DNA from: Clytia hemisphaerica
Taxonomy: Eukaryota; Cnidaria; Hydrozoa; Leptothecata; Clytiidae
Reading direction: 5' to 3'
DNA: 64,000 nucleotides
Assembly (NCBI GenBank): GCA_902728285.1
Contig: CACVBU010000743.1
Span: forward strand, 901,068 to 965,067
The position numbers and the translations under genes were made by a program. The notes under the pieces are model-generated. The model saw only the letters and a list, made by a program, of their open reading frames with translations, did not search any database and had not been told where the DNA came from. Position 1 is the stretch's first letter, and every line of letters begins with the position of its first letter. Of this stretch, positions 1-64,000 are shown piece by piece.

Positions 1-700
1 AGTAATTTACTTTTGCCAGGGATTTTTTTTGGATTGTGTCTGCAAGTTTTTAATAATTTTTGAAAACAAACCGAAGCTTTTCTATTGGTTTGAAATCAAT
101 ATGGAATTAATGTCAACAATTTGACCAGGTAACCTTTTTATTTTGAATGGTGATTACTTAATTTTTTAACATACTCTTGTTTAAATTCATGGCGATGATG
201 AAAATGTTATTTGAATTTCTATGATAACATCAACAGTCCCACTGAGCCATAAATTATTTTGACATTTGATAGAGTTTTACACAAATAAATTCTTTTTATT
301 AAAATGAGGAGGAAGTCTAAGTCCCAACTTTGGAGGATAAAGAGGGACCTAGAAGGATGTCATTATTATAGATTCCATAGACTTGACACTGGTTGTATAT
401 TTGGCTCATTTTCTTTCAGAATCAAAGTTTATGAAGTCAACTGCAAAATATTGCATGATCCTAATTCAAAGTTCTTACATGTACTTTTCTAACGACAACT
501 AACAATAAGGTAATCTATCTTTGAATTTGACTTTCTGTTTTCCTTTTGACTTGTTAAGCATACACTGATGATAAATTCTCAGCTCACTTTGAGTTCACAT
601 GAAAAGACAATTTTATACATTGCTGAGTATGCTATGATTGTATTATCAGGTGTTGGCTGTCCTGGTGTTCAAATGCCAGGATATTATCTTGCGTTATCAA
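1..700. repeat. Partial copy (a) of the 5-prime locus repeat unit
   Basis: This stretch matches two parts of a unit that recurs to about position 11,660. Positions about 180-260 hold the block ending in 'catcaacagtcccactgagc'. Positions about 500-650 hold the block after the exon-like donor, containing 'attctcagctcactttgagt'. The exon-like ATG of copies b and e is not kept here; only the AAG|gtaatc donor at 507-510 resembles theirs. The 62-codon ORF at 304-492 has no recognisable motif and is not called a gene. Copy limits are approximate because the copies are diverged. Confidence 0.55.
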
Positions 701-1378
701 TAGTGTGAATAAAGCCTGGGAAGAGCAGGGACGAGGTTGAGTAAGGTCAATTTAGTTACGAGAGAATATTTCCTTGTAAAATTATTAACAGTAGTCCCCG
801 AAAAAGCCAATCACGCTTCTAAGGGTATATAGTGGAAATCATTTTAGCAATGTGATTTTGCAAGGGTGGTTTACCAGTACTCCTAAGTGTTGAAGTTCTT
901 TCTTTAATGAATTTAACATTGATTTTTAAAATTTTTAAGATAAAGTAGTGAAATCTCTCTCTGAAACACCTTCTGTTGCAATATAGTTTTGGTTTTCAAA
1001 CATGATTTTGTGACTGTGTTTTGAGAGGAAATAGAATCCAAGTTAATCTCAACCTTCATACATTATATGAATGGTTGCTTCATGCCTTGTAGACATTACA
1101 CTCCAAAGCTAAGCTTTGGTTGACTCACTTAATTAGGTGCTCATGTTTTTCCTAGTTAATTTTGAAGTGAGATGGTCTAATTTTAATATTCATGGCAATG
1201 ATGACATTTCGTTTTGAATTACATGATAACATCAACAGTCCCACTGAGCCATGCATTCGGAATTGTTTTCTCTTGATTGTTTGCCTTGCCCTCCTCTAGT
1301 GTTATTGACATTTCAGAAAGAGAAAACACAGAAAAATGTGAACTGATTCTGCAGCGTTTTGTGATTATAAAATCTTTT

Positions 1379-2457
1379 TGGACCTACCTCCGGGTACCCC
1401 GGTGGAGGTCCTATAAATTAACCTGTGTTTGTCCGTTTGTTCGTCTGTTACCAGCTTTTCTCGAGATTGGCTCATTAGTTTTTTCTGATTTTTGGCACAA
1501 AGATGCAAAATGGCAATGGGCAAAATTTGACGGAGCCTGATTTTCGAGAAAATTTTTTTTAAATATGCCGGAAAAACTGTTTTTTTTGACATTTTTGAGA
1601 TTTTTATCATTAGTTTTTTCAGATTTTTTGCTCAAAGATGCGTATTAACAATACCCAAAACATGGCAGAGTCCGATTTTTGAGAAAAAAATTTTTCTGGC
1701 CGAAAATGCTGGAAATCGCTGTTTTTCTAAATTTTCGACTTTTTCCTTATAATTGTTTATTTTTTCATTCAAAAACATTATTAGTAGCAATGCCCACCAT
1801 CAAGCATGTTTCAATTTTCAATAAAATTGATTTTGAAGCCGGAACTATTTAAAAATCGCCGGAACAACCTATTTTTGCCGGAAAGACAGTATTTCTTGAA
1901 TTTCTCAAGCTGTACTTTATATTTTTATGAAATTTTGCACACTGATGCAAAATGGCAATACCGAAAATGTGACGGAGCCCATTTTTTTCTCGGCCGAAAA
2001 TGCCGGAAATATGCCGGAAAAAACCGATTTTTTGATATTTTCTCAAATTTTCGTCCTTAGTTTTTTCTGATTTTTTGCAGAAAGATGCGTATTGGCAATG
2101 CTGAAAACACGGCCGAGTTCGATTTTTGAGAAAAAAAATTTTCCGGTTGAAAATGCCGGAAATCGCTGTTTTTGCAGATTTTCATTGAATTTTTTTCTTA
2201 TATTTCTATGTTTTTCACACAAAAACATTATTGATAACAATGCTCACCATCAAGCATGATTCAATTGTCAGTAAAACTGATTTTTGCGACCAGAACTTTC
2301 TATTCATTTTTTCCCTACAACCCTTCCGACTCCCCCCATCAACAATCAATGATGAATTTATTGCGCTATGTATTTTCGCTAAACGCTATATTTTCTGACT
2401 GATTTTTTTCATTTTTCTCCTCGCATTGCTATCTAACTTTCATCATCAGGTAGGTCC
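1379..2457. mobile_element. Non-autonomous TIR element with internal 445-bp tandem duplication
   Basis: The insertion begins with TGGACCTACC and ends with GGTAGGTCCA, about 10 bp of perfect terminal inverted repeat. Next to the left end is a longer GC-rich palindromic segment (ggacctacc...ggtggaggtcc). Inside, a block starting 'gcaaaatggcaat' near 1,505 recurs near 1,950, and a block ending in 'accatcaagcatg' near 1,800 recurs near 2,245, giving a direct tandem period of about 445 bp. No transposase ORF is present; the short ORFs on both strands are artefacts of the repeat. Superfamily not assigned. Confidence 0.6.
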
Positions 2458-2495
2458 ATTCAGCATCTAGCTTGTTTACTTTATCTTTTTTTCAG

Positions 2496-2592
2496 AATTG
2501 AGTCGTGAAATCTGAAATCAACTGATAACGTATGCAGAATGACTTTGAAAGAACTCAACTTAGCAAAAGGATTGATGTCATTTGACAACAAG
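2496..2592 (+). other. Exon-like segment, first copy (18-codon start exon)
   Basis: A polypyrimidine tract and 'tttttcag' at 2,486-2,495 precede the segment and AAG|gtaaag follows it. An ATG at 2,539 opens 18 codons reading MTLKELNLAKGLMSFDNK up to the donor. The matching segment at 8,075-8,166 keeps the ATG, frame and donor (MTLKGLNLAEVFILFDNK). This suggests a start exon of a duplicated gene, or a relic of one. No downstream coding exon could be assigned, so function is unknown and the call could be wrong. Confidence 0.3.
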
Positions 2593-3066
2593 GTAAAGGT
2601 CCTTGATTTTACTTTATTTTTTTTTGACTTGTAAAGCATACATTGATAAATTCTCAGCTCACTTTGAGTTTATATGAAAAAAATTTTATATCTTACTGAG
2701 TTTGCTTGAATTGATTAGACAACATTGTCTTTTGTTGATTTGGAACTAGTCTATATCTACCCTCAATTGTTTCGTCAGAAATGTGAAGTTTGATAATGAT
2801 GATACAACTCAGCTCACTTTGAAAAAGATCTGAAAATCACTTCTATCTGAATCAGACTTCCTCCATTGCATTTCCTCCAAAGTCCAAGTATTTTGTTTTC
2901 CACGAATTAACATAGGGTCAGCCCAGGTCTAGGTCCCAGGCAAAAAAATAGGTCCCCCCAAAGATTTCGGCCCCCCCCCAAATATTGAAAGTTTTTAAAG
3001 CAGCCCCAAGTCCTAAACCTAGTAAAAAATGTTTGTTGATTTAATATTGTTTTTAAGAAATTCACA

Positions 3067-3684
3067 TCGTCGCATCAAAATAAGAAAGCCTTAAGTCCAT
3101 TTTTGTAGTTTTGAGAAAATCAAGTTTAAAGGTTTGAAATGGCTGCCATTTTTGACCATGTTGGGCTAGCTAGCTGCTTTTTTGATATGAATATAAATGA
3201 AGAAAGATCTTTCAAGTTCTAAAGTATCAACATTGTCACTTATACCATTGCGGAGATATGAATGCTTCTTCATAGCATGTTTTTCGAGAATGGACTTAAA
3301 CCTTTTTTTTCTATGTAAATTTCCTTGATTAAAACTGAAAATTTGAAAAATTTCCAGTGAAAAAGTGTCTTAACTCCAAAATGGACTTAAGACTTTCTTG
3401 CTTTAAACTTTCTTAACTTTTTTGAACTCTTTAACTAAAACCTTAATCTAAAAGGTCCTAAAGTCCAACTAAAATGACAATGGACTTAAGACTTTCTTAA
3501 CTTGAGAAAATTTCAAAAATAAAAATTCTTATTTTTCAAAAAACTTAAAATTAGGCCACTTTAGGTTGGTTTTTGATGGATTTAAGCCAAAAATTCGATA
3601 AAAAATGGGGTGTAAAGCATCGGTATGGTCATAACTCAATTTTTGAAAAAATGGACTTAAGGCTTTCTTATTTTGATGCGACGA
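3067..3684. repeat. Foldback element with about 40-bp arms and internal 'gacttaag' words
   Basis: The left arm (3,067 onward: tcgtcgcatcaaaataagaa...) is the reverse complement of the right arm ending at 3,684, over about 38 bp with almost no mismatch. The interior repeatedly contains 'ggacttaagactttctta'-type words that are also part of the arms. No ORF with coding character. Confidence 0.65.
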
Positions 3685-3726
3685 CATCTCTATTCTTTTG
3701 CCATTCTCAAAATCTTGACGGTTTTT

Positions 3727-4700
3727 GGACCTACCCCGGTGGGGTGGAGGTCCTATAAATTCACCTCTGTCCGTCCGTCCGTTCGTTACCAGCTTTTCTC
3801 GAGATTGAATCATAGGAATCATTTGATTTTTGGTACAAAGGTGCAAAACGGTGGTGGCCAAAATGTGACGGAGCCCGATTTTCCAAAACAAATTTTTTTG
3901 GGCAAATTTGGGCCAAAAAACGGCTAAAAAAACGGGTTTTTTGGACTTTGTGAAAAATTGGATCATTAATTTTTTCTGATTTTTTGCATGAAAGTAGGGT
4001 ACCATCATAGGTAAAAGATGGCTCAAGCAGATTTTTGCAAAATTTATTTGGCTTAAAAAACGCATGTTTATCTATAAGAATCACTATTAATAAGCATACA
4101 TCAATCTTCTTAGTTAAATTACTCAATTTTTTTATGAGATAGATGTTTTATTTGCTCACGAGGGCTTATTTTTGAAGCATATGTGTGTTTAGACATGAAA
4201 TTTTGGTTGTTTGGCGTGTTTTTATAGAAAAACTGGCCAAATTCGATATTTTTTTATAAGCACATTATCAATTACTTAGGTATTAGCTTTTCTCGAGATT
4301 GGCTCTTTCATTCTTTATGATTTTTTGCACAAAAATGCATAACTATAAACCCTCGGATGTGACTGAGCCCGATTTTCGAAAAAAAATGTTTTTGGGCAAA
4401 TTTGGGCCAAAAACAGCTATAACGTTTTTTTCTGATTTTTTGCATGAAAGTAGGTAAAAGATGGGTCAAGCAGATTTTTGTAACAAAAACTTTTCAGCTC
4501 AAAAAACGCATCTTTATCTATTATAAGAATCACTATTAATAAGCATACATCAATGTTCTTAGCCAAATTACTCAATTTTTTGGCGAGATAGAAGTTTTTT
4601 TGTGCTCACAAAGTCTTCAATATAAAAGAATATTTCAAGAGCATGAAATTTTGGTTTCTAAACGTTTTTTTATAAGAAACAAACGACTAGTTTTAATAAA
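3727..4700. mobile_element. Second GGACCTACC-type element, internally duplicated, right end unclear
   Basis: It starts with ggacctacc...ggtggaggtcc and the 'ccagcttttctcgagattg' block seen in the 1,379-2,457 element. A block around 'aaaagatggctcaagcagat' at 4,010 recurs at 4,458 ('aaaagatgggtcaagcagat'), a tandem period of about 450 bp. No GGTAGGTCC end was found before another foldback begins at 4,708, so the right boundary is truncated or hidden. Confidence 0.5.
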
Positions 4701-4707
4701 TCGTCAC

Positions 4708-5102
4708 TACCTTATTGGTATATATTTTCGCGTGTTCGCGAATCGCGAAATATTTTCGCGTGTTACAAATAAAAAACGTGTTTTGCGTGTAATAAATTTT
4801 GCGATTGCCGAGTTCTGGAAAATTTTCGCGTGTTTTAAATTTCGCGATTCACGAAACTAGGTATTTTCAGAAAGTGGGAATATAAAGCAAGAAAAAGACT
4901 AATTTTGCTTGAAACACAACGTTTTTGATGTAAAAATACTAACAAAATACTAAGAAAAATTTTTTCGCGTGTATTTAATTTTGCGATTTTGTAATTTTGA
5001 AAATAGAAACAGTATTAGATTTCGCGAAAAATTGACCAAAAAACTCGCGAAATTAAGTACCCGCGAAAATTTGTAACACGCGAAATATATACCAATAAGG
5101 TA
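4708..5102. repeat. Foldback element filled with TTCGCG words
   Basis: Ends are inverted copies: TACCTTATTGGTATATATTT at the left and its complement finishing at 5,102, followed inward by CGCGTGTTAC-like sequence. The interior is packed with short words of the type ttcgcg / cgcgaaatt on both strands. No ORF. Architecture resembles 25,445-25,884, but the termini differ. Confidence 0.7.
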
Positions 5103-5249
5103 TTTGTGTTCTGAATGATTGTTTAACGTTCATGCTCACGTAGATATCAATTATATATAAGGCTGTATTTTAGCTCCCGGTTTTCATTTGCATTTTTTTG
5201 GGTGTAACCCCCCCCCCCAAAGTCAGGGGGTAGACGCTATTATTAGGTC

Positions 5250-5665
5250 CAAGTATTTTATCTTCCATGAATTAGAGTTGAAATTTGGAATTGGTTGGTG
5301 AAATCTCTCTCCAAAACACATTTTATTGCAATATGGTTTTGGTTTACAAAGATGATGTTGTGACTGTGTTTTAAGAGGAAATGGAATCCAAAATAATCTC
5401 AACCTTCATACACTATATGAATGGTTGCTTCATGCCTTGGAGACATTTACATTCCAAACCTGAGCTTTGATTGACCTGGGTTGGTTGACCTGGGTTGGTT
5501 GACTTAGATGCCCATATTTTCCCTAATTAATTTTGAAGTGAGGTGGTCTAGTTTCAATATCATGGCAATGATGACAATTTTGTTTAGAATGATTATGATA
5601 ACATCAACAGTCCCACTGAGCCAAGCATTTGGACCTTCTTTTCTCTTGATTGTTTTCTACTCTCT
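5250..5665. repeat. Copy (c) of the locus repeat unit
   Basis: Shares with copies b, d and e the successive blocks 'ttgcaatatggttttggttt', 'gaatggttgcttcatgcctt' and 'catcaacagtcccactgagc'. The copy loses homology after about 5,665. The 117-codon ORF at 5,508-5,861 runs through the repeat without known motifs and is not called a gene. Confidence 0.6.
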
Positions 5666-5939
5666 GAAAATAATTGGCCCAGCGCTAGCAATAGGGCCTT
5701 TCATTAGCACTTTTCCGTCCGTGCAAGAAAGTCCGTGTATCTGTCTGTCCATTTTGGTAGAAACGGCGCTTAAAACCAGTAACACACTTTTTAATTTTGC
5801 CGTCTGGAGAAGGAAAAGTTTGCTAAAGTCGGATACTGGCTATGAAAGATATATTTTCTGATTCCGCGCTCCTTCAAAACAATTTTCAAAACAAATAAGA
5901 TGGCGGTCGAAGCAAGGAGGTTGATTTTTGGTAATGGAC

Positions 5940-6420
5940 AATTTGGTAATGGACACTAAAATGGAGCCCATGTGTAAATTGAAACAAGATTGAAACTTTT
6001 TCCATGATGCTACGCGTGAAAATGGTTATTTCTGGATCTGTCTCGTTTGACGATTGGTGGCTTGATTTGTCAAACTCGACACAGAATTATTTCAAATAAG
6101 CTGATTATGGAATCATGTTAATGGAGACTAAAATGCAGCTCATGTGTAAATTTGAACAAGATTAGGACTTTTTTCACGATTCTACACGTATATTTAATAA
6201 AACATGGTTAAACGATCGGTGGCTTGATTTTTCAAACTCGACTCACATGATTATTTAAAGTATGAACTGATTCTGGAATCTGTTAATTGACACTAAAATG
6301 CAGCTCATGGGTAAATTTGAACTAGATTGAAACATTTTTCATGGTTACAATGCATGAACAGTGAAATGGTCATTTCTGGATCTGTCACATTAACTGTTAA
6401 CTCACATTAAATCTCATGAA
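5940..6420. repeat. Three degenerate tandem repeats, about 170 bp each
   Basis: The block 'aatg(g/c)a(g/c)c(c/t)catgtgtaaatt' starts near 5,947, 6,120 and 6,286, each followed by a 'gattgaaactttttccatg' type segment. Two of the three also carry 'ggtggcttgatttgtcaaac'. Period is 166-173 bp. No coding sequence seen in or around it (5,670-6,710). Confidence 0.6.
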
Positions 6421-6713
6421 TTTTATTAGCCTTGATATGCAGACCGAAACTATTGTATCTAGTTTTTTAAAGATTATTTTTCTGGTTTACGGTCTGGTCC
6501 AACTAACATGCCTGCAGGGATATTTCTCCCTGAATATGTGAGTGCACCTAATTGGTTAAAAAGCGCCCACTCACTATTTATTCGCGGGTTTTTTAAAAAT
6601 ATTTTTCTATGGGCGCGCATAATTTATGCAAGTTTTCCACCTAGGACATTTTTTTATTCCAACTCACCCCCTACTTATTTAGTTTTGAGATTTTTTCCAA
6701 ACCCCCCCAACTA

Positions 6714-6943
6714 TTAGGTACCGTGAGATTGGGTAACTTGCATCAGTGGAGGCTAACATGCATAGCCCTCAAATGAAAGACCTGGCTGGTCATTAAAATA
6801 CAAAATTAAATCAAAACAAAAATGGTAGAGTATAGCTGCCAGCGGAGCTGCGTAGTTGTATTTTAATGACCAGCCAGGTCTTTCCTTTGAGGGTTATGCA
6901 TGTTGCCCTCCACTGACGCAAGTTACCCAATCTCACGGTACCT
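6714..6943. repeat. Long-arm foldback (hairpin) element
   Basis: The sequence from 'aggtaccgtgagattgggta' at the left is mirrored by the reverse complement ending at 6,943. The arms are about 90 bp with a few mismatches, and a centre of about 50 bp separates them. It is MITE-like: no ORF, near-perfect hairpin capacity. Confidence 0.8.
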
Positions 6944-7194
6944 GAGAGTATTCAACCGGGTGATCCTGTGCCGGTTGGTAGGAGACCATTCAATAAAATT
7001 TCAAGCGTCTAACCAATGAGAAGTACAGCGGTGATTTTGGAAAAATTTTCCCTGTCTTCACTTTGATCCATGTCAACAGGGTCATACATTTGCTCGTTTT
7101 CAACACGTTACTTTTCGCTGGGCCTTCAAGCCAACAGCAACAGGCTTCTTGTTTATTCTTCAAGCTCCTTGATTCTACATCGATTTGTGATTGT

Positions 7195-7560
7195 AAATTT
7201 TTTGAGACCTCTCTCCAAATACGTTTTGTTGCAATATGGTTTTGGTTTTCAAACATGATGTTGTGACTGTGTTTTGAGAGGAAATAGAATCCAAGTTAAT
7301 CTCAACCTTCATGCATTATATGAATGATTGCTTCATGCCTTGGAAACATAACATTCCAAACCTGAGCTTTGATTGACCTGGGTTGGTGGAAGGTGGACTT
7401 AGATGCTCGTTTTTTCCCTGATTAATTTTGAAGTGAGGTGGTCTAATTTTAATATGCATGGCAATGATGACAATTTTGTTTTGAAATTATTATGATAACA
7501 TCAACAGTCCCACTGAGCCAAGCATTTGGACCTTCTTTTCTCTTGATTGTTTTCAAAGCT
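7195..7560. repeat. Copy (d) of the locus repeat unit
   Basis: Contains the same ordered blocks as copy c, including 'caagttaatctcaaccttca' and 'catcaacagtcccactgagc'. It is followed directly by copy e, giving a local head-to-tail tandem arrangement with a spacing of about 420 bp. Confidence 0.6.
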
Positions 7561-7599
7561 CTGCTCTCAGAAAATAATTTATTCTTCAAGCTCCTTGAT

Positions 7600-8440
7600 T
7601 CTGCTTCGTTTTGTGATTGTTGATTTTTTGAGACCTCTCTCCAAAATACGTTTTGTTGCAATATGGTTTTTGTTTTCAAACATGTTGTGATTGTGTTTTG
7701 AGAGGAAATGGAATCCAAGTTAATCTCAACCTTTATACAATATATGAATGGTTGCTTCATGCCTTGGAGACATTACACTCCAAACCTAAGCTTTGGTTGA
7801 CCTGGGTTGACTTATATGCCCGTATTTTTCCTGATTAATTTTTAAAGTTTGAAACTGGGAAAGCGGTCTAGTTGCAATAACTATGGCAATGATGACAATT
7901 TTGTTTTGAATTATTGTGATAACATCAAGAGTCCCACAGAGTCAAGCATTTTGACTTTTCTTTATTTTGATCGTTTTCCTAGAAAGAAAAAACACAGAAT
8001 AAGTCAACATAATGTTTTCCTTACAACTATCACTGTGATTGTAAAATTTTTCTTACTTCGTCTTTTTTTTTCAGATTTGAGTCGTGAAATCAAATGATAA
8101 CGTATGCAGAAAATGACTTTGAAAGGTCTCAACTTAGCAGAAGTCTTCATTCTATTTGACAACAAGGTAATACATCATTGATTTTTACTTTTCTTTTACT
8201 TTTTTTGAATTTTTATTTACTTATAAAACTTGCACTGATGATAAATTCTCAGCTCACTTTGAGTTCACATGCAAAAGCAATTTTAAACATTACTGAGTTT
8301 GCTTGAATTGAATAAACAAGATTGTCTATTTTGGAACTAGGCTATATCCTACCCTTATTTCGTCAGAAATGCGAAGTTTGATAATGATGATACAACTCAG
8401 CTCACTTTGAAAAGATCTGAAAATCACTCTTATCTGAATC
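7600..8440 (+). repeat. Copy (e) of the locus repeat unit, most complete
   Basis: All blocks occur uninterrupted: 'ttgcaatatggtttttgttt', 'gaatggttgcttcatgcctt', the 'cagtcccac' block, then a polypyrimidine tract, the exon-like segment at 8,075-8,166 and the intron-like block with 'attctcagctcactttgagt'. It defines the unit and shows where copy b was interrupted. Confidence 0.6.
8075..8166 (+). other. Exon-like segment, second copy (18-codon start exon)
   Basis: Preceded by 'tctttttttttcag' and followed by AAG|gtaata. ATG at 8,113 opens 18 codons (MTLKGLNLAEVFILFDNK), differing from the copy at 2,539 by eight residues with no indel. Kept frame, ATG and donor argue for past or present coding function; the partner exons are not visible. 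Confidence 0.3.
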
Positions 8441-9469
8441 AAACTTTGACGTTTATTAGAAAATCAAGGTCCAAGAAATTTTTCTGCTACACGACATTGC
8501 TACTCTCTTGGTAAAATTAGTCAATTCTTTCCAAAACACAATTTGTTGCAATATGGTTTTGGTTTTCAAACATGATATTGAGACTGTGTTTTGAGAGGAA
8601 ATGGAATCCAAGTTAATCTCAACCAAGAGACAAGACAAGACATACACCTTCCCAAAAACGGGAATAGGCCCTAACCTAAGTCAGAGAGCACTGCACAATA
8701 TACTACATAAACTATAAAAATAAATAATGAAAATAAATAACTAAAGAATAAACGACTGCTATTAAAATAAAAATCAACTTCCACCATCTCAGTCTATCAG
8801 AGGCAATCACATACCAATTACATTTATTAATACCAGCTTTTTTCAAACATCTACCATATGTAAACTTTGGACAACCTCTGGGCCTTTTAGATCGAACCGA
8901 ACATTTTTCTCGGTAACCTTTCCCACGACATACGCATTACATGCCCAGCCCATTGTAATTACTTTTTTACAACATACAAATCAATCGATTTCAAAGATAA
9001 CTTTTTGAAGATATAACAACGTCATCCCTTTCCTTCCAAGCCCGAAAGCGATTGGTGTGACACATAACACGAACACATTGATGATGAAATCTCGATAATT
9101 ACTTTAATAACTTTTCTGTAACACACCAACATTTAGCACCATACAAGAGTATGGGCAAAACAAAAGAAGAATAAACTTTTCCCTTTGTGACATGATCGAC
9201 ACTACATGATCTGAAAATCCATTTCTCAGTGCGCCGAACGCATTTCCCGCTTTACGAAAACGTGTTTCAATCTCGAGGTCATCCGTACCATTTGTTGTAA
9301 TGATACTTCCTAAATATGCAAACGATTGGGATGTATCGGTTATTGGTTAAAATGATGTCAGAGAAATCAGCTTTATCGTAATCTTCTCGCGATTCGTAAA
9401 GAGAATGTACCTTGGCACAGAAGAGCAATTCAGTTTTTGAGCTTTGACGAGGCTCTGTTACTCCGGTGT

Positions 9470-10500
9470 GGATTTTCTGTACCAAAGCGAGAAAAGTGGT
9501 GAACTAGTGATTGCGTCTCAACAACAGCATCATGACGATTATCGAATACGATTGCAGTATCATCTGCATATTCTGAATCAAGCAACGAAATTGGTTCTCC
9601 ACGTGCTTTGAACGATCTACCTGTCATTTGAGCTTCATTTTTTGTCATGAATACACAAGGAGTGGCAGAACATTTTATTCTCCAACTACTGATGGTTGCT
9701 GTGATGAAGAACGTGAAGAGCATGGGGCCTAGGAAATTCCCTTGTTTAACACCGATACTATTGTTAATGGGATCAGTTATGAAGTTGTTGTCGATTTTGA
9801 CTGCAAATGTCTTGTGTTAGGAGGTTCACAAGTTTAGGTGGCACACCGTACTTCAGTAAAATGCCCCATAACAATTTTCTGGGCACTCTGTCAAACGCTT
9901 TGACTAAGTCAAGAAATAACACCCACGACTCCAGTCCATGCTCACTCCTTTTCTTAATTGCGGATTTGATTGTGAAGACAGCGTCAATGCAGCCACGTTT
10001 TGGTCGGAAGCCGCATTGTTGCTCATGATCTAGTTGCTCTTCTATCGGAAGCAATCGGGCGTGTAGAATGTTAGCAATGATTTTGTATGTAATCTCTTAC
10101 AACATTATCCCACGATAGTTTTTGGGTAGTGATAAGTCACCTTTCTTTGGGAGTACAATCAGTCGACCGATGTTCATCAGGAACTATTTCTGTATTCCAG
10201 AAGTTTATAATGATATGTCGTAAGATGATACGAGTATCCGGATGATTTAACAACGCTTTTAGGGATTGGGACATGATTCCTGTTTCACCTGGTGCATTAT
10301 TTTTGAGCTTGAGCGTAGCTTTTTGGATGGAGGGTGGTCATATTCTTTGTGGACAGGGTGTTGGGAAATTTCGTCTAGCACTGTGGGATCGTACGTGCCT
10401 TCTTGATCAAAAAGATTCTTGAAGTGGTTATAAAAAACGTTGGCGTTTTCCTCGGGTGTTTGACATGTAGAGCCATCTGGCTTTTTCATTTGTTTTTGTA
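9470..10500 (-). pseudogene. LINE reverse transcriptase remnant
   Basis: Minus-strand fragments in order: a linker with KPDGSTCQTPEENANVFYNH (about 10,480-10,420) and a 'NNAPGETGI' type motif near 10,290; RT fingers/palm with CGFRPKRGCIDAVF and LDLVKAFDRVPRKLLWGIL (about 10,020-9,860); then the catalytic SEYADDTAIVFDN (about 9,590-9,530). RT copies LINE RNA at a nicked target by target-primed reverse transcription. The frame is interrupted between the palm segments (stop at 9,773; frame change by 9,723), so no active enzyme is encoded. Confidence 0.8.
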
Positions 10501-10919
10501 CAGATGGACGAATTTTTGCCAGAGAACCTCTAAGTATTTTAATAGATTCCCAAGCTTTCTTGGTACCAAAGTCATTAATATTATTGCAATGGAACTCTTA
10601 TCCACTTGTTTTGAGCAATTTTGACCTCACGTTTCAGCTTCTTTCGTGCATGTTTCCAATTTCTCACTGCTATTTCTCGTCCTCCTTCGTGGCACTCTTT
10701 GCATTGCTTCATTACGTTTGTTTATCAACGGGATCAAAGTCTCTTTATTTGCTTCAAACCAGCCTGGCTGTGCTCTGGGTTTGGTTGGTAGAATCGAATG
10801 ACAAGCTGAGGATACAGATTTGATAAACTCTGTATGGGTTACTGTATTTGGAGTGTTCAGCTTTACATGTTCGCAAAAGTTGTAACATACAGTTCTGTCA
10901 TTTAAAGCAGTGTAATCAA

Positions 10920-11610
10920 GATTTATTAAGCGATTTCGAGGGGTATAGTTTTCATTTTCAAACGTTTCATAATACGAAGTCTGATCATGATTGCACCATG
11001 ATCACTGTCAATCACTTGTTTACACGTACCTGCGTCAACAATACGATGAAACATTTCAGCGTTTACTAGGAAATGATCAATTTGGTGTTTGTTTTTACTC
11101 CTTAGGTGTGTCCAGGTTGCATAGAGTCTCTTTGTAGAACATGTTGTACTCACTTAAAGTTCGTGTATGACAAGATGAGTGAGAAAACGTTAACCTGCAT
11201 TATTTCTGTGACACAAGCCGTACTTTCCGAGTGAACCATTATCGTTCTCTGAAGCACAACCGACGCTTGCATTGCAGTCCGACCCAATGATCAGAATATC
11301 GCCGTTGCGTCTCTTATTGATACAATTTGAGAATTTTTCAAGATAGTCATCCCACTCTTGGTCTGGTGCATTACCGACAGGAGCGTACGCTGATACAAGA
11401 AATACACAAACGTCTCTTTTGTGTTTGTCTTTAACAACACAGGTCTTATAGCAATAATTCGAGCACCATAATCGATATGCTTTCGTATCCTGCTATGCCG
11501 ACTCCTTGCGAGCCATGATTACGCAGAACTTGTCACAGTCAAGAGTCTCATGTCCGAATCTCCATGTTTCCTGAAGACACATACCCCAAACATTTTTACG
11601 TAATGATAGC
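10920..11610 (-). pseudogene. LINE apurinic-like endonuclease remnant
   Basis: Minus-strand translation gives NVWGMCLQETWRFGHETL near 11,600-11,550 (the QET motif of APE-type endonucleases), a stop near 11,500, then LVSAYAPVGNAPDQEWDDY, an IIGSDCNASVG motif near 11,290, and IDHFLVN followed by SDHGAI near 11,085-10,995. The SAYAP, DxNA and SDH motifs are those of the metal-dependent endonuclease of CR1/RTE/Jockey-like LINEs. Frameshifts separate the blocks. Confidence 0.75.
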
Positions 11611-11661
11611 GAGTTGAATAACTCTTCATACAATATATAAATGCTTGCTTAATGCCTTGGA

Positions 11662-12933
11662 AATACCTTGTATTATTCACGCCTAGGCTGTAGAAGAAGC
11701 CAGATGCCATTAATGATTTGCTTAACCTTTACCACGCCGAGGCCGTAAATTTACGTTCTAATATATAGCCGAGGCCGTAAATATACGTTTTTCATGGGGT
11801 GTTAAGAAAAGCCGCCCTGCCGCCTTAAAGACGCCTTTAAATCCCGGGAAATGTCTTATATGACGGAGAGAAAATGTAAACAAACTATTTTCAATAGTTT
11901 GAAACCACCTACTTTCGATTTTAACTGTCAAAACAAACTGGAAAATCAGGCAAAATATTCTTTTGGAAATTATGAGCTCATTGACTGCTGTAACTAACTT
12001 TTTATGTTTAAAATGAAATTGGGGGTCAATTTTCGCTTAGTAGCCTATCTTTGAGACGCTGTATCTTCAAAAGTAAGTGAGATATCAAGGTGAAATTTTC
12101 AGGGTCTTATTTTCTTGTGTGATAGATCATTTGGTCAAAATTTCATCAAAATCCAAGAGGATGAGGTACCACACCCGAAGACTCTTAAAAAAATGCCTCT
12201 TAATATCATCGCAGGCAGTGAAAATTATGAATTTCTTTTGCATATAGAGGAATATCCTCTAATGATTTGATCAGTCTATGATCACAACTGTCCAGAAATG
12301 GACTGTCAATCATTAAAACCAGTTTATGAGCCTTCCAGTACATGGTGTAGCCTGTTAAAGCCTTGTTTCTAGGGCGTTGCTAGGGAATTTTCGGAAAATA
12401 TAGGCCATCTTTAAAATTGATTTATTGAGCCAAAAATGAATTCTCCACGACAGATTTTTGATATTTGGTAGTTAAAGGATTGATCTTTCAGGATCTGAAA
12501 AAGAAATTCAATTTGGAATCTCGGGCTGGGAATAACTGAGAATCAAATCCAACCGGTATTTTCAAGCAGTTCAAAACTTCGGCTTCAAATATCCGCCATT
12601 TTGAAATAAAATTTTTTGTTTTGTTTTTGTTTTTAGAAAATGTTTATGGTCTTGTGTATCTGTGCAAAATTTCATGTCATTTGGACTTACCAATAAGGAG
12701 TTATAGCAATTTGGAATTCTGGTCTGTAAATTACTGGTCTGTATTTTAGACAAAATTTTTAAAACTTCAAAATGTGATATCTCGGGAACGGCTTGAGCTC
12801 TGAGGCTCAAATTTTGGAATTTTGTTCCACCCATGAACCCCCACAACATATCTAAAAAAGAAAAAAATCCAAGACATCAATGATCCCACTTACAGATTTT
12901 CTTAGGTGCAATTACTCTTAATCTATGAGGGGT
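11662..12933. other. Non-genic segment
   Basis: No ORF with coding character. A motif 'cttaacctttaccacgcc' at about 11,723 recurs at about 13,837, and 'gccgaggccgtaaat' occurs twice at 11,739-11,785. A direct repeat, 'gattttcttaggtgcaatt', occurs near 12,895 and again near 14,481. These look like fragments of mobile elements rather than genes. Confidence 0.5.
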
Positions 12934-13547
12934 CATTTCTCAAATTTGGCCAACCTGATCAAAAGTTATGGTCTGTTGAAACATTACTTTTTAGAAAAGT
13001 TAAAAAAAAAGCGAAAAATGAGGGTATTAAATTTATTATAAAACAAAGACAAATGTTATTAATACATCAGGAAATGTACTGTATATCGGTATATCCATTT
13101 TTATTCAACCGTTTCACACTTATTAGCCATTCCTGTAAAAGCGTATTGAATCATTCTAGGTTCGAGATTAGCTGTAACATTTCTGATTGAAGCTTTCATT
13201 GATCAATGGTCTGGTAAACTTTTTGGGGTTGCTCCCAGATTTCTTATTTCGTGTAACCCCACAAAAAGAACATTTCGTGTAACCCCACAAAAAGAAATCA
13301 CATACAATGAGATCAGACGATCTTTTGGGGCCACTCAACAGCTCCTCGATTGTTGATAACCATTGAAAACTGGCCACGAAAAAAAAACGAAAAAACTTAA
13401 TAATCGTTAAAAATAAATTGATAAAAGAAGTGCTTTCTTTATAAAAATTTAATACCCTCATTTTCGCCTTTTTGATAAGTAATGATTTATCATTTAGACT
13501 GTAACTTGAACTGTAACTTTTGATCTAGTTGACCAAATTTGACTTCA
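12934..13547. repeat. Foldback element with diverged arms
   Basis: The left arm (caaatttggccaacctgatc followed by aaaagttatgg) is mirrored by 'aaagttacag' on the reverse strand at about 13,510-13,547. A second inner pair, 'gagggtattaaattta' near 13,020 and 'taaattta...taccctc' near 13,447, is also inverted. Between them two copies of 'gtaaccccacaaaaagaa' lie 28 bp apart at about 13,252-13,297. No coding content. Confidence 0.55.
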
Positions 13548-15676
13548 TAATTTAAGTTTATTCTTCCTCCTTCTATAAGCAAAATGATTGATTACACCCG
13601 GTACAATGGGTAGATATACAGGACTTAAACAAGAAATTCTTCCAATGTCCCAGATGAAATTACAAAGAGAAAAGTGAGTTTTGATGTGAAAAAACAAGAA
13701 CAATTCTAACCTCTATTCAAAATAACTTGATACCTTGTATTCCCTCAGTATCCACGAAAGTGATCATTAATTCGTCTTCTTTCCTCGAATGCCTTTGATG
13801 AAAAAGAAATCTATAAATCTATAAAACTTTTGCTTAACCTTTACCACGCCTTCTCTCTGGGAACTTCACCCCGTGCACGCCTTGTCTTTTTGGGAAAAAT
13901 GACAGTTTTACGCTTTCCGTCATAACTTTTGATCTACTAAACCGATTCAAAAAAATAAGCCCATTCTGGAAAGCCCAACTATCCTGCTTTCTAAAAATGT
14001 TAAAATAAAGGATTTTCCTCTATCAATGGTGACACAGTAGTCTTCTGCCTTAGAGTTGAAAAAAATTCAAAACGCAATTTGTCATATTTTTCAAAATTTT
14101 AAGTTCCGGTTAAAAAAAAAGTGGGGAGAACATCTGCGATACCATAATTTTCTGGCTCATTGTTTCCACCATTATAACTACAACTGCTAGCCAAAAAATC
14201 ACAATCATACCTTTACTAGAAAAGGCAGAATTCATTTTTAGAAAACCTTGGTTTTCGAGAAAATTTCCACGTAAATCAGAGGCACGTAAGGCAGAGGCCC
14301 CTTGAGGTAATTTTTATGGGAAATATCACTAAAAACAGCTAAAAATGACTTTCCTATCATCAACCAGCATGAAAGCAATAGAAATAACATAGTATATACA
14401 CTTTGAAACTCTTTGCAGCCTTATCAGAAGCCTTAACTTGGGTTTCGGTGACGGTCGATGATGATGGTCGATGATTCAGGGATTTTCTTAGGTGCAATTG
14501 CTCTTAAGTTTATCCTTTCTCATTCTAATGCAAAAGGGTTGATTCTTTAACAGTTCGAGAAAATTCACTTTAAAGAAGGGGACTTCTTTTTGAGGCACAA
14601 GCTGGAAGAGATTGTTTTTTATATGAACTTATTTTTCAGAATAAAGTGTTTTTTGGTCAAACGCTTGAAAATAAGTTTCAGAAACGGGCAATTCTTCAGT
14701 AATGATTTAGTCTCAATCAGGGCCAGTGAAGCAAAACTAATATTGTAATCATAATTTTCTATTTCTATTGTAAAAACAAAAAGACAAAAATTCAACTTAT
14801 AAACTATATAGATTTTATACAGAAAAAAATGTTTTCATGCAGTAAACTTTAAACGTTTTTTTTTAATCTATAAGCTTTTGAACAAAAAAGATGGTGATGA
14901 TTTTGGGAGGGTTTTGTAGGGGATATTTATTTGGAGACTTTGTCATGATTTTTATGATGGATTTTTAATTTATTTTCTTATCCAAACACTCTCTCTAGAT
15001 GAAGAGTGACGTCAAAAAGAGGAAAAATTATAATATAAAAATAACAATGAAAAATAAATTTTCCTGGTAATTTATAGGTGGCGGACAACAGGACATTAGG
15101 TGACATTATTGACCTGGTCCACGATGAAAAATGGGCTTCAATGGGCTGTTAAGGTACTATATATAATTTTGCTTGATAAAACTATAACTACATTTACTAC
15201 AAATATTTTATTGCTGATAATACAATATGAATAGTGGGAACAGACCTTTATACCCATGACTGTAATTCATGGTATTACTATACAAAAGCCTTTCTGGTTA
15301 ACGAATTTGGGAATCCTTCCTTTGGCTTTAGCCCCAAAACTAGTCTTGTTTGGATATAAAGGTCTCATGGTGGGACTTGATGACGGTTGTGTATAAAAAT
15401 AAGGTATTGTCTACAAAAATAATATATAATTGTATCTCATACAAGTCGATTATAAACCCATTTTGTTAAAAATAGTAATATTTTCGCAAAATAAAAACCA
15501 CTCATCTAACAAGTGTCAAAAATAGTTTCTTTTTACTTCTGTGTGTTACTGTACAATTCAGGGGAGAATCGCCCACCCCCATATCCCTCCATGCTCCTTT
15601 AAAGAAAATAAAAAGAACATTTTCGAATTGGAAGTTTATGTAAGTGGTAAACAAACATCCCCCATAGTCTATTTAT
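13548..15676. other. Non-genic segment downstream of the first lectin gene
   Basis: AT-rich sequence without recognisable coding exons on either strand. It includes the second 'cttaacctttaccacgcc' copy near 13,837 and a short 'gacggtcgatgatgatggtc' duplication near 14,450. It forms the 3' flank of the minus-strand lectin gene ending at 15,677; a minus-strand AATAAA lies near 15,207. Confidence 0.5.
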
Positions 15677-16930
15677 TTATCCAAGGAAATTGGCGTTCAA
15701 TAGATTGTCCTCATTCACGACCTCGTGACCATTGATAATTTCAATACATTTATAATACACCTCTAGATATTTGTATACATCCAAACACGTTTGATCGTGG
15801 AAAAAGAATTTGGTGCATCTGATCTCACACATGGTCGTTCCTTCACAAGCATCCTTGACTTTGGTCAAAAACAATGGAGTTGTTGGGCAGTATTTGTTGG
15901 CCACCAAGTTTCCTGTGTGTTCTGTACATAAACCGAAGTTTCGTCGACCCCAGAAAGCTGAGATGATGGAAATATGTTTATATTCGTTGCAACGTAACCA
16001 TGCAGTGTCTTCTTCGCATTTGACTGTACCGTTCTGCAAAAAAACAAATCAAGAAATTTGTTATTATTTGCTTATGATGATCCATGTAAGTCTAGAACAA
16101 TATTTTTTTATTTTATAGACGCGCACAGATCTATACCAAATAATATTTGATCATATGGCAAGACACATTGTTAGACTTCATTCAATGTGATCAAGGAAAT
16201 TCAATAATGATGTGATGATTTAAGAAGTGTGAAATATACTTACATATCTGATAGGTGTTGCACCAGCATTTCCATCTCTACCAGGGGGACCAGGTGGACC
16301 AGGAATACCAGGTTCACCACTACCTCCTGGCCATCCAGGGGATCCAGGGAGACCACCAGGACCAGGGAGACCATCCATACCAGGTAAACCAGGAGAACCT
16401 GGAGGTCCTAAGAATCCAGCACCCCCTGGGATACCAGGTGCACCTTGAAGACCTGGCTCACCAGGCATACCAGGTGAACCAGGGTTTCCAGCCATACCTG
16501 GGTTACCATCATGTCCAGGTGGACCTTGAAGACCTTTGAGGATGAAACCAAGTGTTACATTCTGATCTTTTAACAATTTGTTCAATAGCGGTGGGACGGG
16601 TGAAACTGGTAGTGACAGCTGAAATAGGAGAACAGAAACGGATATCAAACATGATTCTTTTCAACTAATTCATTCAAAATGAACTTTTAATTAACAAATT
16701 TGTGTTAACTTGGACATAAATATTTTTCTAAAGAAAAGCTCTCGTCAATGAAAGGAAATTGCTACTTCAAATACATGCTTCGCAGTATCGTATAAGATAA
16801 AGATCCTTCCAAATCTACATGATTGGCGTTAATTTAGCAAACCAACCTTACGTACCGTATTATATGGCAAGGTTACAATAATAAAGGCTATTGGCAATAT
16901 CCATAAAAACATTGATTTATATGTTCCCAT
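15677..16930 (-). CDS. Secreted collagen-domain SUEL (rhamnose-binding) lectin, locus A
   Basis: Three exons join in phase 0: 16,856-16,930 (signal peptide, [19 protein letters not shown]...), 16,244-16,618 and 15,677-16,033, giving 268 aa. Residues 26-53 end in [11 protein letters not shown] with an N-glycosylation site. Residues 54-146 are 31 uninterrupted Gly-X-Y triplets. Residues 151-246 form a SUEL/galactose-binding lectin domain with nine Cys, the FWGR block (YGR motif of the family) and the [14 protein letters not shown] end. The predicted product is a secreted triple-helical oligomer with carbohydrate-binding heads, collectin-like in layout. Splice sites seen: ACG|gtacgt, TAT|gtaagt, tttcag|CTG, ttgcag|AAC. 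The stop codon overlaps an AATAAA on this strand. It lacks the basic C-terminal tail of the copies at 40-44 kb. An alternative first exon lies at 17,695-17,757. Domain call is firm; ligand is inferred from the family. Confidence 0.85.
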
Positions 16931-17694
16931 CTCCTAAGAGGCTGTGCCCTCTGTTTGGAACATTTATCAAAATAGCCAAAAAACAATAAGTCACTATAAA
17001 TCTTTTTCTCTCGATGGCGATATTTTATTATCCTTCTACTGTCAACAGTAAAAGACTTGAATAACTCTTCTTTCTTAACAATCGATCAACCAGTGATGCG
17101 ACTTTAAGTCATCCTGTTCCATTCTTCAAAAATTGGCCATTTACAAAAAATTCAATTAAGGCTAAAACCACCAATTTTGTTCAAATTTAGCCTTAACTTT
17201 TTTTGGTGTAAAATTTCCCCCTTGAGAGAAGATTTTTTTTCAAAATTTCTGCTTGAAATTTTCAGTTTAAAATTCAGCATGATATAAATCATGCATGAGT
17301 GATTTAGTTATAAGTGCGTGTAGTTTATTCATTGTATCCACCTATTTGTTTTGAGCAAACACTTGTTTTGTGTTCTGTTCTCGGGAACACCTCTTTAAAA
17401 TGTATTTAAATCCTTCTTAGCTAAAAAAACGATATTATGTTCCTTTAGGAATCTTATTAGAATATGATCGTAGGATTTGGAAAAAGATTATCGAGAAAAT
17501 ATGTATATTTTTTCTTAACTTTTCAAAAAAAAAAAAATTCAGTTTTATTTTATTGCTAAAGAAATTAATTGCCATTTAATAGGAACATCAAGGTTGGTTA
17601 ACCAGAAAAAAGTGTTTTCAAAACAAGTAAACATAAAACACAAACGAACAAAACAAAACAAAAATTAATTAAACAACAATAAAAATTTAATTAC

Positions 17695-17757
17695 CGTATA
17701 ATCAGCTATCAGGATTATCCCCAGTGTGACTATAACGATCGAAGGTAGTAACCTCAT
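17695..17757 (-). CDS. Alternative signal-peptide first exon for the locus A lectin
   Basis: On the minus strand, ATG at 17,757 opens 21 codons, MRLLPSIVIVTLGIILIADY followed by Thr, ending ACG|gtaatt. It is hydrophobic, ends in the same codon (ACG) and phase 0 as the 16,856-16,930 exon, and lies about 0.8 kb upstream of it with no other body exon between. It could splice to the collagen exon at 16,618 in place of the proximal signal exon, or belong to a lost paralogue. 'aatacag' lies four bases before the ATG, a candidate acceptor. Confidence 0.55.
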
Positions 17758-20296
17758 CTCCCTGTATTATGATGAAAACATTAAAATAATGATTAAGTTT
17801 TTTGTACCAAGCCGGCCTTACTTGAGGCTTGTAAATTTTTATATTGACTGCTACTCGACAAGCAGTTATAATTTTTTTCGAAATCACAACTACAAAACTT
17901 TGAGGTCGCATCTATCTATTCAAAACAGCTGTTTTCACAAAATCAATTTAGCAAACTTGTTTATTGTGAAACTCTTTGTTGATTCAAACTGAGTGTCTAT
18001 AGTATATTCAATTATCATACAGAAAGTGTGCTAACAAGCGATTTAGATCATCCCGAATACCATGAATAATTAATTCATTTCTAAAAGCGTCATTTACTTA
18101 ATTTGAAATTAATAGTTGTGCGGCTTTCTACCGCTCAAAAAACGCTATTTCTTTCAAGTCAATCTTATTATCTTTTAACACTTCCTTTCTATTTTGATAA
18201 ACAACCAATTAATAATACTAATTATCAAAAAGTTTTGTTATAATTCTCGTGAATAAACTTTATTGCGAAATAGCACCTGCTGTTTATAATACTGCAACTT
18301 TCGAAAATCAGGTTGTCAAAAAACAAATTAACAAACAAACAAATAAACAAACAAGGCAAAATGTTCGAGCACAAGAATAAAAGAACGAGAAGATATGTCA
18401 CCATTGACTTATTCCTTCAAAGTCTGTCATCAAAAAGAAAAGTTTAAACAAACAAATGAAACAAAAACAAACGTATATACAATTTAAAAAAAAATACCTC
18501 ATTCACATAACATTGTTTAAACAATTTACGCACAAAACTGAACCTGGAATTGATCAAGCAATCTAAGCGTTAAAATGGTGAAAAATTGGTATAAAGCTAT
18601 AAAAACCTCAATCATTCTCTCTATCAATAAGAACTGTATAAGAACAATTTGGGGCTCAAAGTGCCAAAACAATAAGAACAGCAACACCTTTTTTATCTGC
18701 ATTTTCTCAATTTCAAGCAATTTGGGGGTTAAAGTAGTAAAAATAGGGTAATCAATTACAATTACACCCTATAATAGGAACATGATGAGAACAATTTGAG
18801 GCTAAAAAAATAAGAATAACCGAGCTTCAGAAAAATTTTACTTGTTCTTATAAAAAAGTGTACACCTCAACAAAAATTTACTTACCTTTTTGGTAAAAAC
18901 TTTTTTCAGCCCTAGTAACCCTTGAAAACAATAAGAGGTGCATTATGATGGAAAGGGACGTTTTTTTCCGAACACACTTTATAAGAAACGAACTAAATCT
19001 GAAATTAATTAAAGTAGCCCCCTCCCCTTCAGGGCTCCAAAGGTGCACAATTTTGCGACATAAAATTAATTTTTTACACAAAGACTTTCTAATGGTACTA
19101 CTTATTGAATTGAGCAAACATTTTAGACATTTGACCGGATTGGAAAATGGCTGGACTTTTAAATTTATTTGAAAGGAGGAAATTTTAATTTTTTTAGATT
19201 TTTAATTCTGAAAAGAATTAGGTACCAATTCCTAAATAATTATCTTCTGGATACCACCTCTTGGCGATAATTTGACACTGATTTCCTCGACCAAAATTTC
19301 AAATTTATTACTTTTTGCTTTTCCCAGACCAAATTTACAATTAAGTCAATTCAATCGACTAAATTGTCAAATAGCTTCACTAGCCCGAAAATAAATCTCA
19401 AATATAATTGGACGTTTAAAAAGTTATGTTCGGTTAATAAAGGCGTACACAAAATGGACTTGAATTTTAGGTTTAAATTTTCAGGTAAAAATTTTTAGTC
19501 TTGTATGAAAAAAAAAGTCAGCGAACAAAGTTGTCATGTGATTAAAAATGAACAAAATTCTGTAATCGTCTCAAAACTTTCGTCTCTCTCCCCGACATTT
19601 TTACTCCGATAAGATATGTACCCCATGATACTAAAACATTTAGGAGATTTTTATGGTATACTACCGGGTGTTTTTAAATTATATTGTAATTTGTTCATGT
19701 TTCATTTTGATGAAAAATGTTTCAAGTGGCCACAGACATTTATTTTCATTTTCTTACTCATACTCATATATATTTTTGGAATGCATGGTCAAATTTTGCC
19801 ACTTGTTGGTATCATGTATTTTACATACCGGCCTCAAATTGCCCTTTTTACTTAGATCAGCCCTAGGTTTCCATATCTCATAATTTATTTGGAAAAGGCT
19901 ACAAAATTTAATCGTAATCGGATTGCAGCGGCTATGCGTAAAGTTATCATTTCGATTAAAATAGTACCGTTCTGTAAAATACCAACCATGCAAGTAATCA
20001 AACTGAAATTTTTGACTGTTTAAGATGTTTACTATCTATCAATAATGGAAAATTCTAGCGAAAAGTTTCATTAGTTGCTGAATTCTGGAGGGAGGGGGAA
20101 CCGACCGACCCACCTCCAAAATCTAGGTTTGGGTGACGGCAAATCAACATTTTTTTAAGTCCAGCCCTAAGGAAAACTTTTTTTACTTGAATGGGTGTGT
20201 TGAAAATCGGGTCTAAGAGCCACTGTCTAAAAAAATCGGACAATAACTAACAGGTCATATTAGTGATGTTAGTACTCGTGAAAATTTCAAGGTTTA
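17758..20296. other. Non-genic segment with an AAGAAC-type repeat
   Basis: No coding exon recognised. About 18,580-18,866 is a repeat related to the AAGAAC family: short 'ataagaaca' and 'aggctaaaa' words ending in 'ttcttataaaaaagtgtaca' at the right. The remainder is AT-rich; its ORFs on both strands lack motifs. Confidence 0.45.
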
Positions 20297-20743
20297 ACAG
20301 TCTGTGCCACTAACTCGATCGGGAAAATTCTTCCGAAATGGGAAGAACCTTCCCGAACGGGAAGAACTTACTCTATTTTTTTCTGCCCATTTGGGAAGAT
20401 TCTTCCTCTTTGGGAAGTTGAAAATTGACTGTACGATGACCGGCGAAAGTCGAAACTTTTTGGAGGTGAAAAAGCATCAAATTTTAAGGTTTTTCACCGA
20501 AAGAAAAATAAACTTCACCGTAGAAATCTTGTTAAATTGTGAAAAAACTGCGTATACTTCCCAAACGGGAAGTTCCAACCCATCGAGTTTTCCTTATTTT
20601 CCCGCTTCTTCCTGATCTGGAAGTCTGTTTTTTTTAACTCTTAACCATTCATTACCCGTTTGGGTGTTAAGTTAATTTCCCGTTCGGGAAGGTTCTTCCC
20701 ATTTCGGAAGAATCTTCCCGATCGAGTTAGTTGCACAGACTGT
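20297..20743. repeat. Foldback element with TIR ACAGTCTGTGC and internal GGGAAG words
   Basis: Left end acagtctgtgccactaactc and right end its reverse complement (one mismatch), continuing inward through a cgatcgggaa...cttccgaaatgggaagaac arm for about 60 bp. The interior carries further copies of gggaag/cttccc (about 20,390-20,420 and 20,560-20,620) that echo the arm. The 103-codon ORF inside is an artefact of the repeat. No clear target duplication. Confidence 0.8.
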
Positions 20744-21935
20744 CCAACTCCGAGAAGTTCTCGTTTTATGGTTCAATTCAGCGATCCGATTTTAAGAAAT
20801 GAAATTTTGTGAACATAGTGTACTTTTTGACTAAATTCTTTACTGTATGGTTGCCGCAATAATAGTTTTAACTTCAAGAAATCGTATAAAATAGCTCAAT
20901 TTTGACTAAAACCTATAAAACAAATTTGTAGTGATCCAATTTTCATATTTCAGAAATGGCTAATAGGATACTGATTTTAAGCCTCTAGTAAGTCAATAAA
21001 GTGAATAACCTGGGAAAATTTTAAGAACATTTAAGCCTGAAAAGAAATTTTGGCGGGAATTTATAATTTGGCGGATGACAGAAAAATTTATATTTGGAGG
21101 GAATTTAATTAGGCGGATAAAGGATATTTTGGGCCAAAAAACTTCTATTGAATTTCAAAAAATTTATATTTGGCGGGAACTTGGAACAGCCAAAATCTAC
21201 TGGTTTTTCGAGCCTTGAAAGCAAAGATCTAAATTTATATCTTCTTGAAGTACCCATGAAACAGTAACAGAAAAATTAAAATAAGACTTTTGGATTTTTT
21301 CATAAAAATGCGCTAAAGGCGCACCCAATATTTTCTGCCTCAAAAAGTTGCTTCTTTGCCTCTTGGTAAAATACTTAGTACCAGATATTTCTTTTGTTTT
21401 TTGGCTTATGAGACTTTAACAAGATAAAAAAGTGCCATAAATCATTTCTTTTTCCGTTTTCGCGAGCATTAACTTTAGCGAACAGCCCTAGATTAGAATT
21501 TTTAAAGTTTCGTGTAAAGGCCAAAAGTCTGATGGTGTTAATTTCACGAAAGCTCAAATTTTTTTAGAAAGCATTTTTATCACTCTCCTCGTGTAGATAA
21601 GGTCATTTCTAAAAACTTCTTGCTATTTACACCAATTGGTTTTGAAAGAAATGTTCAATTATAGGAAGAAGTGCAAAACTGTACAAAATTTCAAATTTAC
21701 CTAAATATTAGCGAGGGCACCTTTTTCACCTCTTTGACAATTTCCCTCCAATTTAATACGGCGAAAGTCCTAAATTATCAAATTGTAAATAATTATATTT
21801 ACGAATCAAAAAGGATCGTCTTCGATTTCCAAGGGCTGCACTCGTCGTGCATTGTTCTTGCCTTTTACAGTATGCTATTGATTTCTGTTTGTACTGTGAT
21901 TTCATGAGCAAAGGTTGGGCTGTTCCATAAGATTT
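20744..21935. other. Non-genic segment
   Basis: AT-rich, no coding exons seen. At about 21,045-21,185 short 'ttggcgggaattt' words recur at least four times, resembling the word-filled interiors of nearby foldbacks, but I did not find matching inverted ends. Confidence 0.4.
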
Positions 21936-22224
21936 CATTACAGGGAGCTTAGACGAACCTTTTCAAGTGAAAACAAATTTCTTGGAAAAGTGTAGATACC
22001 CCCTGGAAAAAGGCAAGATTTGATTTGCAAAAGAACCCTTGGAAAAATCCCCTTCATGTCTTAAAGTGAGGGTGAACGAACTAAAATCAGTCGTTCACCC
22101 CCTGGAAATTCAAGAATATAACTTTTTACCTCCCTGGAAAAATGTAAAAAAACACTTCTTTAGACCCCCTGGAAATTCTTCTCGCATTATCCCCTGGACA
22201 TGTTCGTCCACCCCAATATATGGT
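21936..22224. repeat. Foldback element, CCCCTGGA-word family, diverged copy
   Basis: Related to the element at 38,378-38,601: both contain 'gacgaaccttttcaagtgaa' and 'gtgtagataccccctggaaa' near the left end and a 'gttcgtccaccc' right end. Several ccccctggaaa/ccctggac words lie inside. Ends here are degraded relative to the 38-kb copy. The 98-codon ORF across it is not a gene. Confidence 0.65.
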
Positions 22225-22840
22225 CATAAAATGGAATGGCCCATTGAAGTTAAACCTTTCGTGTTTAACCTGGTTTATCCTTCATTTCGTAATTTTGAAA
22301 ATAATGTCAAATTATTCCACTCACAGCTATCTTAACCCTATTCTGTTCGGTGGTGAAACTAATGTTAATAACTCCTGAAATAATAGAGCTTTGGACATGA
22401 AATTTTCTGTAAATTCCCAATTTTTATTTAGCTTCAAAGTAAAATTATTTTTCACCCCTAAAATTTTTCAGACCTTGAGTATGATGTCATCTCGGACAGT
22501 GATGTTTCATAAAAAATGACACATTTCTTATACAAATTTATTTTTTATGTCAAATATATCGTTCAAACCGGAGTTAATTATATAAATATCATTAATATTT
22601 CGGGTTTTGCATGATGAGTGACGTCATCAAAAAAAAAAAATTTGTCAAAAGTTATCTTATATGACAAGGATCACGTGTGCTAAATTTCATCCAAATAGAT
22701 CAAAGATTAAGGGTGGTACAGGAAAAGCCCCCCCCTAGTTTTAAACCGCCCCTAAAAAAGCCTAGTATGGATAGGGTTGATCTTTTTTTGCTTTTTAGCC
22801 AACATAAAAATCTAAATTTCCTCAAAACTGGAATTGCTGT

Positions 22841-23108
22841 AAGGCGAGACCAATTGAATTTGTTGTTTTACGGGCCAAGCTACCCAAAAAAGAGGGTCGG
22901 TCGGTCGGTCGGCGAAAAATAAAAATAAAAGTAGAATTTCACCCATGAAGTCTCCAAGAAAGGCAGCAAAAACTACTAAATCTTGACAATAATGCGAAAT
23001 GGAAAATAAAAAGACACAAAAAGCTCAATATGAAAAATTGAACATGAAATTCTCAAAATTTTGGCCCGTAAAACAACTGAACAAATTTGTCTCGCCTCCT
23101 CGCCTAAG
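22841..23108. repeat. Foldback element with GGCGAGAC...TACGGGCC arms
   Basis: Left arm aaggcgagaccaattgaatt and 'gttttacgggccaa' are mirrored by the reverse complement at 23,061-23,108 with some mismatches. A four-fold 'gtcg' run (gggtcggtcggtcggtcgg) lies inside the left half near 22,895. No coding content. Confidence 0.6.
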
Positions 23109-23485
23109 GAATTTTGAATGTTTCGTGTCGAAGATATGGACTTTAATAATTTTCACCATTACATTAACTTAACCGGTCTAGAATCTAAAATCTGAGAGAA
23201 AATTCGGAATTAATTTTTTTATGAAAATTTTAATTCCTCTAAGACATAAATTACGGAAAATTTAGATTAATGGCAAACTAAAGCTCATTATCATGCGAAA
23301 TAAAGGTCCTTGCGATTGTATTTCCAAAAATTTGAAAGGTTGATATTTTACATCTAATCGTAAAAATCTTTATCCATTTAACCATTAGGGTAGATCATTT
23401 AATCAAAATTCTAGTAAATGTTGCAGAGTTCATTCTTTTAGATTTTATAGAACTTAGTAAAAATAGAAACATGGCACACGCGGCA

Positions 23486-25003
23486 CTTAAAGGTTGTGTT
23501 TTTAAATAAGAGTGATATCGTTTGCTTACTCATCAATTTTAATTCACAAACTTTTTCACATTGCATTGATACGGATGTGGAGCAAGATTGGTCAGAAAGA
23601 GGAAAAGAAAATTATTTTTTTTTGTTTATATCAGCACAATATAACAATTGAGAGACACTGTCCTGATATGAAATATTTGTCTGATATGAAACGGAAACAC
23701 TTATGTAAAAAGAAAACCTTTAAGTTCACCAAAAAGTTTATAGGAGGCCTTATTAGTGAAAAGTAACTCTTAATTATTTTCCCTTAGAAGGTTTTTCGAA
23801 AAGTGGTACGGCTTTAGATTATCTTTCCAGAAAGTCAAAATTTCAAGTTCAAAAGTTCAAAAGATTTTGCTACCACACTCCACAAGAGGAAGAATTGTAT
23901 CTTTTATATTATGAGACATTTTATTCATTTTATTTTTTAACGTTTGGCATCTTTGCATCATCATCTTCGTATCAAAAGTTGTGAGAAAATGAAAATTTGA
24001 TTTTTTCCTCCTCGTTACGAGGAAGTTTGTGGTGAGATTTATGAACAAAGATAATTTAGTTTTATTTAGAGGCCGTGTTTCCCAGGAATTATCTTGTTAC
24101 ACGTTTTATTTTTTATTAGAACCCAGTTTATAAGAACATTGAGGCTGAAATTTGTCAAAAAATTAAGAACATCGTAAGAACATGCCCAGGCTCAGTTTTG
24201 AAAAAAATGATAAGAAACTGCAATTTTTTCCTCTTTTCAAGCAGTTTAAACGAAAATTAGGGATGGATTTTCGAAAATCGAGAGTCAAATATTGTTCAAA
24301 TTTTACCAATTTTAAGTGCTCTTTATTTTGCTTGATATTGTCGATTTAGAGTAGTCTGAAAAAATAAGAACGCATTTAAGAACATTTTAGGCTGAAAACT
24401 GCTAAAGATAATAAGCACATCCAGGCTCAGCCAAATTTTAGATGTTCTAATAAAAAATAAAACGTGTACATTTGATAAGAATTAAAATTCGTTAAAATTC
24501 AGGTACTTACAAAGTAAATGTAGCTGCTCAGCCAATTTTAAACATTACAGGCTGTGTTAAGTTCAACCAAGGCTTTATTTATGATGTCGACTATACCAAA
24601 GTGAGTGCTATAACTCCATTGACATATTTTTCTAGAACAATGAGACTCAAAAATGCCGAAAAATGAGACAAATTTAAGAATAATGTTGAGCCTTGATTGA
24701 CTGAATTTCAGACCAATCAAGTGTCAAAGTAGTAAAATAGGATATAAAGCCTTGAATATTGGCCCAAAAATGGGAACAGTTAAAGCGTTCCCGTTTCATA
24801 TCAGACACATATTTCATATCAGGATATCATATCATGTCTCGCTATTGTTATGTTATGCGGATATAAGCGAAAAAATGTTTTTCTTTTCCTCTTTCTGACC
24901 AATCTTGCTCCACATACGTGTCAATGCAATGTGAAAAAGCTTGTGAATTAAAATTGATTTAGTAAGCAAACTATATCACTCTTATTTAAAAACAATCTTT
25001 AAG
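23486..25003. repeat. Large inverted repeat, arms about 215 bp, with a nested element
   Basis: Sequence 23,486-23,700 recurs as its reverse complement at about 24,790-25,003. Matching landmarks are 'gtttttaaataagagtgata', 'cacattgcattgata/tgtcaatgcaatgtg', and the 'gatatgaaatat...gatatgaaacgg' end. The 1.1-kb spacer carries no transposase and contains an AAGAAC-family element at 24,096-24,469. The arms are diverged, so this is an old foldback. Confidence 0.7.
24096..24469. repeat. AAGAAC-family MITE with extended TIRs
   Basis: Left end gttacacgttttatttttta followed by 'ttagaac' is mirrored by 'gttctaataaaaaataaaac' plus 'gtgtac' at the right, about 27 bp of TIR. The interior has repeated 'aagaacatt...aggctga' words. 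It is nested in the 23,486-25,003 inverted repeat. Confidence 0.75.
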
Positions 25004-25444
25004 CGGAAAAAGTTCTTTTAGAAAAAGAGCGGGTCCGAATTTTTAACTAGTAATATTGTAACACAGCATCAGTGTCGAATTTTGTGTGGACTTTTCAATA
25101 AAATTGGAGACTTAAAATACTAGTATGGGCATTTGCTAATTTTTAATCCTTTAAATTGTTTTTCTCATGTAGGTGTGAAATATTGGTTGGATCAGCCAAA
25201 AATGAACATAGTATCAATTCGATCAAGTTTTTCAGTCACAAGGCACATTATTTTGGAAGATAAGTCATGAACAAAATTCAAGGTGAAAGGGTAATCTACC
25301 CTCCTCGTAATTAAGGAACGAACAAACTTGTGGATTAAGGTTAGTGCTTGTTTAAGTTCTATAAAATCATTATATTAAAGAAATTTTTCTTTTGTGGTGG
25401 TGATGTTGGAAATCATAATGTTTAAAATTTAAACTTTTTTGTTC

Positions 25445-25884
25445 TACTTTAAGGGCAGAAACTTTCGCGGGCAGAAACCTTCGCGTTTTTGGCATTTTTT
25501 CGCGAAAGTTTTTGCCAGGTAAGAAATTAAATTTCGCGAAAAATGAAATTTTCCTAAAAATCGCGAAAGTTTTAAAAGCCGAAGAGAGTCGATATTATCA
25601 ATATTATCGCAGTGACTAGGATTCGGAATGGGAAGAAGAAGTGCAAATAGTTAATTTTTCATTTATTAGCATATCACTCTTTCGATCGAAGAAAAAAATG
25701 AGATTTGAAATAATTTTCACTTTCCCTAGCCACTCGCGAAAGTTATTGTTACTAAAATTGAACATTAACAAAAAACCGCGAAAGTTTCTTCCGTAAATTT
25801 TCTTAAAAAAGTAAAAATCGCGAAACTTAAATCCGCGAAATTTCGCGACTTTTCGGTCCTGCGAAACTTTCTGCCCTTAAAGTA
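25445..25884. repeat. Foldback element with GGGCAGAAA ends, filled with CGCGAAA words
   Basis: The left end tactttaagggcagaaactt and right end (its reverse complement, aagtttctgcccttaaagta with one difference) frame an interior of repeated tcgcgaaagtt / aactttcgcg words. No ORF. The word layout is like 4,708-5,102. Confidence 0.8.
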
Positions 25885-27995
25885 CTTTGTTATTCTCCTG
25901 CAAACTTTTCTGCGCTTGAATTGAATCGTTAGTATGGTATGTATAAACTGAAGAGGCTTGTTCCTTTGTATTAAAATAATCCACTAATTGGGGACGAAAC
26001 AACCGGCGTTTCTACATTATTGGAACTTGAGATCAATCTGTATGTGACAGGAATATAATTCTAATACATTGATGAATGTTAATAAAATGTGAAGATTTCA
26101 AATGCAAAGTAGTGTTTCCTGAAATGAAGCTGCAGTAGGCATTTGCAAGATAGCATACAATGATCATTTGATCTTTTGACCACATGAACAATTCCCTTTA
26201 AAACAGAAACACAAACTCTCTCCATCACGAGAGATCTTTAAACCATAACAAAACATTATAAACTCATAACTAAACTCAAAATCTCAAGATCCAAAACTCC
26301 ATATATCATTCCCATAAAAATAACAATTAACTGCCAGGTTTTACTAACCTTGTGTGTTGAGATGCTCCAAGAGCTCCGGTACAAAAAATAAGGATTCTTT
26401 TTTAAGTACAATTTTTTTTGTGTCAGGCCGACACCTCTTATCCAGTAAAAAATAATTACTTCTTCAACCAAAAGTGTATTTTTAATTTTCACTGTTTCCA
26501 CTGTTTAAAAAACCAGGCGAAACAACGCTAGTTTGGTGTTTCGTAAAAAAAAATTTCGTTTCAATAGTTTGATTCAGGCGCGGCCTTCAGTTGTTTATGT
26601 GCGCAATGCGCATGCGTTTGTTTTCTGCTTTACTTTCAGTATTGGGAAAATTACGAAAGTCGTTTGCTATTCTGTTGAACGACAAACAACCCTATTCAGT
26701 TCTCTGCTGTTTCTATTGCTTGAGTAATTATGATTTAATGGCAAACCGAACGTTCTTTCGGCATAAAAAAACACACTTTCTGTATATCGAACTCTCTATT
26801 TTTTACTGCAACGCAGCTATCTCTTCGAATAAATTTTATTTTTCCCGCCATAATTATTTTTCGAACATTCGAATAAACTGTTTAACAGCATTGAACTGGC
26901 GTTTTGTTTGTTTTATCTTTTCTCACATTCGGTATTAACCATGTTTGCTTTTATTTTCTTTATTGTTTTCTATTTACTAATTCCTAAAGAGCGTCTTTTA
27001 AATATTCAACATTGTTTCTTATCGTGCACTGCATGCAGTACTGCTTTGATTGGATTCATGAATTGAAAATAATCTTTTGTTTACATTTTCGGTTGTCTGT
27101 ATTTGTATTTATTTTGAAATCAATTAATTTCGCAAAAAATAATTATACCTTGCTACATGAAATTAAATTTTACCAACTTTTTTATAATCTTCAGTTTTAT
27201 GAATGACATCCCCTCTCAAAAGAGTGATACCACTAAAAAATTTAAAAATTCTACTTTTCGGATTTTCACACGAAGAATATCCGCAATTGACCGCAATTTA
27301 TTTTTTCAAACTTTAAAGGAAAGTATTTTGTACGACATCGCGCGCATGAATTAGTAATGAAAGTGCCTGAAATAAGCTTTCTTCCTGGAAATGAACAAAA
27401 AATTTCGGATTCTGGAGTCAGTAGTACTTTCAATATGTGAAAATGAGGTTCAAAGCTGTTACATCATTTTTTCGAGTAGTCGGAAGACTTAAGTAATGTG
27501 TATATATTATGAGATTAGAAGATGCTGACAAATAAAACTGTTAAATTTCATATAAGGTAACCCTTAGCATAGATACAAGAAGCAAAGAATGGTGTTCTTA
27601 ATCTTTTGAGTTTGAAGCCTTAAAATATTCTTGGAATGTTCTTTTTCCGGCTTTTTCAGCATTATTCGACGTACTAAATCCCTTCTAGAGCCAACATCTT
27701 TAGTGTTTTCCTATTCAATCTTCTTATTTTTCGGCCTGGAAGGCCTTCTGGTTCTTATATGCTTTGCTCTTCTTATAAAGAATGTTTAGAGGGAGTGTTT
27801 GATTGTCAGAGGTTTTTGTAACAAGAGAAAGTGTTAGCAACGTAATTTTCTTCAAAATCTTTTTAGGGCTGGTCAACCCAAATGTTTTCTCCTACCTACA
27901 TATGACCCTCTTGAAGATGTTTTCACCTGAAAATTGACATATTTTTTTTTCCTTTCCCATGAATTATGGTTTTGATGAAAATACATTCGACAGAC
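25885..27995. other. Non-genic segment
   Basis: No convincing exon on either strand. The 115-codon ORF at 26,591-26,938 is rich in Phe, Tyr, Asn and Lys as expected from AT-rich noncoding DNA, without motif. A small GC-rich patch with 'gcgcaatgcgcatgcg' lies at about 26,600. Confidence 0.45.
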
Positions 27996-28154
27996 TACAG
28001 TTGACTTTCTCTAATTTGATCTTCATTGGGATAAAACTTTTAAAACTCGAATTACAGAGAGTAATTTAAACCACTTTTCAAGGGACCAACATTTTAGTTC
28101 GAATTACAGAAAGATTCGAATTATAGAGGTTCGAATTAGAGAGAGTTGACTGTA
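27996..28154. repeat. Pogo-like short TIR element
   Basis: Left tacagttgactttctctaat is mirrored at the right by 'attagagagagttgactgta' (28,135-28,154) with one or two mismatches. Internal 'ttcgaattacaga' words repeat. Similar 'attcgaac...ctctctgtaattcgaac' fragments occur near 59,150, 60,380-60,475 and 63,010-63,090. Ends resemble those of pogo/Tigger-type DNA transposons by memory; no transposase here. Confidence 0.6.
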
Positions 28155-28228
28155 TTTTCAACATACCCTTAACTAACCCTTGATCACGTCTTAAATTCAA
28201 TTACACAGGTCAAATCTCCGACCCTCTG

Positions 28229-28363
28229 TCAACAGACCATAACACTCGGAACTACTTCTCTCATCGTGTTTTGTAAGGCTTCGGTAACGAGCATTCCAAC
28301 GATGCCAGATGCTTTAATTCGAGAACCATTTTTGATCCACAAATCCAAATCAGATTGAAATGT
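28229..28363 (-). CDS. Possible terminal coding exon of an unidentified gene
   Basis: On the minus strand, 'tatttttcccaag' is followed by 45 codons ending at a stop: TFQSDLDLWIKNGSRIKASG, then a stretch finishing REVVPSVMVC. Residue balance is more protein-like than surrounding ORFs. No homologue recognised, and no partner exon was identified upstream (28,364-31,000). It may be chance. Confidence 0.2.
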   Translation of the reverse strand, partial: TFQSDLDLWIKNGSRIKASGIVGMLVTEALQNTMREVVPSVMVC

Positions 28364-29278
28364 CTTGGGAAAAATATAAAAATAATTGATAATTTTTTCA
28401 ACAAAAAAAATCCGTCTTGTAAAAACGGGTAAAAAAGTTTTTCTGTACGCTGGGGTCAATGGGTGGGCAATCCAGGAGACTCTTGAAAAAAAGGTCGAGG
28501 TAAGAATTGTTTTATGGCACAATACCCACTAAAACAACTACAATAGCGCACGATCGTTGAAGGACAAAAAAGATAAGGAAACTAAAATTACACAAATCTC
28601 TTCCCCTGATAAATTTATAATGGTCTAAAACCGCCTATGCCATGGTATGCTTGAAATGTCGTACTGAATGATTAATACATATTGATTTTCCCTACGAAGC
28701 ATTCGGATTCTGTTTCTCAAGATCAAATTATCGCCTCCCCCTGGGTTGAGCTGATGGTTGCAAAGAAAGGTCAGCCAAAATTTTTTGGACCTAAAGTTTT
28801 AATACAAAAATCTGACGACTTTTTAAATATCGTAGTAACTTGTGAGAAATCAATTTACGTGTCAACTTAATCATAACCGAACGTCTAATGGACGTTCTTA
28901 AAACGAATCGTCATAAGAAATTGTTTTTCACTTTAAAATGGTAGTGGTTATCACTTGAACTCTGTGATAAGTCGCAAATATCTCCCATTACATTTCACAG
29001 AAGATATTCGTTTCCTTCCTTCAATCACCGGGTTGAAAACCCGTTTCAAACCTCCATTTTGGTTTTTGTCTTGAACTTTTCTCTTCCAAAGATTTTCAAA
29101 AAATACCTATAAAGGCTACAGTTCTCCACTCGCTTCTAAACTTTCTTTTTGTTCCTGCGCCTAACTGTCTTTTTATGAGGCCCCCTTCTATTCACGCAAT
29201 CACGAAATTTTTATTCCAAAACCACGAATTCACGCATTTTTTTAAAGATTTTCCCGCATTCACAAGCCCATTCACGCT

Positions 29279-29542
29279 GGGCTCTTCCAGAAAAAATGCG
29301 TTCATGGGGGGTGGAGGATATAATATTATTTTTTTCATGAACTACCCCTGGACATTTTGATTTTTAACCCCATGGACATGGGTTATACCCCTGGACAAAC
29401 ATCAAATCAACCCCGTAGACACAAAAAATTACCCCTGGACATTGAATTTACCCCCTGGACATTGCATTTTTTTGGTATTTTTTCAATACCCCTAGACAAT
29501 TCATCCTCCACCACCATGAACGGATTTTTTCTGGAAGAGCCC
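29279..29542. repeat. Foldback element, GGGCTCTTCCAGAAAAAA ends, CCCCTGGACA words
   Basis: Arms of about 38 bp (gggctcttccagaaaaaatg, then 'cgttcatggggggtggagg') mirror each other with about three mismatches. The interior repeats 'tacccctggacatt' at least five times (29,344-29,500). Outer ends nearly match those of 56,537-56,807, so the two are one family. Confidence 0.85.
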
Positions 29543-29564
29543 ATTCACGAAAACGGCTGGGTTG

Positions 29565-29866
29565 CTCCCGGGGGTACTACCCTTGTCGACCGACGGGGGT
29601 GCTCCGCTGAAGTTCGAAAAATGGACCCTACGTGGGACTCGAAATTTGCGAAAAAAGTGACCCTAAATGGGACTTAAATTCCAAAATTTTCTCAAATTTT
29701 CTACTTTTTCCCCAAATCTTCCAAAATAATAGGCACCCTACGAGGGACTGATTTTTCTATTTTCGTGTTTTTGCGACCCTACCTGGGACTCGTGGAGGTT
29801 AAAAAAAGGTACCCTGACCAGCGGAGCATCCCCGTAACCCATCTTGCCCTAGTACCCCGGGTGGCT
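29565..29866. repeat. Foldback element with ACCCTACGTGGGACT words
   Basis: Left arm (ctcccgggggtactac...gggggtgctccgct) is the diverged inverse of the right arm (agcggagcatcccc...agtaccccgggtgg). The interior holds at least four 'accctacgtgggactcg'-type words in direct orientation. It lies about 20 bp from the end of the 29,279-29,542 element. No ORF. Confidence 0.7.
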
Positions 29867-30016
29867 CTTTAATGAACCAATCAAATTGCCTGATTACGGT
29901 CAGTCCCTATGAATCTGATTGAAGAAAAATGCACATTACTTTCAGCGTTATGTAATCCTCTTTGCTGAAATTCTTACAGAGAAATTTCTTTAGATAAAAT
30001 CCAAGACAGAGTGATG

Positions 30017-30343
30017 TCAAACCACGAGGGTTGTAATCGAACTCGGTCCCATGCTTCTGACAAACGGGTAATCTGAATCGACACCACTTAGTAATTGTAA
30101 CCTTTTTTTCTCATAAATATTATTTGTTATGTAAAGACTTAATTTGTTTTTTGTAACGCTGACGGGCGAATATTTCTTGGTACGGTAGTTATTCATTTCT
30201 TGGATAATCGGAAGAGCATGATAAAAGAACTCATCAGGAATCTCGGAAAGTAAAAATACCAGCCTGAGATATTCTACAATGGAAGAAGATTGAGTGTTTT
30301 TCAGTAGTTTACCGATTTTCCAGTCCGCATTTCTCGACAACAT
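30017..30343 (-). pseudogene. ORF fragment, possibly transposase-derived
   Basis: A 108-codon minus-strand ORF with a protein-like core, EYLRLVFLLSEIPDEFFYHA, then LPIIQEMN. This faintly recalls the 'ALAFLPPDEV..AFEAL' segment of MULE transposases, but no catalytic motif or zinc finger is visible. Another motif-free minus ORF lies at 30,681-31,007. Identity is a guess. Confidence 0.2.
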
Positions 30344-31534
30344 CGTAAATCGAGTATTGGTGGTTTCGTCAAAGACAATACTGGAAGAATAACCCTACCA
30401 TAACTACCTAACAACTAACTAATGAAAGGTAATTAATATTTTTCTTTTGTTCCCGTTTAGGTGGGTAGAGATTTCGTCGGAAATCTGTCGATCATTCAAG
30501 CACAATACAATCTGACGGTTATTCCTATCTCTGGCCGAATTTCAGTTACTCTTCATTTTCGCCCGTTTAAAACTGGGCATTTCCACCGTCTTAAGATTCA
30601 GCCGAATTTGAAGGACCTCGTTAAATTTCATCAGTTTTAAATCTAAAATGAAAGCCTGTCTTTAAGCACTGTTTAAGTAATCATAAATTGTCTTTACACG
30701 GTATGAAACGAATATTTTCTGCCCTGTTGATATTAGCGAGATTGTGTACCTGTGTTTTTTTTCTGCGGCGGACACGGTTAAGCTTCTGTGTTGTCTCGAT
30801 CCTGATCAACTGAGGATGACGGTAAACAAGCACATTAGCCGGCCTCGATTTTTCAATACAGAACTGTGGATTATTCGGAATTACTTCATTCACTTCCGAC
30901 CTAACTGTAGTTAAGGTTATTGCTGTGATTTTTCTTGCTTCGAATCTGCCCACCTTTTCATAACAAATAAAAACTCCTACACATAGACACAATCTACAAG
31001 GCGCCACATAACAGTTACATTTAAATCTCCATTAATTGTGTTACCGGTAGTATGGCTACGTAGCTCAATCTTTGCCGTTGTTTTGTATAAGATTCCCATT
31101 TTCGCACTAAGATTCTTGTCACTTTCGGAATCTTTCCGCTACTTTTCGGGATTTTTCGAGATAACCGGCATGAGATTGGAAAGGGTTTGTTTCTACGGAA
31201 AATCTTGTGTTTAACTCACGAAACTGCCTAACTTTCTGAAGCTTATTTTTCAACTACCCGAAGTCCTGCTCTTTTCCGCTAGAAAAGTGTTAAGTTCGGT
31301 TATGTATTTTTCTTTAGTTATTTTCAGATTTTCACCTTATTATGCACTTAGGCAAGGTCTTGACTAGAGTGTTTTGTAAAAGAAATTCATGAATTTATTC
31401 CTTCCTAAATATTTACCTAAGTTCATCTTTAAAAGAGCCGCCAGACTTTAAAAATTTGTATTACGATTCTTTAAACGTTGGCCCCTCAAAATGATAAGTT
31501 TACTAGAAAGACTCTCCGCAATTCGATCTTTCTC

Positions 31535-31738
31535 TACACGTTTTTTTATAAGAACATCTTGAATCTTTGAAACCTTCGGTTGTTCTAAACTTTTTGAGCT
31601 TTAATAAGCCTAAAAATTTACTTAACATGTTCATATATTCACCATTTTGTGAGTATTTTTGTAAAATGTTTTTAACTAAATGTTCTTAATATTTTGGCCG
31701 TCGAAGCCTTATGTTCTTGTTCTAAAAAGAACGTGTAA
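31535..31738. repeat. AAGAAC-family MITE
   Basis: Left 'tacacgtttttttataagaa' and right 'gttctaaaaagaacgtgtaa' form imperfect inverted ends. Internal words include 'gttcttaatattttggccgtcgaagcctt', split across 31,681-31,710. It sits just upstream of the candidate first exon at 31,994. Confidence 0.65.
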
Positions 31739-31993
31739 TTCGAATGAAAATGTTTTTGTCCTAAAAACCCGAATCAACGAGAATAACACGATAAGCACTA
31801 ATTTTTCCCCGGGAAATCATTTCTGTAAGTCTATCTGTCTTCGCAATAAACTGCGAAATCACATGAGGTCAAATCCATAATTAATTGCATGGGGCACATT
31901 ACTCTTATAAGCTTATTCATAATCAAACCTACATATCAGTTTTATTTTCAATACAGCTTAGTAAAGTACGAATAATTCTTTTTTGGTGTTAAA

Positions 31994-34900
31994 ATGAGGA
32001 TGAGAACACTTATTTCGAGTAAGCCAAATTTCGCGAAAACATGGAAAAAGCCAGCAAGTATAATCGAAGAAACGGTTGATTGTAACAATGTAGTTATGCA
32101 ACCTAAAGTTGCGTTTGTGGTAAGGAAGAAACATATTTAATTTTGAAGCGAGATAGATATGTTAAGTAGGTTTGCGACCGCAGTCGAGGTCGACCCAAAG
32201 GCTCTCTTTTCTCTAGCTATCTACCCGAAGGTAGGATTTCTCCACTTACTCTTAGGTGCCAAATAAACGGGGGGGTTGGAAAATTTTCGAAATTTTAATA
32301 AACGGGGGGTACCTAATTGCCGGGGGGGGTTGGAAATTGTACTTCTGAAACCCCAAAAATAAGGTAAATATAGGCTAAAATCAGGCTATTAAGAGCAAAA
32401 TAAGGGGCCTTCTCTTTGACAGCTGAAAATATTCTTAAGAATTAATAAACGTGGGGGTCCTTATAAGGTCCGGGGGGGGTTGGAAAATTTTCGAAAAATT
32501 AACAAGCGGGGGGGCCCGTTTATTTGGCACCTAAGAGTACCCTCCACCATCTTAGGAATCGTTGGTATGACCCGACTGCAACAACCTTGCGCACCGTAGC
32601 TAGCTGGATGCTCTCATTTCATACTAAAGACTTTTAATTTGATGATTCTGGCGTTGAAAAACCAGTACTGTATTTCAAAGTTTTGGCTGAAAAAAAATAT
32701 ATATTCTTTTGCCATTTTTACTGAGAAAATTGAAGGTCGCAATGAAGCTGCCTCTCATCATAAATCTGTATAAATGCGAACTCAAAACGGAAGTTTGATT
32801 TGCAAGAAATACAGAGGGATTCGATTCGTAGAAACAGTGTTGTAATTTTTCCAGTTGAAACGTTGAATTTTCGAACATAGATTTCGAATGCTGCAAACTC
32901 GAAATTCTAGAGGAAGGGGGGTTATGCTCTATGGATAATACTCTGGCGGCGACAGCTTTTTCAAAACATTTTAAAAACAATATATTTTGGCGTTATTTTC
33001 TTTCACTTGACTTGACGTCATCTTGCTTCAAATACGTATAAAAAACGGTGGCACTGAATCGTGGGGGACTTGTATATTATGACGCAAGGATCTCTTTTTA
33101 TAGCTTTATTTGTAACTCAAATTTCATGTTTCTGTTTGCGTGCGTGCTTGTAAGCCAAATGGGACCCCGGGCCCACAATTATATTCACAGTATATTGGTT
33201 GCTATGGTAACAAAGTAGCCCTATGCCGTAAAGGAAATCTGAAACACAAAAGAAACTGTTTACGTTTTATAAGAGATAATAGCTTGTCCAATATACTGCT
33301 TTATCTTATTAATGGGGCACGGGACTTCTAATTACCCCGTTGCACAAAACTTGTTTCATTAAAGTGCACAAATAGAATAATTAACGCGAATTACACGTTT
33401 CTTTTTTATAAGAACATAACGCTTCGACGGCCAAAATGTTAAGAACAAGTTAAGAACATTTTAAGGCTTTGTGGACTCGAAACACTCGATTTCTTAGGAA
33501 AATGGGTAAAAATGGTCAAAAATTGGCTAAAATAAGAACATGTTAAGAACATTTTAAGGCTCGAAACCTAAAAAGTTAATAACATCCAAAAGCTTCAACA
33601 TTTTTGGATGTTCTTCTAAAAAAACGTGTACACATAAGAAATATTTTTCACAATATTTTTCTTCCTTGTTGAGTTTTGATTCATAATATCTGTGACAACT
33701 TACCCAGTACGAACGTGAAAAGTTTTTTTCGAATTGCGCTAAAAGATGAAAAGAATACGGTATTTTTCTCGGAACAAGAAAAGTGTGCCATTATGGAAGG
33801 TTAGTCTCAAAGGACATAAATTTTGGACAATTTTAGCCTCTCAGTGTCGAGGAAGAGAGAGCTTTAAATCTTGTGTTCAGGGCCTAAAGAAGGTCACTGT
33901 AGTGTTTTGCTGTTTGACGGGTTGAGGAGGAGATCTAAATTGGAAAATCACTCAAAATATGTTTATCACAGAATTAAAGACTGCATAAATTACCGGCTCA
34001 GAGGTAGCCCGGGTGTACTTGCTTAATGATCATTGACTATAGAAAATGAATTTCGGGTCTTTCATTTTTCTTTTTCTTTTTTTTTTCAGAACATGATCTC
34101 ATCGGAATGTTCGTCTCATTTCATTGCTGCATACCACGATCTACAACAAAGTAGTTGGGAGCCCAGCATCAACGATCAACAAGCCAGCAAAGATGGTGAT
34201 GGTGCTATACGAAAACAAAGCAAAGATGAGGTCATCAACGGTGCAGTAATGATTAAAAACATCGAGAATATACCAGTCATTATCGGCGATTTAAAAACAA
34301 CCAATCAGAATCCACAACGTGAAGAGAGCACCGATGACGTATTTGACAGTGACGAAGATACTTCTAGTCGTAAAGACCAGCCTTTAGCTTCTTGCGATGT
34401 TCCTTCGTTTTGGAAGAAAGACATGCGAGATCGTCGAACGTCAATCAATGCCGATTTCCTATCCCCCATACGTATGGATCGATTAGATCGCTCACACAGG
34501 CGAGCGTCTTTGAACCCTGAAGGCTTTCAGGGATTGCGAGTGTTATCAGCTCAATTACAAGATCAACGCTCAAATGCGTCTAGTCGTAGTGAGAACTCAG
34601 TGATGGGATTTGATAGCGAGTACGGTGGCAGCCAATCAAATGACAGCAGTGACAATGAAAGCGAACCGGAAGACAAAATCGATTTCCAAAACATTACACC
34701 ACAATCGAACGCTCTGTTGCAACGTCGGCGCCGGTTAAGTGGCGTCGACCCACCACCGGATCCTAAAATGCTAACCGCCCATCAATCAAAGGTAGGAGCC
34801 CTGAAACCGCCCCTAACGAATCGACGAATGAGCGTAGATACCTATATGGGAATGAATGAAAAAACTGACAACAGTAGACCATCGCGTCGATTTTCAGTGA

Positions 34901-35319
34901 TGACTAAAAAGACGAATTTACCGAAAATCGAAACTGGTGGATATTTAGTGAACCAAAACACTTTGAAAACTGGCTCCGTTAGGCCAGTACCTGAACGGCG
35001 TAGTAGCGTCTCCCCTTCGAATTTTAACCATGATGCCCCAGTTAGAGACGTGCGTTTGAATAGACCAATAGACGGGCAACTTGTGCGCCGTGCTTCTAGA
35101 GTAATATCAAAGGTTGAACAAGACTTGATTGAGAAAGAATTAAAATTTCTGGGAATTACTAAAGACAAGAAAGACCCTTTGGCTGATATTCGAAAATGCC
35201 GTTATCTAAGAATTAACCATGACCCTAACAATGATGATAAATGCCCGTGTAATAAATGTGAAAAAGAAAGCGGCACCTTTTCGCCGAGATCTCGGTCACA
35301 TTCCGGTTCCACTTGCTGA
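31994..35319 (+). CDS. RRxS-rich disordered protein with C-terminal CPCNKCE module (paralogue 1)
   Basis: Main exon 34,091-35,319 follows a strong polypyrimidine acceptor (tttttttcag). A candidate first exon, 31,994-32,119, starts ATG with A at -3, stays open for 42 codons and ends GTG|gtaagg in phase 0, in frame with the main exon. Joined length is 451 aa; starting instead at the ATG at 34,093 gives 408 aa. No known family recognised. It is Ser/Asn/Asp/Arg-rich without TM or signal. Seven RR-x-S kinase-type sites lie at about residues 160, 182, 259, 290, 311, 347 and 378 (PKA/AGC consensus). The end has RRASRVISKVEQDLIEKE, then IRKCRYLR and CPCNKCEKE, a possible metal-binding Cys cluster (C...CxCxxC). 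Paralogue 2 lies 1.1 kb downstream in the same orientation and shares this C-terminal module. The intron holds foldbacks at 32,247 and 33,391. Scaffold or kinase-substrate role is inference. Confidence 0.7.
32247..32539. repeat. Foldback element with GGGGGGTTGG words
   Basis: Ends tactcttaggtgccaaataa followed by 'acggg' mirror each other. The interior has four 'aataaacggggggg' or 'ccggggggggttggaaa' blocks in direct orientation, all derived from the arm sequence. A related fragment 'aataaacggacccccgttt' lies near 54,575. It is located in the intron of paralogue 1. Confidence 0.8.
33391..33632. repeat. AAGAAC-family MITE in the paralogue 1 intron
   Basis: Left 'ttacacgtttcttttttata' plus 'agaac' and right 'gttcttctaaaaaaacgtgt' are inverted copies. 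The inside contains 'cgacggccaaaatgttaaga' and twice 'gttaagaacattttaaggct', the family hallmark words. Confidence 0.8.
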
Positions 35320-36459
35320 TGGTATCGTATGATTCGTTGGTTAATGTTTGAAATAGTCATTTTCGTTCTAGAAAATTCACCTAAAAAGTTAGTTGTCAAA
35401 ATTCTGAATTATTTCTCAGGTTAACGTTTTTAGAAAAGTCTTTTAAAATCTAATACGTGACTGCTAGTTTCACACTACTTTCAATTCTTTTTTTTGAAAA
35501 AACTCAAGGGCAGAAAGAGTTCCCTAATATCCCGCAGTTTTCAATTTTAAAGCCTTTTTATGATCGGAACTTCAACAAGTCCTTTTTCGTTGCTATTCTC
35601 AATCGTGCCTTATTTTGTACTAAGGAGATAATCTAAAGACAATACTCCTTCCTTAAAATCAACTGGGCTAGTAGGATAGAAACCTCTGCACATTTATCTT
35701 TCATTCAAGTTTATGTAAAAACGTTTGTATATTATTTTTGTTGTATGTTTTTTGAAAAAGGTAATTTGTGACTTGCTTTTTTGTAAAATATATGTCAATA
35801 TCGGAATGTTCGAAATATACGCTTGGTCCAATATCGGGATTACTGAAATCAAATTTCAATGCCTCAAGCAAGCCCCTACTTTTTTTCGAAGGGAAGCATA
35901 ATAAAAGAGAATTGCTCTTCCAGCAATGTGTTTTTGAAGCCCTTTAAATAATCAACTTCACAATTGGATTTGAAGTTATACTTTTATTGTTCGGTTTGTT
36001 TTTGACCTTTTTTCACTGATAATATTTTGCGTTTAAAATTTCAAAACAGTCAGAGTCTAATTGGGTATCAATGAATTTTACTTCATGCTTCTAATCTACA
36101 TCTTTTTGTTTCGATCCATTGAAACTGCTGGTATGTTAATAAGAAGTTTTGTAAATCCTTTGTAAAAATAGAGAAAATGTTTCAGTTTTAGTATATTTCA
36201 GATAGCGATTGTTTTCTTAATCGTTGTCGAACATTTTTGAATTTCTGACATGATATATTTCAACCTTTTGGACCATCAATTTTAGTGTTTTTAACAGTAT
36301 TTGGTATCCTATCGTAGTAGACTGTGGTCTGACTCCACAATACATCGTGGATGAAGTGAGAGTGTTCTGGCTTTTTTCCCTAGTGTTTCAAGCCGGATCT
36401 CTTCATCAAATGTAATAAACCTCTTCTCCTCTTAGCAAAAGTAGAAAACTATATAAACC
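35320..36459. other. Intergenic spacer between the CPCNKCE paralogues
   Basis: AT-rich 3' flank of paralogue 1 and 5' flank of paralogue 2. An AATAAA occurs near 35,885 and another near 36,414. 'ctcctcttag' at about 36,427-36,436 just upstream of the ATG at 36,460 could be a splice acceptor. No further exon seen. Confidence 0.5.
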
Positions 36460-37203
36460 ATGACTAGTGGAAGAAGGCAGTCAACAACACATCAAGTTGG
36501 TGAACTACTATCTCTTCGCAAAAGCAATGACCAAGAATATCATTCTTCACGAACCAGGAACAGATCAAACCATCTCAAACCTCCGGTACAAACAAATTTA
36601 TCAACTAAAGTGAGCCGAAATCAAGGCCGTTCAACCAAGGAGACAGATGGCCACACAACCAAAAAGAAAAAGCGAAGCGGCGAATTTTCATCCGTTTATA
36701 AGTTACCTAAAATTGAGAACAAATATCTTATCAATCAAATGCCTTCCTTGAAGAAAACCAAAACTTTGAGTAATTTACAAGTTCAACGTCCTCTTTCGCC
36801 ATTACCAGAGCCTTCGTTACCATCATTGTCTCCAGGGGCAACTATTACCGTGGAAACAACAGAGAGACGTCGTTCATCAAATAATCAGTTAGCACCTTTA
36901 CTGCTAGATAAATCAACCGAGCGGCGACGATCGTCAAATTTTGCGGCACCTCCGCCACTAGATGTCGCACAACGTACTCGTCGCACATCCATATTTGATG
37001 GGAACCTGAGAAGAGCTTCCAGGATCATTGATCGCTTCGAACAGGAATTGATTGCTAAAGAAATGGAAATCCATTCAGGGGAAAATATACCAGAAAAGAA
37101 CATTTACGAAGAAATAAAGTACTGTCGATACATTCGTCGTAGAAATGAGCACGAGGATAGTCCCTCTTGTCCCTGTAATAAATGCGAAAAGCCGCTTTTT
37201 TAA
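36460..37203 (+). CDS. RRxS-rich protein with C-terminal CPCNKCE module (paralogue 2)
   Basis: Single coding exon of 247 aa. The ATG at 36,460 (A at -3 context 'aaccATGA') is preceded by an in-frame TAA nine bases upstream, so this start is secure. It shares three blocks with paralogue 1 in order: LPKIENKYLINQ (LPKIETGGYLVNQ in 1), an ERRRSS/RRTS/RRAS-rich stretch, and the end RRASRIIDRFEQELIAKE ... IKYCRYIR ... CPCNKCEKP. It is basic, Ser-rich, with no signal or TM segment. The second gene lacks the long acidic Ser/Asp region of paralogue 1. Cys spacing (CRY then CxCxxC) is conserved and could bind zinc; function unknown. Confidence 0.8.
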   Translation: MTSGRRQSTTHQVGELLSLRKSNDQEYHSSRTRNRSNHLKPPVQTNLSTKVSRNQGRSTKETDGHTTKKKKRSGEFSSVYKLPKIENKYLINQMPSLKKTKTLSNLQVQRPLSPLPEPSLPSLSPGATITVETTERRRSSNNQLAPLLLDKSTERRRSSNFAAPPPLDVAQRTRRTSIFDGNLRRASRIIDRFEQELIAKEMEIHSGENIPEKNIYEEIKYCRYIRRRNEHEDSPSCPCNKCEKPLF

Positions 37204-37373
37204 CCGCTTTTTTAGCGCAATGAATATCCTAAATTTGTTAGTTTTTTAATGTCGAATGTTCTTAGGTCGATTCCCCTTAGGGGATGGTACAATTAATTTA
37301 TTTACCACTTTTTTAACAGCCTTTGCAGATCGTTAGTTGCCAGGAGCATAGAAAAAAACTGTGGAATATGGCA

Positions 37374-37702
37374 TATACTTTAATCGTAGAAATTTTAGCG
37401 AGACTAATTTTAGTCAGGAAAATCTTGATTTTTTTTGGATTTATTTTAGCGAATCACGATTTCAAGAAATTTCGCGTGGATAAATTTTAGCGAATACTCG
37501 TATTACGTTATTGAATGAATTCGTTTTCTAGCATTTCTTTGCACTGAAACCCTTCCTATTGATAAAAATGTATCAAGGCAATATAACCAGAAATTTTGCA
37601 CGGATAAATTTTAGCGATCCGTCGATTCGGCGTGTTTTAGCGAGGAAAAACTCGCTAAAACGCTAAAATTAGTCTCGCTAAAATTTCTACGATTAAAGTA
37701 TA
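37374..37702. repeat. Foldback element with TTAGCGA words
   Basis: Left tatactttaatcgtagaaat followed by 'tttagcgagactaatttta' is mirrored at 37,660-37,702, about 40 bp perfect or nearly so. The interior repeats 'attttagcga' words at least six times. It starts 170 bp after paralogue 2, so it may lie in its 3' region. Confidence 0.85.
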
Positions 37703-38377
37703 ATATTTAAAAACTCGACCCTGGGTTTAAGACACAGGCTAAGCTGCTAGCATCCACTAACGGATTCGTGCTCCTTTTACTACCTGCGGTTTTGAAGAGG
37801 TTATTGATTCTGACTAGACACAAACATTAGCGTGACAACATCGATTTAAGAGACCACTCTGAATTTACCTTTTCCACTGCAAAGACCCCTTTTTGACCAA
37901 GAATCTTACACCATAATTTTGAACCCTCATGGATACAAACCCTTAGAATCTGTTGATCCCTTCATTTATAAATCTTTTGAAATTGTTGACCCCCCCCCCC
38001 TTGATCCTCCCAACAAGTCTTAACATGGGTGTCTGGTTGCCTATTTCTTGAATAGCAGTGGAAAATAATGGAATAGGAGCGTTCACCAATATACTCGAGG
38101 ATATTAGGGAAACCTTTAAAAGGAAGATGAAATTAAAACTACATGTTTCTTGTCTTAATGTTACTCAATCAAGCTTCTCATACACGGACGAACCATTTGG
38201 TCTCTGTTTCTCTTGTTTCATATTTCTATCATTATTTTCATATTTTGAAATTTCGTTTGTTGCATTTGGATAGTGTTTATGGTGTTTCTGTTGGTGAGAT
38301 TGTAGACCAGTCAAACGTTAAAAACTGTTTCTGTTTTGAAACATGAGAGAAAGGATGACAGCTGTTCCTTAAAATTT

Positions 38378-38601
38378 CCATACAGGGGGATGGACGAACC
38401 TTTTCAAGTGAAAACAAATTTCTTGGAAAAGTGTAGATACCCCCTGGAAAATGGCAAAGTTTGCAAAAGAATCATTGGAAAAAATTATTTTCATGTCTTA
38501 AAAGTGAGGGTGGATGGACTAAAATCAGTTGTTCACCCTAGACCCCCTGAAAATTCTTCTCGGATTACCCCCTGGAAATGTTCGTCCACCCCCCTGTATG
38601 G
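38378..38601. repeat. Foldback element, CATACAGGGGG ends, CCCCTGGAAA words
   Basis: Ends ccatacagggggatggacga and the right-hand inverse (tcgtccacccccctgtatgg) differ at one position. The interior repeats 'taccccctggaaa' words. This is the better-preserved relative of 21,936-22,224. The ORF across it is not a gene. Confidence 0.85.
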
Positions 38602-40047
38602 TCATGAAATGGGATGACAGCATTTTGCATGAGCCTCTCAGAAAACGATTTGGCGTTATTTTCGAAAATAGAAAAAAAGAATTATTTTAGCGAGGCAGCA
38701 ATTTTATTTTTAGCAAATTTTAGCCAAAATAAATTCTAGTCAAAAATAGTTCCCTTAAAGGCTCTCACTAATATTAAGTTATTTGACCGTACTGACTTTT
38801 TTTGGTTTTTGTGGATTAGGCCCTAAAAAACTTCATCAAAAATGGAAAAAAATTAAAATTATTTCGAATATGATAACAAAGCTTGATTTTGACTATCGCA
38901 AGCTTAAATAAACCTAAATAAGACCAAATTTCATCGAAAATCTTCATCTAGTTTCTGAGATTTTTTGTCAATTCCAAAAGGAGGAGACGGGATTAATTTC
39001 AAATTTTACCAAATTAATTTCTACACTCTTTTTTATATAAATCTATATAGTAAGGGATGTCACTGCACAAAATTTTACAACAAAAACACAAAATTCCAAA
39101 AAATTTAAAAAAATATAACTTCATAAAATACAAGAGTATATTTTTTTTGTAAATATGGAATAATAATTTATCAGTTATAAAAATATCAAATTTTTACTTT
39201 ATAAATGCATATTCTTTGGGTGTGTACCCCGTATGGTTTTTAGTCCGTCCATTCTGAACTCATAAGGGATAACGAGGGCACTCAAAGTCACATTTTTCAA
39301 AAAAATATGTAAAAAAATATTATATCAAATTTTGCTATAAAAATTTGTAAACTATCATATCTGTAAAGAAACTTGTGTTTGTCAAATTTATTGTTTTGGG
39401 TTTCAGTTTTGAAGATATGTACAATTGAAAAACGATACTTTAAATTGCCCAGTCTAAAATTTCCTTATCCTCTGACCACCATCTCATCGCAATAAACAGC
39501 GACTATGAAATCCTGAAATTCCGATTTCTGTTTTTGTTGATGAAATTTTGCGACTTTAGCCAAACAAGAAGGGTATAACTAAGATGTAGGACAATCTACA
39601 GTATCCTTTAAGCTACTGTACTAGTATTTATTGCTTTCTCCCGCAAATAGGAAGATGCTTGATTTACTGTAAATTTTGGCCGAGGAAGATGATAAAGAAT
39701 TGCAACGTTTGCTTATGCATATAGAATAGTTCCCAGTATTTTCATAACAAAATAGAATATAAAATTCATAGAAAAATATATTGTTTAGTTTTTAAACTCT
39801 ATAACTTGGAGACATAGCAAGTAATATGGCCTAATCTAAATATTACACCACACTTCTCTACCGTCGATAATATTTATACTGCTTTGAGCAAAAAATAAAT
39901 TTTGCTGATCCATGGTTTCGATGATACACCATAAAGTTGGTTCTATTAAGTCCTGTAAAAAAAGTCTTCAGAAGTTTTGTTTTCGTCAAAAAAATAGAAA
40001 GTTTTGCGCGCATGGACATTTTGTAGGAGAAAGTGAGAGAGTTCTAT
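38602..40047. other. Non-genic 3' flank of the lectin cassette
   Basis: AT-rich sequence with no coding exons. A minus-strand AATAAA lies at about 39,627-39,632, roughly 415 bp past the lectin stop codon; 'ttttagcgagg' fragments near 38,685 echo the 37,374 element. Confidence 0.45.
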
Positions 40048-41120
40048 TTATGAATCCCTGAAGGATCGCTTCTCTTTGGTGTCACGCTTCTTCTTTCGTC
40101 GTCGGCGACCGCCTTCTTTCAAGACGTCCATGCTGTTCTGCTGGTCAGCCTCGCATTCGTATTTCACTTTCAAATATTTATAAACGTTTCCACAACTGTT
40201 ATCGTCAAAGAAAATATTGGAGGCGACAACTTCACAATTTTGTTGACCTTTGCATTGTGCATCGACCTTTGTGAAGGCATTATCACTGTTGGCGTCACAG
40301 ACTTCACGGCTCAGACCGGCCGGTGTATCAGAACAGGTAACGTGGTCCTCACGACCCCAGTATGCTTCTTTGATCTTGATCAATTCGTATTGTTGACACT
40401 GAATCCAAAGTTTTTGTCCTTCGCATGCAACAGTGAACTCCTGAAAAGTTGTTTGAAAAGAAAATGCTAGAATTTTGGTTACAGTATGTCTAATTGTTTC
40501 TTTAGTTAAAAATAGAAAACGAAATGTCTGAAATGCTAGATCGATTAGTGCAAGATTGTAAAGTTTTAACCTTAAATCTAATATCTCCATAGCCAAAATA
40601 CAATCCTGGTCGACATCCTGTTTAAAGGCGGTAAAAGTTTTCATCGAAGAATGTTGACAAAGAACGTTTTTTTCTTACTCACCGGTTTGATTGGTTCAGG
40701 TCCTGAATCTCCAGCTGATCCCTGTGGTCCAGGTAGACCAGGGGCACCAGGCAGACCGGCGGATCCAGGTAAACCTGATGGTCCTGGATCTCCTTTCTCT
40801 CCTGGGTATCCGGGCATACCAGGGCCTCCAGATAAGCCTGGTGGTCCCATTGGACCAGGGGCACCATCTTCACCAACGTGTCCAGGGGCTCCTGGTGCAC
40901 CGGGTAAACCTGGGGCTCCTGGTTCTCCAGATGGTCCTGGTGGTCCTGGAGGACCTGGTGGTCCGTTAAGTCCTTTTAAGAAGAATCCGAGAGTCAGATT
41001 CTGTTCCAACAGTTGACTGACCATCAATTGATCGAGAAAGGGTTGTGTGATTCTGTCACCAATCTTTGGCCAATCTGGAAGTATTCTATTCATATCTCCT
41101 CCCATTTGCATCTGTGTTGA
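40048..41120 (-). CDS. Collagen-domain SUEL lectin, distal cassette of locus B
   Basis: Two body exons, 40,683-41,120 and 40,048-40,440, with phase 0 borders (acaacag|TCA, CCG|gtgagt, tttcag|GAG). Spliced to the signal exon at 44,169-44,234 the product is 298 aa. Residues 23-71 contain [20 protein letters not shown] and [11 protein letters not shown]; residues 72-164 are 31 Gly-X-Y triplets; residues 169 onward are a SUEL lectin domain with eight Cys, EAYWGRED and [12 protein letters not shown]. The end is [19 protein letters not shown], a basic stretch with furin-like cleavage potential. No own signal exon was found between 41,121 and 42,108, so use of the shared exon is inferred; an internal MQMGG start would lack secretion. 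Nearly identical to the proximal cassette over long stretches, so a recent duplication or gene conversion. Confidence 0.8.
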
Positions 41121-42108
41121 CTGTTGTTTTTGAAAAGTAAAGAAAAGGAGAAAATAATTAATTTCGTTCGATTCTTGATTGAATTCAGTTTATACATTTA
41201 TTTATCCACTACTACAATAGAAATATAGTTAGAAATAATACAGGAGAAGCATTCTAAGTCCTTGTTAAAGTTGTTAATTCCTCAAAAATAAATTAGTTGG
41301 AAAGATATTTTCATTGTTTGTCATTGATAATTTAGTTTTATGTCAAATTTGAAATTACAAATATATGAGGTCTTGAAAACAAAAAAAAATAGGAACACAA
41401 AAAAATATAATGGTCTAAAATTCTCTAACAACTAGATAAAATGACTATGATTTAATGTGTGAGTGGATTATCTAAAAGACTTATGATTTTGAGTGAATAA
41501 ATGATTGTGGTGTATGAATGGTGGATGTGATTGAGTGGTGATGATTGAGAGGAGGGTGGAGGGTGGTTACGCCCTTTTATTTGATGCGATCGATGGTGGT
41601 CTTGACATTCTACCATGACCTTAAAAAACTCTAAAATTCTTGAAAATAAAGAAGATGTTTATGGCTTAACTGTTAATTTGATATTACAAAAATTGGTTTC
41701 AATCAACTTTGCATTTAGGAAGTTGACCTTATAAAACAAGACACTCTGCCCTCTAGAATTATCTGTTAAGAACACCATACACCTAAGGTTGGAATCATTT
41801 CATAAATTGTTAAACTAAAATATTATATATACAGGTCTTATGTGAAAAAGCTTTATTGTTATAAAAAATTCGTGGGAGCTCGTCTTTCTTTCTTGTCTTA
41901 CTCTCTCAGCAATGTCGTCACCTTTCTGCTCTTCTCTGGCAATAACTGAGAAACACCAACGTTGTCAGCAAGTCAATAATTTGATCAAAATCTCATCCGC
42001 AGATTATTTAGTTAATTGTCTATAATACATTCTCTGCACATGAAACTTTTTCATTTTACTGACTAGATGGTTTTTTTGTATTAGAATTTCTGGGTCATTG
42101 ATTTTAAT

Positions 42109-44234
42109 CTAACTATCTCGAAAAGATCTTTTATCCTTGGTTGCACGCTTCCGTTTACGCCGTGATCCGTACGTATCTTCCGTGCCCGGACTGGAGTCGG
42201 GTACACATTCATACCAAATTTTCAACACTTTGAATATATTTCCACAACTGTTATCATCAAAGAAAATATTGGAGGCGACAACTTCACAAGCCTGTTCGCC
42301 TTTACATTGTCCCGCAACTTTTTGTTTGGCATTTTCACGATTTCCATCACAAAATTTGTCAGCTACTAAACCGTTTGGTGCATTTTGACAGGTGGAAGTA
42401 TCATCTCGACCCCAGTATACATCTTTGACTTGGATATGGTTATATGTTTTGCAATCAATAAGCAAGCGTTCACCTTCGCATTTCTCTGTGAAGTTCTGGA
42501 AAAGAAAAAGATATATCAAAATATACTTCCATCATTCTTCATGTATAATGAATCCAAGAGTTATCATCAATTTTGCCCTCAATCAAGTCAAAACTAGAAC
42601 TTTGGCGTATAAGTTTATCAAAATAATTGTATGAAATCAAAATCTAAAAGATGCCAGATAAAAATGCAAGATAAATCTGATTAATGACTTCAAAATGAAA
42701 TTCTTTTAAATTAGGGTAAGAATCTACAAAGTATTCACCTCTGGTTTCAGTTGTACTGCAACATTATCACGGGTTTCTGCAACCAATCCTTCAGGACCAG
42801 GTAAACCAGGAGCACCCGGAAGACCTGCAGATCCAGGCAAACCAGTTGCACCTGGATCTCCTTTCTCTCCAGGGAAACCGGGGACACCAGCAGAACCCAA
42901 TGGTCCAGGAGGACCCATTGGACCAGGAGCACCATCTTCACCAACGTGTCCAGGGGCTCCTGGTGCACCGGGTAAACCTGGAGGACCAGGTTCTCCAGGG
43001 GAACCAGGTGGACCAGGAGGACCTGGTGGTCCATTTAGCCCTTTCAAGAAGAATCCGAGCGTCAGATTCTGTTCCAACAGTTGACTGACCATCAGTTGAT
43101 CAAGAAAAGGCTGCGTGATTCTGTCACCAATCTTTGGCCAATCTGGTAACATTCTGGCTTGTTGTTCTTGCTATAATGGATAAGATTTTGGCATTGTTTA
43201 TCGATAATCAGATATCATTTTGGTTGTCGATGTCTTTGTTGAGTAAAGTTTTTCTTTTCTTGTACGTAGGTTTGTTCCAGTTCCTTGTCTTGTCTTCTCG
43301 TTTGTGATTTAGTTTCTCCATTTTCGGAGAACGGTCGTATATCGTCTGGTCTGGTCTGGTCTGTTTTTTTTTGTTACGTTCAAATACTGTTATCTTGTTT
43401 AAATACTGTTATTCTGTCTCTCTGTCTGTTCTATGTAAATTCTATGTTCCGTGTTTTTTAACCCTTGCTATCTTAACGACTAATTAAGTTTCGGTTCACT
43501 GGAGTTTATAAACCAAAGGTCGCAAATACGCAATCTGCCAAATTTCCCCAATAAAATCTATATACATATAGAGTATCTTGTTTTATAAGTGTCTAAAGCC
43601 GTTAAAAACAAAAAACAAAAACCACAAAGAGAATTTACAGATCTGTGTATGTTATTTTTCAGGTGCTGTTTTGTAAATACCTCAATGTTGGTGTCATGGT
43701 CAAATCTCAATGGTGGTCAGTGAATGTAATGTGATGGTAGATGTGTAAAGATATTGTCAAGTGATGTGATGTTATGTTATGAGTAAAAGGTATGTGTTTG
43801 TTATGTTGTAAATGTAAAAAAGTTAATTTACACACCCTAGTCTTGTCAACCTTAATCTCATTGAAACAAGGTCTGGGTCCAAAAGAATTCGGTATAATAC
43901 CATAGACTAATTTCACTTTAGGACTTTAGTAATTCAATGAGTATCAAATTAGCGTGTCTTAACCGTGGTTTTCTTAATTAGATACAAAAATGCAAGACCC
44001 TTTTTGGAGATAAAAGATAAGTTTTCAAAAAGAAAAAGATTGCTTCTTGAAGATAAAAATGGTTTTTGGAAATGGAAAATATTGAGTTTTGAATCTATCT
44101 AGGATATCGAAAATAAAGACGAAGAAAAGTTTTTAAAAGAAAAAATTTTTAAGAATGAATTTACTTACAGTTTCTTGAACGCCGAAACTCAAGACGGCAA
44201 ATAGCAGGCACACAAGGCCTTGAGACCAATGCAT
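42109..44234 (-). CDS. Collagen-domain SUEL lectin, proximal cassette of locus B
   Basis: Three phase-0 exons: 44,169-44,234 (signal, [20 protein letters not shown] then ET), 42,739-43,170 and 42,109-42,495; 294 aa. Splice sites: ACT|gtaagt, attatag|CAA, GAG|gtgaat, ttccag|AAC. Residues 29-65 hold [18 protein letters not shown] and [11 protein letters not shown] with an N-linked site. Residues 66-152 are 29 Gly-X-Y triplets, then a short linker. Residues 167-262 or so are the SUEL domain ([34 protein letters not shown]). The tail [17 protein letters not shown] matches the other cassette. Expected to be secreted and trimeric, binding rhamnose/galactose-type sugars by family analogy. A minus-strand AATAAA lies at 41,852-41,857. 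Confidence 0.87.
44169..44234 (-). CDS. Signal-peptide exon, probably shared by both locus B cassettes
   Basis: Twenty-two codons with a hydrophobic core ([14 protein letters not shown]), ending ACT|gtaagt in phase 0. The ATG is preceded one base upstream by 'tttttttctcgtaccttag', a strong acceptor-like sequence. Both downstream cassettes begin in phase 0, so either can be joined. It is the only signal-like exon visible upstream of either cassette within 41-45 kb. Confidence 0.7.
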
Positions 44235-46212
44235 TCTAAGGTACGAGAAAAAAACAATGTTATTTTTATGCAAAATTATAGAACCTGAATCCTTCATCAT
44301 AAAAAAGCCATGGCATTGAGAAAATATAATTTTACAGGGGGTGAAATATCTTGATTGTTATGTATTTCAAGGAATATTTAGGCTAGAAGAGGTTGAAGTT
44401 GAAGTTTGTATTCAATATAAATTTTATTAAAGTTTGACGGGAGTTTGACCCAATGATAAAAACAATTCTACCAGAAGCCAAAATGATTAAAGCAGGACAG
44501 GTAATAAATTTATAATAATCTTTTAACTATGAGCTGGGAAACCAAATCATCGAAAGTAACAAAAACATTGGCAATCGAATCCGATCAAATGAGAAAAATA
44601 ATATCCCAAAAAAAAATCCATCAATACAACCATCAAAGTTAAAATAAATGCCAACTTACTTTATAAATTTTAATTTTCTATACAATATATACACAAGAAG
44701 ATATTAAAACAAGTTATGTCAAAAGAGACAAAACCAAAAGCCCCAAAAAATTAATTAGCGATGTTAATTATTTTGGGCTATGTCTGTCTATGCCTCCCTT
44801 CGCATGCATTCAAAAAATTAAAGTTTTTTTCTTCAATAATGGAAGCATAGCATGAATTCAACAGTAAACGCTAATAGCTTGTTTTCATTTTCACCACTGA
44901 CAGAATTCGATTGAGAAAAATTCGAATGATTTAACAATAGAATTCTATTGAAAGCAGGTGGCTCTATTGATTAGATCATCCCGTTAATGAATTGGAATAA
45001 TTCAGCTCTATTTTGTCTTCCTTTGTTTTGATTGCTATTGTTTATTAACGACAATAAAAAAATTTCAAAACAAACTTCAAAACAAAGCTCACCTCGAAGT
45101 TCGATAGATTATTTTTATAGTTGACAATCTTAAAAACTCATCAAAATTATTCACCAAGTTATTTTTTTTAAGCGAACCAATCTTTTCTTTTTTTGAAATC
45201 CTTCACTGATACAATTTTCTGTTTGATTCGTTGCGCATTTTTCAGCCAATCGGAAGCTACTGTTCTATAAACAATTATGCTTAACCAATACACACTTTCA
45301 GCATAATTCGAACAATCTTATTATTTCAAAACATTCGATTTCAAAAAGGTTTCAAAAAGACACAAAAACCTTGAAAATACAAAAAAAACAAAAATTACTA
45401 ACCTTTTACAGTATAATTTACCAAGTTAAAATAAATCTCAATTTAAAATAAATGAAAGTTTCGCTAAATTTCCATTTGCCGAAAAAGCCGGTTTTCCCTG
45501 ACATTCGAAACCGCACGCTTGTTTTGGAAAAAAGAAACTGCACTACGCATGCGCAAGGAAACAAGCTCATATTGAGCACAAGCAAATGATCTCTAAAGTG
45601 GTCTGTTTACGCTTTCTCATTGAGTATTGTGCAAAGAAACTAATAGACCATGCTAAACAACTAATTAGTTTTTCGAACGTTTTGCAAAAATTAGTTCGAA
45701 CACAGCTGCCATTTTTTAATGTTTTAAAAACAACATAAACAATCTTTTGTTTAGTCTCTTTAAAAAAAATTATTGCAACAAAAATATATAGGGGCTTCAA
45801 TGAAGATTTTTTGATCTTTTTAATAATTTGTTTTATATAGTGTTCAAACACTGTTTACTTTGTATCTTCAAATTCAAATATTTTTTTTCCAAACTATTGT
45901 TTCTGCTAGAATAAGCGTCTCAATAAGAGGTCTTAATGAGTCTGGAAGCAACCTATAATCTTTTTGTAAAACTCATTTCTTAACTTTTTTTCAATTTCAT
46001 TTCATTTTCCACTCGTATTGTACCTTAACACCATACTAAGAATTTTCACACAGGAAAATACACAATTGTTTTTTCCTGAGGCATAAGCATCCTATAGTCG
46101 GCCCCTTTTGAAAGCTGGCCCTTAGATTTGCGTTATTTTTTCGTCGCTGGCGTAATAAGGGTCGGCGTTTAAACGACCCCACCGGCCCACTATAAAGGCA
46201 TTCTGGTGGGGA
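44235..46212. other. Upstream region of lectin locus B
   Basis: AT-rich, no coding exons recognised on either strand. 'cttcgag|gtgagc' on the minus strand near 45,090 is a possible 5' UTR exon donor. A small hairpin-like GC patch (ggcccc...ggccc) lies at about 46,098-46,195. Confidence 0.4.
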
Positions 46213-46330
46213 GACACGATTTTTTATAAGAACAAACTATATAAGAACACAAGGCTTGTATGACCAAAATGTAAACACGCTTTTTTATAAGAATATTGTT
46301 TTTCCAATTCATCATGAATATTCTTAACTT
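46213..46330. repeat. AAGAAC-family fragment
   Basis: 'acacgattttttataagaac' and a second 'aacacgcttttttataagaa' in the same orientation about 50 bp on; these are terminal sequences of the AAGAAC MITE family without a matching inverted partner, so a partial or rearranged copy. Confidence 0.5.
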
Positions 46331-46649
46331 TTTGGGAAAATCATCCTAAAATATTCTAACGGTATTCTTAGGGTAGGATCCAATCCAAGTCAAAATTTAG
46401 CATGTAATACATACCTCAAGATCAAAAAAGTGGATTTACGTTTCAAGTTTGGCAATTTAATGGTATAATGCTCTAAAATTTCAAATGTGAAGTAACAACT
46501 TTTCTGTTCCCCTACCTCATACTTTTTAGAATTTAAGAACCTGCATCTCGCCCCGGCAGCCAATTGGAAATAACATTTACAAAAATAATTCGAGAAAAAG
46601 TCTAAAATGCGAAAAACAAAGAAAGGGTTAGATTCAATTTATCATCTTG

Positions 46650-46985
46650 CGCAAATCTTGATTGAAGGGTATCTGGCACCCAGATGCCGAAATTTTACTT
46701 ATCTAGGTAAGATTGATGGTTATCGGGCAAATTTTCAACATCTGGAAGGTTTAGATTTACGGACTTTTGCAAGACCGCGTCAAGGATTTTGCAGCGTAAC
46801 CCAGCCCTCGTTTTCAGGGATTGGCGCGTCTAACTGAAGAATTTTCAGCTTCACGTGCAAGGGTAGTTGAACCCGACTGGGGATGCGGCACATCAAAGGC
46901 TGACTATCATTCCTCTCCGATGGGAAATTGGCCCGCTCCTTTAGAGCTTCAGCGTTGGCGGCCGCCAATCTGCCATCGGAATATC
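46650..46985. other. GC-rich island of unknown nature
   Basis: Composition rises to roughly half G+C, against about one third around it, and includes a NotI-type palindrome (gcggccgc) near 46,960. ORFs cross it on both strands (plus 46,607-46,837; minus 46,780-46,968), neither with recognisable motifs. It could be a promoter island, a non-coding RNA gene or transferred sequence. I do not recognise it. Confidence 0.35.
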
Positions 46986-47827
46986 AGTTAAGATTGAAGG
47001 TTCCCCTCTATCCTTTATCAAGAAGAGTACTTTAAAAAATCATCACCAAATTGACCAATCACGGTCTCAAATCTGATCATGACGAGTGAAAATGTTGAAA
47101 AGAAAATATCGTTAAACCATTTACAAAAGATATTTACAGATTTAAAAAAAAGTTCACTCTCAGTTCCCAAATTCTACAATCTAAATTGAAGTATTATTGT
47201 AATAGGTATATGTTTTGGTTTTAAAAGCCTTTTTCGTAAATATTTGAAAGTTCTACTTGCCTTGGGATTTCCCGTAAATTAGAATTTACTTCTTATGATG
47301 GTGAAAAGGCGTTATGAAAGTCCACAAAATACTGTAATTATTTTAATGCTATTTCTCTTCAGGGGATTTATAACAGTACAACAGATAGAAAATAGCTATT
47401 AATAGAGTAATCATCAATAATTAATTTTCCAGGAAATTAGTTCATGTACATTGGCTATCTTTGCAATCTTCTCTATTGATAAGGTCAATGATACAATCTC
47501 AAAAGAAATTTTCAATCAACGTAAATCAAAATATTTTAGTTTTGTATGGGTTTCGAAATTTTGTCAATTTGTAAAAAAAAACATCTAGCTCGAAAGATAA
47601 AGTACTTAAAAAACTACTTTAAGGTTTTTTTTTTGCCTAAAATTGGATCAGCTCATTACTGAGAGGTGCTAGTTAACTTCAATTAAGTTTTTTGAAAGTC
47701 AGTTACAATACAAAATACAGTATGGCGTTCTGATTCTAGGTTTAGAACACTATGGAATACAGAGATTATCATACAGGTCACGAAGAGTTAAAGCGAAAGA
47801 GAATATTCTTGGTCACAATATAAGGCT
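46986..47827. other. 5' flank of the 7TM receptor gene
   Basis: AT-rich with no exon seen. 'caatataaggctttgtttc' directly precedes the ATG at 47,828. No TATA box could be chosen with confidence. Confidence 0.4.
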
Positions 47828-48721
47828 TTGTTTCATGCAATGACAAAACCACCACTTCGCCGTTTCTTCGGGGTTTTAAAACCTACCAATGCCGCCTTAA
47901 TACCAATACGCCAAAATTCAACTTCACCAGACAAACTCCACATTTTCACTATCATCCGTTATGCTGACTCAGCACTCATTATTCTGCTCAATTTGATCAT
48001 TTTTAGCTTTCTGGTGTATCACAAGAGACGACCGTTATATCGGAGTTCGACCTACCTTTTTTTAAACCTACAGTTAGGACATATCATTATGTCATCTCTG
48101 ACATATCTCAAATTGGACACAGACATTGTTATCTTCAATAACGCACTGTTGCTACAGATGTTTCTCTGCATGTTGATTTCCAACAAAGACCGATATTCTG
48201 TCATCCTCAACCCTCTCGTATGGCAATCAAAAACTAAAATTATGACGCTGATCGTTGCTTCTTGGTTATTTTCAGGCTCCTTTGCTGCAGTCATCATTTG
48301 GTATTTCCGGCACCGTATCTTTATCCTATATTGCTGCATGGCAACCATTTTGGCTTTTTCAATCATCGTGTTAACCATTTTGAATCTTAGAGTATGGTTG
48401 CTAGCCCGGCGTCACCGAAGCGATATCATACGAAACATGGTTGGCTCGCACACCTTAACCGAACAAAGACGACGAAAACAATTAAAGAAATCTATCATTG
48501 GGTTCCTTATGATCGTAGCAACTTATGCGATATTTTGGACACCCTCATTGGTGCATATTCTCCTACACTTGTTTACGGACGGCTTTTATGCGCATGTGTT
48601 TGACCCATTCACTTTTGCTGTTGAAATGATTGGAATGTGTAACGGGATTATCGATCCAATCATTTTTGTGCTTTTCAACAAAGATGTGAAGCGAGCACTT
48701 TGCCGAAAATTGAAGTGCTGA
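47828..48721 (+). CDS. Rhodopsin-class (class A) 7TM receptor, intronless
   Basis: 297 aa in one exon. Seven hydrophobic segments start near residues 43, 75, 102, 139, 168, 220 and 258. Class A hallmarks: DRY at 121-123 (NKDRYSVILNP), a TM4 Trp (ASWLFS), FWTP at 236-239 in TM6 (CWxP equivalent), and NGIIDPIIF at 272-280 in TM7 (DPxxF in place of NPxxY), then a basic helix 8 ending RKLKC, a possible palmitoylation site. The usual TM3 Cys (3.25) is absent, replaced by Asp, and the loop between TM4 and TM5 is very short. These traits recall MECA-type receptors such as melanocortin receptors; ligand unknown. TM2 has NLQLGH, where Asp 2.50 would be expected. The N terminus is short and without signal peptide. 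AATAAA lies at 48,812. Confidence 0.85.
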   Translation: MFHAMTKPPLRRFFGVLKPTNAALIPIRQNSTSPDKLHIFTIIRYADSALIILLNLIIFSFLVYHKRRPLYRSSTYLFLNLQLGHIIMSSLTYLKLDTDIVIFNNALLLQMFLCMLISNKDRYSVILNPLVWQSKTKIMTLIVASWLFSGSFAAVIIWYFRHRIFILYCCMATILAFSIIVLTILNLRVWLLARRHRSDIIRNMVGSHTLTEQRRRKQLKKSIIGFLMIVATYAIFWTPSLVHILLHLFTDGFYAHVFDPFTFAVEMIGMCNGIIDPIIFVLFNKDVKRALCRKLKC

Positions 48722-48811
48722 AAAAAAACAATCCACCATTTTATCGAGAACTTTACAATATTATACGTGTTCTTCTGCAAGTGTTGTGCCGTAGATATGA
48801 ACTTATTTTGG

Positions 48812-48817
48812 AATAAA
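48812..48817 (+). terminator. Polyadenylation signal of the 7TM receptor gene
   Basis: AATAAA 91 bases after the stop codon, the first one downstream on the coding strand. Confidence 0.55.
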
Positions 48818-49097
48818 ACTAACGCCATCAAACCGTACAAGGTTCGATAACTTATATAGCCTTGGGTACCAATCTTGTTGCGGCTATCCGAATTATCTTG
48901 AAAGTGGTGACACAATTATAGTTCAATTGTCGTTTTTACCAAATCATGACGTTACTAGCAAAATTCTGACTTTTTTAATGTCATAACAGCTCATCATCCA
49001 TTCTGGGCATACCACGTTCTACTCTAAAGGGATATGGAGAATGTGACAATCTGACCTGGTTGTTCAACCAAAATATTCAAAGGCGCGTTGCTTTTTG

Positions 49098-49131
49098 CTT
49101 GAAAACGAAAGCGAAAGCGAAAGCGAAAGAG
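49098..49131. promoter_or_regulatory. Tandem GAAAGC words
   Basis: Five spaced GAAA words (gaaaacgaaagcgaaagcga...) fit the GAAANNGAAA pattern bound by IRF-type factors. No gene start is tied to it, so it may be only a simple repeat. Confidence 0.2.
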
Positions 49132-50136
49132 ACTGGGCTCCAATGTTTATGTTTTGCTTATATATTTGATTGATATTTGTGCAATTGGTTAACTTTAGCC
49201 AATCAGTACGCACAGGTGGTTTTAGACCCTGTCGAACTTATCAGATGAATATATTTGTAATTGCCCCCGCAGGAGCGTAGCGACGAGGAGGCACTCATAG
49301 CTTCACGCATAGATATTGGACTGTAATCTCGAAATTTTGTTGCGTTTGTTTGTTTTGTCGCGCAAGCATCCCCGTAGTTAGTCTCTTCCGTAAATGTTCG
49401 ATTTTTTTCCGGGACGGTAGTATAAATATATTATATGTTATATGCTATTACCATTATTACATATTACAATTTATTAGTTTTGATTTAGCTTTGAAAAGCT
49501 GAAGCGAGTGTTATAAATGCAAATTTTAACAGTGTATGATATAACACGAATTACAATATTACTTGTGCAAATCAAAACAAACAAAATGGCAGACTGGTTA
49601 TGATGATGAGCTCATTATTTGACTGGAAAAAGTGTTTTGTATGTCAAATTTTGTTTCTTGTCTTTGAAACTGAATACTAACTACTGTAATTTAGTCAGAA
49701 GTTCACTTCAGCAATGATTTCAATTTTTTTTCTGGAATCTTTAAAGAAATTTGCTCAATTTTTCAAATGTACATTTGATATTTTTGTTCAAACTGTAATT
49801 TATCTTTGTCTGTTATTTTATTAATAACTACCTTTATTGTTTATAGCTTCTTGAGCTTTAAATACCATCATATGGTCGTAACTCGAGAAAGTCCTTCTTA
49901 ACTTAGTAAAACAAGAAACCGCCAAAGTACAAAAAAGTTGAATGTATAAAATTATGTAAAATTGAATCCAAAAGTGGTTGAATGAATGTTGAATGTCAAT
50001 CAATGTAAACAAACTTTTTCTTTTGATCTTCAAAATAGATTTACCTCACTTAGAGTGTTTTCACTGTTTTTTTCAGTGTGGTAAATCTATTTCAAAAACC
50101 TGAAAAAAGTTTGTTTACATTCGTTTAACTTTACAT

Positions 50137-52152
50137 AGTGGGGGGCATCCGAGGGTCGAAAATCCCGAAATCCCGTTAAATTTTCGGCAAAATCCCGAAA
50201 TCCCGTTGACTTTTCCACTAAATCCCGGTCCCGTTACAATTTGTATTTCAAGGAACACAAACATTGATAATGGATCGTAATTATCTGAGGTCGGTTTATT
50301 TACTTCGCTTACAAAATGCATCTTAAAAATAAAGAGAGAAAAAGAGCGCCGTACTCGAGATTTTTTTGACTAGATCTGGTCGTGTACTTGAGAAAAGCTT
50401 AACTCTGTAGTGATTTTTCTTGTGCATGTGACTATAAGCACCGTGAGGTGTTTGATGACGTCATAAGAAGCCCCCAAGAAGCCTAAACAGTGAAGCTTCT
50501 CGAGTTAAAGTATCACCATGGCGAGAGAAAATATGCGCCGCAGGCAAATTTTTGTACAAAAAAGCAACTTAAACATTATCAAAAATAGGTCATAAGCAAA
50601 CTCCTGGGTGACACCATAATGCTTGGCTAAGGGATAAGGAGGCACAACCATGGTTGCACCTAGAGGAAATTTTTGCATTTCTGTCACTCTCGCTTGGCTA
50701 AAAATGCTCTGCTTTTCGAAAATACTTCCAAACTGCAGAATATTGATCTAATCATTATACGCCACTTAGAAATTATGTAATTTAAATTTTTTAAGAGTTG
50801 TTAAGATGCAAGGTAGCTTCGCTTGATAGCTCGCTAAGAAAAAAATGACCATATGATTTTTTTTTGGAAAAACATGTTGTTAGAATACTCTAATTTAAGT
50901 AATTTTAGCTTGACAAGATATTGCCATTCATCTCCTCTGTTTGGAAACAGGCACAACTGCCTAACCCCTAGACGGCTGATAACGTACTATTTATACGGTC
51001 TGAAAAGGGCTGTTTACCGGCCCTTCATCAAATTGTCATAGCTCAGAGCCACTGCGTTTTCAGCTAAAATGTCCTGTTGCTTTAGGAAGCTGAGACCTAG
51101 AGCTTTTCCAACGGTGTCAAAGTTTTTCCTAGAACCCATTTTTAGAGCCACAATTCCCATTTGAAGCTTAATTTTTCTGAAAAAATAAATTGGAAAAGAA
51201 AGTGTTAACTTCAAAAAGCAGTGTGCCGTTTAAATCACCTGTGTCTTGATTTCAACGTCGAAGAGTCGAAAACATCGTGACTAAGGAGGCGCAACCATGG
51301 TTTGCGCCGACGGGAGAAACTTTCAATTTTGATCCTCTGATTTGCTTAAAAACGACCACATTTCAAACTGACTTTGCCAAGAAATGCGGTTCTCGAAACG
51401 AAAGTCTGAATCATGGGAATTAAAAATTCCTTTTCTTTACAAAAACGTGGAATGCCATCATAGCCCCCAGCCCTAAGTGGCTCAGGCCCTGGACCACGCA
51501 TCATTCATACCAGGAAAACTACACTGAACTTTCATCCCCATTGGAATGAACCACTTAAAGTTTACATATCCCCACTGGATTTCTGAGCTTTAAGCAATGG
51601 AATTTGAAATCCTCCACCCTTTACAATCAAGAGATTTTCCATCTCCAATACCATTTTGTTACAATTCATTTCAATTCAACAAAATTCACTGCGATTAAAA
51701 ACTTTTTTCTTAATATACCACTTAACTGCACTCACATGCCACACACAGTAAAAAAAACTTTGCAGAAAATCTTTCAGGGGTGTAATTAAAAGGGTAGTAT
51801 AAAATAATGGTGAAAGGCATCTAATGAAAATAATTTGGGTGAAGCTTCCAATTCTCACTTTTATGAATGAAAGCGGAAATCCATTCGCGCCGCAGGCGAA
51901 GATTTTTAATGTGGATACTTCTTCATTCTAAAAAGACTTCTATCACGCATTTGTAACCTTGAAATGACTAAATACCGGAATCCCGAGAAATATTTGATTG
52001 GTTACCGTTTTACCGTTAGATTTAAGGGTGGAATCCCGGTATCGGCAGATGGCTCCAGTCCCGTTTTCCCGTTATATTTTGATGCAAATCCCGAAATACC
52101 GTTTGAAAAAAGGCCCAATCCCGTGATCCCGTTATCTCGGATGCCCCCACTA
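50137..52152. repeat. 2-kb foldback element with AAATCCCG-word arms
   Basis: Left end agtggggggcatccgag and right end ctcggatgcccccact are inverted copies. Next to each lies an arm of about 100-190 bp filled with 'aaatcccgaaatcccgtt' words. The 1.7-kb centre has no transposase. It does contain two related pieces, 'ggaggcacaaccatggttgc' near 50,638 and 'ggaggcgcaaccatggtttg' near 51,289, plus two 'gcgccgcaggc' motifs near 50,534 and 51,888. Confidence 0.7.
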
Positions 52153-52954
52153 CATATGCGCACGTTCGAAGCTTTTTCATGCAGTTGTCATAGAAACACC
52201 ATAAAGTGAAAGTACATAGCTATAAACTCACAAAGCCAAGCTCCCTGAAGGCACGTTTCTTCATTGTCTGCGCTGCGATCATCTTAATGGCTTCAATCCT
52301 TTCAGCTTGGAGAAAAGATTGCATCATGAAAAAGTACTAAGTATGCACTTGAAAAAAAATTTAGGCGCATTTCAACTTTTCTCGACTGTACGTTTGAATG
52401 GAACACAATGGCATTCCTTTATTTTTCTTTTGACCAACAACATAGAAGATTTTGCTTTAGAAGTGTAATCACAGCGTACGCAAGTGGAGCCCGGGCTTTA
52501 ACTAGAATTGGTTTCTATTTTCACCCAATTTGAGATGGCGCAGACCTTTTTGATAAATTTTATACGCAGTACCCTCTCTCCCTCAGTAGCAATAGAGAAT
52601 TGTTGAAGTATAGCAGCCAATGAAAAAACAAGCTATTTCTGATTGGTTACCTTGTTGATTTATTCACCGCTATATATTTTGCCTACAATCTAAGATGTCT
52701 GCGGCATTATCAGAAAAGGTCTATTTAGTGAATAGTAATCATGACATATATTGTTGTAAGAAAGAAACTAGGAGAAAAAAACAAACTGGATATGTGAAAA
52801 CCAGTAAGCTAATGATACCATAATTTTTGAAATATATTTTTGAGAAGCTTTTCCAGCTTTTCCAGCTTTTCCTTAAATTTTATTAGATTATCAAGCTGTA
52901 TGAATTCTTCAAGTATTTTGTTAATGGAATAAAATTTTTTTTCAAGCAAATACC

Positions 52955-52956
<2 letters not shown>

Positions 52957-53051
<95 letters not shown>
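52957..53051. repeat. (TCAA)n microsatellite
   Basis: An almost pure run of about 24 tetranucleotide units, with slightly imperfect units after 53,050. Likely polymorphic in length. Confidence 0.95.
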
Positions 53052-53053
<2 letters not shown>

Positions 53054-53364
53054 TTAAATCAATCAATTATTCCTGATTATTTTTAATGCTTTAATCTTTC
53101 AAGCTTTAAAAGATTTATAAGTGCTTAACATGACCTTTCTGTGGGGGCATTTAGTGAAAGCTATGACTAGTTGTAATTTCATTGTTTTATAAACGAGTGT
53201 TGCACTCCTTCGCATGTTTACGACGTACTTGCTTTATTGTCTTAAATCCACCAGTGAGTACGCTTAAAAGCTCATTTAATTTCCATCCCAAATCTGGATG
53301 AAAAAAAATCAAAGAGGTCAGATTCTTTTACGGACTCATGACTCATGGCCTGCCATGCGTGGAG

Positions 53365-53616
53365 TACATTCTTTATAAGAATAATTTTATAAGGACAAAA
53401 TCGCCAAAAAATATGTGCAATTTAAGAACAATCCTGAGCCTGAAATTACTCAATTTCAAGCAATTTAGGGGCTAAAGTAGGAAAAATTGGGTATAACGCT
53501 TAAAATGCCCCTATAAATAAGAGCAGGATAAGAACAATTTAAGGCTCAAAGTGGCAAAAAATAAGAACAGCTGAGTCTCAGGAAATTTTTACTGGTTCTT
53601 ATAAAAAAACATTGTA
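53365..53616. repeat. AAGAAC-family MITE, diverged
   Basis: Left 'acattctttataagaat' and right 'ttcttataaaaaaacattgt' are imperfect inverted ends. The interior has 'taagaacaattt' and 'aggctcaaagt' words typical of the family. Confidence 0.6.
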
Positions 53617-55661
53617 TCAGAATTTGCTCGGAGATTAAACAAAACCGGGTTTCCTTCGTTAACCCTTTAAGTACCAATGACGAGTATACTACACATGGGC
53701 TATATAGGAGGGCGAAGCGCCCCTGTAATGCCAAGTTTGAGTTAGAAATCCTCATTTTTGGTCTAACTCGGATTGGATTGGGTTTCATGGTCAAGCAAAA
53801 AAAAAATCAAAAGTGAGTCTTTTCAGCGAGATTTTAAGCTAAAAAGAAAAAAAAAAATGCTAAAATTTGACAAAAATCGACTTTTTAAAGATTTTAACCG
53901 TTTTTTGACCATTTTTGGTCAACGAGTGATCCAAGAACCTCCAAAATTGGCCCTACTGTACTTGATTCTGTCCTTTAGCGAATTAATTTGAAGTTTTACT
54001 ACTGGGGCAGGCAAGAAGAGTCTCTAAGCTATCCAACCAACTAGGAACGAGCTTCTGATTCCTTCTAGATCCAGAGATATAAGCCTTTAAAATTTGAACT
54101 AGCGCTTTTCTTTAAAAAACTTAGAAAAAAATGACCGTGGTTAATTAATTTTTATACTTTATCATAATTTTATAATCATTTTTTGTGCTTTGATTTTTTC
54201 GAGTTACTTTATTGATTTTAATACGAGACTTTCTAGCGTCTTTCTTTTTGATCTCGATCTTAACCCCTTCCTACAGAGCGGTTAGGTTTTACTTGGTCTA
54301 TTTTCGTTTGGTAGTTATGCCAACCGTTATAGTATAATAAACGACGGCTGTACAAACAAAATTTCTTCGGACCACAAACAGTTAAATAGCTAGCTAGTCT
54401 AATAGAGACACGTCAAAATAATTATCGATATTAGTTTTTTCGTCGGGTTTTCATTTAGACAAATTTTGGTTGAATTTTTGAACGGGTCACACTTTCTGAC
54501 CCATTTTATCAATTTCGAATTGAAAGCGTGTCACTCAAACTGGTGTCACCCATTATATTTACTAAGGGTCCCGAATAAACGGACCCCCGTTTTTATTAGG
54601 ACCCCCCCCCCGTTTATTTAATTTATGAAAATATGTTTAGCTTTCACAAGCTGATATGATATGATATGAGCCCTCCCATGGGTCCTAGTGACAATTTTTC
54701 AGGGTGGAAGTTTAGGAATAATTTCATTTTTTTTGTATTTAGGGTAGTCTACAATAAATTTCGAGCAGTGTACCACTTTTCTGGGAAATGTCAGGCAGAG
54801 ATAAAACAATTATTTATTTCCCGATTCTTAATAGGAAAGAAAAATACAAATTTTTCTTTTTTTTTTAAGAAAAGCAACTATCAAAAAAATATAGAAAAAA
54901 TTTACAAAATGATGATTGCTTCCAAAAAGTATTGTAGTAACGATGTTTTAAATAAATATCGTAACACAGTTTCCTGATAAAACCTGCAGAAAATCGTTAC
55001 GTATAATATTTGATATCTTTTAAATAATATTACGGTTTTATAATAAAAATTTGGATTTTGTTGACTTTCAAAATTTATTAGTATTTTGACTATTGAACCA
55101 TGAGCTTTGTTTTTGGATGCTCGTGATGTCACTTAATAGTTTTTCCTTTAGATGTTTCTAACTATTTTGAAGCTTTTTTCTGGTGAATTTTCACTCCAGC
55201 TATACAAAGTATCCATTCATCATGGTTGTTGACCTTGCTGTGAGGAGTTTCATCTTTTTGTTAGACACAAGTTCTCTCTCCATCCTCTCTCTTTTGCTAT
55301 TCTCAATGGATAAATTTTACGTATGTGCTGTGTTGTTGTTAGTATCTACGTCTCTTCGCTGCTGGCCCACTCCTTATATATCTGTAAAAGAAATACAACT
55401 TATTTGAAAACAATGTTTCAAGCGCTGTAATGATCGGCTAAAGGTCTTTCGTATACTTTTTGGGTTTTTATGGAAAGAAATATAACCTAAAGATAAAAAA
55501 GAAACCAGTTTTGATTGTGTTGCGTATAGTCATAAGCGTCACAAGCACGTAGGTTTCCCTCCCTACTGAGATAAACACTAGACGATAACCTGGGCAATGA
55601 AATCTCTTTTCATTTAAAGGAGACATCTTTCATCTTTTTGTATAAAAGCCAAGAAGTGTCA
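53617..55661. other. Non-genic segment
   Basis: No coding exon recognised. 'gttaaccctttaagtaccaa' near 53,659 resembles the ends of the 61,112 element, and a 'aataaacggacccccgttt' fragment near 54,575 resembles the 32,247 family. The 103-codon ORF at 54,666-54,977 is Lys/Phe/Asn-rich and motif-free. Confidence 0.45.
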
Positions 55662-58600
55662 TCATGCGAGTTCTTCCAAAACTGGAGGTATCGTCAAAAC
55701 TGTTGGGATTTTTGTCGCGTTCCCAAAAACTGCCAAGTTTTCAGATAAGGTCAGAAGATCCAAGTAAATATTTCGAGATAAAACAGAGTTAACTGATAAT
55801 GTATTGTTTTAGAAGGAGCTAACATGATGAACCTTCCAGGCTTCCATACCTGACCGGGTTTGGATTAAAGGGCGTCCGAGGCTTCTGCTCATTCTCCAAT
55901 GAAAAAGTTTCTTTATAGGAACATTTAAGAACATTTGAGGCTTCGATGGCCGAAATGTTAAGAATAAGTTAAGGACATTTTAAGGCTTTGCTGACACTAA
56001 AACAGCCGTTTCTTAGAAAAATGGGCAAAAATGCTCAAAAAATGGAGAAAATAAGAACATGTTAAGAACATTTTTAGGCTTAAAACTCAAAAAGTTAAGA
56101 GCATCTAAAGGCTTCAAAATTTTTGGGCGTTCTTAGAGAGGAGCTTACAATCAGTGATATAGCACCGTTCTTTCTTCATTCTGGTTTTGACAGGTGAATA
56201 ATACCATCCGTAGTTCAGTAAGAGTCCTTCGTCCGTTTCTTGATCCATAGTGGTGATCCAGAACGTCTTTTCTTGTGTACACGTCGTCCAACTTTGTCCT
56301 GCTTCTAACGTGTGTTTCAATTCTCTATCGCCTAGTCAAAAAGAAGATATCGTTGATTATAAGGTGCTATCCTTATAAAGCATGTTTAAGCACTTTAAAG
56401 GTCTTAATTTAAAAAAAGTTCCTATTTTTGTGGTAACGCTTTTTTATAAGAACAATTTAAAACAAGAACACAACCGGAGTCTGAGCCTAATCAATTTTAA
56501 AAATAAAGGTCTAGAAAAATTTCTTCTTAAACCACAGGGCTTTTCAAGAAAAAAAACGTACACCCCCTGTTGAGGAGGTCAAACCTTTTGTATGAGCTAC
56601 CCCTGGAATTCCAAGAAACTTAAGGGTCAAAACCCTTTGGAGTTCCAAATTTTTGTGGGTTTTCAAACAATACCCCATGGAATTCCGCTTATTTTTAATG
56701 GATTTTTGTAAACCCTATGGAATTCCTCAACATTTCAAACTTTACCCCCTAGGAACGGAAATTTACCTCCTCAACAGGGGGTGTACGGTTTTTTTCTGGG
56801 AAAGCCCATATACATAAGTTTCAAGACTCAAGCCTTCGAAATTTCTAGCAATAGCCATGTTATCTAACGTAATTCAATCGGAGGTTACTAAGTGCATAGT
56901 TTTTCAAGGTCTACTAAGTCAATGCAAGTATATAGTCATTATAAATACCTTCTGGATTGACCATTTCAAGATAAGCTGGTCTCGACGTTCTGTTTATAAA
57001 TTTTACCAAGACTTCTGTACCATTTGGTCGCGATATTAAATCTGCTAGTTTTTCTAAACAAGAAAAAGGTTATCTAATTTCACTGAACTGGAATTCTTCA
57101 ATCAGGCGACTTTTTCTTTTTTAATTATTTCTTCAGTTAGGGTGAAACTATCGTACATTGCAATATAATTCCAATCCGTTAAAAATTGTACTCTTAGCAC
57201 AGGAAAAATAGTACTCTTAGCACAGGAAAAATAGTTCATGGTCCAAGGACGTGTCAAATGTACTTTCCACACCTGAGGGATTTACTCATTTTAATTGTTT
57301 GTAGGTTACTAGCTGTTTTAAGTTTCAATTTCCATGTATCTTAATTTTTTCAGTAAAACGGAACAATGACCAAAATTTTTTTTTTTTTCAATATTTCAGT
57401 AAGTGAAAATAACAAAATCAGTGGTGGGAGATAAAATCTACCTGGTGCTTTTCGAATTTCAGCGACTGCATATTTGCCTCCATTCGGTCCCATCAAAGGG
57501 TAATAAACCAAATTATTTCCGATGGTAAAGGCGTGTGAGACCTTCTTATTTCTGGCATTTGCTGCAATCCAAGGATGAGTTTCGAATGTGTCAACGACTT
57601 CAGATTTACCATCTAAAATTTTGAAAGCTTTTTCACATTCACCGACAAAGTTGATCCAATATAACTGAACCTGAAAACAATGAATAAATAAGAACCAAGA
57701 TGTGAGATAAGAGATAAAGTAAATTTGTAGCCCAAGACACTACTTTAGCCTGCTTTAGCGAAGTGACGTGTCCTATCCCTACGCGGAACTCTTTTCGGGG
57801 GGATTTAGGGGGATTTGTTTAAGTATAGGCTAGAAATCTGGACAATTTTAATTCCCGTATAGTATGCACGCGTTGTGTATAAAGCGTGTAATTATTCCAT
57901 CATTTTTATTTTTACAGGCGTTAACAGCGGGAATTCAAAACAATATTAGAACCATTCGATGACCACCAGCCATTTCAAATTCAAACCAACACATTTTCTG
58001 ACAGTTTGTATTATTTTGTCTTTTCATTTTTTTTTTTGAAGAAAAGTAAAGTTAGGTGAGGTTGTTAACCTTGCAGAGCTATATCTTCGTAGGTGATATT
58101 TTACAGAGCTGTCTGGTAAGCCTAGTTGTGATTGCCAAACTCTAAAACTAAGTCTGAAATGGACCCCTCACCGGCAATCTTCTTTAAACAGTTGAAGCCG
58201 GACTATGGCTCAAAACGGTAGAGATTTTGGTCTGGAAAAGAAGGTGTTTTGTTTTGAGATTAGGCTAAAGCTGTGAAAATTGCTGTGGGCTTAAAAAAAT
58301 ATTCAGATGCACATTCCAATTTTGAAGGTGGCAACAAAAATATGACTCGCTTACCTCTTTTCCCGAGTGGTTGACGAACTTCACACGGACTGGTTTATCA
58401 AGGTATAATGAACGTAGACCAGCGCGAACTAAAGGGGAAATTAATAGTAATGAACTGGTTTTCAACTTTTTAATTTTTTTACAGGTTTCCAAGAAAATCA
58501 ATCTCCTGGAAGCGGCGGTCTCAATTACAAAGTGTAACGGTGAGCTTACATTATATTTCACCTTTTTACTCCGCAACAGGTAGAAAATACTCAAAATCAA

Positions 58601-61600
58601 AACTAGTCTAGATTAATAAACTCCATTGTAAAGGGAACCAGGTATGGGGCTCGGGGCTACCAAAAGTTTGCAATTTTTTAGGGTTGTCTTGTTCATGGGG
58701 TACTACCTAATTGTTTTAGTCAAGGCTCTTGACTGCGGCTACGAAACTGTTTGTAACTGTTTTCCCAAGCTACCCCGAAAGTCATTAACTCAAGGGGGAC
58801 CTAAATCGTTTGGCAACTAAAAATGGGCCGAAACCATGTAAAAAAATTTCTCCTTACTTTGTCCTTGTGGTTTGGTATTCTTGGTTTGTTCAGATTGTTG
58901 TGTGATTATTGTATTGTTATTGTTGCTGTCGTCTGGATCCGATCCACTGTCTGTGCTCTGTAAGAAAAAGATAGAAGCTGGTCAAACAGTTATTTTAAAC
59001 CAGGGCTGGCGGTTCCTCCTTGAAATTATAGTTTATTCTCTATCTCTCCATCTCTAATTCCATCTTCAAGGAGCCAAGAATTGTTTTTCGAACCAAAGTA
59101 AGATTGGAATTAAAGAAAGAATTTTATTTTAGTTCGAGAACAGAGAGTGTTAATAGAATATAGGTTCGCATTAGAAGAGTTGAGATTCGGCCATTTATAG
59201 TTCCAGAGCAAGATTAATTGATATGAATACCGAATTTTTACTAATTTGTCTCTTAATTTGCCTAAATTTCAGCCTTTTTAGGCTAAGGTTTGCTCCCAAT
59301 ATTATCCTTATTTTTTTGGCGTTTTTAAGCCTTGCTGTTCTTATATAATTTAAGATGTTTTTACAAGTATCAAGGATCTACCTTTGATCTGATGTTAAGT
59401 TTATTCGGTCTTTCAGCATTCGTTTTTCGTTGTTTTTCCTCGCGTAGAATCATCTTTTGTAGACTTTCAACACTGCTCGTTTTTTGAAACGATCCAAACA
59501 TAATTTGGTCCAAATACAAATTTTGGTCCTAACACCAATATCACTGATGATGGCGAAAAAATTTTATTTTATGATTTTAAACAAAGGTTGTGCTCTCTGT
59601 TTTTTGTACCAATTTTGTACCAATTCTTTTCTTTTTGATTAATGTTTTCAAAGTCTTTCAAAATTACTTTCCCATCATAACATTTTTCTCTGCCACTCAA
59701 TACCAATATAATATCAAAAGAATTCGCATCAAATTGTTTATTATTTTCACTGTACTTTAGAAGCTTAATGAAGCTAACCAATTAAGTAAGAAATACAATG
59801 TGAAATCTTCAAAGGAGAAAACTTTTCTTAATAACATTCAAAGAAAACAGCAACAAATGAATAAAAGTAATACTTCTTCATAACAAAAAAAGACGAACAA
59901 GCATACAATTAAGTAATGCTTCATTGTTGAAAATGACTTTTTTTTATAATTAGTTTTAATGAGAGCTGTCAATTAAAAGCGCCTGTCATTTTTGTAATAA
60001 TCGGACATAAACTTTTTTTTTTGTGAGACGGGAGCTGAGAAAATCTAAATCGCTTCTCCTCGTTTTCAGATTACGGCCACGTTTTTTAAAGATTTCCTTA
60101 CTCTTTACGAGCTTCTGTGACGTCAATCATTGTCGCATCGGAACGTCCGAAAACGATGCCTACAGTGGACTCTATTACACGTTTTTGTATAAGAACAAAC
60201 TATATAAGAACAAGAGGCTTCGATGGGCAAAATGTTAAGAACAAGTTAAGGACATTTTGATGGCTGATTTTTTAAGAAAATTGACAAAAATACTCCCAAA
60301 ATGGTGAAAATAAGAACATGGTAAGAACATCTAAAGGCTTGAAAAATTTTGGATGTTCTTATAAAAAATGTATTCGAACTTTCTATGATTCCAATCAACG
60401 GGAAACCCTAAAATACTCTCTATAATTAGAATCTCTCTGTAATTCGAACAAATTGAACTTAGTCAACTGGAGTAAGACTTTGAGCTTCTCAATAACTTTA
60501 CCTTCCCTTACAGTACCCCATTTTAAGGTGAACTATTGGCTACGGTTGTATTTAACAAACCCGGAAATAATTAAGCCGTCTTACCTTTGAGTAATTCCTT
60601 GTACCATCTTTGATATTCAGGTTCAATGAAGTCTAAAAAGAAGAGTGTAACGAGTCTAAAAAACTGTTTAAAAGTCAAATAAAGGCTCTCCATGGCTGAT
60701 TCGAAATGCAACTAAACCAACCAAGATAATTCGCGAGCAGATTCTGATACTCTGTGCATGGAACATATTCAATCTAAAGGCTATGAATCCATATGAGAAT
60801 CGGCCTAGGTTGGCGTACCGCTTTGATCTTTTTCATACAGATTTGAGATGAATATTAAATGATTTTTTTGCGCGCGGTGATTGCCTAAAGCAAAATAATC
60901 GCACCAAACGTAAATCATATACAAAAACATTAGAACCAAGTTGCTTTCGGTCTCGTTTTTTAGCAAAAGACAAAGCAGTTTGATAGTTTTGGCTGAACAG
61001 CCAGGTCAGATCATCGTATTCGCCACGGAGCAGAGCGGAATAGTGTGAGCAGAATGGATGATCTGTTTTGAGACTACACCCCAGCTCTCAAACATCGTTG
61101 TAACGTCTATCTAACCCTTTGCGTGCCGTTACCTTGTTTTTGTACCCCAATCCATTTGCCGAGGGGTAATTTTTTTTAGTAACCTGATTTGCCGATGTCG
61201 TATATATACGACATGCAAATTTTAACTCGTGTTGCCGCATGTCGTATATATACGACAAGGATATTTTATTCCTATTTGCCAATGTTTGACATTTGTATTT
61301 GACATTTGTTTTATATTTTATGATAGACTAAAATAAACCTGAAATAAATCTTTTGAGCACTTAATATATACTGTCACTATTACTATTTGGATTTTTTTAT
61401 GTCGGATATATACGGCAAAATAAGAAAACCATTTTCCTAAAAGCTGATTTCTCGGCAAATAGAGCTCCCTCTTTTTTAAAGGCCTCGGCAATTAGGTAAA
61501 AAAATTTGATGTCGGATATATCCGACATTGGCAAGTAGAGTGAAAATTTGCATGTCGGATATATACGACATCGGCACGGAAAGGGCTAACAATATATGGA

Positions 61601-61702
61601 CGTTATAAATGTCAGATGAATGTTGTTTTAACGTTTTGGGACCAGAAGGGCCTCAATTTGGTTCATTTTTTAACTTACTTCTTCACCACTGCTACTTGCC
61701 AT
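55662..61702 (-). CDS. Tandem VHL beta-like domain protein
   Basis: Minus-strand exons: 61,679-61,702; 60,585-60,632; 59,382-59,528; 58,858-58,957; 58,355-58,428; 57,442-57,670; 56,949-57,053; 56,149-56,331; and possibly 55,662-55,729. Phases agree throughout and all introns are GT-AG. Residues 1-106 are polar (MASSSGEE..., then SDPDDSNNNNTIITQQ). Residues about 110-203 align without gaps at the start to the VHL beta domain: LRSLYLDKPVRVKFVNHSG, YWINFVGE, then THPW (His163, Trp165, matching human His115 and Trp117) and NNLVYYPLMGPNGGKYAV. Residues about 221-300 form a second, diverged copy (EVLVKFINRTSRPAYLEM, EKTFWITTM, NYGWYYSPV). In VHL the beta domain binds hydroxyproline of HIF-alpha; the alpha domain binds elongin C. 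No alpha domain is seen. The end is either read-through to a stop at 56,114 (314 aa) or splicing at GATT|gtaagc to the last exon (325 aa). Confidence 0.8.
55903..56145. repeat. AAGAAC-family MITE at the 3' end of the VHL-like gene
   Basis: Words 'aacatttaagaacatttgag' and twice 'gttaagaac' plus 'aggctt', the family hallmark, from the 'tttctttataggaac' left end to 'gcgttcttagagag' on the right. It lies directly after the donor-like GATTgtaagc of the last clear VHL-domain exon and supplies the stop codon of the read-through version. Confidence 0.6.
56537..56807. repeat. Foldback element in a VHL-like intron, CCCCTGGAATTCC words
   Basis: Arms gggcttttcaagaaaaaaaa followed by 'cgtacaccccctgttgaggaggt' mirror each other with few mismatches. 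The interior repeats 'taccccatggaattcc'-type words at least five times. The outer end matches that of 29,279-29,542. Confidence 0.85.
57184..57234. repeat. Short tandem duplication
   Basis: A 24-bp unit, 'actcttagcacaggaaaaat', is present twice head to tail within an intron of the VHL-like gene. Confidence 0.8.
60175..60373. repeat. AAGAAC-family MITE in a VHL-like intron
   Basis: Left 'ttacacgtttttgtataaga' and right 'gttcttataaaaaatgta' are inverted. Internal 'cttcgatgggcaaaatgtta' matches the copy at 33,391 ('cttcgacggccaaaatgtta'). Confidence 0.8.
61112..61589. repeat. Foldback element with GTCGTATATATACGAC palindromes, in VHL-like intron 1
   Basis: Ends 'taaccctttgcgtgccg' and the inverse of 'cggcacggaaagggcta' match with two differences. 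The interior carries at least five palindromes of the type gtcgtatatatacgac or gtcggatatatacgaca (about 61,197, 61,240, 61,400, 61,512, 61,554). No ORF of its own. Confidence 0.75.
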
Positions 61703-64000
61703 TGTATTTGTTTCTTTTTTTTGTTTTTGTTTTCTATTAGCCAAGACAAGTCATTATAGACAGAGCATTTATCCAACCCTGGCTATACTAACTCAGTAAA
61801 GAAGTAGTATCAAATGACCCCTTTCCCTACGTCCCTGTATTTCTAGCTCCGTACAGAGAGAGAACCCTTACGTCTGAACTCTTAGCATTATTCTGATCAC
61901 AAAGTTTTTCCACATTTCCTCTTATAATCATCAAGTCATAATCAAAAACGATTTCCATCATCTTATAATCCAAACTAATCATTTCAATCAACATTCAAAC
62001 TGTTCTCTCATCCATCTATTCACCATAACCATAATCTCGTCAAGTTCAAGTGATACTCTCTCTGAAGCTCATCTCTTTCCCATTACTCTCTGATTGTACA
62101 ATTCAATGTCGTACCCATGAGCAACTTTCACCACTTTTTAATGAAATACCAAACAAGGACCTCGGTACGAGGTTTTATGAAGTTAAATTTCGCTAATTAA
62201 AACTTCTCCTTTTCGAATTCTACGAACTTATTTCCAAGAGTTAAACAATCTCCAATTTAAATAAAGTTGTGACAGATATCAATACACTCCATCTCATAGA
62301 CCTGGAAAGATCCTACAGAAATCTCCGCGAAATCGCACCGGGAGAACTATCAAATTTCATCTCCACTGTGTATTAAACTCTCAACCAATTGGAAAAGACA
62401 TTATAATCCCACTGTAGAATTAAAAATATTTTACTACCATTAGAATAAGTTTTACAGCTTTTAAAAAAAGATTTGAAGAAAAAATCAATGTCATCGTTTA
62501 ATCGTATCAAACCTCAAGTGATACTAATTCAATCGTCACCAAGTTCACTTAGAAGATCAAAGACTATAACCGATATTCTCACAAACAATCTTACTGGATT
62601 TGATTACTCAATTTATTTTCATTCCAGATATAAAATGTCTCAATAAGACTCAATCTGTTTTATTAGCGAGTCTCTCCTCGCTCCACTCGTGTCCAGTACT
62701 GAGTGAAATTTGAGCTGGTCTCCGGCGACAGAACTTCGCAAAAGATTTATCTCGTTATCTCCCTAATATACCATTTTCGACTAAAGTTTCCAGGATGATT
62801 CGGTGGTCCAATTTTAGTAGCTTTTCCTGGGAGTAATGCAGTGGTGCAATATTATAAGTTTTTCTCCGGCGAAATGCGGTTGTCAAAACCGAATAGATAT
62901 TGTCTTTCTTTTGAGTCGCTGCAATACCCGGAGCTTCGTTAATACCTAGAGATCAAAGGTTAGCTTAAAATTGACCATGCTTTACGTCGAACACTTTCAT
63001 TATTTTGAACTCGTAGAAATTTAATATGTTCGAATTAAAGAGAGAAAGTATTTTTTCGCCAAGTTGAGGAGCATACAGTGGAAACTCTTTAACTGGAATA
63101 AGTTTGTTGCGTCCTTTCCAGTTCTAACAATGCCTTATAAATGCCTCACATGTAAACCTCAATACTCGAAATTTCGAAAACTTAAACAAATTTGTGTTCC
63201 CCATGTGTCTTCGAGACTTCACTGTACCTGACCCTAACCAGATCCGATCTAACCAAGTTCAAAATCCCTGTTTTCTATTATCTGTTTACTTCCACATTCT
63301 CATACACACCAAACCGTTATGTTCAGAATGAAGTGATCAATCGCCTATTTAAGAATCATTATCTCCGTCAAATACTCATTAGCCTCCCTCTTTTGATATT
63401 AACATCAAAATGGAATTAAATCAAAATAGAAGGCTAAATAGGCTTTCATCATTTTGACCGATAAAACAGACATGTTAACATGGCAATCCCCCTGCCAACC
63501 TAACCAATGTTTTTAGAAATAAATCACTTAATCATAATGCTATAAGATAGATTTCAATACAACATTTTTAATGTGATGCTATTGCTTTAACCGTAATGTA
63601 TGTAGTATGTCCTTGCGGTATTTCGTCTTTATAGCGTATTATATATAAACAACATATTTCGGTTAATTGCCAAAGAAATTTTGTTTTGTCATTGTCACTA
63701 AAACAACGTTGCCTTTACAATGACGTAATGATGTCTAAAGCTCGGATTTATTTTTAGATATTTTGGGACATTTAAGGTATTTTGTCAAGTCAAGATCCTT
63801 TTAAAACGGTGCATATATGATATCCATGACTTATAATGTTTTATACGTAAGCACCTAAAATAGTCCGGGCGTTTGTCACTAGTTTCATTGTTTGGATTCA
63901 AAATTACTGGCAAACAGCCGGTCTTATTTGGTGCCGTATAAAACATTTCGAATATCCCGATTTGCCTATTGATCATTATCACACACCAAAGAAAAAATTC
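61703..64000. other. 5' flank of the VHL-like gene; nothing further recognised
   Basis: AT-rich sequence with no recognisable exon on either strand. Pogo-like terminal fragments ('gttcgaattaaagagagaaa', 'tacagtggaaactctttaac') occur at about 63,030-63,095. The ATG at 61,702 has a favourable context (A at -3, G at +4) and a purine-rich leader. Confidence 0.45.

What the first reader, a model, noticed from the sequence alone, without database searches (positions are those of the whole stretch)
40048..44234. One signal-peptide exon and two collagen+lectin cassettes
Both cassettes start in phase 0, both end with their own stop, and only the exon at 44,169-44,234 looks like a signal exon. The locus could make two secreted lectins by choosing which cassette is spliced to a shared leader, a compact way to diversify a collectin-like recognition molecule.
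Basis: partly seen in the sequence, partly recalled or inferred. Interest (0 to 1): 0.75.

Follow-up and report, generated by a model that had tools for sequence, protein, structure and literature searches.

The report
Nematogalectin gene with two cassettes
This is very probably the known stinging-capsule gene nematogalectin of a jellyfish relative, in which one secretion-signal exon can be joined to either of two copies of a collagen-plus-lectin unit, an arrangement already described in Hydra.

Summary
The anatomy is real. On the minus strand lie one signal-peptide exon (44169-44234) and two collagen+lectin cassettes of two exons each: proximal 42739-43170 and 42109-42495, distal 40683-41120 and 40048-40440. 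All are phase 0 and give open frames of 294 and 298 aa. No substitute leader was found between the cassettes. The lectin is not C-type: both cassettes match Collagen plus SUEL_Lectin. This is the published nematogalectin plan: leader, conserved region, Gly-X-Y, gal-lectin, basic tail, introns after the leader and before the lectin. In Hydra, A and B come from one gene by alternative splicing of tandemly duplicated exons with the signal peptide shared. The splicing idea is thus supported by precedent; no RNA was available. The collectin idea is not supported; the likely role is building the nematocyst thread. Extras: excess synonymous identity between the collagen exons, perhaps gene conversion; a CAY-rich tract before each cassette; a second collagen+SUEL gene at 15.7-17.8 kb with two candidate leaders. 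Species not identified.

The parts
44169..44234 (-). Leader exon E1: signal peptide [22 protein letters not shown], ends phase 0 at donor GTAAGT; an acceptor-like ...ctcgtaccttag ends one base before its ATG
42739..43170 (-). Proximal cassette exon 2: conserved N-terminal region plus Gly-X-Y collagen; its acceptor has the fewest pyrimidines (14 of 27) of the seven acceptor sites compared, one of which is hypothetical
42109..42495 (-). Proximal cassette exon 3: SUEL lectin domain, basic tail, stop
40683..41120 (-). Distal cassette exon 2: conserved N-terminal region plus Gly-X-Y collagen
40048..40440 (-). Distal cassette exon 3: SUEL lectin domain, basic tail, stop
41852..41857 (-). AATAAA after the proximal stop (possible poly(A) signal of the proximal transcript; two more AATAAA begin at 41581 and 41202)
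39627..39632 (-). AATAAA after the distal stop (possible poly(A) signal; others begin at 39392 and 38708)
41421..41620 (-). CAY-rich, G-poor tract upstream of the distal acceptor; 20 YCAY in 200 nt, 12.3 expected from dinucleotide shuffles (0 of 2000 reach it); function not shown
43681..43800 (-). CAY-rich, G-poor tract in intron 1 upstream of the proximal acceptor; YCAY not above dinucleotide shuffles (334 of 2000 reach it); function not shown
43570..43589 (-). Arm of a 20-nt RNA complementarity (19 Watson-Crick pairs plus one G-U) that would loop out the proximal cassette; weak evidence
41728..41747 (-). Partner arm of the above

Best explanation
The locus is a nematogalectin A/B-type gene of a cnidarian, probably a medusozoan. 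One promoter and one leader exon serve two tandemly duplicated two-exon cassettes. Splicing the leader to 43170 and ending at a poly(A) signal after the proximal stop gives one nematogalectin; skipping to 41120 gives the other. Both would be secreted into the growing nematocyst, trimerise through Gly-X-Y and bind glycan through the SUEL domain, as structural proteins of the capsule thread. Shown here: predicted exons, phases, domains, the single leader found and the duplication. Inferred from published Hydra and Nematostella work: alternative splicing, nematocyte expression and thread function.
For: Exon models are open and in phase. Collagen plus SUEL lectin in both cassettes; for the distal lectin exon, rhamnose-binding lectins are the best PDB matches (5h4s 8.1e-27, CSL3 3.3e-22). 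A single leader found. [quoted passage not shown]
Against: No RNA, proteome or expression data were seen. The species is unidentified, and cnidarian origin is inferred from the gene family itself. No published nematogalectin sequence could be aligned, so neither orthology by tree nor an A/B label was tested. [quoted passage not shown] Of the 41 other SUEL matches in the genome (44 in all, 3 in the window) only the flanks of 8 were looked at; none had a collagen stretch, so a further nematogalectin elsewhere is not excluded.
Confidence: 0.9

Rival explanations
1. Only the proximal cassette is expressed with the leader; the distal one is a dead or orphan duplicate.
For: No leader of its own found for the distal cassette; no RNA evidence.
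Against: The distal cassette is fully open with predicted splice sites, has the higher SUEL score (73.4 versus 61.5 bits), and its acceptor has the richer pyrimidine tract (19 versus 14 of 27). In Hydra both are expressed (passages).
Confidence: 0.04
2. The distal cassette is a separate gene with its own promoter or a spliced-leader trans-splice site at 41120 (operon-like), made without this leader.
For: Hydrozoans are recalled to use spliced-leader trans-splicing; a search for it returned two papers (listing only). An ATG lies shortly after the 41120 acceptor.
Against: Such a product would begin [14 protein letters not shown] (sequence), without a signal peptide, which fits a secreted collagen-lectin badly; 41120 is phase 0 like the leader; no signal-like exon was found in 41121-42108.
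Confidence: 0.04
3. A collectin-like immune recognition lectin diversified by splicing.
For: Collagen plus lectin architecture.
Against: SUEL domain rather than C-type (distal); match to the nematogalectin plan, including the basic tail and intron positions.
Confidence: 0.03

Closest known systems
Nematogalectin A/B gene of Hydra (Hwang et al. 2010 PNAS; primary paper not held; known here from passages of citing papers)
   Same: Shared signal peptide, tandemly duplicated Gly-X-Y plus gal-lectin exons, alternative splicing; introns after the signal peptide and between collagen and lectin; basic C-terminal tail
   Different: Species unidentified; splicing not observed here; which cassette is A and which B is not determined
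Nematogalectin-related genes (PMC4195985, passages)
   Same: Collagen plus gal-lectin with the same two introns; the second gene at 15677-17757 in this window fits this plan
   Different: The finding's locus has two cassettes and a basic tail; the neighbour has one cassette, no basic tail and two candidate leaders. The label nematogalectin-related for it is inferred, not tested by a tree
NSP2 / nb012a and nb012b of Hydra (PMC6134521, passage)
   Same: Another nematocyte gene in which a shared 5' exon is spliced to exons that probably arose by tandem duplication
   Different: Different protein family
Rhamnose-binding lectins such as CSL3
   Same: SUEL/RBL domain
   Different: No collagen part and a different role (recalled)
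Collectins (collagen plus C-type lectin, vertebrates; recalled)
   Same: Collagen followed by a lectin domain
   Different: Lectin domain of another family

Membership tests
Nematogalectin | Signal peptide on a separate first exon | tested here: met
   (hydrophobicity and donor scan; SignalP was not available)
Nematogalectin | Gly-X-Y collagen domain followed by gal-lectin (SUEL) domain | tested here: met
Nematogalectin | First intron after the signal peptide, second between collagen and lectin | tested here: met
   models against the description in PMC4195985; splice sites predicted, not seen in RNA
Nematogalectin | Conserved region before the collagen and (often) a lysine-rich basic tail | tested here: met
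   [33 protein letters not shown] in both cassettes; tails [17 protein letters not shown] and [19 protein letters not shown]. Match to published letters was not tested
Nematogalectin | Falls in the nematogalectin clade of a tree | not tested
   no published nematogalectin sequence was at hand
Nematogalectin | Alternative splicing between cassettes A and B | not testable with these tools
   no RNA; phases permit it
Nematogalectin | Expression in nematocytes, protein in nematocyst thread | not testable with these tools
   -
Collectin | C-type lectin domain after the collagen | tested here: not met
   Pfam at E up to 0.001 gives SUEL_Lectin and Collagen only
SUEL / rhamnose-binding lectin domain family | SUEL profile over the curated cut-off | tested here: met
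   (cut-off 31.4 bits; 61.5 and 73.4 found); distal exon aligned to 5h4s and CSL3

The most novel reading that the evidence does not exclude
The cassette choice is set by intronic RNA signals that can now be named. A CAY-rich tract stands about 400 and 570 nt upstream of the distal and proximal cassette acceptors and could be read by a YCAY-binding (Nova/KH-type) splicing factor in nematocytes, perhaps helped by a 20-nt RNA pairing (43570-43589 with 41728-41747) that loops out the proximal cassette and brings the leader near the distal one.
Probability: 0.12. Interest if true: 0.55.

Novelty: new member of a known kind. Interest (0 to 1): 0.3.

Why it matters
It shows that raw sequence alone exposes the nematogalectin plan, and it corrects the functional reading from immune recognition to the building of a stinging thread. 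If the organism is a tractable medusozoan, the locus lets one ask how nematocyte types choose between cassettes, and whether the exons are kept alike by gene conversion; PMC4195985 suggested some level of concerted evolution for medusozoan nematogalectins (passage).

Tried and rejected
Collectin reading: rejected on the domain family (distal).

A hidden second leader for the distal cassette: not found at lax settings. The first scan, with a stricter donor threshold, missed the real leader too and was discarded.

Looping RNA pair as a strong result: rejected as strong. The two arms are the only matches to their pattern in the window with up to 3 mismatches (0.02 expected from shuffles), but 14 of 280 background tract pairs from 20 arbitrarily placed 10-kb pieces of this genome score as high, some probably transposon inverted repeats (inference). 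Its genome-wide count was not obtained.

YCAY tracts: the motif was picked after reading the sequence. Of 384 four-letter patterns of equal degeneracy, 6, mostly variants of CAY, put their two densest places of the window one in each tract. The CAYY threshold was set at the observed value. One background place (L018) is denser in YCAY (16 per 100 nt) than either tract. The proximal tract is not richer in YCAY than its dinucleotide content predicts. A paper search for Nova, YCAY and Nematostella gave one paper, seen as a listing only.

Bacterial-type promoter scan is irrelevant to an animal gene and was not used.

Other tandem SUEL pairs of the genome as further nematogalectins: 4 loci (8 of the 41 matches outside the window) looked at; no proline-bearing run of six or more Gly-X-Y triplets in them.

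Species identification through GFP homologs, a genome-wide search for the conserved exon-2 region, and a genome count of the inverted repeat: not achieved, because the search machine did not answer.

Full report
WHAT IS THERE. The window lies in a 417-Mb genome of 951 contigs (C517:901068-965067), with 34.9% G+C in the window. On the minus strand, 44169-44234 encodes [22 protein letters not shown] and ends at a donor GTAAGT in phase 0. The proximal cassette is 42739-43170 (432 nt) and 42109-42495 (387 nt). The distal cassette is 40683-41120 (438 nt) and 40048-40440 (393 nt). All predicted boundaries are GT/AG and phase 0. Leader plus either cassette is open: 294 and 298 aa. The proximal acceptor's AG belongs to an in-frame TAG, and no signal-like exon was found before the distal cassette, so either product needs this leader to be secreted. 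A scan of both strands for ATG-to-donor exons with a hydrophobic core gave 16 rows, some sharing an exon. The leader had the highest core score (3.41); the next (3.23 and 3.22) are two leaders of a neighbouring gene. At very lax settings one weak candidate (45517-45570) lay upstream of the leader, and none between the cassettes or in intron 1.

WHAT IT ENCODES. Pfam finds Collagen and SUEL_Lectin in both cassettes and nothing else at E up to 0.001. PDB sequence matches of the distal lectin exon are rhamnose-binding lectins (5h4s 8.1e-27, CSL3 3.3e-22, CSL2 1e-17) and latrophilins; the proximal exon was not sent to that search. It is therefore not a C-type lectin, and the comparison with collectins fails at the family level. 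Both proteins share a conserved region before the collagen and a basic tail ending KRSFRDS.

IDENTITY. PMC4195985 (passages) gives the canonical nematogalectin as signal peptide, conserved region, Gly-X-Y, gal-lectin, often a basic lysine-rich tail. [quoted passage not shown] The locus meets each of these points. [quoted passage not shown] PMC3269628 (passage) names Hydra and Clytia and the nematocyst tubule. The primary paper, Hwang et al. 2010, is not held; what I know of its abstract beyond these passages is recall. [quoted passage not shown] In Nematostella A and B are on different contigs, so a tandem A/B gene points to a medusozoan; this is inference, and the species is not identified.

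HOW IT LIKELY WORKS. The leader is spliced to the proximal acceptor, whose pyrimidine content is the lowest of seven acceptor sites compared (14 of 27; one of the seven, before the leader's ATG, is hypothetical), or to the distal one (19 of 27). An AATAAA begins at 41857 after the proximal stop, with two more before the distal cassette (41581, 41202); others begin at 39632, 39392 and 38708 after the distal stop. Phase does not enforce exclusivity: E1-P2-D3 (296 aa) and E1-P2-D2-D3 (442 aa) are also open. The proteins would be secreted into the nematocyst and take part in building the thread; PMC9205923 (passages) reports nematogalectin in the thread, and abnormal capsules and no thread formation after knockdown of a Nematostella nematogalectin-like gene.

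AGE AND HOMOGENISATION. The collagen exons are 113 of 140 aa identical, the lectin exons 71 of 127. The short introns, 243 and 242 nt, gave only weak matches (best E 0.083), and so did the tracts upstream of the cassettes (best E 0.12). Yet the collagen exons share 73 of 110 degenerate same-residue codons where codon usage, estimated from these same genes, predicts 45.1; the lectin exons share 40 of 70 against 31.9. As controls, the neighbour gene against the proximal cassette gives 29 of 64 against 25.6 and 21 of 33 against 15.7, and against the distal cassette 28 of 66 against 26.4 and 15 of 37 against 16.7. So the excess in the collagen exons stands out, while that in the lectin exons is of a size that also occurs between old paralogues. 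The longest run of identical codons is 17 in the collagen exons (permutation P 0.011) and 10 in the lectin exons (P 0.011). An old duplication with later partial gene conversion of the collagen exon fits this, and PMC4195985 suggested concerted evolution for medusozoan A and B. A recent duplication does not fit the unalignable introns; constraint on the exon DNA is not excluded.

POSSIBLE SWITCH SIGNALS. The densest YCAY place on either strand of the window is on the minus strand upstream of the distal acceptor (13 per 100 nt; 14 with a finer step), and the next minus-strand place is in intron 1 (9 per 100); with the finer step a plus-strand place at about 61935 also reaches 9. In 20 arbitrarily placed 10-kb stretches of the genome, 400 kb counting both strands, one place reaches 9, and that one reaches 16. 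For CAYY at 12 per 100 nt the background has none and the window exactly two, one in each tract. Cautions: the motif and threshold were chosen after looking (6 of 384 patterns, mostly variants of CAY, behave so), and only the distal tract exceeds its own dinucleotide shuffles (20 YCAY against 12.3, 0 of 2000; proximal 9 against 7.1, 334 of 2000). A 20-nt complementarity between intron 1 and the stretch after the proximal cassette would loop that cassette out, but 14 of 280 background pairs score as well. These are leads only.

GENOME CONTEXT. The genome has 44 SUEL exon matches, 43 over the cut-off, 3 of them in this window. Four other tandem pairs (8 of the other 41 matches) were inspected and have no Gly-X-Y run within the fetched stretches; the other 33 were not inspected. 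The third window copy belongs to a second collagen+SUEL gene on the same strand (15677-16033 and 16244-16618), about 33% identical to the proximal and 35% to the distal lectin. It is plausibly a nematogalectin-related gene; PMC4195985 reports nematogalectin-related followed by nematogalectin A in the same orientation in Sphaeromyxa (passage).

VERDICT. The functional idea is replaced. The arrangement as such is published; this is a further instance of it. What would be new is confined to the weak regulatory leads and to the neighbour gene's two candidate leaders.

Noticed in passing
15677-17757 (minus strand): A second collagen+SUEL lectin gene (16244-16618 and 15677-16033) with two candidate phase-0 signal exons, 17695-17757 (MRLLPSIVIVTLGIILIADYT) and 16856-16930 ([25 protein letters not shown]): two leaders and one cassette, the mirror image of the finding.
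   Followed up: partly
40683-41120 and 42739-43170: The collagen exons of the two cassettes share more synonymous codons than codon usage predicts (73 versus 45.1 of 110) and a 17-codon identical run, while the introns are unalignable: a hint of gene conversion.
   Followed up: partly
41421-41620 and 43681-43800 (minus strand): Paired CAY-rich, G-poor intronic tracts, one upstream of each cassette acceptor.
   Followed up: partly
44236-44250 (minus strand): An acceptor-like sequence ends one base before the leader's ATG, suggesting a 5' UTR intron or a spliced-leader acceptor.
   Followed up: no
34030-35319 and 36457-37203 (plus strand): Two neighbouring long open frames of 429 and 248 aa whose C-terminal parts look alike by eye (CPCNKCEK) and that have no Pfam match: perhaps a tandem pair of unknown family.
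   Followed up: no
47792-48721 (plus strand): Open frame of 309 aa matching the rhodopsin-family GPCR profile 7tm_1.
   Followed up: no
9430-9816 (minus strand): Reverse-transcriptase-like fragment with a weak, sub-cut-off RVT_1 match; neighbouring minus-strand frames to about 11492 may belong to the same element.
   Followed up: no
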